Assembly: GCA_003164335.1 (NCBI GenBank)
Contig: PLTF01000088.1
Location: 34,761 to 77,479 of the forward strand
Direction: 5' to 3'
DNA length: 42,719 nucleotides
DNA from: Fibrobacterota bacterium
GTDB taxonomy: Bacteria > Fibrobacterota > Chitinivibrionia > Chitinivibrionales > Chitinispirillaceae
Shown: one piece after another, positions 1 to 42,719 of the stretch
Position numbering within the stretch: position 1 is the stretch's first letter
How the letters are laid out: each line of letters starts with the position of its first letter
Made by a program: the position numbers and the translations under genes
Notes under the pieces: model-generated
Seen by the model: the letters and a program-made list of their open reading frames with translations, nothing else
The model's database searches: none
What the model was told of the DNA's origin: nothing

Positions 1-55
1 AACCCGCGTAGCGAGGTTTCCCCACTAAAAGCTTTTATACAAGTTCCCCCACCAA

Positions 56-412
56 TCACGCGACTTTATCCCTGACTATTTTCCACTCTTCGCCGATGCG
101 CTGCCGGAAGAAGCAAGTAAAGTAATTCTCATGGCACGCCGCGCCGGTCTGGTCGATCTTGAATACCAGCGTATCGCCGTCGCAATCGATGTAGGCCTCC
201 CGCACCTTCTGGGTATGGCCCGAAGTCTCGCCCTTGAGCCAGCGTTTCTTCCGCGAGCGGCTGTAGTACACCATGACGCCTGTTTCGAGCGTTTCGGCCA
301 GGGTTTCCCGGGTCATCCAGGCGAGCATGAGTACCTCGCTCGTTGCGAGGTCCTGGGCGATGACCGGGACGAGTCCGCGGTCGTCGAATTTTACCAATGA
401 GAGTAGGTCCAT
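56..412 (-). CDS. hisI: Phosphoribosyl-AMP cyclohydrolase
   Basis: The 118-residue product matches the single-domain HisI family, which opens the adenine ring of phosphoribosyl-AMP in histidine biosynthesis in the cytoplasm. Visible family marks are the W-x-KGETSGH stretch near residues 58-66, the metal-binding D-C-D-G-D at 76-80, and the Zn ligands Cys93 (in AACHEN) and Cys100. Length is typical for a HisI without a fused HisE domain, so phosphoribosyl-ATP pyrophosphatase must be encoded elsewhere. It is the last gene of a minus-strand run, 40 bases after proA. The ribosome site before the ATG is weak, consistent with coupling to proA. No other his gene is in the window. Confidence 0.95.
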   Translation of the reverse strand: MDLLSLVKFDDRGLVPVIAQDLATSEVLMLAWMTRETLAETLETGVMVYYSRSRKKRWLKGETSGHTQKVREAYIDCDGDTLVFKIDQTGAACHENYFTCFFRQRIGEEWKIVRDKVA

Positions 413-452
413 GAGAATCCGATCGAGTATTTATAAGTGACAAATATTCTTT

Positions 453-1718
453 TTATTGCCTTACTTGGCCATTACCTTTGACTATCCATTTATAGGTCGT
501 CAGGTCGTCAACACCCATGGGGCCGCGGGCGTGAAGCTTGTCGGTCGAGATCCCGATCTCGCACCCCAGGCCGTATTCACCGCCATCGGAAAAACGCGTG
601 CTGGCATTTACCATGACCGAGCTGGAATCCACTTCGCGCAGGAATCGCTCCGCCTCGGGAGCGGATTCGGTAACGATGGTGTCGGTGTGGTGGGAGCCGA
701 ATTCGTTGATATGGTCGATAGCCCCGGCGACGCCCTTGACCGTCCGCACGGCAAGGCGCAGGCCGAGGTACTCGGCCTTCCAGTCCTCGACCGTTGCGCG
801 CCGGACGGCAGGGGAGAGTTTGCGTGTTTCGGGATCCCCGATGAGCATGACCCCGTTTTCAAGCAGCGCGTTCACGATTTTCATCCGGCTTTTGAGGGGA
901 AGCGCGATATCGAGCAGCAGGGTTTCCATGGCGTTGCAGACTCCCGGTCGCTGCACCTTGGCATTGACCGCGATGGGAATCGCCTTGCCCATATCCGCCT
1001 TGGCCGAAACATATACATGGCAGACGCCCTTATAGTGCTTGATTACCGGAATAACCGATGTCTCGGTCACCATCCTGATGAGATTTTCACCGCCCCGGGG
1101 AATGATCAGATCGATATAGTCGCTGAGTTTCAGGAGGCGCTCGATCGCGGCGCGGTCGGTCGTGGGAATCGCCCCGATCGCATCCGCGGGCAAGCCTGCC
1201 TTGATAAGTGCGGAGCGGAATAGTTTTACCAGCGCCAGGTTCGAATGGAGTGCCTCGGACCCACCGCGGAGAATCACTGCATTGCCGGATTTCAGGCAGA
1301 TGGCGGCGGCATCGACCGTGACATTCGGCCGCGACTCATAGATAATGCCCACGACGCCGATAGGAACGCGGAGCTTGTAAATTTCCAGCCCGTTGGGACG
1401 GACCCGACGTTCGTACTCCTGCCCGACCGGGCTCGAAAGGGCGGCAACTTCGAGCAGGCCGCGCACCATCGAGGCGATGGTCTTGTCGGAAATGGTAAGG
1501 CGATCGACCATGGCGGAACTGAGGTTTTTAGTTGCGGCCGCTGCGAGGTCCTTCCTGTTTGCCGCATGGATCGCCGCCTTTTCGCTGACGAGAAGATTCG
1601 CCATGATGGCAAGCGCATTGTTGATCGACCCGACCGGGCTGCTCTGGAGCGTAAGTGCGGCCTTTCGGGCGCTGCGCGCGATGCGGACGACGGTAGTATC
1701 CACGGACGGTGAAGTCAT
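453..1718 (-). CDS. proA: Gamma-glutamyl phosphate reductase
   Basis: The product (421 residues from the chosen start) is ProA, which reduces gamma-glutamyl phosphate to glutamate semialdehyde with NADPH in proline synthesis. The aldehyde-dehydrogenase-fold signature with catalytic Cys in RPGVCNAMET is visible, as are the GGSEA and PRGGENLI segments typical of ProA. The open frame runs up to 1760, but the ATG at 1718 has a good ribosome site (GAGGAG, 9 bases upstream) and gives the usual N-terminus, so I chose it. The gene follows a TPR membrane-protein gene and precedes hisI. ProB is encoded upstream on the same strand but separated by that extra gene. Confidence 0.96.
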   Translation of the reverse strand: MTSPSVDTTVVRIARSARKAALTLQSSPVGSINNALAIMANLLVSEKAAIHAANRKDLAAAATKNLSSAMVDRLTISDKTIASMVRGLLEVAALSSPVGQEYERRVRPNGLEIYKLRVPIGVVGIIYESRPNVTVDAAAICLKSGNAVILRGGSEALHSNLALVKLFRSALIKAGLPADAIGAIPTTDRAAIERLLKLSDYIDLIIPRGGENLIRMVTETSVIPVIKHYKGVCHVYVSAKADMGKAIPIAVNAKVQRPGVCNAMETLLLDIALPLKSRMKIVNALLENGVMLIGDPETRKLSPAVRRATVEDWKAEYLGLRLAVRTVKGVAGAIDHINEFGSHHTDTIVTESAPEAERFLREVDSSSVMVNASTRFSDGGEYGLGCEIGISTDKLHARGPMGVDDLTTYKWIVKGNGQVRQ

Positions 1719-1838
1719 AATGCGTCTCTCCTCATGCGCGGCTCCAGCCGGGCGAGTCACAGGGGGGTAAGAGAAATTTTAGCAAGGGAGTAACCGGCAG
1801 GAAAAAAATACATAATGCTGCCGGATTTGATCGCGCAA

Positions 1839-3410
1839 TCACCGCTGTTTCGCCGATGCCGCCATTACCTCCCCGAAAACCTTGACGGCATGGTCGCGGT
1901 TACGACGGATCTCGGCATCCCCGGGAGTCAGGGCGAGCGCGGCATTGAAATCGGCTATGGCCGGTTCGTAGTGCCGCATCAGGTAGTTCGCGGCCCCGCG
2001 ATTGCTGTATGCCAGTGCGAGAGCCGGGCAGTCTGCAATGGCATTGGTCAGGTCCTCCACCGCCCGGTCTAACCGCTTCAGGCGGATGAAGGTCGTCCCG
2101 CGATTGTAGTAGGCCATGGCGCTGGGACTCTTGTCGATGATGTCGGTCCAGAGCGTCAGGCTGTCGTGCCAGACATAGCACCGTTCAAAGGTCAGGCACA
2201 TGAACACCGCAACCGGCACGGCAAAAGCGACGACGATAAGGGGGAGGGCCGAGTGATTCGCTCCATTCTTTTTTTGCGCCAGTTTTGCAAGGGCAATTCC
2301 GCAGATAAAGAATATACCGATCAACGGAATGTAGGTATACCGTTCCGCAACCATGGCGTTGCCGACCTGGATGATCCCGAGCATGGGCAGCAGTGTGACC
2401 AGGAAAAACAGCGAGCCGAACCAAAGGGTCGCGGATTTATTCCGGTAGCGATAAAGGAGGGCAGCGAGGACCAGTACGGCAACGGCGGAAAGGGCGAATT
2501 TCACATCCATGCCGGCGGTAATGACGGGCGGGAACGAGTAGAGCGCGCACAGGTGTACCGGCACTGCGGTTTTGAGCAGATAGAAGGCGAGCCCGTAAAA
2601 GGGGAGCCCGATTTTTTGCAGGATCGTCACGGTGGGGATGCTCCTTACCACATCGACATGCTTCTGGGTAGCGATGGTCACCACGCAGAATATTCCTGCC
2701 AGGACGAAAAACGGGAGCTTGGCACGTACCTGCGGCCAACCGATTTTTCCGGCGCTGTAGTAGTCGATAAGGAGGAGAATAAGCGGAAGGCTTACAGCAG
2801 TGGGCTTTGAAAGAAGTGAAAGAATGAGCATCACCAGTGATAGAAAATAGGCGGAGCGGGCATTCTTCCCGGTAAATCGCAGGTAGAACAGCAGGGAAAG
2901 CAAATAGAAAAAGGTCGCAACCACGTCCTTGCACTCCGCCAGCCATGCCACCGATTCCGCATGCAACGGGTGAACGGCGAAGAGCAGGGAGGTGACGAAG
3001 GCAGCAATGCTGCTTCCCGACAGGCGGAATATCAGGAGAAGTACCAGGAGGCAGTTTGCAATATGCACCAGGAGATTGAACCAGTGGTACCCGGCCGGAT
3101 CGAGGCCGAAACAGCCGTATTCGAGCGCATAGACAAGCATGGTAACCGGCTGGTAATTTGCGGAGTACACCGAAGAAAACAACTTCGCCACCGACGTTGC
3201 GTCGATGTGGCGAATGTCGGGGTTGGCGGTGATATAAACGTCGTCGTCCCAGTTGGTGAACCCGTTATTGAGCGTCGGGAGGAAGGCGATGAACGCCGTG
3301 GCGGCAATAAGCACGCATCCGGCAATCAGGAAGCGGCCTTGGTCCATAGGCTCAGGCGGCGCGACGGGAGGCGGGGAGGGTGGCCGGGTTCGGGAGGATT
3401 TTTTAGTCAT
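1839..3410 (-). CDS. Multi-spanning membrane protein with C-terminal TPR repeats
   Basis: The 523-residue protein starts with a Lys/Arg/Pro-rich cytosolic tail, then about ten or more hydrophobic helices from residue ~28 to ~410, and ends in two tetratricopeptide repeats (about 430-510). The first extracytoplasmic loop carries NWDDDVYI, an acidic pair placed like the catalytic acidic residues of GT-C glycosyltransferases (PMT/ArnT-like fold). Related bacterial proteins are annotated as TPR-containing membrane proteins or putative O-mannosyl/GlcNAc transferases. Sugar transfer is an inference; no substrate can be named. It sits between proB and proA, 26 bases after proB, with no obvious ribosome site, so it is probably translated from the proB transcript. 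Confidence 0.8.
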   Translation of the reverse strand: MTKKSSRTRPPSPPPVAPPEPMDQGRFLIAGCVLIAATAFIAFLPTLNNGFTNWDDDVYITANPDIRHIDATSVAKLFSSVYSANYQPVTMLVYALEYGCFGLDPAGYHWFNLLVHIANCLLVLLLIFRLSGSSIAAFVTSLLFAVHPLHAESVAWLAECKDVVATFFYLLSLLFYLRFTGKNARSAYFLSLVMLILSLLSKPTAVSLPLILLLIDYYSAGKIGWPQVRAKLPFFVLAGIFCVVTIATQKHVDVVRSIPTVTILQKIGLPFYGLAFYLLKTAVPVHLCALYSFPPVITAGMDVKFALSAVAVLVLAALLYRYRNKSATLWFGSLFFLVTLLPMLGIIQVGNAMVAERYTYIPLIGIFFICGIALAKLAQKKNGANHSALPLIVVAFAVPVAVFMCLTFERCYVWHDSLTLWTDIIDKSPSAMAYYNRGTTFIRLKRLDRAVEDLTNAIADCPALALAYSNRGAANYLMRHYEPAIADFNAALALTPGDAEIRRNRDHAVKVFGEVMAASAKQR

Positions 3411-3436
3411 TTTATCGAACTGTCAGAATCACCATT

Positions 3437-4555
3437 TTATAATACTACCAGGTTATCACGGTGAATGACCTCGTCGAACTCTTTCCGGCCGAGCCGGGCT
3501 GCGATGTCGGACGTTTTGCAGCCAAGAATAAGGCGCAGGTCCTCGGACGGATAATTAACCAGGCCGCGGGCAATGACCGCCCCCGGTGACGTCTGGATGT
3601 CCACATTGTCGCCCGCCTTGAACGATCCGGTGATCTCCCTGATGCCTGCAGGAAGCAGGCTTTTCCCCTTGACAATGATCGCGGTTGCCGCTCCCTGGTC
3701 GATGGTCAGCGACCCCTGCGGAGTTCCTGAAAACGCCATCCAGCTTCGCCGCGAGGACATTTTTTTCCGGGCCGGAAGAAATACCGTGGAGCAGGACTTC
3801 GAACTCAGGACCTCGGACAACCGGCGGTTGAACCCGTCCCCGATGAGGTAGAAAATGCCGGCCCGGGCGACTACTTCGGCAGCCTTGAGCTTGGAACTCA
3901 TGCCGCCGACGCTAATTTCGTTCTTCCGGTCGGCAGCGAGGAGATGCAGTGCATCCGACATCTGGTTCACCACCGGGATGTGCACCGCGTCCGGATCGCT
4001 GTTCGGATTACTGTCGTAGAGCCCCGAAACATCGGTAAGGTTTACCAGTACCTCGGCCTGCACGAGGACCGCCATCTGGGCCGCAAGAATGTCGTTGGTA
4101 CCGAAACGGATCTCCTCGACACCCACTGAATCGTTTTCGTTGACAATAGGTATTATACCGTATTCGAGAAGCTGGAACATCGTATTCCGAAGGTTCAGGT
4201 AGCGCTTCTTACTGCGGAGATCGTCCCAGGTAAGGAGCACCTGGCCGGTCAGGATGGTATGGGAGGCAAAGGTGGATTGATAGACGCTCATGAGCCGGTT
4301 CTGGCCGACGCTGGCGCATGCCTGTTGCAGGGGAATCGTCGTGGGACGCTTTGTCAACCCGAGCGCCTGCATGCCGTGGGCAATGGCGCCAGAGGAAACG
4401 AGGATCACCCGAATGCCGGACGCATGGAGGGCGGCAACGTCTGCAGCAAGGCGGGCAATACGCTCCGCGTTGCCCGCTGCGGCGAGAATCCGGGATCCGA
4501 TTTTAATGACGATGGTCTTAAAGGGAGGTACATCATTACGCAGAGAGGTGCTCAT
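3437..4555 (-). CDS. proB: Glutamate 5-kinase with PUA domain
   Basis: The 372-residue protein is ProB, which phosphorylates glutamate for proline synthesis. The amino-acid-kinase domain occupies roughly residues 10-260, with KIGSR near the start, LVSSGAIAHG, VNENDSV and the FGTNDILAAQMA segment. The last ~95 residues form a PUA domain, as in full-length bacterial ProB, the feedback-regulated form. The start ATG follows GGGAAG within 10 bases. The gene is 27 bases downstream of the patatin gene and probably cotranscribed with it. proA is not adjacent: a TPR membrane-protein gene lies between them. Confidence 0.95.
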   Translation of the reverse strand: MSTSLRNDVPPFKTIVIKIGSRILAAAGNAERIARLAADVAALHASGIRVILVSSGAIAHGMQALGLTKRPTTIPLQQACASVGQNRLMSVYQSTFASHTILTGQVLLTWDDLRSKKRYLNLRNTMFQLLEYGIIPIVNENDSVGVEEIRFGTNDILAAQMAVLVQAEVLVNLTDVSGLYDSNPNSDPDAVHIPVVNQMSDALHLLAADRKNEISVGGMSSKLKAAEVVARAGIFYLIGDGFNRRLSEVLSSKSCSTVFLPARKKMSSRRSWMAFSGTPQGSLTIDQGAATAIIVKGKSLLPAGIREITGSFKAGDNVDIQTSPGAVIARGLVNYPSEDLRLILGCKTSDIAARLGRKEFDEVIHRDNLVVL

Positions 4556-4582
4556 CGGCTTCCCGCCTTCCCTATCCAGGAG

Positions 4583-6877
4583 TTAGAAATCATGACCAAA
4601 GGAGAAGTAAAACTGATTAGCGGCCGACACTCCCCGCTGGGAAAAGTCCCGCACCAGCCTTCCATAACTCACCTTGATGGGGCCGGCGATCGTTTCGATC
4701 GCGATCCCGGCCCCGAGTCCGACAGGAGCATTGTCGATGAACTCGCTGAAGGTCAGGATCCGCGGATTCTGCGCGATGGCCTGCCTGCTCCAGACATTCC
4801 CCCAGTCGACCGATGCCGTCAGGTAGAAATTATTCAACATTTCCCAGCGGTATCCCAGGTGTGCGAGACCCAGTACATCGCCGTGCAATGCCGCCGGCAG
4901 GAGTCCGGCGAAGGGCACATAATCGTAAATATCCAGGTCCTTATTTACCTCCTCGGAAAACGACCCGCCCAGGTAGAACTGTTCGACCGCGGGGAGCGGG
5001 TTCGTGCTCCAGACAAAGCGCACCAGGGGCGAAAAGGTATGCTTATGCCACAGCGTAACGATTTTGCTGGTGCTGGCGTCGAATTTCAGGTAGTCAAGCG
5101 TGTCGCCGATGCCGCCTCGGGTACCGTCGACGGAAAAATATGATTTGCTTCCGGAAGTAGGGAACGCAGCGTTGTCCAGGTCGTCCAGGGTGAGCCGGAG
5201 CAGGGCATCGGGGACGAATTTCAATCCAAGGACATCGCTGAAAACGCTGAGGTCGTTTGACCGGATCTTGTACAGTTCCAGGTTGACGCCTCCGGAGAGC
5301 ATTGCCGACCTGCCGATCTGGATGCCGATAAGCGCCAGCGCCCCGTATTTCGCGAGGTTGTCAACTTTTTCCAGGAGGACGGTATCAGGTCCTCGCACCG
5401 TGGTAACCGTTGTGGCGGTAGTGTCGCTGACTATCTGCACCGATGAGGAGTAAAACTCAAGCTGGGCAAAATTCGCGAAATTCCTCGAAAGCGGATGATT
5501 TTCGTCGAATTCAAGGTCATAGAGCTCACGCCGGAGACCGTACTGCAGGTGAATGCTTGCGCAGATATCGCCTCCGAAAAGGTTTTCGTAGGCGGGTTCG
5601 ATGAATCCCTCACCAAGGAAAAACTCATCGTACCGCAATCCCATCCTGACCCGCCAGTAATTCTTCTCATCGACCATGATCCGGACGGCGCGCGACGTAT
5701 CCATGTCGATATTCACATTATTGAACAGATTGGTGGCATAGACCGAGGAGATTGCGTTATGCAAAAGGAGCGGAGAGACCGCCTGCCCGCTCCGGAGGCC
5801 AGCAACAGTCCTGATCAGGCGCCCCGAAGTCTTATCATTGCCCAGGACTTCGACGTTCCGGATGGTATCGAGGTCCACCGCGGCCATAGAAGTTTCGGTC
5901 TTCGCCGGGGTGGTGTCGTGAATAGAAAGGAGTTTCGAAAGCGAATCGAGATTTCTGTGCATGCAGTCGTAGCCGATGCGCACCAGCGAATCGATTCTGG
6001 TAAAATCGGTATTGTAATAGCCGTTCAGGTCCGGGGTGAGCATGAGATCGGCTTTACTCCTCTGTGTTTCGCGCTGATGCTTCATGCCGATGGACACCAC
6101 CTGGTCCATGAGCCGGACCGGGTTATCGAGCTCGCCTATCTTCCAGAGCGGAGAGGTTACATCGATGGCAAGGATAACTCCCGGGCGCTCCTCTGCCGCG
6201 ACATCGACCGGAATATTGTCGGCAAGGCCGCCGTCCATGAGCAGCATGGAATCCTTGCGCACCGGCGAAAAAGCGAGCGGTATGCCACAGGATGCACGGA
6301 CCGCCTCGGCGATATTCCCTTTGGTAAATATCACGCGCCTGCCGGAGAGGATGTCGGTCGAAACGATGCGCAGCGGAATCGGCAGGCTGTCGAACTGTTC
6401 ATGCGCCCGGAACTGGGCCGGAGTGAGAAGTGGGGCAAGGAGATCGTAAAATACCTGGCCGTGGGAGATTGAGCTTGGCGGTACTGGTTCGAGACGGTCA
6501 TTGAGACGGAGTTCAAACAGGTAATTGACCGGGTCGGCTTTCTGGCTTACGAAGAGGCTCTTTCGTCGGGCGGTATTGGCAATGATGGTGTTCCAATTCA
6601 CCGAACGGGTGATCTGCAGGATGCTGTCCGGGGAGTAGCCTGCGGCGTAAAGACTGCCGATAATGGCGCCCATGCTCGTTCCCACGATCAGGTCGGGCCT
6701 GCAATGCGCTTCCTCAAGCGCTTTGAGCACGCCGATCTGGGAGAGACCCCGCGAGCCGCCGCCGCTCAGGACCAGGGCAAATTTGTAGTGGACCCTGCCG
6801 GAGTCCATTTCTGCGGCGATGCCGCTTGCAAACACCCCGAACGCAAGCAATAAAATGAATAGGCACAGCGAGCGCAT
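4583..6877 (-). CDS. Patatin-like phospholipase with POTRA and outer-membrane barrel
   Basis: From the start at 6877 the protein has 764 residues: a signal peptide (about 1-22), a patatin lipase domain with the oxyanion loop GGGSRG (39-44), nucleophile motif GTSMG (Ser68) and the dyad aspartate in DGG (Asp215), then a POTRA-like segment (about 340-415) and a C-terminal D15/BamA-type barrel ending in FGHDF. This is the architecture of type Vd autotransporters such as PlpD, so a surface or secreted phospholipase A is likely. The frame stays open to 7108, but those codons overlap the divergent gene. A longer start at 6961 is possible. A perfect palindrome lies immediately before the chosen ATG, leaving no ribosome site there, so the start is uncertain. 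Confidence 0.88.
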   Translation of the reverse strand: MRSLCLFILLLAFGVFASGIAAEMDSGRVHYKFALVLSGGGSRGLSQIGVLKALEEAHCRPDLIVGTSMGAIIGSLYAAGYSPDSILQITRSVNWNTIIANTARRKSLFVSQKADPVNYLFELRLNDRLEPVPPSSISHGQVFYDLLAPLLTPAQFRAHEQFDSLPIPLRIVSTDILSGRRVIFTKGNIAEAVRASCGIPLAFSPVRKDSMLLMDGGLADNIPVDVAAEERPGVILAIDVTSPLWKIGELDNPVRLMDQVVSIGMKHQRETQRSKADLMLTPDLNGYYNTDFTRIDSLVRIGYDCMHRNLDSLSKLLSIHDTTPAKTETSMAAVDLDTIRNVEVLGNDKTSGRLIRTVAGLRSGQAVSPLLLHNAISSVYATNLFNNVNIDMDTSRAVRIMVDEKNYWRVRMGLRYDEFFLGEGFIEPAYENLFGGDICASIHLQYGLRRELYDLEFDENHPLSRNFANFAQLEFYSSSVQIVSDTTATTVTTVRGPDTVLLEKVDNLAKYGALALIGIQIGRSAMLSGGVNLELYKIRSNDLSVFSDVLGLKFVPDALLRLTLDDLDNAAFPTSGSKSYFSVDGTRGGIGDTLDYLKFDASTSKIVTLWHKHTFSPLVRFVWSTNPLPAVEQFYLGGSFSEEVNKDLDIYDYVPFAGLLPAALHGDVLGLAHLGYRWEMLNNFYLTASVDWGNVWSRQAIAQNPRILTFSEFIDNAPVGLGAGIAIETIAGPIKVSYGRLVRDFSQRGVSAANQFYFSFGHDF

Positions 6878-6878
6878 T

Positions 6879-6899
6879 CCCCGAAGCTCTGCTTCGGGG
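6879..6899. repeat. Perfect 9-bp palindrome next to the patatin start
   Basis: CCCCGAAGC, a 3-base loop, then GCTTCGGGG form a perfect hairpin directly upstream of the patatin ATG at 6877. It occupies the place where a ribosome site should be. It resembles dispersed short palindromic elements. The 17 bases at 6861-6877 recur exactly at 15406-15422, there also followed by a GC-rich hairpin, suggesting a family of related elements. Confidence 0.6.
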
Positions 6900-7090
6900 A
6901 GCTTCAATGAGGCAAGCGTCGGGTGACTGAGGGCGCGGCTCTGGGTGCGAATTGCTGTCATTGCCTGCCTTTTTGTCGGGTGTCGTTCCACCTTGTATTT
7001 TTTCCAAATCGTATGTGCCGGATCGATGTGAAGTTGACCGGAAGCCAGCCCGACCTCTTGGAGGAGATTACCATCAACAATCTGCCGCGA

Positions 7091-8164
7091 ATGTTCCGGA
7101 ACCTTCAAAATACAATTTTGTCAGCCCTCGTCTTCATCGGAACCGCCCTTCTGCCGGCTCAGGCATCCGCAGGCAACGCCGACTCCTCGTCGTTGCAATC
7201 TTCCCCTGCAACATTTGGAATAGACGGGGAGGTGCTGACCTATATTGACAATATCGAGTATACAACGGCTGAACGCACCGGTGAAACCTATTATGGAAGT
7301 TCGGGCTCAGCACGCCTCTTCTACCGGCCTGTTTCCCGGATGCTTTTTGAAATCGGCGCCTATGGCCTGCGCCGCTTCGGCGACCCGCAGTCTCTAAGCC
7401 TCACCCTGCCGTTTTTCAGGGCGCAGTACACCTCGGATCTCATGACCTTCACGATGGGCTCCCTTTCCACTGCCGATGCACACTTCCTTCCCGATCTCCT
7501 CTATCGCCAGGAGCTCCGTTTCGACCCCGGTCTCGATGAGGGCATGCAGCTCGATATGCGGGGAAAGCATGTTAACTGGGAGATCTGGGGAGTATGGGAT
7601 TCTCTCGATTCGCCGACCGAGCGGGAGCACTTTACCGCAGGCAGTGTGGTTTCGTACTCGATCGCGAACTATTCGTTCCCGTTCTATCTAACGGCCGACC
7701 ATACCGGCGGGGAGCTGTTCAATTCCGGAGAAGCGGTGGAGGAGCATTTCGGCGGCGCTGCCGGCATCGATTTCAATTATCCTCTCTCGGGATGCATCAG
7801 GTCCGTTTTCGGCGAAATCCTGCTGGCAGGGACAGACTTCCGGAAACGGACGGGAGACAATGTAACCGGCCGGGGTGATGGTATCTTTGCCAAAGCCGGC
7901 GTTTCGCCCGGCGGATTTGACTGCTCGGTTCAGCTGTTCCGGGGGCACGATCTCCACATGCCCTTCGGCGACCCCATTTTCGAGAGCAATATTCCCTACT
8001 ACGCCCTGGAGATATCGCGGAGTTACTCGGTCAATAATCACCTTCAGGCCCTCGGCGGATGGCGGTTTGAAACGCCGGATATCACGTCGGTTGCCCAATA
8101 TTTCAGCGTGCCCCGGTACCGCTTCTGGCTTGCGCTTCGCGGAGAGTTCTGGAAGGGATTATAG
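7091..8164 (+). CDS. Outer-membrane beta-barrel-like protein, family not recognised
   Basis: The 357-residue product begins with a clear signal peptide (hydrophobic stretch 9-20, cleavage after AQASA) and continues as alternating hydrophobic/aromatic strands rich in Tyr, Phe and Gly, ending with an aromatic strand near WLALRGEFW, as outer-membrane barrels do. I do not recognise the family. The open frame extends upstream to 6923 in the patatin region. ATG 7091 gives the signal peptide, but the only good ribosome site (GGAGGAG at about 7060) is too far upstream for it and would suit a non-ATG start nearby. It is divergent from the patatin gene and 16 bases from the AEC transporter gene. Cargo or pore function is unknown. 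Confidence 0.7.
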   Translation: MFRNLQNTILSALVFIGTALLPAQASAGNADSSSLQSSPATFGIDGEVLTYIDNIEYTTAERTGETYYGSSGSARLFYRPVSRMLFEIGAYGLRRFGDPQSLSLTLPFFRAQYTSDLMTFTMGSLSTADAHFLPDLLYRQELRFDPGLDEGMQLDMRGKHVNWEIWGVWDSLDSPTEREHFTAGSVVSYSIANYSFPFYLTADHTGGELFNSGEAVEEHFGGAAGIDFNYPLSGCIRSVFGEILLAGTDFRKRTGDNVTGRGDGIFAKAGVSPGGFDCSVQLFRGHDLHMPFGDPIFESNIPYYALEISRSYSVNNHLQALGGWRFETPDITSVAQYFSVPRYRFWLALRGEFWKGL

Positions 8165-8180
8165 AAATTCTCTTCATCAT

Positions 8181-9113
8181 ATGAACGGCTCCCATCTAAC
8201 CATTGCCATTATCCTCTCCCTGGCCGAGATATTCGGGCTCATGGCGATCGGCGGCGTGGGCAGGCGCCTCCGGTATATCGACGATGCGGAGATCGACCGC
8301 TGGTCCCGGCTGGTGCTCGATTTCCTGAATCCCGCCTTCGTGTTTACCTGCATCACCGCCGGATTTACGACCGGCTGGCATGCCAATCTATGCATTCTTC
8401 CGGTTCTCGGATTTGCCATTGCCGTGGGAGGGGCGATTGTCGGAATCGGCCTGCGCTACGGCCTCGGAACCCGGGACATCGATACGCACCGGACATTCTT
8501 CTATTTCTGCGTCGTGAACAACTACGGTTTCCTGCCGGTGGTAATCATTCGCAACCTGTGGGGCCCGCCGATGCTCGCCGACCTGTTTTTTCTCACGCTC
8601 GGGTCCACGATCGCGAACTGGACGGTAGGAATCGCCGTTCTCGGCAACAGCAGCCTGAAATATATGGCCCGTCAGCTGGTAACGCCGACCCTCATCGCCA
8701 CGCTCGCCGCACTCCTGGTATCCTGGCTCGGGCTCGCTGGTCGCATCCCCCTGGTCGTCAATCATATCCTGGCGAGCGCGGGCATTGCCGCCGTTCCCAT
8801 GATGCTGGTGCTCTCCGGCGCCTCCCTGTTCAGATGGTCGTCCTTCAGGATCACCTGGCAGATTGTCTATACGACCCTGGTGCGTCTCGTCATTCTTCCA
8901 GCCATCACCGTAGCGATTCTCAGGATGCTGCCGCTCTCGCGGGAGGTTTATATGATTGCCGTTCTCGTCGCAATTATGCCGCTTGCGGTCTCGTCGGTCA
9001 TCTTTATACGGGTCTATGGCCGCAGCACGGATTTCGCAGCCGGAGCATCGCTGTTCAGTACCCTGGTGGCGATTATTACCGTGCCGGCAGCACTTTTTTT
9101 TCTTTTCCGGTAG
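8181..9113 (+). CDS. AEC (auxin efflux carrier) family transporter
   Basis: The 310-residue protein has about ten hydrophobic helices arranged in two halves, with the conserved N-terminal segment FLNPAFVFTCI and the central VVNNYGFLPV motif of bacterial AEC-type permeases. Members move organic anions or amino-acid-like compounds across the inner membrane; the substrate cannot be read from the sequence. The chosen ATG starts directly with the first helix. The frame is open further upstream to 7875, but that part overlaps the preceding gene. It lies 16 bases after the barrel-like gene and may share its transcript. Confidence 0.87.
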   Translation: MNGSHLTIAIILSLAEIFGLMAIGGVGRRLRYIDDAEIDRWSRLVLDFLNPAFVFTCITAGFTTGWHANLCILPVLGFAIAVGGAIVGIGLRYGLGTRDIDTHRTFFYFCVVNNYGFLPVVIIRNLWGPPMLADLFFLTLGSTIANWTVGIAVLGNSSLKYMARQLVTPTLIATLAALLVSWLGLAGRIPLVVNHILASAGIAAVPMMLVLSGASLFRWSSFRITWQIVYTTLVRLVILPAITVAILRMLPLSREVYMIAVLVAIMPLAVSSVIFIRVYGRSTDFAAGASLFSTLVAIITVPAALFFLFR

Positions 9114-9183
9114 CCGCGATGGAACCCGGCTTTCATCGATAGCTTGCCAAGGCTCCTGCCGCTACCTAATTTCAAATGATCCT

Positions 9184-9981
9184 ATGCCACTCATCGCTGC
9201 AAACGCTCTCACATTCGGATACGCCGCTCATTCGCGGGCGCTTGAAGATATCTCGCTCGAAATTGAGGAAAAATCCACCTGGGCGATCATCGGCAAGAAC
9301 GGCAGCGGAAAGTCGACGCTCCTTAAATGTCTCTGCGGATTATTGCGTTGCCCGGCAGGATCGCTCTCCATCCTTGGAAAACCCCTTGCCTCCTACCGAC
9401 CCCGGGACCTTGCACGCCTGGTGTCTTTTGTGCCGCAGGCGAGCAACAGGCTGCTGCCGCCGTTTTCGGTAAGGGAATTCATCATGCTCGGAAGATTTCC
9501 CTTCCAGGGATTTTTCGCCTTGCCCTCCCGGGGGGACCGTGCGATTGTCGATGCCGCACTCGAGTTGACCGACACCGGCGCCCTTGCGGACCGGTTGCTG
9601 ACAACGCTGAGCGGAGGCGAGCTGCAACGGGTATTTCTGGCCTCGGCGGTGGCGCAAAGGACCGCCATTCTGCTCCTGGACGAACCTATGGCCTTCCTCG
9701 ATCCGATGCACCAGGAGCTTATTCAACGTTCCATCGATCGCATTCAAGAGGAGTTTTCTACTACCATTATCGCCGTGACGCACGATATCAATCATGCACT
9801 GAACCGGTTCTCGCATCTATGCGCGCTGTCGCAAGGCAAGCCCTTTTATGTAGGGCTCTGCGAGGATTTCAAGAGGGATGCTCTTAAACTGTTACATGCT
9901 ATCTATTCTATAACGTTCTATGAAATAAAAAGTTATGACGAAAAGCATCGGTTCTATCTGCCTGAAAGCTTTTTGACATGA
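9184..9981 (+). CDS. ABC transporter ATP-binding protein, siderophore/B12 class
   Basis: The 265-residue ATPase has Walker A GKNGSGKST (37-45), a Q-loop in FVPQAS, signature LSGGE, Walker B ILLLDEP and the switch His in VTHDINHAL. Sequence style matches FecE/FhuC/BtuD proteins that energise uptake of ferric siderophores, haem or cobalamin. It overlaps the permease gene by four bases (ATGA), which indicates translational coupling. No periplasmic binding protein or TonB receptor is next to it, so the substrate stays open. The ATG has a poor ribosome site; the longer frame to 8956 overlaps the AEC gene and is not credible. Confidence 0.92.
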   Translation: MPLIAANALTFGYAAHSRALEDISLEIEEKSTWAIIGKNGSGKSTLLKCLCGLLRCPAGSLSILGKPLASYRPRDLARLVSFVPQASNRLLPPFSVREFIMLGRFPFQGFFALPSRGDRAIVDAALELTDTGALADRLLTTLSGGELQRVFLASAVAQRTAILLLDEPMAFLDPMHQELIQRSIDRIQEEFSTTIIAVTHDINHALNRFSHLCALSQGKPFYVGLCEDFKRDALKLLHAIYSITFYEIKSYDEKHRFYLPESFLT

Positions 9982-10976
9982 TTGCGAAGCACCGGCAATT
10001 GGTCATTCTGGGGGCATTGGGCATTTCTGCGCTGCTGCTGACGGTAGTCGCCTCTTTCATCGGACCGCAGGTTCTCACCCCCTGGTCGATTGTGTCCGGG
10101 TCGCTCGACCATGAAATATTCTGGTGGATGCGGGTTCCCCGGGTTCTTGCAGCATTTCTCGCGGGATCGGGCCTTGCACTCTGCGGCATGGTATTCCAGG
10201 CGCTTTTTCGCAACCCGATGGCTGACCCCTTCACCCTCGGAACGGCGAGCGGCGCTTCATGCGGGGCCGCGGCGACCGTCCTTGCCGGCTACACCGGCGC
10301 AATTCTCGGGATACCGCTGGTTTCCATCGGCGCCTTCGCCGGTGCCGCAATTGCGATGGTGGCAGTGAGCTCCATTGCATCGGCCAAACGTTCTGCGGGA
10401 AATCTCACCATGCTTCTTGCCGGGATCGCGGTCAGCTTTATCTTTTCAAGTTTACTCATGTTCATGCAGTATCTGAGTAATTTCCGTGACTCGTTTCAAA
10501 TTGTGCGCTGGCTCATGGGTGGAATTCAGGCGACCGGGTATGGGACGGTGGTGACGCTTCTCTGCTTCTGGTGTGTCGGTGTTGCCTCGATTGCGGTACA
10601 GCTCCCGCGTCTGGACCAGCTCCTGGCAGGTAGCGATCTTGCCCATAGTCGCGGAGTCAACGTTCCTGCAGCTCGCCGGTGGCTTCTTGCCGCTACGACA
10701 CTCCTTATCGGCGGAATCGTTGCGGTATGCGGTCCCATCGGCTTCATCGGTCTTATGGTTCCCCATATCTGCCGCAGACTGGTTTCGTCAAACCATCTCC
10801 TTCTTGCACCCGCCTGCATCCTGGTCGGAGGAACCCTGCTCGTTATCGCCGATACGGCGGGCAGGGTTATTATCGCCCCCGCAGAGATGCCGGTCGGCGT
10901 TCTTACCGCACTCATCGGCGGACCGTTCTTTCTCTGGCTTCTGTTCGGCAGGCGAAGGAGAGATGAGGAGTTTTAG
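9978..10976 (+). CDS. FecCD-family ABC transporter permease
   Basis: The 332-residue protein has about nine to ten transmembrane helices and the FecCD/BtuC marks: RVPRVLAAFLAGSGLALCG, the FRNPMADPFTLG segment, and the cytoplasmic coupling helix GPIGFIGLMVPH. These permeases import ferric siderophores, haem or vitamin B12 with a paired ATPase, here the gene overlapping its start by four bases. The matching solute-binding protein is absent from the window. The gene ends 11 bases before the end of a convergent small gene. Confidence 0.93.
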   Translation: MIAKHRQLVILGALGISALLLTVVASFIGPQVLTPWSIVSGSLDHEIFWWMRVPRVLAAFLAGSGLALCGMVFQALFRNPMADPFTLGTASGASCGAAATVLAGYTGAILGIPLVSIGAFAGAAIAMVAVSSIASAKRSAGNLTMLLAGIAVSFIFSSLLMFMQYLSNFRDSFQIVRWLMGGIQATGYGTVVTLLCFWCVGVASIAVQLPRLDQLLAGSDLAHSRGVNVPAARRWLLAATTLLIGGIVAVCGPIGFIGLMVPHICRRLVSSNHLLLAPACILVGGTLLVIADTAGRVIIAPAEMPVGVLTALIGGPFFLWLLFGRRRRDEEF

Positions 10977-10986
10977 CGCTACACCT

Positions 10987-11175
10987 TTATCTGGTAATAA
11001 TGGAATATTTAACCGTCGCCGTACCTGACGACGTCTTTGGTCCATGATAAACGTACGGTTTTTCATTCTGCTCGTGCGCCCTTGCAATTTTTTCATTGAT
11101 CCTGGCAAGCACGTCAGGATCTATTGTCGTACTGCTAATCTTCGGAATCTGCCTGGATTCTTTTTTCCGTTCCAT
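10987..11175 (-). CDS. Small hypothetical protein (62 residues)
   Basis: A short, charged, soluble protein with no recognised family. The start is well supported: AGAGGA lies a few bases before the ATG. It contains many Lys/Arg/Glu residues (an IDPDVLARINEKIARAHEQN helix) and a Ser/Thr-rich end, without signal peptide or cysteine. It is convergent with the FecCD permease gene. Function unknown. Confidence 0.55.
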   Translation of the reverse strand: MERKKESRQIPKISSTTIDPDVLARINEKIARAHEQNEKPYVYHGPKTSSGTATVKYSIITR

Positions 11176-11341
11176 AGCATCCTCTTTTCAAATATATCGT
11201 AGAGCCTTTGACCCACTAACCGGTAATGACATCTTATCTAAAAGAATTACGGGCAGCACGGTGCGAAAATTATTATCTTATGGAAAGTTGCCCGGGAAAC
11301 GTCCGGCCCAGCCAAAGGGAAGGCGGGGAGGGGCAGGGGCC

Positions 11342-12100
11342 TTATTTACCCTGCTTTTGTTCCGGTGGCGCTACTTTGGGAACGGATTTCATAATTTGCG
11401 CAAGAAGAGTATCGTCTACAACCCAGTCCTCCTTTGCTTCATCCCAGAGGGTGGCAAGCTTCTTTGGCCATTTGGTTCTTATTTCGGAGAGAACGTCGGG
11501 ATCGAGTTTAGCTTTGTAAAACGATGCGGCCTTGCCGATATTGGTCTTCTGGAAGTTGGCACCCTGGAGATTGGCCGACGCAAAGTTGGCCTCCAGGAGG
11601 AAGCTTCCCGAAAGGTTGGCCCGCCGAAGGTCGGCGGCTTCGAAGTCTGCCGCCCGCAGAATCGCTCCCGACAAGTTTGCGCCGGCAAGGGATGCTCCTG
11701 CAAAGTTTGCGCCGGAAAGGTCTGCACGCGAAAGGTGGGCTCCTTGCAGGCGGGCTCCCCTGAAGAAGGCCACAGAAAGCCCGGCGTTATCGAGAACGGC
11801 GCTATCGAGATTCGCGCTGTCGAGTTTGGCTTCACCGAGGTCGGCTGCTTTTAAATCCGCGCCCCGAAAGTTGACGCCCTTAAGATTGATGCCGTAATAG
11901 GTAGCTCCGGGTTGCAGCGTGGTATCGAGTCGGGCTCCTACGAGCCCTGCAAGGCTCGGTCTCACGCCCGGGTTTTCCTGTCTCCACCTGTTCCAACCTT
12001 CCACCCCGGATTTCAGCTTCGCTATCTGCCCGTTACCGGCGCAGCCGATCGTTATTGCGAGCAGTACCGTAACCGCACCAACAGCTTTGCAGCCGATCAT
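11342..12100 (-). CDS. Pentapeptide-repeat protein, probably exported
   Basis: The 252-residue protein starts with a hydrophobic segment ending in TIGC, a possible but non-canonical lipobox, so it may be a lipoprotein. Residues ~70-195 are tandem A(D/N)LxG pentapeptide repeats that form a right-handed quadrilateral helix. The tail (about 195-252) is charged and contains a WDEAKEDWVVDD segment. The ATG has an excellent ribosome site (GGAGGAG). Pentapeptide proteins have diverse scaffolding roles; the sequence does not reveal a partner. It is monocistronic by position. Confidence 0.85.
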   Translation of the reverse strand: MIGCKAVGAVTVLLAITIGCAGNGQIAKLKSGVEGWNRWRQENPGVRPSLAGLVGARLDTTLQPGATYYGINLKGVNFRGADLKAADLGEAKLDSANLDSAVLDNAGLSVAFFRGARLQGAHLSRADLSGANFAGASLAGANLSGAILRAADFEAADLRRANLSGSFLLEANFASANLQGANFQKTNIGKAASFYKAKLDPDVLSEIRTKWPKKLATLWDEAKEDWVVDDTLLAQIMKSVPKVAPPEQKQGK

Positions 12101-12244
12101 ACTCTCCTCCTGGTTGCCGGGTGCAATCGCCGATGAGCCGAGGCCCGGACTTCATGGAAGCGCATCTTCGTATTTTTACTGCCGATAGCAACAAAATACC
12201 ATAAATTAAGCTTTCAGGGGCTTTGAAACCTTCAAGGAGCGTTC

Positions 12245-12827
12245 TTGAAGTTTTGTCCTCCACTCCTTCTCACTGCGCCGTCCAGCGGAGCCATCGGCCA
12301 GCCGACAGCTCTATTTGCAAGCTGGATATCGGTCACCGGGGCGACCTCGTACACCCTTCAGGTTTCAACGGCAATAACATTCGCTTCAACAGTTTTAAAC
12401 CAGTCCGGCTTATCGCTGCCGTTCGATTCTATAATGGGTCTGGCCAACTCCACAACCTGCTACTGGGAAGTAAACGCAACCGGCGACGGCGGAACCGGCA
12501 GTTGGTTGAATCCGGACAGCTTTACTACCGTTATGGCGACACCTGTCGCACCGGTGCTTGTCGTTCCAACGAGCGGAGCCGCGAACCAGCCGACCTCGCT
12601 TACTCTCAGCTGGAGTTCGGTGGCTGGTGCAGCGAGCTACGGTTTCTTAGTATCGACTGCGTCAGGCTTTGCGACGACGATAGCGGGCCAGTCGGGTTTG
12701 ACGGTCCCTGCAGCATCGATTGCCGGGCTTGCGGACAGCGCTACCTACTTATTGGGAAGTGAACGCAGCGAATGCCGGCGGAACGAGCCCATGGACGGGA
12801 TGGTGGCAATTTACCACCATCCCGTAG
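12245..12827 (+). pseudogene. FN3-like repeat protein remnant, truncated and frameshifted
   Basis: The frame encodes two fibronectin-type-III-like repeats (about residues 8-95 and 97-185) of the kind repeated many times in large secreted proteins. The N-terminus lacks a signal peptide and begins inside a repeat, from a TTG preceded by AAGGAG. Near 12750 an extra T shifts the frame. Removing it restores the expected repeat ending Y-Y-W-E-V-N-A and runs to the TAG at 12825-12827. Without the correction the frame reads non-homologous residues to 13066. A decayed fragment of a larger gene is the simplest reading; an assembly error at the T is possible. Confidence 0.7.
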
Positions 12828-12906
12828 AGGAGTTGCACCTCCCTGCCCGGTCGGCCCCGGCGGGTGCAGGCCAGGCGATAAAACTTAAGCGGGGACCTTC
12901 ATTATG

Positions 12907-14085
12907 TTATAAAAAGGCCGGGAATTCCGAAGCTCCGGGTATGATCGCCATACCCTCGAGCTCGACCAGCCACGAAGGCCGGCAGACCGGCGCTTCGACA
13001 AATATAATCGGGGTGTTTCCACCCGATTCTTCACAAAGTACCGCATCGATCCGTTTCCGGTCGTGAAAATTCCTGGCGTAGGCAATGATGTAGGCAAGAT
13101 CGTTCACGCCCGCATTGCGCGTTGCAAGCAGGGCGCGGACATTTTCAAGAGTGCGCCGGGTCTGCGCTTCCACATCGCCGATGTGCAGGACTTCGCCCCG
13201 GTTGTTGATGCTTGCGGTTCCGGAAATATACAAATGCGACCGGTCGCCGAAGACGACCTCCAGCCCGCGCTCGAAGGTCACGCCATAGGCCGTTGTCGGC
13301 GAAAGGTATTCGGGCGCTTCTATCCTCCTGACCTGTCCTGCCCGAAGTGGGGTGATGGAGAGTGAGTCGAGGGATAAAAGCATGCGGGGATCGAACGAAC
13401 GTCCCTGGATTCCCGTACTCGCGAGGAAATGGTTTTTTTCGGTCAATCCCACGGCGGCGAAGAACTCCTTGCGCGCCCGGACCATGTCCCCGTAGTGGAG
13501 GTCGACATCCCGCAGAAAAATCCAGGTCCGAATCATAGTATCGGGCACCGTCATGTTCTGATCGGCCACTAAGCCTGCCATAGAATCGAAAAGCTGTTTC
13601 GACTGCACATACGGCGGATCAGGCCGATCCGAGACGCCATTTGCGGTAAACAGCAGGGAGTAATTCCTGCCGGTCAGCAGTGCGTCGTTGCCCCAGTTGT
13701 CGCCGGATCTTCGGCATTGCCGGGAAATTGCTCCGTTCGCGCCCCGGATATGGTAGGAAAAAAGCGAAACCGGTCCGCCGTGCAAGGGCTTCTGCTCGAT
13801 TGCCGAGAGGGCTCCTGACGCAAGCCGGCCGAAAATCGGCGAGGAAACTAGTTCTGGTTTTTGATTGACGAGGTCACTCAGGAAAATACGACTGAAGGCA
13901 ACCGTGCCGTCACGTAATGAACATTGGTCAAGAGCCGAGGAGTAGCGTGCCGAGAGCTCTTCAAGTGCCGCCGGAAAGGAAATGCCAGCGGCACACTCTA
14001 TGGTCATGAAATATTCATCATACCCGTCCGGCGAAGAAAAACGCGAATACCGGACAAAATCATCGATCCTGCCTGTTGTCAGCAT
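12907..14085 (-). CDS. RidA/YjgF-fold protein, FkbO/XanB2 (chorismatase)-like
   Basis: From ATG 14085 the protein has about 392 residues. The C-terminal half carries a RidA-like fold: YISGTASINNRGEVLHIGDV, then RRTLENVRALL, and a final segment with VEAPVCRPSWLVELEGMAII. The middle part, with LFDSMAGLVADQNM, RTWIFLRDVD and FLASTGIQGR, looks like the first RidA-like half of the FkbO/Hyg5/XanB2 chorismatase family. Chorismate hydrolysis or 3-hydroxybenzoate formation is therefore possible but unproven; catalytic residues were not checked. The frame extends to 14247 but the N-terminal extension is basic and non-homologous-looking. No clear ribosome site precedes the ATG. Confidence 0.7.
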   Translation of the reverse strand: MLTTGRIDDFVRYSRFSSPDGYDEYFMTIECAAGISFPAALEELSARYSSALDQCSLRDGTVAFSRIFLSDLVNQKPELVSSPIFGRLASGALSAIEQKPLHGGPVSLFSYHIRGANGAISRQCRRSGDNWGNDALLTGRNYSLLFTANGVSDRPDPPYVQSKQLFDSMAGLVADQNMTVPDTMIRTWIFLRDVDLHYGDMVRARKEFFAAVGLTEKNHFLASTGIQGRSFDPRMLLSLDSLSITPLRAGQVRRIEAPEYLSPTTAYGVTFERGLEVVFGDRSHLYISGTASINNRGEVLHIGDVEAQTRRTLENVRALLATRNAGVNDLAYIIAYARNFHDRKRIDAVLCEESGGNTPIIFVEAPVCRPSWLVELEGMAIIPGASEFPAFL

Positions 14086-14164
14086 GGTGAGGGTGTAGCA
14101 TCTCCCGATTGAAATTGAGCATTTAGATGGTAAAAAAAATATACTATTCCTGATCCGGAAAAGA

Positions 14165-14362
14165 TCATTGCAGGAGGATAGCCGCAAACGGCGGGAGTTC
14201 GGCTGATGCTCCGGCGGCGCAATGCCGTACACGCGGGATCGCGGCAATGCCTTGCTGCGGCAGCCTCATTGCCATGGAAAATTTCAGCATACCGCAGCAC
14301 TGGCATGCAACCTGCAGGAGAGCGGCGGGATAGTTGAAGGGTGAGGCGGCAAGGATCTCCAT
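14165..14362 (-). CDS. Possible small protein in the map-ridA gap
   Basis: This frame of 65 residues fills most of the ~300-base gap between the aminopeptidase gene and the RidA-like gene on the same strand. It contains a compact ACQCCGMLKFSMAM segment but no recognised domain. The ribosome site is weak (AAAG about 10 bases upstream). It could be chance in GC-rich sequence. Apart from this frame I see nothing in the gap. Confidence 0.25.
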   Translation of the reverse strand: MEILAASPFNYPAALLQVACQCCGMLKFSMAMRLPQQGIAAIPRVRHCAAGASAELPPFAAILLQ

Positions 14363-14389
14363 CTTGTGCAATCTTTAGCAATCGATTTT

Positions 14390-15319
14390 TTATTTAAACG
14401 CCTTTCCATCGACTAAAAGCCTGACATTCGCTGCAATTTGTGATGGGGTCAACGTAAGCACCTCGACTCCGGTTTCCGTCACCAGCAAGGTATGCTCAAA
14501 TTGTGCCGAGAGAGAACCATCTGCCGTGCGCACCGTCCATTCATCCTCTCTGTCGAGCACCACTTTCCAGCCACCGAGATTGATCATGGGTTCTATGGTC
14601 AGCGTCATTCCGGGAACAAGAACAGTCTGTTGGTTGTCGGTATCTATGTGATGGTATACTGTAAAGGACTCATCATGGTATTCCCTGCCTATTCCGTGAC
14701 CGGTGTACTGGCGAACCACAGAGCACCCTTCAGAAAGGACATATGGCTCTATTGCCTCTGCTATAACGCTCAGAGGACGTCCCGGCTTCACCGCATCTAT
14801 TCCCCGGATGAGAGCCTGAGCAGTTACCATGACTAAATGACGCGCCTTTTCCGAGACAGAACCGATCATAAAGGTTTCGGATGAGTCTCCATAAAAGCCA
14901 TCAACAATCGTTGTACAGTCAATGTTTACAATATCGCCATCTTTGAGTATTGCCTTTTCGGATGGTATACCGTGGCAGACCACATCGTTGATCGACGTGC
15001 AGACCGATTTCGGATAGCCATTATAACCAAGGTCGGCGGGTATGTGTCCATGATTAACGGTGAAATGGTGAGCAAGCGAATTGATTTCTTCCGTAGAAAT
15101 ACCTGCTTTTATAGAGGGCCGGAGGTAATCCAGTAATTCTCCATTAAAAACCCCCGCCCTTCTCATTCCATTGATTTCTTCTTTAGTTTTTGGAGGGATG
15201 TGTTTTATTCTTCGCAATTTTTCTGTTCTCTTTTCTTCCAGGCAGGAATCACTCCAGAGATGGCACTTTTTGTATTTTTTTTCACTTCCACACCAGCAAG
15301 GATCGTTGCGTTTAATCAT
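14390..15319 (-). CDS. map: Type I methionine aminopeptidase with N-terminal SEC-C motif
   Basis: The 309-residue enzyme removes the initiator methionine from nascent proteins. The N-terminus has a SEC-C zinc motif (Cys8, Cys10, Cys19, His20) followed by a linker and the pita-bread catalytic domain. The metal ligands are visible in GDIVNIDCT, GFYGDSSETF, TGHGIG, TIEPM and QFEHTLL. SEC-C-tagged MetAP is a known variant whose extra motif may aid ribosome or protein docking. The frame can begin with TTG at 15325, but ATG at 15319 is preferred. The next gene upstream on the same strand, past a terminator, encodes an extremely Met-rich protein. Confidence 0.94.
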   Translation of the reverse strand: MIKRNDPCWCGSEKKYKKCHLWSDSCLEEKRTEKLRRIKHIPPKTKEEINGMRRAGVFNGELLDYLRPSIKAGISTEEINSLAHHFTVNHGHIPADLGYNGYPKSVCTSINDVVCHGIPSEKAILKDGDIVNIDCTTIVDGFYGDSSETFMIGSVSEKARHLVMVTAQALIRGIDAVKPGRPLSVIAEAIEPYVLSEGCSVVRQYTGHGIGREYHDESFTVYHHIDTDNQQTVLVPGMTLTIEPMINLGGWKVVLDREDEWTVRTADGSLSAQFEHTLLVTETGVEVLTLTPSQIAANVRLLVDGKAFK

Positions 15320-15510
15320 TTTCAATCCGGATTATTCATTGCGATGACGTTGTTTTTCCGGTAAAAATATACTCACTCGCAGGGGTAGGGACCATAGTGC
15401 TGAACAGGCACAGCGAGCGCATGGCAGGCTGCTTCGCGGTCCCCGGATTTCCGGGGCTTCATCGCACTCCATCACACTCTGTGTACCTGTCATTATGCGG
15501 GTCGGTCAAT

Positions 15511-15547
15511 AAAAACGCACCGAAAGCGTAACGCCGTCGGTGCGTTT
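15511..15547 (-). terminator. Rho-independent terminator of the Met/Cys-rich gene
   Basis: AAACGCACCGA at 15513-15523 pairs perfectly with TCGGTGCGTTT at 15537-15547 around a 13-base loop. Read on the minus strand the stem ends in a run of five T. It lies 23 bases past the stop of the Met/Cys-rich gene. Confidence 0.8.
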
Positions 15548-15569
15548 ACTTCATCGTAGAATGATACGA

Positions 15570-16031
15570 TCAGCAACTGCAGCACATCGGGGTGCCGTTC
15601 ATCATCATCATGCAGCAGCAGCCACAAGTCATCATCGACATCATGGCGTTGCAGCACTGCTGAATCATCTTGCAGCACTCCGCGTCTTTGCTGCTCCAGG
15701 TCATGCACAAGCCGTCTTTGGTCATCTCGCACTTGCACATGCCGCTGGCCATGTTGATGGTCATCATGGGCATGCCGTTCTGCATCATGCAGCAACTCAT
15801 CATGCTGCCTGACATCATGGTGCAGAGATTCTGCATCATGCCGGCGGCCATTTCATCCTTTGTCGAGCACATGATTTGCATTCCCATAGCGGTGGTTTCC
15901 ATTTTCATGGTGCACCGGGGAACCATCATCATGTTCATCGGCATGGTTCCGGGCATCATCATACCCGGCATCTGGCCCATACCCATTACCATTCGGTCCA
16001 TGGCCATAGCATTCATTGCCATCGGATTCAT
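15570..16031 (-). CDS. Extremely methionine- and cysteine-rich protein
   Basis: By hand count the 153-residue product has about 48 Met and 19 Cys, over 40 percent sulfur amino acids. The first third is mostly Met, Pro, Gly and Asn without signal peptide. The rest contains Cys pairs (SCC, ECC, QQCC, GCCC, MCCSC) in a patterned segment that includes MCKCEMTKDGLC and SSKDAECC, so it looks folded around metal or disulfides rather than random. The ATG has a superb ribosome site (GAGGAGGTG) and the gene has its own terminator, so it is expressed. Candidate roles are soft-metal (Cu(I)/Ag/Hg) binding, oxidant buffering or storage of reduced sulfur. I recognise no family. It sits just beyond the DsrE/TusA/YezD operon. 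Confidence 0.8.
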   Translation of the reverse strand: MNPMAMNAMAMDRMVMGMGQMPGMMMPGTMPMNMMMVPRCTMKMETTAMGMQIMCSTKDEMAAGMMQNLCTMMSGSMMSCCMMQNGMPMMTINMASGMCKCEMTKDGLCMTWSSKDAECCKMIQQCCNAMMSMMTCGCCCMMMMNGTPMCCSC

Positions 16032-16032
16032 A

Positions 16033-16092
16033 CTACACCTCCTCATGCATGGCAGGTCGCTTGCTTTTGAGCAATAGCACCCACGGATTCAT
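16033..16092 (-). CDS. Possible leader peptide upstream of the Met/Cys-rich gene
   Basis: A 19-codon frame begins with the same nine bases (ATGAATCCG) as the main gene and stops with TAG one base before the main ATG. The main gene's ribosome site lies inside it, so translation could be coupled. AAGG lies 8 bases before its start. It may be a chance frame. Confidence 0.3.
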   Translation of the reverse strand: MNPWVLLLKSKRPAMHEEV

Positions 16093-16204
16093 AATTCTGC
16101 CTTGGAGAAGGGTTGTCGATTCATTCGACGCTAATAAAGATAGTATAATCCACTAAACCGGTCACATTTATGATAGATGCGTAAGCCTTTTGATTGAGAA
16201 TCCT

Positions 16205-16447
16205 CTATATCCCATCGCCAAACGTCAGGCCATTGGTTTCCAGCCATAACCGGTCGGAAGCCTTGCGGGAGACCATCTCGCGGGCCTTTTCATAGGCTGT
16301 TCTGTAAATTTGGCTCTTCGCGCTGATCTGTTCCGGAGTCAGCCCGCTCAGGAAAAAGGCCGGCATCTCTGAAAATGCGGCGATATTCAATTCAGGCATG
16401 GAATCACCATAAAACGGCACGCCGTTATCCGGTGTATCTTGGGACAT
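16205..16447 (-). CDS. Hypothetical protein (80 residues) in the DsrE/TusA operon
   Basis: A small acidic protein with no signal peptide or cysteine; a helical middle (residues ~36-65) contains LTPEQISAKSQIYRTAYEKA. AAAGGA lies 8 bases before the ATG, supporting translation. It ends in GDGI, similar to the GGGI ends of the two YezD-like proteins nearby. It is the last gene of the minus-strand dsrE-tusA-yezD run, 56 bases after the yezD-like gene. I do not recognise the family; a role in sulfur handling is only suggested by position. Confidence 0.7.
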   Translation of the reverse strand: MSQDTPDNGVPFYGDSMPELNIAAFSEMPAFFLSGLTPEQISAKSQIYRTAYEKAREMVSRKASDRLWLETNGLTFGDGI

Positions 16448-16503
16448 TACAGGGTCCTTTCGTTTGAAAAACTATGGTAACAGAAGGATTGTTTCCAGCC
16501 TGA

Positions 16504-16701
16504 TCAAATACCGCCGCCGTCGATCACCTGGACTGTCATTTCGCAACGGTTTTTTTCGGTCCGATCGATCTGGACGACCTTATGATTGTGAACCGTTATG
16601 AGAACGTGACCGAATTTAATGCCTTTGAGCGATTCGGCAATCCTGCGTATGAGTTTATCATTGATGACTTCACCCTTCGAGACTTCCTGCTTCTGCGGCA
16701 T
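16504..16701 (-). CDS. YezD-like (DUF2292) small protein, copy 1
   Basis: The 65-residue protein matches DUF2292/YezD, with the core GIKFGHVLITVHNHKVVQID followed by RTEKNR. The family often lies beside sulfate-assimilation and cysteine genes, though its biochemical role is not established. A ribosome site AAAGGA lies before the ATG. The protein ends DGGGI, and the second copy at 17700 ends NGGGI, so both have a Gly-Gly-Gly-Ile tail. It follows the TusA-like gene in one run. No Cys in the conserved core; a single Cys follows the core arginine. Confidence 0.85.
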   Translation of the reverse strand: MPQKQEVSKGEVINDKLIRRIAESLKGIKFGHVLITVHNHKVVQIDRTEKNRCEMTVQVIDGGGI

Positions 16702-16757
16702 GGGAAATCCTTTCTCCTTATCGATGCATTTTTAGTGATGCTATTTACAGCAGACTA

Positions 16758-17030
16758 TTAACCCGGCGATGATCGAAGGGGGAGGCGACAGGATCGCCCC
16801 ACGCCATCCGGTCCGTGCTTTTCGATGACGACGTGATACTTCCCCCGCTCCTCCCTGATTTCGACGATCCGGTCCCCTGCCTCCTGTGCGCTCTTTGGGA
16901 CATTTTCAAGCGGTTCTCCGGCGCAAAGCAGGACATCGAGTTGTTCGCCCTCGGCGAGGGCTTCGAGCGCAACCTTGACTTTAACAAAGGTCATCGGGCA
17001 ATGGTCGCGGGTCACATCGATTGTTTTCAT
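16758..17030 (-). CDS. TusA/SirA-like sulfur carrier
   Basis: The 90-residue protein has the TusA-family active-site start: Cys11-Pro12 followed by MTFVKVKVAL, where Cys11 would carry persulfide sulfur. A second Cys is at 36. Family members relay sulfur between DsrE-type proteins, rhodaneses and biosynthetic targets in the cytoplasm. It is somewhat longer than usual (about 75-80), with a basic Arg/Ser/Pro tail. It begins 12 bases after the stop of the DsrE-like gene, so the two are an operon pair, matching a common partnership. Confidence 0.88.
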   Translation of the reverse strand: MKTIDVTRDHCPMTFVKVKVALEALAEGEQLDVLLCAGEPLENVPKSAQEAGDRIVEIREERGKYHVVIEKHGPDGVGRSCRLPLRSSPG

Positions 17031-17042
17031 GGCTTTTCTCTA

Positions 17043-17519
17043 TTAGATAAATAGTACCTGTGCATCTTCGGAATACTGCAAGAAGGTCGGGACTCCGATG
17101 ACCTCTTTAACATCATCGATAAGGTCATCACGGGTAAGCCCGAGGATGTGCATCGCCATTTCGCAGGCAATGAATTTTATATGCAGCTGTTGTGCTGCGG
17201 CAATGAGTTCGTCGAGGGTCGCCACATTGCGGCTGCGCATCATGCCGGTCATGAGCTGCGGACTGATGCCGCCGAAGTTCAACCGCGAAAGGGGAAGATT
17301 TTTTCTTCCGCCGAGCAGGAAATTAAAGAAACGGGCGAGCAAGCCTTTCCCGATAAACGAGTGTCCCCTTTTTTTCTTTATGATATCGAGCCCCCAGAAC
17401 GTGAAAAACAGGTTCACCTCCCAGTTGACCGCGGCAGCGCCGGTGGCCAGGGTGAATGCAGCGACCGCCCGGTCGAAATCGCCGCTAAAAACGATAATCG
17501 ATAATTTTTTTGATGGCAT
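17043..17519 (-). CDS. DsrE/DsrF-like (DsrE2-type) sulfurtransferase-family protein
   Basis: The 158-residue protein starts with LSIIVFSGDFDRAVAAF and has TLATGAAAVNWEVNLFFTFWGL, typical of the DsrE2-like group (DsrE/DsrF/DrsH family). The conserved reactive Cys is Cys119 in FIACEMAM. Such proteins bind persulfide sulfur and exchange it with TusA. The frame begins at 17552, but ATG 17519 follows AAGGAG and fits the family. It opens the operon dsrE-tusA-yezD-unknown and is divergent from the operon with the nitrogenase-like genes, the two promoters lying about 60 bases apart. Confidence 0.88.
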   Translation of the reverse strand: MPSKKLSIIVFSGDFDRAVAAFTLATGAAAVNWEVNLFFTFWGLDIIKKKRGHSFIGKGLLARFFNFLLGGRKNLPLSRLNFGGISPQLMTGMMRSRNVATLDELIAAAQQLHIKFIACEMAMHILGLTRDDLIDDVKEVIGVPTFLQYSEDAQVLFI

Positions 17520-17572
17520 AGGTACTCCTTCGTATTTCTCGATTTGCTTCAAAGTCCCTTAGCACTTTATGA

Positions 17573-17601
17573 AATATAACTATTCATATCATGGAAATCA
17601 A
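17573..17601 (-). promoter_or_regulatory. Promoter of the dsrE-like operon, conserved spacer
   Basis: On the minus strand, TTGATT (17596-17601) and TATATT (17573-17578) are exactly 17 bases apart. The spacer ends in GATATGAATAGT, which closely matches the spacer at 17664-17692 and 25461-25489. Transcription would start near 17565, giving a ~46-base leader with an AAGGAG site. Confidence 0.7.
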
Positions 17602-17663
17602 GATATATTTAAAGTAAGTTGATCGGGTTTGTTCTGATTATAAATTTATACTCAAGGTATTTC

Positions 17664-17692
17664 TTGACTATATTGGCAGGATTAGTTATATT
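17664..17692 (+). promoter_or_regulatory. Promoter of the yezD-sumf-nitrogenase-like operon
   Basis: TTGACT (17664-17669), a 17-base spacer and TATATT (17687-17692). The 20 bases at 17673-17692 differ at two positions from those at 25470-25489. Transcription would begin at about 17699, practically on the ATG at 17700. Confidence 0.72.
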
Positions 17693-17699
17693 AGTGGAT

Positions 17700-17894
17700 A
17701 TGAACGCATCCGATGATAGTCAGGACAAGGCCACCCAGGGAGACCGGGTAAACGCTCGAATAAATGCCGTGATGAAAGGCATCCGCTATGGCAGCGTGAT
17801 TCTGACGATTCACGATTCGAAGATTGTGCAAATCGAGCGAATTGAGAAAAGCCGGTTCGACGACCTCTATCTTGAAAACGGCGGAGGCATTTAA
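17700..17894 (+). CDS. YezD-like (DUF2292) small protein, copy 2
   Basis: The 64-residue protein has the core GIRYGSVILTIHDSKIVQIE and RIEKSRF of DUF2292/YezD and ends NGGGI. It is clearly paralogous to the copy at 16504. No ribosome site precedes the ATG, and the predicted transcription start coincides with it, so the mRNA may be leaderless. Longer frames reach back into the promoter. It is the first gene of the run leading to the SUMF-domain gene and the nitrogenase-like pair. Its exact role is unknown; the family association is with sulfur metabolism. Confidence 0.82.
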   Translation: MNASDDSQDKATQGDRVNARINAVMKGIRYGSVILTIHDSKIVQIERIEKSRFDDLYLENGGGI

Positions 17895-17982
17895 GTCTCA
17901 AAAAAGTGGTAATAGCCTTAATTCAGCTTTAAAGTGCACCAACTTTGCAGAGGACAACCCTCGCAACATCCTGCAACCATTT

Positions 17983-18049
17983 GCCGCAGTGTCGACCAGA
18001 CCACTGGAAGCCCTGCGGCGGCACGCTGTTACCGGCTTTTGAATGCCGG
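17983..18049 (+). ncRNA. Structured segment between yezD-like and SUMF genes
   Basis: GCCGCAG (17983-17989) pairs with CTGCGGC (18013-18019), enclosing CCAG-ACCA-CTGG (17996-18007). A second hairpin, CCGGC/GCCGG, follows (18032-18049). It lies in the 222-base spacer of the operon. It could be an mRNA-processing site, an attenuator or a palindromic repeat; I recognise no known riboswitch. Confidence 0.4.
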
Positions 18050-18116
18050 ATCTCCTAGCGAGCAATTCCCAAACGTTGTTTTAGAGTTCATTTTTTAATC
18101 CTGTTCGGAGACTGAA

Positions 18117-19022
18117 ATGCGGGTTTTCGCAATGATAATACTGTTCTTGTTTATAACGGGCAATTTATGGTTTGTGGGAAATGCCGCGGCGGCAACCGAT
18201 ACCGCCATAAGCGGTAAATCCCGGCAAGGAAAATCACGCATTGCGCCCGAAACGGTTGTCATTCCGGGCGGCACCTTCGATATGGGCAGCACCAGTGGCG
18301 ATCCTGATGAACGGCCCGTCCGGTCCGTTACCCTGGACCCCTTTAAAATAGATGTGCACGAAGTGACCAATGCGGAGTATCAACGGTGTGTTAAAGCCGG
18401 GATTTGCGCTCCGGCCCATTACGATGATAACACCTGCAATGTGATGACCGATCACGGATGGTGGGAAGGCGAGGCTCCGTCGGTGTTCAAGGATCCGAAC
18501 AAACCGGTAGTCTGCATCAGCTGGTATGAGGCAAAAAAATATTGCGAATGGAAACAGGGTTCTCTGCCGACCGAAGCGCAGTTCGAGTATGCGGCCCGTG
18601 CCGGCACCAAGACAAAGTATTACTGGGGTGACGACCCGGACAAAGGCTGCGGCTGTGCCAACGGCGCGGACATCGATGGGGCCCGGATATTCGAAACCGT
18701 GTGGGGCGCCCAGTACCCTGAAAAAATGAACTGCCATGACGGGAACCCCTATACCGCACCGGTTAAATCGTATAAGCCGAATCGGTTCGGGCTCTACGAT
18801 ATGACGGGAAACATCTGGGAGTGGTGTTCCGACTGGTATGCTCCCCACTATAAATCAGGTGCGCCAACGAATCCGGTCGGTGCCGATACCGGCGTCTACC
18901 GGGTCTTGCGGGGCGGATCGGCGGAAAGCGCTCCCGATCACCTGACCACGACATTTCGCGATCGGAGCATGCCGCATTACCGTATGCTTTACGACGGCTT
19001 CAGATGTGTCTATAAACCGTAG
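18117..19022 (+). CDS. Secreted SUMF/formylglycine-generating-enzyme-like protein
   Basis: The 301-residue protein has a signal peptide (about 1-25) and a full SUMF (FGE-sulfatase) domain: VVIPGGTFDMGS, DERPVRSVTLDPFKID, HEVTNAEYQRC, the SLPTEAQFEYAARAG segment, FGLYDMTGNIWEWCSDWY, RVLRGGS and a terminal GFRCV. True formylglycine-generating enzymes have a Cys pair just after the RGGS segment. Here that stretch reads AESAPDHLTTTFRDRS without cysteine, so oxidation of sulfatase cysteines is doubtful and a binding or structural role is more likely. It precedes the nitrogenase-like pair by 43 bases in the same direction. Confidence 0.88.
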   Translation: MRVFAMIILFLFITGNLWFVGNAAAATDTAISGKSRQGKSRIAPETVVIPGGTFDMGSTSGDPDERPVRSVTLDPFKIDVHEVTNAEYQRCVKAGICAPAHYDDNTCNVMTDHGWWEGEAPSVFKDPNKPVVCISWYEAKKYCEWKQGSLPTEAQFEYAARAGTKTKYYWGDDPDKGCGCANGADIDGARIFETVWGAQYPEKMNCHDGNPYTAPVKSYKPNRFGLYDMTGNIWEWCSDWYAPHYKSGAPTNPVGADTGVYRVLRGGSAESAPDHLTTTFRDRSMPHYRMLYDGFRCVYKP

Positions 19023-19065
19023 TAGTCATGCGCCTGAGAGGGCGGAAAGAGAGTGAGGGTACTCC

Positions 19066-20409
19066 ATGTACATTGAAAAACCAAGATTCAGCTGCCCGCT
19101 GGGCGGCGCAATGGCCACTGCCAATGCGTTACCCAATACCGTTGCCGTGCTGCATGCATCACAGGGATGCGGGGGAAACTCCATAGGTGCGATCATGGCG
19201 GCCGCCGGACATCTGGGCAGCGGTTATTGCGGCGGAGCCTCGGTTCCGACTTCGGGCATCGGTGAGAAACAAATTGTTTTCGGCGGCGTCGAGCGACTCG
19301 GGGAGCAGCTTCGCACGACCCTTGAGGTGATCAAAGCGGAACTGCTGATACTTATAACCGGTTGCACCGCGGAGATCATCGGCGACGATGTGGAATCGGC
19401 GGTCCGGGAGTTTACCGCCGAAGACCCGAATCGCCCGCCGCTCATTCACGCGAGCGGCGCGGGATTCAAGGGAAACAGCTACTTCGGGTATGATTCGGTA
19501 CTGCAGTCGCTGTTCCGTAACTACATCGCACCCGCCGACGTTAAAAAGAAAGGCACGGTCAACATCTGGGGGTTGCCGCCGGCGCTCGATGTTTTCTGGG
19601 AGGGTAACCTCGTCGAGCTGCGTCGCCTCCTCGAAGGCATTGGTCTCAAAGTCAATTCGTTCTTTACTAAATTCGACACGCTCGAAAAGATCCGTGCTGC
19701 GGCGGAAGCCGAGCTGAACATCATTGTTTCTCCGGTCAACGGCATCGAAGCCGCAAAAGTATTCAAGGAGGTGCATGGCGTCGATTTTGCGGTCTACGAT
19801 CTGCCCATCGGAGGCAAGGCGACAGAGGATTTCCTGCGATCAGTCGCAAAACGACTGAACTTGAATCAAAAAAAGGTAAATGCCTTTATCGGGACGGAAA
19901 AGAACCTCTACTATCACTACTTCTCGCGAATCAGCGACTCCTACTGCGATCTCGACCTGCAGCGTTATGCCGTCATCGTCGCGGATACGACCTATGCAAT
20001 TGCGCTCGCCTCCTTTGCCCGCCACGAGCTTGGATGGGTGCCCAGACTGGTGGCGGTCACCGACCCGGTGCAGGATGAAGATAAACCGGCGCTGCTTGAC
20101 CGGTTCAGGGAGGTCCTGCCGTCCGCCGATACCATCGTTGCCTTCGAGACCGATACCAGCCGGATCGAGACGCGCTTGTCCGAACGGTGGCCCAGGCCCG
20201 ATGGGAGCAAATATTACCGGCCGTTCAGCCCGGCATTTGTCATCGGCAGCCGGCTGGACAAGGAGTTCGCCGAAAGTATCGGTGCCTTGCACCTGAGCGT
20301 CTCCTACCCGATTTCGAACCGGGTAGTCCTGAACAGGGGCTATGCGGGATATCGCGGCGGATTACTCTTGATTGAAGATATCCTAACAGTCGTTCTTGGA
20401 AACAGATAA
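19066..20409 (+). CDS. Nitrogenase-like component 1, K-type subunit
   Basis: The 447-residue protein has the nitrogenase component 1 fold. Cys10, Cys35 (in ASQGC) and Cys100 (in TGCTAEIIGDD) match the NifK cluster ligands, including the 25-residue spacing of the first two. The segments VPTSGIGEKQIVFGG and IIGDD confirm homology to NifK/NifN. It is shorter than true NifK and departs strongly from Nif, Vnf and Anf sequences, so I place it in the nitrogenase-like groups (methylthio-alkane reductase Mar, group IV and relatives). The ATG follows GAGGG. The order is K before D, the reverse of nifDK. No NifH-type reductase, NifB or NifEN is present in the window. Substrate unknown. Confidence 0.85.
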   Translation: MYIEKPRFSCPLGGAMATANALPNTVAVLHASQGCGGNSIGAIMAAAGHLGSGYCGGASVPTSGIGEKQIVFGGVERLGEQLRTTLEVIKAELLILITGCTAEIIGDDVESAVREFTAEDPNRPPLIHASGAGFKGNSYFGYDSVLQSLFRNYIAPADVKKKGTVNIWGLPPALDVFWEGNLVELRRLLEGIGLKVNSFFTKFDTLEKIRAAAEAELNIIVSPVNGIEAAKVFKEVHGVDFAVYDLPIGGKATEDFLRSVAKRLNLNQKKVNAFIGTEKNLYYHYFSRISDSYCDLDLQRYAVIVADTTYAIALASFARHELGWVPRLVAVTDPVQDEDKPALLDRFREVLPSADTIVAFETDTSRIETRLSERWPRPDGSKYYRPFSPAFVIGSRLDKEFAESIGALHLSVSYPISNRVVLNRGYAGYRGGLLLIEDILTVVLGNR

Positions 20410-20462
20410 TACTGCGGACAACGGCAAACCGTTGCAGACCATATTTCCGGAAAGGTGTGTCT

Positions 20463-21980
20463 ATGAGCTACCTGCATCTTAAAGTTCCACCCACGCGCGA
20501 CGAGAGACTTAAGCCCTGCAACGCGTACGGCGGCAGTATGTGCAATCTTGCAAAAGGCCAGAAAACGGGCTGCCTGAGCGCCAATGGGCGAACCTTCGCC
20601 CAGGCGACGGGATGCCAGTTGACACTCTCAATGGCCATGGCGGCGTCTATCCCCAATACGGTCGTGATCTATCACGGGCCGGTGGGTTGCGGCGCCGGAT
20701 CGCTCGGGCTGGCGGGACAATCGAAACTCAGCCAGCTGGCTCGCGGCAATAACGATGCGGTCGGGCGAGTGTGGATGTCCACCAACCTGAGCGAATCCGA
20801 TGTGGTGAACGGCAGCGAAGCGAAACTCGAAGCGGCGATTCTCGAAGCGGAACGCCGGTTTCGGCCCCATGCCATCTTTATCGGCAACACCTGCGTCCCT
20901 GCCATCATTGGGGACGACATCGATAATGTCACGCAGAAGGTACAGCCTCTCGTCAATGCGAGGATTATTCCTCTCCACTGCGAGGGATTTAAAACCAGGT
21001 TTGTCGCTACCGCCTACGACATCGTCTATCACGGAATCCTCCGCTATCTGCTCAACGAGGACCCGGACCGCGAGCCGCTGCTCAAGGATGAGGCGGCGGA
21101 TATAGCGTATGAGCAGAAGCGCAAGCGAACGGTAAACCTGCTCAACGTCGGCTCCATGGGGTATGTCGATGAGGTCGAATTGACGCGGCTGCTCAATGCC
21201 ATAGGGCTTGAGGTAAACGTGTACCCCTGCTTCACGTCGCCGGAGAAATTCGTAAGAGTCAAGGATGCCGCCCTGTCCGTCAGCATCTGCGCGACGCACG
21301 ACGACTATTTCGTCGAGCACCTCAAAGAGCACTACGGTGTGCCCTACGTGCTCAACACCATCCCCATCGGCACCGATAACGTGCGGCTGTGGCTTCTTGA
21401 CATAGCCGATTTCTTCGGCATACGCGAGCAGGCACTCCGGGTGATCGAGCTTGAAGAAGCGGAACTGCGCAAGGCGCTCGAGCCGCTCCTGCCTCTTTTC
21501 AAGGGCAAAAAGGCATTTGTCAGTACCGGCGAGATTCGCGCCGGTGCGCAGGCGTGCATGCTCGAAAACGACCTGGGGATGACCGTGGTGGGTATCCGCG
21601 CACACCACTACGACCAGTTCGGGGAGATCGTTTTCGACAACTTCAAGGATCGGGATGACGTCACCATCAACGTAGCGGCGAACCAGCCCTTCGAGCAGGT
21701 GAATCTCTTCAGGAAACTGAAGCCCGATCTGTTCCTCGGCCACGGCAACAGCAATGTCTGGGCTGCACGGCAGGGTGTTCCGGTCCTGCCTATTTACGGT
21801 CCGAACAACAGCTATCTCGGTTACAAGGGAATATTCGAGGTGGCAAGCCGGCTCGAACGCATTCTCGAAAACCCGGAATATTATAAGACGCTGGGTGATA
21901 CTGCCGAGTCGCCGTACCAGGAGGCCTGGTACGATCAGGATGCCTACGCGTACATCAAGCAGACGCAGCAGGTGGCCTAG
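20463..21980 (+). CDS. Nitrogenase-like component 1, D-type subunit
   Basis: The 505-residue protein is NifD-like. Cys51, Cys76 (in HGPVGC) and Cys144 (in NTCVPAIIGDD) match the P-cluster ligands (62, 88 and 154 in Azotobacter NifD). Cys276, in SICATHDDYFVEHL, aligns with the FeMo-cofactor ligand Cys275. The region of the second cofactor ligand (His442) reads PIYGPNNSYLGYKG with no His, so any cofactor is held differently. Extra Cys at 19, 27 and 37 precede the first ligand. Retained cluster ligands with a lost His fit a nitrogenase-like reductase rather than a nitrogenase. ATG 20463 follows GGAAAGG; a GTG six bases earlier is possible. It ends the operon before a strong terminator. Confidence 0.86.
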   Translation: MSYLHLKVPPTRDERLKPCNAYGGSMCNLAKGQKTGCLSANGRTFAQATGCQLTLSMAMAASIPNTVVIYHGPVGCGAGSLGLAGQSKLSQLARGNNDAVGRVWMSTNLSESDVVNGSEAKLEAAILEAERRFRPHAIFIGNTCVPAIIGDDIDNVTQKVQPLVNARIIPLHCEGFKTRFVATAYDIVYHGILRYLLNEDPDREPLLKDEAADIAYEQKRKRTVNLLNVGSMGYVDEVELTRLLNAIGLEVNVYPCFTSPEKFVRVKDAALSVSICATHDDYFVEHLKEHYGVPYVLNTIPIGTDNVRLWLLDIADFFGIREQALRVIELEEAELRKALEPLLPLFKGKKAFVSTGEIRAGAQACMLENDLGMTVVGIRAHHYDQFGEIVFDNFKDRDDVTINVAANQPFEQVNLFRKLKPDLFLGHGNSNVWAARQGVPVLPIYGPNNSYLGYKGIFEVASRLERILENPEYYKTLGDTAESPYQEAWYDQDAYAYIKQTQQVA

Positions 21981-21989
21981 GAAGCTTTA

Positions 21990-22035
21990 ACCGGTTATCC
22001 TCCAAAAAACGGAGGGGGATAACCGGTATGTTTTT
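21990..22035 (+). terminator. Rho-independent terminator after the nitrogenase-like pair
   Basis: ACCGGTTATCC (21990-22000) pairs with GGATAACCGGT (22017-22027); an inner TCC/GGA extends the stem. A run of five T follows at 22031. It begins 9 bases past the stop codon of the D-type gene. Confidence 0.8.
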
Positions 22036-22071
22036 CCGGACGAATCCGGATTTTAATGGCAGCCGGGATAG

Positions 22072-22479
22072 TCAGTCGATCCTCTGCCGGGAGTTAATCT
22101 GAATGACGGTCTGCGGACCGATGTGTTTTTTAACAATGCACGATTCGCCCGCTTTAATCACGGCATCCCGGTATTTTTCCGGAAAATTCTGGGGAAGCAG
22201 GATGGTAATATCGATTTTTTCAGCCATCCTGGTGCTGTCGTTCAGGGTTATTTTTTCCTCCAGCCTGAGACGGCCTGTCGGGATGTTCCTTTCGCGGCAG
22301 AACGCAAGGATCTGATAGCCGACGCAGGTCCCGATTGATGCAAGGAACAGCTCGAAGGGTGTCGGTGCGGCATTGTCACCGCCATCGGTTTCCTCGTGGT
22401 CGGTCTGCACAATAAATTCACGAACGCGCGCATTGACCTGTTTCTTATCACCGAAGGTGATTTCGTATTTTGTCTCCAT
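22072..22479 (-). CDS. OsmC-family protein
   Basis: The 135-residue protein matches the OsmC/YhfA group. Cys52 (in LASIGTC) and Cys114 (in GESCIVKKHI) are the two conserved redox cysteines, which in family members reduce organic hydroperoxides or act on sulfur species. Cys61 lies nearby. The frame extends five codons upstream, but ATG 22479 follows GAGGAG and begins METKYE, the normal family start. It converges on the nitrogenase-like operon across the terminator. OsmC-like proteins often appear with TusA/DsrE genes, which fits the neighbourhood. Confidence 0.9.
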   Translation of the reverse strand: METKYEITFGDKKQVNARVREFIVQTDHEETDGGDNAAPTPFELFLASIGTCVGYQILAFCRERNIPTGRLRLEEKITLNDSTRMAEKIDITILLPQNFPEKYRDAVIKAGESCIVKKHIGPQTVIQINSRQRID

Positions 22480-22490
22480 CTTTTCACTCC

Positions 22491-22718
22491 TCACGATGAT
22501 GGTTGAAGCCGGACTATTTCAATCAAGTATATTGGTTTTATAAATTTATATAGCGCTATCTCATGAAGACAAGTCTTCTTGTCAGGACATTCAGGTCTGC
22601 TTTCGTTGCAGGCCGCGCAGATGTCGGTTTCATCCGCCTCCGTCAATCTTTGCCGGAAAGAAGAGTCATGATATGAACAATATTTTTTCCGACCGGATTT
22701 CCGATGTTCCGAAGTCAT
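22491..22718 (-). CDS. Doubtful small Cys-containing frame upstream of osmC
   Basis: This 75-residue frame contains a tidy ICAACNESRPECPDKKTC pattern that could bind a metal or cluster, in a stretch with no other gene. Its first ATG lies inside the opposite-strand aminotransferase remnant and has no ribosome site; a TTG further in could be the start. It might be a decayed gene piece or chance. Confidence 0.2.
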   Translation of the reverse strand: MTSEHRKSGRKKYCSYHDSSFRQRLTEADETDICAACNESRPECPDKKTCLHEIALYKFIKPIYLIEIVRLQPSS

Positions 22719-23038
22719 TTATCCGGGAGATTTTGAAGACTACAATTAATGAAGAGGTGATCTCCTTTGCCGGCGGATTGCCGAACAGAGACCTGTTTCC
22801 GATACAAGAAATCAAAGATGCTTCGGCAAAAGTTCTTGATAATTATGGAGCCGATGTGCTGCAGTACAGCACATCGGAAGGCTATACGCCGCTGCGGGAG
22901 TGGATCAGCAATCGTTATAAAGCAAGACTGGGCCTGGATATCGACACGGAAAATATCCTGATTACGTCGGGTTCGCAGCAAGGCCTGGACCTGGCTGGAA
23001 AAACATTCATTTCGGAAAGATCCTTAAAAAATTCCTAA
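22673..23038 (+). pseudogene. Truncated PLP-dependent aminotransferase (N-terminal fragment)
   Basis: The 121 residues match the N-terminus of class I/II aminotransferases of the 2-aminoadipate/MocR-type group: SFAGGLPNRDLFP, LQYSTSEGYTPLREWI and ILITSGSQQGLDLAGKTFI. Complete members have about 400 residues. Here the homology stops right after the GSQQGLDL helix, and the frame ends within a few unrelated codons. The PLP lysine and most of the active site are missing, so the product cannot be an active enzyme. No remainder of the gene is found before pepT, 46 bases on, so the rest was deleted. Confidence 0.8.
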
Positions 23039-23084
23039 AGCAGGCGTAAGCCGGAGCGGCTCAGTATTGCCGCGGGAGAGATAG

Positions 23085-24326
23085 ATGACATCCGATTTTA
23101 ATATGATAAAGCAACGTGCCCTGGAACGATTTCTCCGGTATGTTGCAATCGATACCCAGGCCGATGAAAATTCACCGACCTACCCAAGCACGCGCAAACA
23201 ATTCGACCTTGCCGATCTGCTGGTCGAGGAGCTCCTCCGGCTGGGCATAAGTAATGCCCGCGTCGATGAGCATTGCGTGGTCATGGCAACCCTTGAAGCA
23301 ACCGTTGCAACACCTCAGCCGGTCATTGGATTTCTCGCGCATCTCGATACCGCCACCGAAGTCTCCGGCGCAAAGGTAAAGCCGAACATCATCGAAAACT
23401 ATCGCGGCGGCGATATCGTTGTTAATAAGGAAAAAGGTGTGGTTATCAGCGAGGCCGAGAACGGTGAGCTTGCGAAGTGCATCGGTCAAACGCTCGTGAC
23501 TGCCGATGGAACCACGCTCCTTGGGTCGGACGATAAGGCGGGCATTGCGGCAATAATGACCGCGATCGGGTATTTGATCGAACATCCGGAAATCCCGCAC
23601 GGAAAGGTCGCCGTTGCCTTTACGCCGGATGAGGAGATCAGCAAAGGGGTGGAATTTTTCGACATTAAGGAGTTCGGCGCCGATTTTGCCTACACTATCG
23701 ACGGCGGGTTTACCGGAGAGCTGAACAACGAAACCTTTTCGGCGGATGCGGCGGTTATTGAAATGAAGGGGCGCGACATGCATCCCGGCACGGCAAAGGA
23801 TCGCATGGTAAATACCCTGCGGGTAATGGCCGAACTCATCGTACGCCTGCCGAAAAACATGGCACCCGAAACGACGCAGGGTCATGAGCCCTATATTCAT
23901 CCGCAAACCCTTGATGGACATGTTGGAGTGTCCCGGTTGAAACTTCTCCTGCGGGATTTTTCCGACGAAGGGTTGGCTTTCGAGCGGCAAAAACTTGAAC
24001 GGATTGTTGAAGAAACCGGCAGGCTCTTTCCCGGCGTGGTGTCCACCCTGACGGTCACCCCGACCTACCGGAACATGCTCCCCGAACTTCGCAAGCATCC
24101 GGAGGTGACCGCACGGCTGGAAGAGGCGGTCAGAAAGGCCGGCATTGTGCCGGATTGGCAGCCAATCCGCGGCGGTACCGACGGCGCGGTCTTAACCGCG
24201 CGTGGTTTGCCGACGCCCAATATTTTTACCGGGGGTTGTAATTCGCACAGTCTGACCGAATGGCAATCGGTGGACGCATTGGCCACTATTGCAGAGGTCA
24301 TCATACATATCGTGCGCGGCGTTTAA
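23085..24326 (+). CDS. pepT: Peptidase T (tripeptide aminopeptidase)
   Basis: The 413-residue protein is a complete M20-family PepT, a cytoplasmic dinuclear-zinc enzyme that releases the N-terminal residue from tripeptides. Visible marks are the first zinc ligand in FLAHLDTATEV, GSDDKAGIAA, AFTPDEEI with the catalytic Glu, YTIDGG, and the late GGTDGA and FTGGCNSHS segments. The start follows GGGAGAG. Length is typical (about 410). It stands alone, downstream of the aminotransferase fragment, and its 3' side is bordered by a small inverted-repeat element. Confidence 0.95.
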   Translation: MTSDFNMIKQRALERFLRYVAIDTQADENSPTYPSTRKQFDLADLLVEELLRLGISNARVDEHCVVMATLEATVATPQPVIGFLAHLDTATEVSGAKVKPNIIENYRGGDIVVNKEKGVVISEAENGELAKCIGQTLVTADGTTLLGSDDKAGIAAIMTAIGYLIEHPEIPHGKVAVAFTPDEEISKGVEFFDIKEFGADFAYTIDGGFTGELNNETFSADAAVIEMKGRDMHPGTAKDRMVNTLRVMAELIVRLPKNMAPETTQGHEPYIHPQTLDGHVGVSRLKLLLRDFSDEGLAFERQKLERIVEETGRLFPGVVSTLTVTPTYRNMLPELRKHPEVTARLEEAVRKAGIVPDWQPIRGGTDGAVLTARGLPTPNIFTGGCNSHSLTEWQSVDALATIAEVIIHIVRGV

Positions 24327-24366
24327 AAAAAATCCCGGAACCCTTCCGGCAGGCAAAATTACCAAG

Positions 24367-24497
24367 CAGTTCATAAGTAGGGTTACATCCAGCCGTTCGT
24401 GGTGAGCTTGTCGAACCATGAACGGCGCGAGTCTACAGCTCGCCCTTCGACAGGCTCAGGGCGAACGGTTCTCATAGGAGATTATACTTATGAACTG
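24367..24497. mobile_element. MITE-like element with 13-bp terminal inverted repeats
   Basis: CAGTTCATAAGTA (24367-24379) and its exact reverse complement TACTTATGAACTG (24485-24497) bound a 131-base segment. Inside are two REP-type palindromic units, 24393-24425 and 24441-24470, the second built around CAGGCTCAGGGCGAACGG. It contains no coding sequence. It fills the gap between the convergent pepT and cysE genes, where it might also end transcription. A target duplication is not evident. Confidence 0.55.
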
Positions 24498-24509
24498 ATT
24501 AGTATACCA

Positions 24510-25334
24510 TCAAAGCATGCTGGCCGTGTAAGACGAAAATACCAGCTCTTCGCTATCGATTGACTGATCCATCAAAAGCGAAGGACGACCGGTTTTCGGG
24601 TGGCCGACAACGCGGCCCGGAACGCCGACGACGGTGCTGTGCGGCGGCACATGGTCCAGAACAACGCTTCCGGCGCCGATTTTTGAGCCTTCGCCGATCC
24701 GGACATTTCCAAGAATTTTGGTCCCCGCTCCAATCAGCACGCCATTGCCTACTTTCGGATGCCGGTCACCATGCTCCTTCCCGGTTCCCCCGAGGGTAAC
24801 GCCATGAAGAAGCGACACGTCATTGCCGACGTGTGCCGTTTCACCGATGACGACACCGGTTGCATGATCGATGAATATTCCCTTGCCGATTTTTGCAGCG
24901 GGATGAATATCCACGGCAAATATTTCGGTGACGCGGTTGCGGAGATAATAGGCTAGAGCGAACCGATGCTCGTTCCATAAATAATGGGATACGCGGTAGG
25001 CTTCGAGTGAATGGAAACCTTTATAGTGCAAAAATGGTTCGACAACCCCTCCTGCCGCCGGATCGCGCTCTTCGATGGCCTGCAAATCTCTTCGCACCGC
25101 CGCACGGATTTCCGCCGATTGTTCAAAAACATGCTCAATTTCTCTCGTGAGCGACAAAGCTGAGAGCGGCGCCGATGCCAGCTTGGCTGCCAGAATTGCG
25201 GATAGGGCCTCTTCCAGCGAAGCATGCTTGAGTACAAATTCATGGAAATAGGGAGCCAATAACTTCTCTTCTTCGGATAGTCGGATGGCTTCATCTCGAA
25301 GAGTCTGCCAGAGAGAGTGATGCTTTGTGCCCAT
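24510..25334 (-). CDS. cysE: Serine O-acetyltransferase
   Basis: The 274-residue protein is CysE, which makes O-acetylserine, the acceptor of sulfide in cysteine synthesis. The N-terminal helical domain (about 1-140) contains ALAYYLRNR. The left-handed beta-helix has IHPAAKIGKGIFIDHATG, VIGETAHVG, LHGVTLGGTG and GDRHPKVG. A longer-than-usual tail may carry the cysteine-synthase-binding C-terminus, though it ends in Leu rather than the usual Ile. The start follows AAGGAAGGAC. It is divergent from the large propeller gene; the gap between them holds the shared-motif promoter and a dyad. CysK is not in the window. Confidence 0.95.
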   Translation of the reverse strand: MGTKHHSLWQTLRDEAIRLSEEEKLLAPYFHEFVLKHASLEEALSAILAAKLASAPLSALSLTREIEHVFEQSAEIRAAVRRDLQAIEERDPAAGGVVEPFLHYKGFHSLEAYRVSHYLWNEHRFALAYYLRNRVTEIFAVDIHPAAKIGKGIFIDHATGVVIGETAHVGNDVSLLHGVTLGGTGKEHGDRHPKVGNGVLIGAGTKILGNVRIGEGSKIGAGSVVLDHVPPHSTVVGVPGRVVGHPKTGRPSLLMDQSIDSEELVFSSYTASML

Positions 25335-25389
25335 AGTCCTTCCTTCGACCTCATGGCGTATGTTAAACGAACCTCCCCATATTTCTAAG

Positions 25390-25411
25390 TATTCCTATCT
25401 TAATAGTAATA
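25390..25411. promoter_or_regulatory. Operator-like dyad upstream of cysE
   Basis: TATTCCTAT, a 4-base gap, then ATAGTAATA form a 9-bp inverted repeat with one mismatch. It lies just downstream of a possible minus-strand promoter. On the minus strand the sequence GATAGGAATACTTAGAAATA (25380-25399) resembles the conserved promoter-spacer motif of the sulfur-region promoters. A repressor site is plausible. Confidence 0.4.
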
Positions 25412-25460
25412 TATATTAAATTATCATCATCGCTCCAAAATAGGGGTATCCGAGTTAATG

Positions 25461-25489
25461 TTGATATATTTGGTAGGAATAGTTATATT
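25461..25489 (+). promoter_or_regulatory. Promoter of the MORN/propeller gene, same class as the sulfur operons
   Basis: TTGATA (25461-25466), a 17-base spacer and TATATT (25484-25489). Its 25470-25489 sequence matches 17673-17692 at 18 of 20 positions. Transcription would start near 25496, giving a ~66-base leader that contains a five-codon frame (25508-25525) before the gene's ATG. Confidence 0.7.
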
Positions 25490-25561
25490 TAAATAGGCGA
25501 TTTCGTCATGGCCAAGAAGAATTGAATTGTATCCGGTAACCAACCCCAGGCTAAGTAATCG

Positions 25562-28500
25562 ATGAACGCGACAAAATCATCGTCATTCCGGCTTCTTTCA
25601 GCGACTCTGGCCGTGCTTTTCCAGATGCCGCTATCGGCAGAAGCTATCTCCATTGAAGAGCTTATTGCCACCGCCTCCCATCACTGTGGAGCCTGCGTCT
25701 CCATAGAAGGCTATGCGGATTGCCCGGAGTGCTTCCAGATAGAGAGCGGCGGATGCTCGGGTGCTCTCTGCACCGGGAATCTCGTGCTTCAGGAGTCGCC
25801 GACCGGAGGTCCCTCGGTTGTCCTTGCCGGTGCGTATAACGGTAATCATATCGGCAGCGAAAGCGACGGCTGCACGGTCATGGCGACGCCGCTGCACATC
25901 GGCTGGAAGTATCGCATCTGGGGCAGGTTTCGTCCATTCGCATCAGCGAGCGAAGCCGATATCTATACCATCGGCATTGATTCCTTTAAAGTCCTGGAAC
26001 GCAATCCTGAAACATTCGATCCCGGACGCGGCAGTTTTATTGAAGGGACCGCTGCCGACCGGATCGTTTATACCTTTGACGACAGTACGGGCGGCAGTTG
26101 GGCGCATTTGAAAAGCATTAAACCGTTACAGACGCTCGACGATGCCTTCGATACCCTCGACCGGGGAAGATTCAAGGGCCGGATTGTTGACGGAGCCTGG
26201 AACGGATCCTGGGTCGCCTGGTATGGAAACGGCAAAATAAAGGCGCAGGGCGCGTATATTGCCGATGCAAAGGACGGCAAGTGGCGTGAATTTGATTCAT
26301 CCGGTAATACTATTTCGGACGGGCTGTTCTTGAAAGGGCAGGAACAGGGAGTGTGGAAGAGGGCGTTGTCGTCAAATGGACCGGCGGCGGAGTTCGATTA
26401 CGCGCGGCAGCCGGACAAAGTCGTCATAACGGAATATTTATCCGATTCGTCAATAGATGCCCGCATAACGGTCGACCGGCGATTTTCCACTGTCGAGCGT
26501 TTTGAAACCTTCTACCGGAACGGAAAAACGAAGCGGCTGGTTACCCACGATCCGGTGAGCGGCAGCGCCCGCATCGAAGAGTGGCTTGAAAATGGCCGTG
26601 AGATCTGCAAACAGATTTATGACGGTGGTGTCTTTACCGACTCCCTGTGGTTTGCGTCGGGAAAACTGTGGAAGGCAAAGAAAAAGGATATCTCCGAAGC
26701 ACCGACCGATTTTCGTGAGTGGCACGAAAATGGGGCGCTTGCATGGAGCGGCGGTTTCAGGGGTTTTGCTCCCCAGGGCGTATGGACCCATGCCGATGCG
26801 CAGGGAAGGCGCGATGAAGCGATAGCCTTCGTCGAAGGAGCTCCTGCGGACTCATTCCTGCCGGTTGCAGCCGATTCCGGAAAGTGGACGGCATTTACCA
26901 ATGCCACTGCGGTCAACGCCCTAACCGCAGTGCCGGAAGGAGTCTGGGCCGGGACCGATGGGGGAGCGTGCCTGCTATCCCGGGACGGAACACTTTTCAA
27001 AAAAATAACCACGGCGGATGGTTTGCCGGGTAATAAGGTGACGGCGCTTGCCCCGGACAGCAAGGGAAACGCCTGGTTCGGTACGGAGCATGGCGCCCGG
27101 TTGACGGAAGTCGGCGGCAGCGCCTGCTGCATCACCTTTGTCGGCGAGCCGCTGGCCAGGCTTGCCACCCAGAACGGCTATCTGGGCAATGTCGCCGGAA
27201 CGAAATCGGGCGATAGGGCAGGTAAAAATCATGGCGGCGAAGCTGAATACCTGCTCGGTGCGCGTTCGCCGGAAGGTACCTGGCGTTATGACGGGATCGT
27301 TGACAACGACCAATATGCACCGGCAATTTCCAGCATCGCGGTTTCGTCGGACGGTACCGTGTGGCAATCGAGTTTAAACGGGGTTCGCTGCAATAATTCC
27401 CTGTTGGGAAAAGCGATGCTGGATCGCTTAAGTACCCTCATCGGACGGATGGACCTGGGAAGCGATTCTTCCCTGTGGATCCTCGGTTCGGATTCAGTTT
27501 ACAGGATAAAAGGCGATTCGATCGTCGGTTACCGGCCGGGCGACGGTGCTTCCGCAGGGGAACCCATAGCCATGGCAAAAGGGGTTGATGGAACCCTTTA
27601 CCTGCTTGCCGATAAGGGAATTTTCATTTTTCAGGTGGATAAATTTCATAAGATAATTGCTTTCGATTCAAAGGCTGCGCCGGTACATACGTCCTTTTAT
27701 CGTGACCATGACGGTTCCTTCCTGGTAGCAACCGTCCGCGGCATCGAGCGGATCTCGAAAAATGGACAACGTATCGTTGTCGGTCGCGGGCAACTTGGGG
27801 GAGCGGAGATCACCTCTTTTATAGAAGATTCTTCGACGTTCTGGATCGGCACGAAAAGCGGCCTGTATCGCGCAACACCTGCGGGCGTTCACCGCTCCGA
27901 CTTGCCGGAGGGTCCCCGCGGCAACCATGCGGAGATGGTTCGTACCGATCCGGGTCACGGTGTGTGGATTTTCGTAAAGGGCACCGGCATTTACCATTAT
28001 GACAAAGGCGCCTGGAGCTTGTTTGACATGCAAAGCAAGTGCCCGAACTGTGAAGCGCAGGATATGGCGCCCGATCGCCGTGGCGGCCTCTGGGTCGGTA
28101 CGGATAACGGCCTCGTGCATCTCTCTGCTGCATTGGGCATCGATTCCGGCAACTGCGCTCCGGAGCAGGACGGATCGATCTCCTCGACGACCGTCGATCG
28201 GGACGGTGCACTATGGTATGTTAAAAGCGGCAGCACCATCGTTTCTTTTGATGGAACGAAGAGCCGGACGCGCTATGAACAGCCGCCTCTCATCGACGGC
28301 ATGATCCGCGCCTTTGCGATAGATACCGCAGGCGCGCTCTGGGTCTCCAACAACCGCGGCATTGTGGTTGTTAAAAACGGTACTGCCGTCGCGACATTTA
28401 CATCAGCCAACGGCTTGCCGCTGCTTCCTATAACCCGGCTCTTTATCGGCAGCGAGGGAGCGGTCTATGCCGCTTCCTTGCAGACGGTCTATCGATTAAA

Positions 28501-28840
28501 CGGATCCCTGTGGCGGTCGATTTTTACCGAGGACAATATCAACGGTTCGATGGTGAGCGGGATTGCGCAGGATAGCAAGGGCGGCCTGTGGGTCGGCACG
28601 AAGAACGGGCTCTTTCGATTCGCAGGATCGGCAATGGAGCGTTATACACAGCGAAGCGGGTTGATCGGCAGCAGCATCAATGATGTCGCTGTCGACAATG
28701 AAGGCGCGGTCTGGGCTGCGACCGGGCAGGGGATAAGCAGGTTTGCAGAACATACCGCAGCGACAATAGGGACCTTTAAAAATTCTGTTCATGGTTCGAC
28801 GGGCTCACCACGAACGGCCTTTTTTTTTCCAGAAATTTGA
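25562..28840 (+). CDS. Large secreted protein: MORN/YwqK repeats plus Reg_prop beta-propeller
   Basis: The 1,092-residue protein begins with a signal peptide (about 1-28) and a Cys-rich N-terminal domain (CGAC, CPEC, then two further Cys; about residues 30-140). MORN/YwqK-type repeats follow (about 190-430, with DGAWNGSWVAWYGNGKIKAQ and DGKWREFDSSG). From ~450 onward there are repeated two-component-regulator-type propeller blades with the GLWVGT(K/D)NGL signature. No membrane anchor or signalling domain follows, so a periplasmic or surface binding protein is likely. The last ~20 residues are encoded by a REP-type repeat, so the original end may have been altered. Its promoter is nearly identical to that of the nitrogenase-like operon. 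Confidence 0.82.
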   Translation: MNATKSSSFRLLSATLAVLFQMPLSAEAISIEELIATASHHCGACVSIEGYADCPECFQIESGGCSGALCTGNLVLQESPTGGPSVVLAGAYNGNHIGSESDGCTVMATPLHIGWKYRIWGRFRPFASASEADIYTIGIDSFKVLERNPETFDPGRGSFIEGTAADRIVYTFDDSTGGSWAHLKSIKPLQTLDDAFDTLDRGRFKGRIVDGAWNGSWVAWYGNGKIKAQGAYIADAKDGKWREFDSSGNTISDGLFLKGQEQGVWKRALSSNGPAAEFDYARQPDKVVITEYLSDSSIDARITVDRRFSTVERFETFYRNGKTKRLVTHDPVSGSARIEEWLENGREICKQIYDGGVFTDSLWFASGKLWKAKKKDISEAPTDFREWHENGALAWSGGFRGFAPQGVWTHADAQGRRDEAIAFVEGAPADSFLPVAADSGKWTAFTNATAVNALTAVPEGVWAGTDGGACLLSRDGTLFKKITTADGLPGNKVTALAPDSKGNAWFGTEHGARLTEVGGSACCITFVGEPLARLATQNGYLGNVAGTKSGDRAGKNHGGEAEYLLGARSPEGTWRYDGIVDNDQYAPAISSIAVSSDGTVWQSSLNGVRCNNSLLGKAMLDRLSTLIGRMDLGSDSSLWILGSDSVYRIKGDSIVGYRPGDGASAGEPIAMAKGVDGTLYLLADKGIFIFQVDKFHKIIAFDSKAAPVHTSFYRDHDGSFLVATVRGIERISKNGQRIVVGRGQLGGAEITSFIEDSSTFWIGTKSGLYRATPAGVHRSDLPEGPRGNHAEMVRTDPGHGVWIFVKGTGIYHYDKGAWSLFDMQSKCPNCEAQDMAPDRRGGLWVGTDNGLVHLSAALGIDSGNCAPEQDGSISSTTVDRDGALWYVKSGSTIVSFDGTKSRTRYEQPPLIDGMIRAFAIDTAGALWVSNNRGIVVVKNGTAVATFTSANGLPLLPITRLFIGSEGAVYAASLQTVYRLNGSLWRSIFTEDNINGSMVSGIAQDSKGGLWVGTKNGLFRFAGSAMERYTQRSGLIGSSINDVAVDNEGAVWAATGQGISRFAEHTAATIGTFKNSVHGSTGSPRTAFFFPEI

Positions 28841-28877
28841 CTGATATCCGTTCGTCCTGAGCTTGTCGAAGGACGAA
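28787..28877. repeat. REP-type palindrome pair at the 3' end of the propeller gene
   Basis: Two palindromic units of the same family as at 24393-24470 lie at 28787-28816 and 28848-28877, the second with CCTGAGCTTGTCGAAGGACG at its core. The first lies inside the coding frame, which stops at 28840 between the units. The T-run after the first unit could also end transcription. Confidence 0.65.
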
Positions 28878-28926
28878 ATTGGTGGTTTTTTAAGGGTCCC
28901 AATAGAAACATCGGGGAAATAATCGC

Positions 28927-29547
28927 GTGGCAGAGAGAGTAAGACAACCGGTTGCATTGGCTCTGGGCCTTATCGCAGCCTCGGCCGTCGTTTTTTCGTT
29001 TACCGAGGCGCAGAGCAGCGCTCACTATGTGCGTAGCGAACACGACTTTGCAATTCCTTCAGTGTCGCTTGAGGACCAGAACGGTGCCGCGGTGTCGTTG
29101 CCGTCGCTTGTCGGGGACAATAAATTCGTGCTGCTGGATTTTTTTTACACCCGCTGCAAAACCGTTTGCCCGATAGTCACGTCGGCTTTTGCAAATTTCC
29201 AATACCGGCTGAAGCCCGATACGAACCGCGTGCGACTCGTATCGATCACCATAGACCCGGAACACGATTCTGCAGGAGCCTTGGCTCTCTTTAAGAAGCG
29301 CTATCGGGCACAGTCCGGCTGGACCTTTTTAACCGGGAAAGAAGATAAGGTGCAGAGAGCCATGAAAACTTTCAGTTCCTATACAAAGAATAAATTGGGG
29401 TTCTACCCGCTGGCATTTCTGTACCTCCCGCAAAAACGGCAATGGATTCAATTTGAGGGGTATATTCCGGTCGACGATTTGATTACGGAGTACCTTAAAG
29501 TGGATGATCGGGAACAGCGGCGAATTGCAGGAAATGCACACTCTTAA
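28927..29547 (+). CDS. SCO1/SenC-like thioredoxin-fold protein
   Basis: The 206-residue protein (GTG start) has an N-terminal membrane anchor or signal (about 8-24) and a SCO-type thioredoxin fold with the Cys77-x3-Cys81-Pro motif (CKTVCP), then VRLVSITIDPEHDS. SCO proteins carry Cu(I) to cytochrome oxidase or act as thiol oxidoreductases. The distal copper-binding His of SCO proteins is not visible: the corresponding region reads LGFYPLAFLYLP. Thiol-redox activity or altered copper binding is therefore possible. It is the first gene of the NosL/ABC run, 18 bases before the fusion gene, and starts 49 bases after a repeat. Confidence 0.87.
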   Translation: MAERVRQPVALALGLIAASAVVFSFTEAQSSAHYVRSEHDFAIPSVSLEDQNGAAVSLPSLVGDNKFVLLDFFYTRCKTVCPIVTSAFANFQYRLKPDTNRVRLVSITIDPEHDSAGALALFKKRYRAQSGWTFLTGKEDKVQRAMKTFSSYTKNKLGFYPLAFLYLPQKRQWIQFEGYIPVDDLITEYLKVDDREQRRIAGNAHS

Positions 29548-29565
29548 GCCAGAAGGAGGCAGTTG

Positions 29566-30597
29566 ATGAAGACGGCCTTGTTTTTAATCTGCACTCTGTT
29601 CACGGCCATCGCACTGAGTGCGGTTGAAAATCCCCAGAACTGTATCAACTGCGGGATGAATCGGGAGGCCTATGCCTATAGCAGGGTCCTGATCGTTTTT
29701 GACGACACCCTCCAGGCCGGGACGTGCAGCATTGCCTGCGCACGCAAGGTTGCGGCGGATAACGCCGCAAAGAAAATCACCAGGCTTAAAGTCGCCGATT
29801 TTACGAGTCTGAAGCTGATCGATGCCCAAACGGCCGTCTGGGTCGTCGGCGGCAAAAAACCGGGAGTGATGAGTTCCACACCTGCGTGGGCTTTTTCCGA
29901 CAAGGGCGGGGCGAATAAATTCATAGCGGCATTCGGCGGGAAATTGTCAACGTTTCAGGAAGTCTGGGGAGGAAAACTCGCCGGATGCCTGTGCGGCAAG
30001 TGCACCTGCGGAAAGTGCCTGTGTGGAAAAGACAGCACGGGTAAATGTGTGTGCGGAAAAAAATGCACCTGTGGGAGTAAATGCATCTGCGGCGGGAAAT
30101 GCGTGTGCGGCAGCGATACGGCTCATGCACACGCCGGGTGCATGATGCAGACGTGTCCGATGATGAAGGCGGGTGGCCGGACCATACCGAGCACGGCAAA
30201 AGTTCCGAGTGAACAGGACAAGTGCCCGGTGTGCGGCATGTTCGTTGCCAAATATCCCGGATTTCTGGCGCAAATACAGTTCAAAGACGGTACGACCGCA
30301 TTTTTTGACGGGCCAAAGGATTTTTTCAGGTATTACGGCTCCGTTGACCATTACAATCCCGGCAAAAAAACCGCGGATATCGGGAAGGTCTTTGTCACGG
30401 ACTACTATACGCAGGAGAACATCGACGGACTTACTGCATGGTATGTGACCGGCAGTGACATAAATGGTCCCATGGGACGGGAATTGGTCCCCTTTGCGAC
30501 CGAAGCGGCAGCCGGAGAGTTCAGGAAAGATCATAACGGGTCGGCTGTGCTGCGGTTCAAGGATGTAACGGCGGGAACGCTCAAGAGTCTGGAATAG
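29566..30597 (+). CDS. NosL-metallothionein-NosL fusion protein
   Basis: The 343-residue exported protein has a signal peptide (about 1-20), a NosL-like domain with CINCGM (26-31), a Cys-rich linker at 141-182, and a second NosL-like domain from ~218 with CPVCGM (220-225) and FFDGPKDFFRYY. The linker holds seven C-x-C-G units, 14 Cys in about 42 residues, plus Cys192 and Cys197 near a His-Met-rich patch (HAHAGCMM). NosL binds Cu(I) for nitrous-oxide reductase assembly; metallothionein-type CxC arrays bind many Cu(I)/Zn ions. The fusion should therefore be a high-capacity periplasmic copper store or chaperone. AAGGAGG lies 6 bases before the ATG. It sits between SCO-like and ABC genes. No nosZ is in the window. 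Confidence 0.85.
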   Translation: MKTALFLICTLFTAIALSAVENPQNCINCGMNREAYAYSRVLIVFDDTLQAGTCSIACARKVAADNAAKKITRLKVADFTSLKLIDAQTAVWVVGGKKPGVMSSTPAWAFSDKGGANKFIAAFGGKLSTFQEVWGGKLAGCLCGKCTCGKCLCGKDSTGKCVCGKKCTCGSKCICGGKCVCGSDTAHAHAGCMMQTCPMMKAGGRTIPSTAKVPSEQDKCPVCGMFVAKYPGFLAQIQFKDGTTAFFDGPKDFFRYYGSVDHYNPGKKTADIGKVFVTDYYTQENIDGLTAWYVTGSDINGPMGRELVPFATEAAAGEFRKDHNGSAVLRFKDVTAGTLKSLE

Positions 30598-30610
30598 GAG
30601 AATAGCAATC

Positions 30611-30919
30611 ATGAGGAGGTCGACATTCATGCTCGGAACCGGGGCGGCGCTTGCGGCTGCCGCCCTTTTGCTCCTCGTCCATGCGGAGGCCGGCGCAGGA
30701 AGGGCAGCGCTTGCCGATGCGCGCACCGAGCGGCTCGTTGCCGCGCTCGGGCTCACCGATCTTGCCTTATTTACCGAAGCAAGCTATACCCGGCATCCCT
30801 CACTTACCGACCTGAACACGCCGTTCCAGGATTCACCGCTGTCCTTCGAACATTTTCCGACCGGCTCACTTATGCAACCACCCCTATCTCTGGTTCACCC
30901 CCATGTCGCGAAGCATTGA
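30611..30919 (+). CDS. Small membrane-anchored or exported protein in the copper operon
   Basis: A 102-residue protein with a twin-Arg/hydrophobic N-terminus (about 1-28, Ala/Leu-rich) and a soluble tail. The C-terminal part contains a few His residues and a single Met (FEHFPTGSLM, VHPHVAKH) but no Cys. An alternative start at 30629 has a stronger ribosome site (GAGGAGG). Its 3' end overlaps the permease gene by 17 bases, suggesting coupling. I recognise no family; a metal-related or ABC-accessory role is only positional. Confidence 0.6.
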   Translation: MRRSTFMLGTGAALAAAALLLLVHAEAGAGRAALADARTERLVAALGLTDLALFTEASYTRHPSLTDLNTPFQDSPLSFEHFPTGSLMQPPLSLVHPHVAKH

Positions 30920-32036
30920 ACGGCAGCTTCACCTGATCGATTTTACCGTCGGATCGATTTTGCGGCGCAAAGGCAAAAATGGAGCACTCCTGCTTGTCTA
31001 TACGCTCGTTATCTTCGTTCTTGCCTCGGTGCTTTTTTTTACCCGGTCCCTGCGGGCCGAAGCGGCTGCGGTCCTGAAAAATGCCCCGGATATTATCGTT
31101 CAGCGCACTCTGACCGGTCGCTATCAGTTTATTCCGATGGGCTATGCCGACAGCCTGCGAACCATCCGCGGTGTCGCTTCGATAGCGCCCCGGCTCTGGG
31201 GGTATTATTATGACGGCGGATTCGGCGCGAACTATACGCTCATGGTGCCGAACGATAGCACGGTACAGCCGGGCACCATCGAAATCGGCAGCGGTATTGC
31301 GCGGCTGCGCAACATCCGCGTTGGGGATATCGTCCCGCTTATCGGGCATGACGGCAATCCGCAGACCTATACCGTTGCGCGTATCCTGGACAACGGATCG
31401 GCACTGGTATCGGCCGACCTGCTGCTCATGGCCGCAGCTGATTACCGCTCGCTCTCCGGCATCCCCGACAGCTTTGCCACCGATCTCGTCCTGACGGTAC
31501 GGAACCCGAAGGAATTCCCGACCATTGCCGAAAAAATCACCCGCCTTCTCCCGGACACCCGGCCCATTGTCAAAAATGAAATCCTGCGCACGTACGATGC
31601 GGTATTCAACTGGCGGGCGGGCATTATCCTGCTGCTCTTTACCGTGGTGATACTTGCCTTTTTCATCTTCTCCTTCGATAAGGCAACCGGCCTTTCCGCC
31701 GAAGAGCGCAAGGAGATCGGCATCCTCAAGGCAATCGGCTGGGAAACCGGCGACGTGCTTGCCATGAAATTCTGGGAGGGTATCGCCCTGTCGCTGATGG
31801 CGTTTTTGGCGGGAGCAATTCTCGCCTATGTGCATGTTTTTTTCGGCAGCGGGTTCCTGTTTGCACCGATTCTCAAGGGGTGGTCGACCCTGTATCCCTC
31901 ATTTTCCCTGGCGGCGCATATAAACGCCGGCGACCTGGCGGCGCTTTTTTTCCTTTCGGTGGTTCCCTATACTATTGCGACCATAGCCCCGGCCTGGCGC
32001 GTCGCGGTCATCGATCCCGATGCGGTGATGCGGTAA
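30903..32036 (+). CDS. FtsX/MacB-type ABC transporter permease
   Basis: The 377-residue protein has one N-terminal helix (about 28-47), a large extracytoplasmic domain (about 50-235) and three C-terminal helices with the coupling segment EERKEIGILKAIGW. This is the mechanotransmission-type permease architecture (FtsX, MacB, LolCE). Partnered with the ATPase that follows and the copper-chaperone fusion before it, it may extract or hand over a periplasmic substrate, as NosY-type permeases are thought to do; the substrate is unknown. It starts inside the preceding small gene. Confidence 0.88.
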   Translation: MSRSIERQLHLIDFTVGSILRRKGKNGALLLVYTLVIFVLASVLFFTRSLRAEAAAVLKNAPDIIVQRTLTGRYQFIPMGYADSLRTIRGVASIAPRLWGYYYDGGFGANYTLMVPNDSTVQPGTIEIGSGIARLRNIRVGDIVPLIGHDGNPQTYTVARILDNGSALVSADLLLMAAADYRSLSGIPDSFATDLVLTVRNPKEFPTIAEKITRLLPDTRPIVKNEILRTYDAVFNWRAGIILLLFTVVILAFFIFSFDKATGLSAEERKEIGILKAIGWETGDVLAMKFWEGIALSLMAFLAGAILAYVHVFFGSGFLFAPILKGWSTLYPSFSLAAHINAGDLAALFFLSVVPYTIATIAPAWRVAVIDPDAVMR

Positions 32037-32044
32037 GGAGCGCC

Positions 32045-32731
32045 ATGATCGATATCCGAAATGTCAGCAAGGTTTTCAATGCGGGGCGGCCCAATGAGTT
32101 CACGGCAATAGCCGGTGTTTCGCTCCATCTCACGTTCAGGGAGGCGACCATTCTCAAAGGGCCGAGCGGATCGGGCAAAACAACGCTCTTAAGCCTCATC
32201 GGCTGCATGACGCGCCCCACTTCAGGACGGATCTTTGTCGATAATCGCGAGATCACGAGCCTTCCCGAGCGGTTCCTTACCGGGATCCGCCGCTCAACCT
32301 TCGGTTTCATTTTCCAGCGATTCAACCTGCTGCGCGGGTTCACCGCGCTCGAAAACGTGATAGCTCCTGCGCTTCCGGAGGGTGAAAAGTATTCGTCGCT
32401 GAAAAAACGGGCGATCAATATCCTGGGGATGCTGGATCTCGATAACCGGTACGACGCAAAAGCCGAGTGGCTTTCCGGAGGTGAGGCGCAGCGGGTGGCC
32501 ATTGCGCGGGCGCTTATCAACAACCCCTCGATCGTCATTGCCGACGAACCGACGGCGCATCTTGACGAAAAACTGTCGGGCGAATTTATTGCAATCATGG
32601 AAATTCTCAAGAAAGAGGGCAAAACGATCATCATCGCCAGCCACGATCCCCTGGTATACGAATCGACGCTTACCGACCGGATTGTGGTAATCCGCCATGG
32701 TGAAGTCGTCGGGGAACCGGCGCGGCCATGA
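32045..32731 (+). CDS. LolD/MacB-type ABC transporter ATPase
   Basis: The 228-residue ATPase has Walker A GPSGSGKT (39-46), the Q-loop in FIFQRFNLL, signature LSGGEAQRVAIARAL, Walker B IVIADEP and the switch His in ASHDP. Sequence style is that of LolD/MacB/FtsE ATPases, which pair with FtsX-type permeases such as the one just upstream. GGAG precedes the ATG by 4 bases. The gene overlaps the next one by four bases (ATGA), so the membrane protein downstream probably belongs to the same complex or pathway. Confidence 0.93.
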   Translation: MIDIRNVSKVFNAGRPNEFTAIAGVSLHLTFREATILKGPSGSGKTTLLSLIGCMTRPTSGRIFVDNREITSLPERFLTGIRRSTFGFIFQRFNLLRGFTALENVIAPALPEGEKYSSLKKRAINILGMLDLDNRYDAKAEWLSGGEAQRVAIARALINNPSIVIADEPTAHLDEKLSGEFIAIMEILKKEGKTIIIASHDPLVYESTLTDRIVVIRHGEVVGEPARP

Positions 32732-33723
32732 TCCTGCATCCTGCCATTCTCGCACTCCTCGCCTCGTCGCTCCTCATCGGCACCATGGTGCTCTATGCCG
32801 CATGGTATGGGGTTCGCATCGTAGTGCAATGGGATGGAACAAGCGGGAGCGAGCGGCAGATTCTTTTAGAACGGCGTACCTACTTTGTTGCAACGATCGT
32901 CAATTACTTCCTGGTAATTCAGATTGCCTCGCTCTTCTGGCTGGTATACACCGCGGATACACTGCATACGCTCTTTGCCGGGACCATGTGCGCCGTGGGA
33001 ACCTTTGAGGTCAACCGGTTCGGTTTCCCGACGGTGCTTATCAAGCTTGCAACCAGCATTCTCGCGGGAATATGGATCATCCTCAATCATGCCGATAACA
33101 AAGGATTCGATTACCCGCTTATCAGGGTTAAATACTGGTTCCTGATCATTCTTGCACCCTGCATTGTCGTGGAAAACGTTGTCCAGTGGCTTTTTCTCGT
33201 CGGGTTGCATCCGGATATCATCACCTCCTGCTGCGGAAGCCTGTTCAGTCCGGGAGGACGGAACGTGGCGGCGGAGATGGCTGGTGCGCCGATCGTTCCG
33301 GTTCTGTATGTCTTTTTCTCCGTCCTGGCCCTGACTGTCGTGAGCGGAGCATTGTTTATCATTCGCGGAAGAGGCGCGGTATTTTTCTCTCTCGCAAGCG
33401 TTGTAACCGGAGCGATTTCGATCGAGGCGGTTATTTCCGCGCTCTCGGTATACCTATACGAACTTCCGTCGCATCACTGCCCGTTCTGCATCCTGCAACC
33501 GGAATACCACTATATCGGCTATCCTATTTACGGTGCAATACTAACCGGGGTGATCTGCGGAGCGGGTGTGGGAGTGCTGTCGTTATTCAGGAAAATTCCG
33601 AGCCTGGCGAAGGATCTGCCGCCTTTTCAGCGGCGTCTTGCCGTGGCAGCGGTTGTTGCTTTTTCAATTTTGCTGGTGACGGCGATAGCGGCGATTACCG
33701 GGTCACACTATCATGTGGGGTGA
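32728..33723 (+). CDS. Eight-helix membrane protein with Cys pairs, copper-operon member
   Basis: The 331-residue protein has about eight hydrophobic helices. Between helices lie an adjacent Cys168-Cys169 (in ITSCCGS) and a His-His-Cys251-x2-Cys254 motif (HHCPFC) followed by Tyr/His-rich sequence. Such paired cysteines suggest a membrane disulfide relay, as in VKOR/DsbB-type proteins, or a metal site. I do not recognise the family with certainty. The start overlaps the ATPase stop (ATGA), which ties it to the NosL-ABC operon of which it is the last gene. It ends in SHYHVG. Confidence 0.75.
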   Translation: MILHPAILALLASSLLIGTMVLYAAWYGVRIVVQWDGTSGSERQILLERRTYFVATIVNYFLVIQIASLFWLVYTADTLHTLFAGTMCAVGTFEVNRFGFPTVLIKLATSILAGIWIILNHADNKGFDYPLIRVKYWFLIILAPCIVVENVVQWLFLVGLHPDIITSCCGSLFSPGGRNVAAEMAGAPIVPVLYVFFSVLALTVVSGALFIIRGRGAVFFSLASVVTGAISIEAVISALSVYLYELPSHHCPFCILQPEYHYIGYPIYGAILTGVICGAGVGVLSLFRKIPSLAKDLPPFQRRLAVAAVVAFSILLVTAIAAITGSHYHVG

Positions 33724-33791
33724 TGTAGCTGATAGATGCGCTACCATTATGGACTGCGAGCCATCACTTTGAACCTGGCGAGGCTTAAGGC

Positions 33792-33850
33792 GGGCCTGTC
33801 AGGCTAAATCCATGCGCATCGGAAGGTTAGGATAAAACCTGCGCAGGCCC
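33792..33850 (+). ncRNA. Candidate structured RNA leader upstream of QueG-like gene
   Basis: GGGCCTG (33792-33798) pairs with CAGGCCC (33844-33850). Inside, GCGC (33814-33817) pairs with GCGC (33841-33844) and AGGTT (33824-33828) with AACCT (33836-33840). ATCC before the inner stem could pair with GGAT in the loop. The element ends 14 bases before the next ATG. No known riboswitch class was recognised. Confidence 0.4.
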
Positions 33851-33864
33851 TAAAGATCGGACAG

Positions 33865-34566
33865 ATGAAAACGGAAGAAATTAAGGCAATGACATTCGAA
33901 CTGGGAGTTGATTTGTGCGGATTAGCACCTATAGAAAGATTCGCGGATGCTCCCAAAGGATTTAATCCAAAAGATATTTATAGTAAAACGGAATCGATAT
34001 TGGTTTTCGCAAAAAGATTACCTATAACGATCCTTTTCGCAGAAAGTTGTATCCCTTATACGCAGGCAAATTCATTGGTGACGGCGGAAGTTGACCGTAT
34101 TGCCCTTTCATTGTCTTTAAGATTGGAAAATAAAGGAATCGCAAATGTATTAATTCCAAGCGACGATCCGTATGAAAGCTGGAATGAAAAGAAAAAACAT
34201 GGACAGGCAATTCTTTCTTTGCGCCATGCCGCAGTTTTTGCCGGTTTGGGCAAATTGGGAAAGAATAACCTATTGATTAACGATATGTTCGGAAACATGC
34301 TGCAATTCGGAGCAATTCTAATTGCGCAATCTTTCGAGTGCGATGAAATTGCAGAATATGCGGTTTGCCCCGAATCATGTTCTATCTGCCTTCAGTCTTG
34401 TCCGGTAAATGCTTTAGATGGGACCTCCGTAAACCAAAAAGCGTGCAGGCCCTTATCGAATTTCAAGAATGCAAAAGGGTACGTATTGAAAAAATGTTGG
34501 GCATGCAGAAAAGTTTGCCCGAATGCCGCCGGAATTTATCGTAGCGATATGAAGAATCTGCAATAA
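33865..34566 (+). CDS. Short QueG-like 4Fe-4S protein
   Basis: The 233-residue protein resembles epoxyqueuosine reductase QueG in its central GLGKLGKNNLLIN segment and its C-terminal ferredoxin-type clusters: CPESCSICLQSCP (about residues 171-183) and later KKCWACRKVCP (about 212-222) with an earlier Cys. It lacks the C-terminal repeats of full QueG (about 350-380 residues). Such short relatives are common in anaerobes and their substrate is unknown, so an iron-sulfur oxidoreductase of uncertain role is the safe call. Base composition is noticeably AT-richer than upstream genes, hinting at separate origin. Confidence 0.75.
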   Translation: MKTEEIKAMTFELGVDLCGLAPIERFADAPKGFNPKDIYSKTESILVFAKRLPITILFAESCIPYTQANSLVTAEVDRIALSLSLRLENKGIANVLIPSDDPYESWNEKKKHGQAILSLRHAAVFAGLGKLGKNNLLINDMFGNMLQFGAILIAQSFECDEIAEYAVCPESCSICLQSCPVNALDGTSVNQKACRPLSNFKNAKGYVLKKCWACRKVCPNAAGIYRSDMKNLQ

Positions 34567-34610
34567 GCAGTTTAACGTACCATCCGCTACCATAGAAAGC
34601 AAACCGAATA

Positions 34611-35174
34611 ATGATAATACTCGTTGACATGGATAGCACCATTGCCGATTTTGAATCCGGCTTTCTTGAGTATTTCAGAAATATGCACTCTTCTTTGCCC
34701 TATATTCCTCTTGAACAAAGAAATTCGTTTTATCTTGAAGGCCAATATCCGGAAGATATTGTTTATGATATTTTGTCTACCAAGGGTTTTTTTTATGGTT
34801 TAAAACCTATTCCTGGTTCCATTAAAGCTATTGGGAAATTGAAAGAATTAGGAAATGAAATCTATTTCTGCACCTCGCCAACAAAGGAGTATAAATATTG
34901 TGTTGTTGAAAAAATAGATTGGATTCAAAAGCATTTTGGATCGGAATGGATAAGGCGAATAATTATTACATACGACAAATCAATTGTACATGGCGATTAT
35001 TTGATTGATGATAATCCTGATATCTTATCAACGTCCGAACCATTTTGGAAGCATGTTATTTATGACCAACCATATAACAGGCACATTAAAAACAAAGATA
35101 GAATAAACTGGAATAATTGGCATTATGTTTTAGGGAAACAAACCGAGCGAAACGAGAAGAAGGACTCCGTGTAA
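34611..35174 (+). CDS. 5'(3')-deoxyribonucleotidase-like HAD phosphatase
   Basis: The 187-residue protein has the HAD motif VDMDSTIADF near the start (nucleophile Asp6 and Asp8), FCTSPTKEYK as motif II, and YLIDDNPDI as motif IV. This is the NT5C (5'-deoxyribonucleotidase) group, which dephosphorylates deoxynucleoside monophosphates. The coding sequence is clearly AT-rich compared with most of the window, consistent with lateral acquisition together with the gene before it. The ribosome site is weak. Confidence 0.85.
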   Translation: MIILVDMDSTIADFESGFLEYFRNMHSSLPYIPLEQRNSFYLEGQYPEDIVYDILSTKGFFYGLKPIPGSIKAIGKLKELGNEIYFCTSPTKEYKYCVVEKIDWIQKHFGSEWIRRIIITYDKSIVHGDYLIDDNPDILSTSEPFWKHVIYDQPYNRHIKNKDRINWNNWHYVLGKQTERNEKKDSV

Positions 35175-35547
35175 ACTCGACATCTTAACCGTCACTAAGG
35201 AATTTAGTAAAAATAACTTGAACAATTTAAGCTTTTGGTTTGATTGCATAATTCCAATCGCCGTGAAACGGATTTCTCACAATATTAGACGTCGTCCCGA
35301 GATTGGTGGCAAAAACATTCAGTTATAGGTGATGTACTATAGTCGCGGAAACGCCCATTATTCCTTAACATAATGCTTTTTAAGAAGTTACAAACTTACC
35401 TCGCCTATGGGCGATTATTAAAAGAGATGGCGTTGAGACTTGATGCCACCAACTTTGGGACGAACCCGAATTTTAAGAATGCGATCGGTAACAGCTGAAA
35501 CAATGCTGTCATTTGGCAACAGAACACTTTTCCAAAGGAGATGCTTT
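35175..35547. other. Gene-poor gap of ~370 bases
   Basis: No convincing gene. The best small frame (35373-35498, 41 residues, basic start) has no ribosome site and no recognisable domain. A short CGCC/GGGCG hairpin lies near 35403-35413. The sequence is AT-rich like the two preceding genes. Confidence 0.4.
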
Positions 35548-36006
35548 ATGGGTACTGGTAATTCATTGAGCGAAGTTCTGGATTACATTCAAACGATCAG
35601 ATTCGCGACGTTAAATTATGTTCGCGAAGACAAAGCGCCGATATCGAGATCGATGGGGAGTTTTGCGCTTGATGGAACGTCGATTATATTTTCGTCGCAA
35701 AAGGATGCGGCTAAAGTGGCGGCAATTCAGGCGAACAGGCGGATATCGTTTTTCTTCGAGGGCGACAATCAGGAATTGGCAAACTGGAAGAACGTCATTG
35801 CCATCGGCGATGCCGGGCTCATCGAAGAAAAAGTGGAAAAAAGCCGCATAGCCGAGATCCTGGCCCAGCGAAATCCCCGATTCAGAGAGAGGATCGAGAA
35901 AGGGGAGCTCGATAAAGTCGCGCTCTTCGTTCTTAAAACCGAAGAGTTCCAATTCCAGAACCGGGCAAAGTCGCCCGGCAACGAAACAATATTAGTCGGC
36001 AATTGA
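35548..36006 (+). CDS. Pyridoxamine 5'-phosphate oxidase-like flavoprotein
   Basis: The 152-residue protein has the split-barrel PNPOx-like fold: TIRFATLNYVREDKAPISR near the start, IIFSSQKDAAKVAAIQANRR as the FMN-contact region, and later VALFVLKTEEFQFQN. These small proteins bind FMN or F420 and act on varied substrates; true PdxH activity is unlikely. The frame is open to 35440, but ATG 35548 follows AAGGAG at the right distance. It is single, and a terminator-like hairpin follows. Confidence 0.82.
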   Translation: MGTGNSLSEVLDYIQTIRFATLNYVREDKAPISRSMGSFALDGTSIIFSSQKDAAKVAAIQANRRISFFFEGDNQELANWKNVIAIGDAGLIEEKVEKSRIAEILAQRNPRFRERIEKGELDKVALFVLKTEEFQFQNRAKSPGNETILVGN

Positions 36007-36030
36007 TGCCGGCATGCCCGGAAGCTGGGG

Positions 36031-36069
36031 AAAAACCGGCGGAGGTGTATAAATCCTTCGCCGGGTTTT
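36031..36069 (+). terminator. Terminator-like hairpin after the PNPOx-like gene
   Basis: AAAACCGGCG pairs with CGCCGGGTTTT with one bulged base around a ~18-base loop. The T-run is short (four). Confidence 0.5.
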
Positions 36070-36111
36070 GCATTATTAAGCGGAAAAACTCTGGAGCAGG
36101 ATGGTTTTTCG

Positions 36112-36648
36112 ATGATAAACAGGAAGAAAATCGAATCAATTCTAACCGGGTCCGGTTTTCTTGATTACTGCTGGATTAATCCCCGGCGTATTATTGTCTC
36201 TCAATGGGTCAGGGTCAAGTGCGTATTTGGATGCAGCGGCTATGGGTCCGGAACCTGTCCGCCCAATACCCCGACCGTCGAGGAGTGCAGGCGGTTTTTC
36301 AGCGAATACAATAACGGATTGATCGTGCATTTAACAAAGCTGGCTGAAAAGGATTCTTATCCATCAGATTGGTCCGGACAAATGACGGATAGGCTTCTTG
36401 AGATCGAAAAACAAGTATTCCTGCAAGGGAATTATAAGGCGTTTTTACTGAACCAGGCTTGTTGCAGCGTATGCGAGGATTGTTCGGGAAACAGAACCGA
36501 TTGCAAAGATAAAAGCAGGGCAAGGCCGAGTCCGGAAGGCTTTGCCGTTGATGTTTACCAAACAGTAAGAAGAGCCGGGATGAAAATCAATGTAATATCC
36601 GAAAGCCCTTCCGAAATGAACCGGATTGCGATATTATTGGTTAACTGA
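36112..36648 (+). CDS. DUF2284 Cys-rich metal-binding protein
   Basis: The 178-residue protein matches DUF2284. It carries a first Cys set in VKCVFGCSGYGSGTCPPNTPT (about 36-50) and a second in CCSVCEDC with a later C (about 117-131), giving probable iron-sulfur or zinc binding. The family is common in anaerobes, often near redox and methyl-transfer genes, but has no fixed biochemical role. The start follows GGAG at some distance. A methyltransferase gene follows 15 bases on in the same direction. Confidence 0.85.
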   Translation: MINRKKIESILTGSGFLDYCWINPRRIIVSQWVRVKCVFGCSGYGSGTCPPNTPTVEECRRFFSEYNNGLIVHLTKLAEKDSYPSDWSGQMTDRLLEIEKQVFLQGNYKAFLLNQACCSVCEDCSGNRTDCKDKSRARPSPEGFAVDVYQTVRRAGMKINVISESPSEMNRIAILLVN

Positions 36649-36663
36649 AATACGGCAACCACC

Positions 36664-37296
36664 ATGGATTCAACAGACCGTTCCAAGGCTCATTCCTCGC
36701 AAACAGCCGCTTATTTTGACAGTATCGCCGCAGTATGGGATTCTCTGCAGGATATTCCCAGGCTCGCTGTGATCCTCAAGGAAGGGCTTGCGCATTTCGC
36801 AATAGCGCCTCATGAACGCATCCTGGACATCGGGTGCGGAACCGGGAATTGCACTGCCGCTTTACTGCAATTGCTTTCCGATCAAGGCCGGATCGAAGCG
36901 GTGGATATTTCAGCGGCAATGATCGCGCAGGCCAAAGCCAAAATACGCGATCCCCGGGTTTCCTGGCATATTGCGTCTGTTTACGAACTGTCGCTTGAAG
37001 ATCATTTTGCCGACAGGGCACTGTGCTATTCGGTGTGGCCTCATATCAGGGAACCTGTTGGCGCGATACGCGAACTTGCGCGGGTGTTGCGACCAAACGG
37101 TAAAATACATATCTGGCATACGCGTTCCCGTTCATCGGTGAACGCTATTCACTCCCGGATTTCCGGGCCGGTTGGCCGGGACCGGCTGGCATCCGCAGGC
37201 GAGGTATCGGCACTGCTGGAAGCCAATGGATTTACCATCACGGAAGAAATAGACGATAACGACCAGTATTTGATAAGCGGAATAAAAACCGGGTAA
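36664..37296 (+). CDS. Class I SAM-dependent methyltransferase
   Basis: The 210-residue protein has the Rossmann methyltransferase core with motif I ILDIGCGTGNCT near residue 57, an acidic motif II IEAVDIS, and ARVLRPNGKIHIWHT as motif IV/V. The substrate cannot be told. It follows the DUF2284 gene by 15 bases and is probably cotranscribed with it. The segment before the lipoprotein gene has no clear terminator. Confidence 0.87.
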   Translation: MDSTDRSKAHSSQTAAYFDSIAAVWDSLQDIPRLAVILKEGLAHFAIAPHERILDIGCGTGNCTAALLQLLSDQGRIEAVDISAAMIAQAKAKIRDPRVSWHIASVYELSLEDHFADRALCYSVWPHIREPVGAIRELARVLRPNGKIHIWHTRSRSSVNAIHSRISGPVGRDRLASAGEVSALLEANGFTITEEIDDNDQYLISGIKTG

Positions 37297-37346
37297 TGGA
37301 GATTCCTCGGAGCCGGTAATCGTGCTTGCCATAAATGGAGGTTAGG

Positions 37347-37952
37347 ATGAAATATCGCATTTTTCTTTCACTGATTATTTTAGCGGCAATCGGGATCAAT
37401 TGCGCATCGACGGTTCCCGCCAACTGCTCCCTTGAAAAATTTGTTCCGGTTTTTCATGCCGGCTCGAACAAGAGCATTTCCTTAAAGATAATCGATAACT
37501 GGTCCGGCAAAGAGTACGCGCCTTCCGGTAGCGATGATGCGTCCTCAAGACAGTCCTCCTATGCAAAAGTAATTAGAAGAGCCAATGCAAATTGGCAGGC
37601 GGACCTATATGGCGAGGTAAGCAAGAAACTGGCAGAAATGGGCTATACGGTTTCCGACAGTTCAAAAGAAACCCTTACTATTGAATTAAAAGATTTTCGT
37701 GCTGAAATTCAGCATCATTTCATTACGCAAGTTGGTGGAGGAATAGCGGTATTCAATGCCTCCTATGGACCTTTGAACGGCACAGCAACCTTTGAGCAAA
37801 TCTACCGGGGGCACGGAAGCCGATCGTATAGATCGACAACAACTTCCTGGCAGGTGGTCGTTCAGGCTTTCAATGATGCAATAGAAAATGCGCTTATTAC
37901 TATCCTTTCCGATAAAAGGCTTAATTACAGTATGTCTCAAATTGCGCCATGA
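37347..37952 (+). CDS. Putative lipoprotein, YajG-like
   Basis: From ATG 37347, which has an ideal GGAGGTTAGG ribosome site, the 201-residue protein has a hydrophobic lead (about 4-16) ending at GINCAS, a likely lipid-attachment Cys. The rest resembles YajG-like outer-membrane lipoproteins: a helical ANWQADLYGEVSKKLAEMGY segment, a strand LTIELKDFRAEI, and a terminal helix. The family function is poorly defined. An ATG 12 bases upstream is in frame but destroys the ribosome site. Confidence 0.65.
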   Translation: MKYRIFLSLIILAAIGINCASTVPANCSLEKFVPVFHAGSNKSISLKIIDNWSGKEYAPSGSDDASSRQSSYAKVIRRANANWQADLYGEVSKKLAEMGYTVSDSSKETLTIELKDFRAEIQHHFITQVGGGIAVFNASYGPLNGTATFEQIYRGHGSRSYRSTTTSWQVVVQAFNDAIENALITILSDKRLNYSMSQIAP

Positions 37953-37975
37953 GTTATTGGTTGAAAAAAAACACC

Positions 37976-38488
37976 CTATTCTTTCGCCAAAATGGTCACA
38001 ATCTCGCCGATATAGATGCGATGATAGTCATTCCCCGGATAGATCTCCGAGGGATCGAATCCGATAAAATTGCCTGATTTAAAATCGTCGGAATAAATCT
38101 TTTTAAGTAGTATCACCAGTTCGGATTCATCAAAGTAGACCGCTTTATCTACAAATGCAACAGGGGTGAGCCCCGTCTCTTTTGCCTTGTCGTAATCGCG
38201 TCCCGATTTCGATCCGAAAAAGGTAATGGCCTCCTTATACGTTTTGTTCAAAAATGACAGGCCGAAAAATGGTTCTTTTTCGAGAAACTGAAACGTGTGC
38301 CGCTGCCGGCGCACGTAGACCGTGGCAACATTCTTGCGCCACAATACGCCAAGACCTCCCCATCCGATCGTCATGCCATTGTATGCGCCGATCCGGCCGG
38401 CTGTGAGGATGGGCCACTCCTGCGCGAACGAGATGAAGGGGTTTTTGTCAAGTTCTTCAGGCTTAATTACCTTGAATCCGGTGCTCAT
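37976..38488 (-). CDS. Flavin reductase-like FMN-binding protein
   Basis: The 170-residue protein resembles the flavin reductase-like domain: an early WPILTAG segment, MTIGWGGLGVLWRKNVATVYVRRQRHT as the FMN-binding strand-loop, then FFGLSFL and AITFFGSKSGRD. Such proteins in anaerobes bind FMN and pass electrons to partner oxygenases or reductases. It overlaps the stop of the upstream methyltransferase by four bases (ATGA), so the two are cotranscribed and translationally coupled. Confidence 0.85.
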   Translation of the reverse strand: MSTGFKVIKPEELDKNPFISFAQEWPILTAGRIGAYNGMTIGWGGLGVLWRKNVATVYVRRQRHTFQFLEKEPFFGLSFLNKTYKEAITFFGSKSGRDYDKAKETGLTPVAFVDKAVYFDESELVILLKKIYSDDFKSGNFIGFDPSEIYPGNDYHRIYIGEIVTILAKE

Positions 38489-39339
38489 GCATTATTCTCC
38501 TTTTTTAACCCGCATTTGCATTGGTTGCTTTTTTCTGCAATAGCAAGGATCGTAAAACCGGTTACCTTGATTCCTTCCTGCGTTGCGGTTTTATCCAGTT
38601 CTGCAACAAAGTCCTTTCGAACATCACTGCGCAAATCTGCAGGGACATTGTTCAGGTAATTTCCAAAGGTGCTGGATTCCATGTGGTCGGCAATAAATGC
38701 GCCATTGGGCTGAATCCGGTCGTTCCTGATGATTTCCAGGCTCGATAACGCCAGGTTTGCTTCGATAAATTGTTCCACGAGCTGCGTAGCGGTTACCCTA
38801 TTGGACGGGAATATGTTCGCGAGATCAATGCGGTCGGCATATTTTTCCGATGTTAGTACTTTTTTCAGAATTCTTCGATTCGTCTGTTTTTCGGCCAGCT
38901 CTTTTGCGCCGGTGGTTAATCCTACTTTTCCGCCGACTTTCAGAACCCTCCGGATTTCCTTAAGAGCCTTGGGTTTATCCGCAATCCAGTGATATACGGC
39001 ACTTAAATAAACGAAATCTATGCTGCTATCCTGGATAAATCCCAGATCTTCAGCGCGCGCGATTTTGTAGGTTGCATTGCTGGAGGTATTTTTTTCATCG
39101 GCGATTTTGACTCTTTCGGGCAAAGGATCGATACCGATAAATACGCCGTTGGTAAGCCTGTCGGCTAAAAGCCATCTCCCCAATCTCCCCGTGCCGCTGC
39201 CGATATCGAGGACCGTGCTGGTCGCCATGACACCTAATCGGTTGATCAGAAGCTGCCCGCGTTCGTACTGGCTGTCGCTGATCTCATCGTACGTTTTTGC
39301 CAATGAGGGCGTATCGAGATTAAAAACGATCGTACTCAT
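38485..39339 (-). CDS. Class I SAM-dependent methyltransferase with extended C-terminus
   Basis: The 284-residue protein has motif I VLDIGSGTGRLG (about 43-54), FIGIDPLPERV, and a post-core segment SIDFVYLSAVYHWI. The C-terminal third (about 170-270) is a helical extension. Sequence style recalls small-molecule methyltransferases of the UbiE/ArsM type, but the conserved Cys triad of ArsM is not seen, so arsenic methylation is not supported. The tail carries C-K-C-G. AAGGTGG precedes the ATG. A flavin reductase-like gene follows with a four-base overlap. Confidence 0.83.
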   Translation of the reverse strand: MSTIVFNLDTPSLAKTYDEISDSQYERGQLLINRLGVMATSTVLDIGSGTGRLGRWLLADRLTNGVFIGIDPLPERVKIADEKNTSSNATYKIARAEDLGFIQDSSIDFVYLSAVYHWIADKPKALKEIRRVLKVGGKVGLTTGAKELAEKQTNRRILKKVLTSEKYADRIDLANIFPSNRVTATQLVEQFIEANLALSSLEIIRNDRIQPNGAFIADHMESSTFGNYLNNVPADLRSDVRKDFVAELDKTATQEGIKVTGFTILAIAEKSNQCKCGLKKENNA

Positions 39340-39437
39340 AATGGACCACCTTTTCCGTTTTAAGCCGTTTAAATATGATAAATTAGATCGGAATAATGCA
39401 ATTAATATATTTTATACCATATTTTTGATCAAGTACA

Positions 39438-39461
39438 GATGAAATTTAATGGGATTTCATC
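39438..39461 (+). promoter_or_regulatory. Operator-like 8-8-8 inverted repeat before the nitroreductase gene
   Basis: GATGAAAT, eight bases, then ATTTCATC: a perfect inverted repeat 42 bases upstream of the nitroreductase ATG, in the divergent gap with the methyltransferase gene. It could be a repressor site for either gene. Confidence 0.4.
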
Positions 39462-39503
39462 CGCTCCAATATATGCTACCTTATCACAAAAAGGGGAAAA
39501 AAT

Positions 39504-40040
39504 ATGGACGTATTTGAAGCGATCAAAGAACGCTACAGTTATCGTGGTTCATTCAAAAACATCACAGTCCCGGTCGATCATCTCGAAAAGATCGTACAGG
39601 CGGGGCTCGATGCGCCGTCCGGCGGCAACCGCCAGACGACCCAATTCGTCATAATCAACGATCCGGGCGTTATTGCCGAGGTTAAATCCGCATTCGGCGA
39701 TCACCCGTATATCACTACCGCACCCGCCTTCATCGCTGCAATCGTCGATTCGGAACCGAAACCGTACCGGGAGGGTGGTTTTATTTTCGTGCTTGAGGAC
39801 TGTTCCGCAGCCATCGAAAATATCCTGCTTTCGATAACCGATCTGGGCTATGCATCGGTCTGGCTCGACGGCGTGTTGAGGATGGATGGACGCGCGGCGA
39901 AAATCGGCGAAGCGATCGGGCTTCCCGCATCGAAAAAAGTCCAGATTCTTCTTCCGGTGGGTGTACCGCAGGAAACCCTGCCGCGAAGGGAGAAGCTTCC
40001 GTTCAAAGAACGCGCGTGGTTCAACAGATACGGACAATGA
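39504..40040 (+). CDS. Nitroreductase-family protein
   Basis: The 178-residue protein has the nitroreductase fold: an RYSYRGSF start (FMN contact), GLDAPSGGNRQTTQFVII, an AAIENILLSITDLGYASVWLDG helix, and a final LPVGVPQETL loop. FMN-dependent NAD(P)H oxidation of nitro, quinone or enoate substrates is expected; the natural substrate is not visible. AAGGGG lies before the ATG. Next in the same direction is a HAD phosphatase gene about 120 bases on. Confidence 0.9.
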   Translation: MDVFEAIKERYSYRGSFKNITVPVDHLEKIVQAGLDAPSGGNRQTTQFVIINDPGVIAEVKSAFGDHPYITTAPAFIAAIVDSEPKPYREGGFIFVLEDCSAAIENILLSITDLGYASVWLDGVLRMDGRAAKIGEAIGLPASKKVQILLPVGVPQETLPRREKLPFKERAWFNRYGQ

Positions 40041-40159
40041 TGCCGTCAAATTCGGAAATGCGCAAAATTCATCCAGTGCCAAACGCAGATCGCCCTGAAA
40101 CCACGCTTATCCCCGGTAATGAGAACCCAATTGCATCATTGACCGGTGAGGCCATCGGC

Positions 40160-40888
40160 ATGAAGCACTTTATGCATTATAAGGCTATCGCCTTTGATTT
40201 CGATTATACCCTCGCCGACTCGTCAAAAGGAATCATTGAGTGCGTCAATTTCGCGCTAAAGGCTCTCGACCTTTCTCCGGCATCAAATGAAAATATTCGT
40301 AAAACAATCGGATTACCGCTTTCGCAGACATTTATTCAACTCGCCGGACCTGAAAACAAAATCAAATGCAAGGAATTTTCAGCACTTTTCAAATCGCGGG
40401 CAGATGAAGTAATGACGGATTTAACCTATGTTTATCCGGCAACGGCAGACATCATACCTGCATTGAAATCATATGGTTTAGAGATCGCCATTATTTCTAC
40501 GAAATTCCGCTATCGTGTAATTGAGTTCTTGACCCGCGAAAACCTGCTTGGCTATTTCGATCAGGTGATCGGCGGGGAAGACGTTCAAAACCATAAACCC
40601 CATCCGGAGGCCCTTTTCCTGGCCTTAAGGAAGCTTAACCTGGCACCGTCGGAAATTCTTTATGTTGGAGACAGCCTGCCGGATGCCATGGCAACCCGCG
40701 AAGCAAATATTCCCTTTCTTGCAGTTTTAACCGGTGTAACCGGGCAACGGGACTTTGCACAATATCCATCCGTAGGTATTATCCGGAATCTGTATGGTGT
40801 AACCGATTATCTTTTTCAAGACGAAGTTACTATGTCACGGAATCAAGGTGTCGGGCCCAGGCGCACTATAGCTCCAAAGGATAAGTAA
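40160..40888 (+). CDS. HAD-superfamily phosphatase (phosphoglycolate phosphatase-like)
   Basis: From ATG 40160 the 242-residue protein has HAD motif I AFDFDYTLADSS (Asp13, Asp15), motif II IISTK, motif III in the HKPHPEALFLAL segment, and motif IV VGDSLPDAMA. The alpha-helical cap between motifs I and II is of the phosphoglycolate/beta-phosphoglucomutase type. The substrate is uncertain. The frame extends back to 40016 within the nitroreductase end, but the alternative N-terminus is non-homologous. The tail after residue ~225 is basic and may be an added extension. Confidence 0.85.
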   Translation: MKHFMHYKAIAFDFDYTLADSSKGIIECVNFALKALDLSPASNENIRKTIGLPLSQTFIQLAGPENKIKCKEFSALFKSRADEVMTDLTYVYPATADIIPALKSYGLEIAIISTKFRYRVIEFLTRENLLGYFDQVIGGEDVQNHKPHPEALFLALRKLNLAPSEILYVGDSLPDAMATREANIPFLAVLTGVTGQRDFAQYPSVGIIRNLYGVTDYLFQDEVTMSRNQGVGPRRTIAPKDK

Positions 40889-40891
40889 ACC

Positions 40892-40966
40892 ATGATCGGA
40901 CTGGAAAAAGGAAAAGTCCTCCTTGCCGACTACGATCCGCATCGTTCGAAAGGACCTAAAACCTGA
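40892..40966 (+). pseudogene. Remnant of a GrpB-family gene (first 24 codons)
   Basis: The frame starts MIGLEKGKVLLADYDP, like the start of GrpB-family (UPF0157) proteins, then ends after 24 codons with TGA three bases before the TrmO-like start. Full GrpB proteins have about 170 residues. It appears to be a gene start left after deletion or insertion. Confidence 0.4.
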
Positions 40967-40969
40967 AGC

Positions 40970-41449
40970 ATGAAAATTGAATACAATTCAATCGGCATCA
41001 TCAGAACTCCGCATGTGAAAATAGCGGGAATGCCGATACAAACCGCCAATGCCCGCGGCACCAGAGGCACCATAGAAATCGATAACGCCTATATTGAAGG
41101 GCTTGCTGATCTGGCCGGATTTTCCCATGTGATATTGCTCTATCATTTCCACTGCATAACGAAATTCACCTTGAAACCGGTCCCGTTTCTGGACGGGAGC
41201 GCACACGGTCTGTTCGCTACCCGCGCGCCTGCGCGCATCAATCCTATCGGCATATCGATAGTAAAACTTGTGGCCGTAGAAAAAAACATCGTTACGGTCG
41301 AAGATGCCGATATGCTCAACGAAACGCCGCTCCTCGATATAAAGCCTTATGTTTCGGAATTCGACTCCATTCCCGGCGCTACCAACGGATGGTATCGGGA
41401 TCGATTGAAGGAGTTGCCGTCGACCAAAGCGGACGAGCGATTCGTATAG
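40970..41449 (+). CDS. trmO: TrmO/TsaA-type tRNA methyltransferase
   Basis: The 159-residue protein matches the UPF0066/TsaA family (TrmO), which methylates N6-threonylcarbamoyl-adenosine at position 37 of tRNA using SAM. It has GIIRTPH at the start, GLADLAGFSHVILLYHFH, the family signature LFATRAPARINPIGIS, and LLDIKPYVSEFD. It is a single-domain form. The start lies three bases after the remnant upstream, with no strong ribosome site. Some archaeal and anaerobe members may act on other RNAs, so the exact target is inferred. Confidence 0.9.
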   Translation: MKIEYNSIGIIRTPHVKIAGMPIQTANARGTRGTIEIDNAYIEGLADLAGFSHVILLYHFHCITKFTLKPVPFLDGSAHGLFATRAPARINPIGISIVKLVAVEKNIVTVEDADMLNETPLLDIKPYVSEFDSIPGATNGWYRDRLKELPSTKADERFV

Positions 41450-41546
41450 CTTGGCAAAGGACTGATGCGCAAGGAATGGTGATGAACCAGCGTAATATTG
41501 CTATCGAAGCCCGCAATACCGCCGGCAAGGAATTCTTTCCCATGCA

Positions 41547-41780
41547 TCATTTTGGCCTGCTGCTATGGCTGTGTTTGTAAATAGTGTCAAGTTTCGGGGC
41601 GATGTCGACCCGAGTGACGTTGGCCTCCCAGTCGTCCTTGGAAACTTCTTCAATGCCGATGGAAATTGCCTCGTCGGGGACGCCGAGCGTATCGATAACC
41701 GCTTGATTCAAGGCAATTGCAAGATTCTTTTTCTGCTCTTCCGTTCTTCCCGGATACATTTTCACAATAAGGTGAGGCAT
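41547..41780 (-). CDS. 4-oxalocrotonate tautomerase-family protein
   Basis: The 77-residue protein begins Met-Pro, exposing the catalytic Pro1 after Met removal, followed by HLIVKMYPGRTEEQKKNLA, typical of tautomerases of the 4-OT/PptA group. GGGAG precedes the ATG. The conserved second-half segment reads ISIGIEEVSKDDW. Substrate unknown; these enzymes ketonise enols in aromatic degradation or act on other small acids. Confidence 0.88.
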   Translation of the reverse strand: MPHLIVKMYPGRTEEQKKNLAIALNQAVIDTLGVPDEAISIGIEEVSKDDWEANVTRVDIAPKLDTIYKHSHSSRPK

Positions 41781-41836
41781 GATTTGTTCTCCCGGTTGAT
41801 GTTAGTTATTAAAAATCATTTTCTTAAATTGATGCA

Positions 41837-42520
41837 TCAGGCAAAAAGCCATGAGCGCACGGCTACACCCTTGCAATGTTCCGCAAGGAGCCCGGCAAGC
41901 CGGTTTGTGGTCTTTTCCAGAAGCGATGCAGGAGTCGATGCATTGCCTTGGATAATAAAAAAGCACGAATTCGTCCGGTCGGTGACCTTCGTCTTTTCGA
42001 CCTGTTTATGTTCAAGGCGGCACAGAATGTCGTTGGCGTCATCGATATAGCAATATTCGCCGGACGTCACGGCAACAGGTTCCGTAGCCCCAAGCGGAAC
42101 GAATCGCTCAGAACCATCGGTCAGACGAAGGACTATGTTCCCATCGACCTTATCGGTATCATGCGCTCCGAGTGAAAGCCTGGAATCGAGGGAAAGCATG
42201 TTGTAAATGTCAACAATCGGGTTTATTGCCGGAATTTCGCCCTTCGAAAGGAAATAGCCGATAAGCGATTCCGAGGCTGCCGGGAACCTGCGGTTGGATT
42301 TGCCAATTTTGCTATGAAGTTCACGAAATCCGGCAAGGATCGGATCATTTTTCATGACGTCCGCTGATAGTTCCAAAGACAATTTTGCCGTCATGTCGGA
42401 CCTGAGCCTTTTAATTCCGGCATTGTCCGGTTCGTTGTCGAGATTCCCCACAAGCAAACCGGCAACCCCTACTCCGATCGAACGGACAGGATCTGCTACT
42501 GAAAATCGAATAATCTTCAT
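41837..42520 (-). CDS. B3/B4 tRNA-synthetase-editing-like domain protein
   Basis: From ATG 42520 the protein has about 227 residues and matches the stand-alone B3/B4 domain of phenylalanyl-tRNA synthetase beta subunits: an early MKIIRFSVADP start, FRELHSKIGKSNRRFPAASESLIGYFL, INPIVDIYNMLSL and IDDANDILCRLE segments. In the synthetase this domain edits Tyr-tRNA(Phe); stand-alone relatives of unclear role are widespread. AAGAAG precedes the ATG. The first 19 codons of the longer frame (to 42577) look non-coding. Confidence 0.88.
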   Translation of the reverse strand: MKIIRFSVADPVRSIGVGVAGLLVGNLDNEPDNAGIKRLRSDMTAKLSLELSADVMKNDPILAGFRELHSKIGKSNRRFPAASESLIGYFLSKGEIPAINPIVDIYNMLSLDSRLSLGAHDTDKVDGNIVLRLTDGSERFVPLGATEPVAVTSGEYCYIDDANDILCRLEHKQVEKTKVTDRTNSCFFIIQGNASTPASLLEKTTNRLAGLLAEHCKGVAVRSWLFA

Positions 42521-42719
42521 ATGCTTCTTAATAATTGGCCGATTGGCTTTTGCAAGCGCACGGTCATTGCAGGACAAGCGATACCAATTCCATCGAATAA
42601 TGGAAATATATTTGATTATTACGATCGATTAACTACGGTTTGTTTCTGGTCGTCTACTACTACCTGCTGCGGAAACGCCTTCAATCATGTGGTGATGGAA
42701 ATGTCCCGTTTTTAGTTGA

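Follow-up and report, generated by a model that had tools for sequence, protein, structure and literature searches.

The window, by which we mean the whole 42,719-nucleotide stretch of DNA that was analysed, carries a gene (29566..30597, +) that encodes two NosL domains joined by a cysteine-rich linker. Its frame runs from an ATG at 29566 to a stop codon ending at 30597 and is uninterrupted over 343 codons, specifying a protein of 343 aa, and the fusion gene is confirmed to be real. The protein begins with a predicted Sec-type signal peptide at about residues 1-19 (MKTALFLICTLFTAIALSA; 29566..29622, +), read from the sequence and from its hydropathy (maximum 2.39 over 15 residues). The first domain, NosL1 (about residues 26-133; 29641..29964, +), was delimited by its Pfam match, by invariant columns and by an AlphaFold model. 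It is followed by a metallothionein-like array (residues 141-182; 29986..30111, +) that reads CLCGKCTCGKCLCGKDSTGKCVCGKKCTCGSKCICGGKCVCG and contains 14 Cys in seven CxCG units, and by the remaining linker (residues 183-216; 30112..30213, +), which is not hydrophobic and holds the patch HAHAGCMMQTCPMM. The second domain, NosL2, spans about residues 217-336 (30214..30573, +). Against Pfam NosL (PF05573, cut-off 24 bits) the whole protein scores 152 bits, with separate matches of 50 bits for NosL1 and 106.5 bits for NosL2. Both domains contain the Cu(I)-site motif CXXCXM, as CINCGM (residues 26-31) and CPVCGM (residues 220-225). An earlier note on this DNA had read here two NosL-like domains with CxxCGM sites around a 42-residue linker with seven CxCG units, followed by a His/Met/Cys patch, and the analysis bears out each of these readings.

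NosL is a periplasmic Cu(I) chaperone in the assembly of N2O reductase. In Paracoccus the protein takes part in CuZ assembly and binds a single Cu(I) at attomolar affinity, and clade II NosL carry CXXCXM (PMC6530538); CuZ also requires NosFY and NosD (PMC7558416). Both window domains match this family and keep the CxxCGM site, and NosL1 is also alike in fold. Its AlphaFold model, obtained from an alignment of 15 NosL1 sequences, has a mean pLDDT of 82, and the sole significant matches in a PDB fold search were NosL structures, crystal and cryo-EM (7og7, 7osf and 7znq; TM 0.61-0.67, E 4e-5 to 4e-4), among them NosL in the NosDFYL transporter complex. The model shows a NosL fold for NosL1, to which the fold comparison applies; NosL2 is placed in the family by sequence. 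NosL1 has in addition a second Cys pair, C54-S-I-A-C58, which in the NosL1 alignment is invariant in the subfamily as C54-S-x-x-C58. Denitrifier NosL has a lipobox with a lipidated N-terminal Cys, whereas the fusion has two domains, a Cys array, no lipobox that could be seen by eye in the signal region MKTALFLICTLFTAIALSAVENP, and no NosZ found in the same genome. Most of the separate NosL relatives also look non-lipidated, so that the lipobox does not appear to be a feature of the wider family.

The fusion gene lies within an operon. A gene for a Sco1/SenC-type copper protein (28927..29547, +; Pfam SCO1-SenC, 70.6 bits) is located 18 nt upstream, and the downstream genes follow at gaps of at most 13 nt or overlap. 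These encode a conserved small membrane-anchored protein (30611..30919, +), recognised by comparison with operon homologues, an FtsX/LolCE-type ABC permease (30903..32036, +; profile matches, 48-66% identity to operon homologues), a LolD/FtsE-type ABC ATPase (32045..32731, +; profile matches and operon homologues) and a conserved multi-helix membrane protein (32728..33723, +) with invariant SCCG and HHCPFC motifs. The latter matched no Pfam or NCBIfam family, and a fold search with it gave no PDB match at E 0.001. A promoter scan gave a result at chance level.

Across relatives the operon reads Sco or redoxin, NosL1, NosL2, small protein, FtsX-like permease, LolD-like ATPase and membrane protein, and the order from NosL1 to the membrane protein is widespread in the Geobacter phylum (that of Geomesophilobacter sediminis). 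Identities to the window range from 38 to 71% per gene (FtsX 48-65%, LolD 53-71%, membrane protein 44-52%). In the Geobacter phylum nosL1 lies next to nosL2 as a gene of its own, and both encode a signal peptide; the window has a single gene that lacks the second of these signals. In the closest relative seen, genome G629 from the order of Geomesophilobacter, the genes are arranged alike, except that the two NosL genes are not joined and a redoxin-like gene takes the place of Sco; its FtsX is 66%, its NosL2 65% and its NosL1 56% identical to the window sequences. A joint alignment of NosL1 and NosL2 misplaced NosL1 rows on the NosL2 half, and the domains were therefore aligned apart. In a tree of NosL1 the domains of the window and of G629 are sisters (SH-aLRT 97, on a short alignment); the NosL2 tree did not resolve the position of the window. 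The small operon protein has Ala (LTDLALF) where its family has a nearly invariant Cys (LTDLCLF), and given the loss of this residue the window copy of the operon may be changing function.

Comparison with these operons shows, at the level of sequence, the descent of the fusion from separate genes. The NosL pair is, by the same comparison, a fusion of two normally adjacent operon genes, and the pair itself is not new. A hydrophilic linker in the window (its 15-residue hydropathy maximum is 1.07, that of the signal 2.39) replaces the NosL1 stop, the spacer and the NosL2 signal peptide, with residues 183-216 occupying the place that the second signal peptide has in separate NosL2 genes. This is a true fusion rather than a missed stop. 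An assembly or sequencing artefact that joined two genes could be suspected, considering that the host assembly is a draft of 164 contigs and that no second copy of the fusion is known. We regard this as highly improbable: the frame is open throughout, unrelated coding sequence of about 75 residues stands in place of the second signal peptide, which is beyond the reach of one base error, and the contig belongs to the host by its ProA. Homologues of the ProA encoded on this contig are 63-78% identical in 21 of the 23 other genomes of the host family (63-71% to same-family ProA; a fragment from the second genome of the genus reaches 78%), and these identities assign the contig to that family. 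The window also contains a nitrogenase component-1-like protein pair (PF00148; 19066-21980, +).

Besides the window protein, true NosL-NosL fusions were found only in L063, L064 and L065. Long apparent fusion frames in many relatives turned out to be two ORFs with stops between them. The L065 protein (330 aa, genome G329) has NosL1 and NosL2 in one frame without a Cys array, and the small protein and FtsX genes come next. Its linker, in which the common charged tail is retained (ADSRAAREKRKK), is free of Cys, in contrast to the array in the window linker, and the two fusions are likely independent. In L064, NosL1 is joined to another NosL1. Other partners occur as well: in L055-L058 and L061 a NosL-type domain is followed within one protein by a CxxCH cytochrome c-like region, and in L013, L133, L135, L179, L182 and L183, all from the Geobacter phylum, NosL1 is joined to a long Met-rich, barrel-like region (about 480-505 aa, some ended by the locus edge). 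The NosL domain thus fuses readily, with a variety of partners (NosL, CxxCH region, Met-rich region).

What is new here is the array, the domains and the operon being already known. The interdomain stretch comprises about residues 134-218 (85 residues), including HAHAGCMMQTCPMM, and in 20,000 shuffles of these 85 residues seven CxCG were never reached (mean 0.5). One repeat position, DSTGK at residues 156-160, is without Cys, so that the array looks like eight positions of which seven are intact. A Pfam search of the linker matched no family, and thus no described metallothionein family. The array resembles metallothioneins such as MymT and SmtA in being Cys-rich (14 of 42 residues) and in its CxC spacing; metallothioneins are small and free-standing, whereas this array is internal to an exported two-domain protein of 343 aa.

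Food for thought is where the array came from. The stretch after the NosL1 domain varies widely between relatives. Among 104 distinct NosL1 proteins from relatives, this tail is of a charged IREKR type in 40, carries at least three His in 27 and ends almost at once in 30, while in six it bears a small group of Cys (four of GCDCC type, one ECC and one CKCG, the last in L136); L064 would be a seventh in the Cys-tail count and was set aside as a fused NosL. In L136 the CKCG follows the domain at about the distance at which the window protein has its first CLCG. The G629 NosL1 tail has no Cys array, with just a CRCC near the N terminus of the protein. Against the same 104 proteins, the window protein is the only NosL-bearing frame compared that has more than one CxC, and among the proteins compared the array is restricted to it. 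An expansion of a small Cys tail may have given rise to the array, and the single CKCGK of L136 is in line with this origin, which is suggestive rather than proof. Since these tails are often rich in metal ligands (three or more His in 27 of 104, a small Cys cluster in 6 of 104), an expanded Cys tail fits the trend.

Alternatively, the array may be a neutral repeat expansion, without a role of its own, in a disordered linker left by an accidental gene fusion. Its presence in one genome, the decayed DSTGK unit and the variability of the stretch after NosL1 in relatives would agree with such a history. Yet the seven units have held on to their 14 Cys despite differences at synonymous sites: the Cys, Cys and Gly residues are retained at all 21 codons, with 11 TGC and three TGT for Cys and several codons for Gly, although this argument is biased by counting intact units alone. 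An exported poly-thiol would, moreover, likely be costly, and we find a neutral origin very improbable.

Searches for a second copy covered a wide range of genomes. Neither fusion nor array was seen elsewhere in the host phylum (168 genomes, 167 without the host), and no NosL with a Cys array was found in a sample of 395 genomes from the Geobacter phylum. The order of Geomesophilobacter (141 genomes), a GTDB-wide scan of close relatives only, 72,556 plasmids and the viral contigs searched likewise yielded neither fusion nor array. A few other DNA matches to the CxCG.CxCG pattern, barely above the reversed control, lay in unrelated or doubtful frames. The open literature yielded no description of a NosL with a Cys array, subscription papers being mostly beyond the search. 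The array is thus observed in one genome. The interpretation given in the earlier note holds in part: the domain-architecture search that it proposed, for NosL with CxC arrays, returned no second protein in the genomes and plasmids searched, and the architecture with the array is without a second example, but a NosL pair is known, both as adjacent genes and in the L065 fusion. The further suggestion of the note, that the protein could gather many Cu(I) ions in the periplasm and deliver them through the NosL sites, is plausible. Within the host phylum NosL is rare (7 of 168 genomes), and the other genome of the genus is without it, which makes horizontal acquisition likely; the GC content is not distinctive.

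Another question regards the client of this system. The host genome is 98% complete, and NosZ was not found in it, TIGR04246 giving only a match to the C-terminal CuA region; the same search recovered a full NosZ in a control genome (G168). A nos_propeller search was uninformative, none of its controls giving a match, and TIGR04246 was used for NosZ instead. Full NosZ was present in one of 29 other NosL-bearing genomes tested. The host does encode a cbb3-type CcoN, close to genes for cytochrome c subunits, and a fusion of a Tat-type metallophosphatase with a cupredoxin-like domain bearing the CuA-like motif SCDVYCGEGHDGM (L194, 583-1767, +, contig C42), which is a possible copper client. With no NosZ found and with these two proteins present, the client is probably not N2O reductase.

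We lean towards the interpretation that the fusion protein serves as a periplasmic Cu(I) buffer and relay that would feed the ABC machine of the operon and Sco. Metal binding, its stoichiometry, the direction of transfer and the client are all inferred. One exported periplasmic protein would present two NosL-type Cu(I) chaperone domains on a flexible, thiol-rich linker. This linker could bind a Cu(I) cluster, perhaps of 7-9 ions given 14 Cys and the usual Cu-thiolate ratios, and so raise the local copper supply, with both CxxCGM sites loading from and unloading the store. From NosL2, Cu(I) would pass both to the ABC machine of FtsX/LolD type and to Sco, a copper protein in oxidase assembly (PMC7558416), and Sco would deliver copper to an oxidase. 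On this view the copper would serve to assemble an enzyme that is not NosZ, with the cbb3-type oxidase or the CuA-motif protein as the most likely client. Our working analogy is NosL docking on the NosDFY transporter, here with a built-in copper reservoir. The copper-loading NosDFYL complex likewise has a NosL domain beside an ABC permease and ATPase and a probable role in copper assembly; the window operon differs in having no NosD and a permease and ATPase of FtsX/LolD type. Several points speak against a buffer and relay: oxidation in the periplasm may turn the thiols into disulfides, one repeat position lacks Cys, the array occurs in one genome, the closest relative has an arrayless tail and the small protein has lost its Cys.

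The array could also act in detoxification, merely sequestering excess copper (or silver or mercury) in the periplasm, with NosL delivery secondary or lost. CxC arrays are typical of metal-buffering metallothioneins (PMC7558416), and the window encodes a second Met/Cys-rich protein at 15570-16046. Nonetheless, the fusion gene sits within the conserved Sco and ABC operon and not next to efflux genes, and both CxxCGM sites are intact, for which reasons we judge this role unlikely. The second protein is a 158-aa ORF on the opposite strand (15570-16046, -) without a Pfam family, rich in stretches such as MSCCMMQNGMPMM and MTCGCCCMMMM; the CMMQNGMPMM in it is similar to the patch CMMQTCPMM in the fusion, and it is possibly a second metal-binding protein. 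Quite improbable, in our view, is a metal-free array whose Cys form disulfides or, as a thiol buffer, hold the NosL sites in the reduced state. The redoxin-like gene at the Sco position in G629 and the second invariant Cys pair of NosL1 would fit a thiol-redox linker, but redox motifs are mostly CxxC, the repeated CxCG spacing is unusual for them, and the adjoining His/Met/Cys patch suggests metal ligands.

Returning to the buffer and relay, a more specific and tentative idea, which we would not yet bet on, is that of a single-chain copper capacitor: the array would load many Cu(I) ions and feed them singly to an ABC-driven, NosZ-independent assembly machine, a design not described before. If the store is real, it would be a natural metal store that is covalently part of a chaperone pair, and one could measure, within one molecule, how metal moves from thiolate cluster to delivery site. 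Finally, the fusion points to a widespread operon that combines NosL-type chaperones with an ABC transporter of their own and an undescribed membrane protein.
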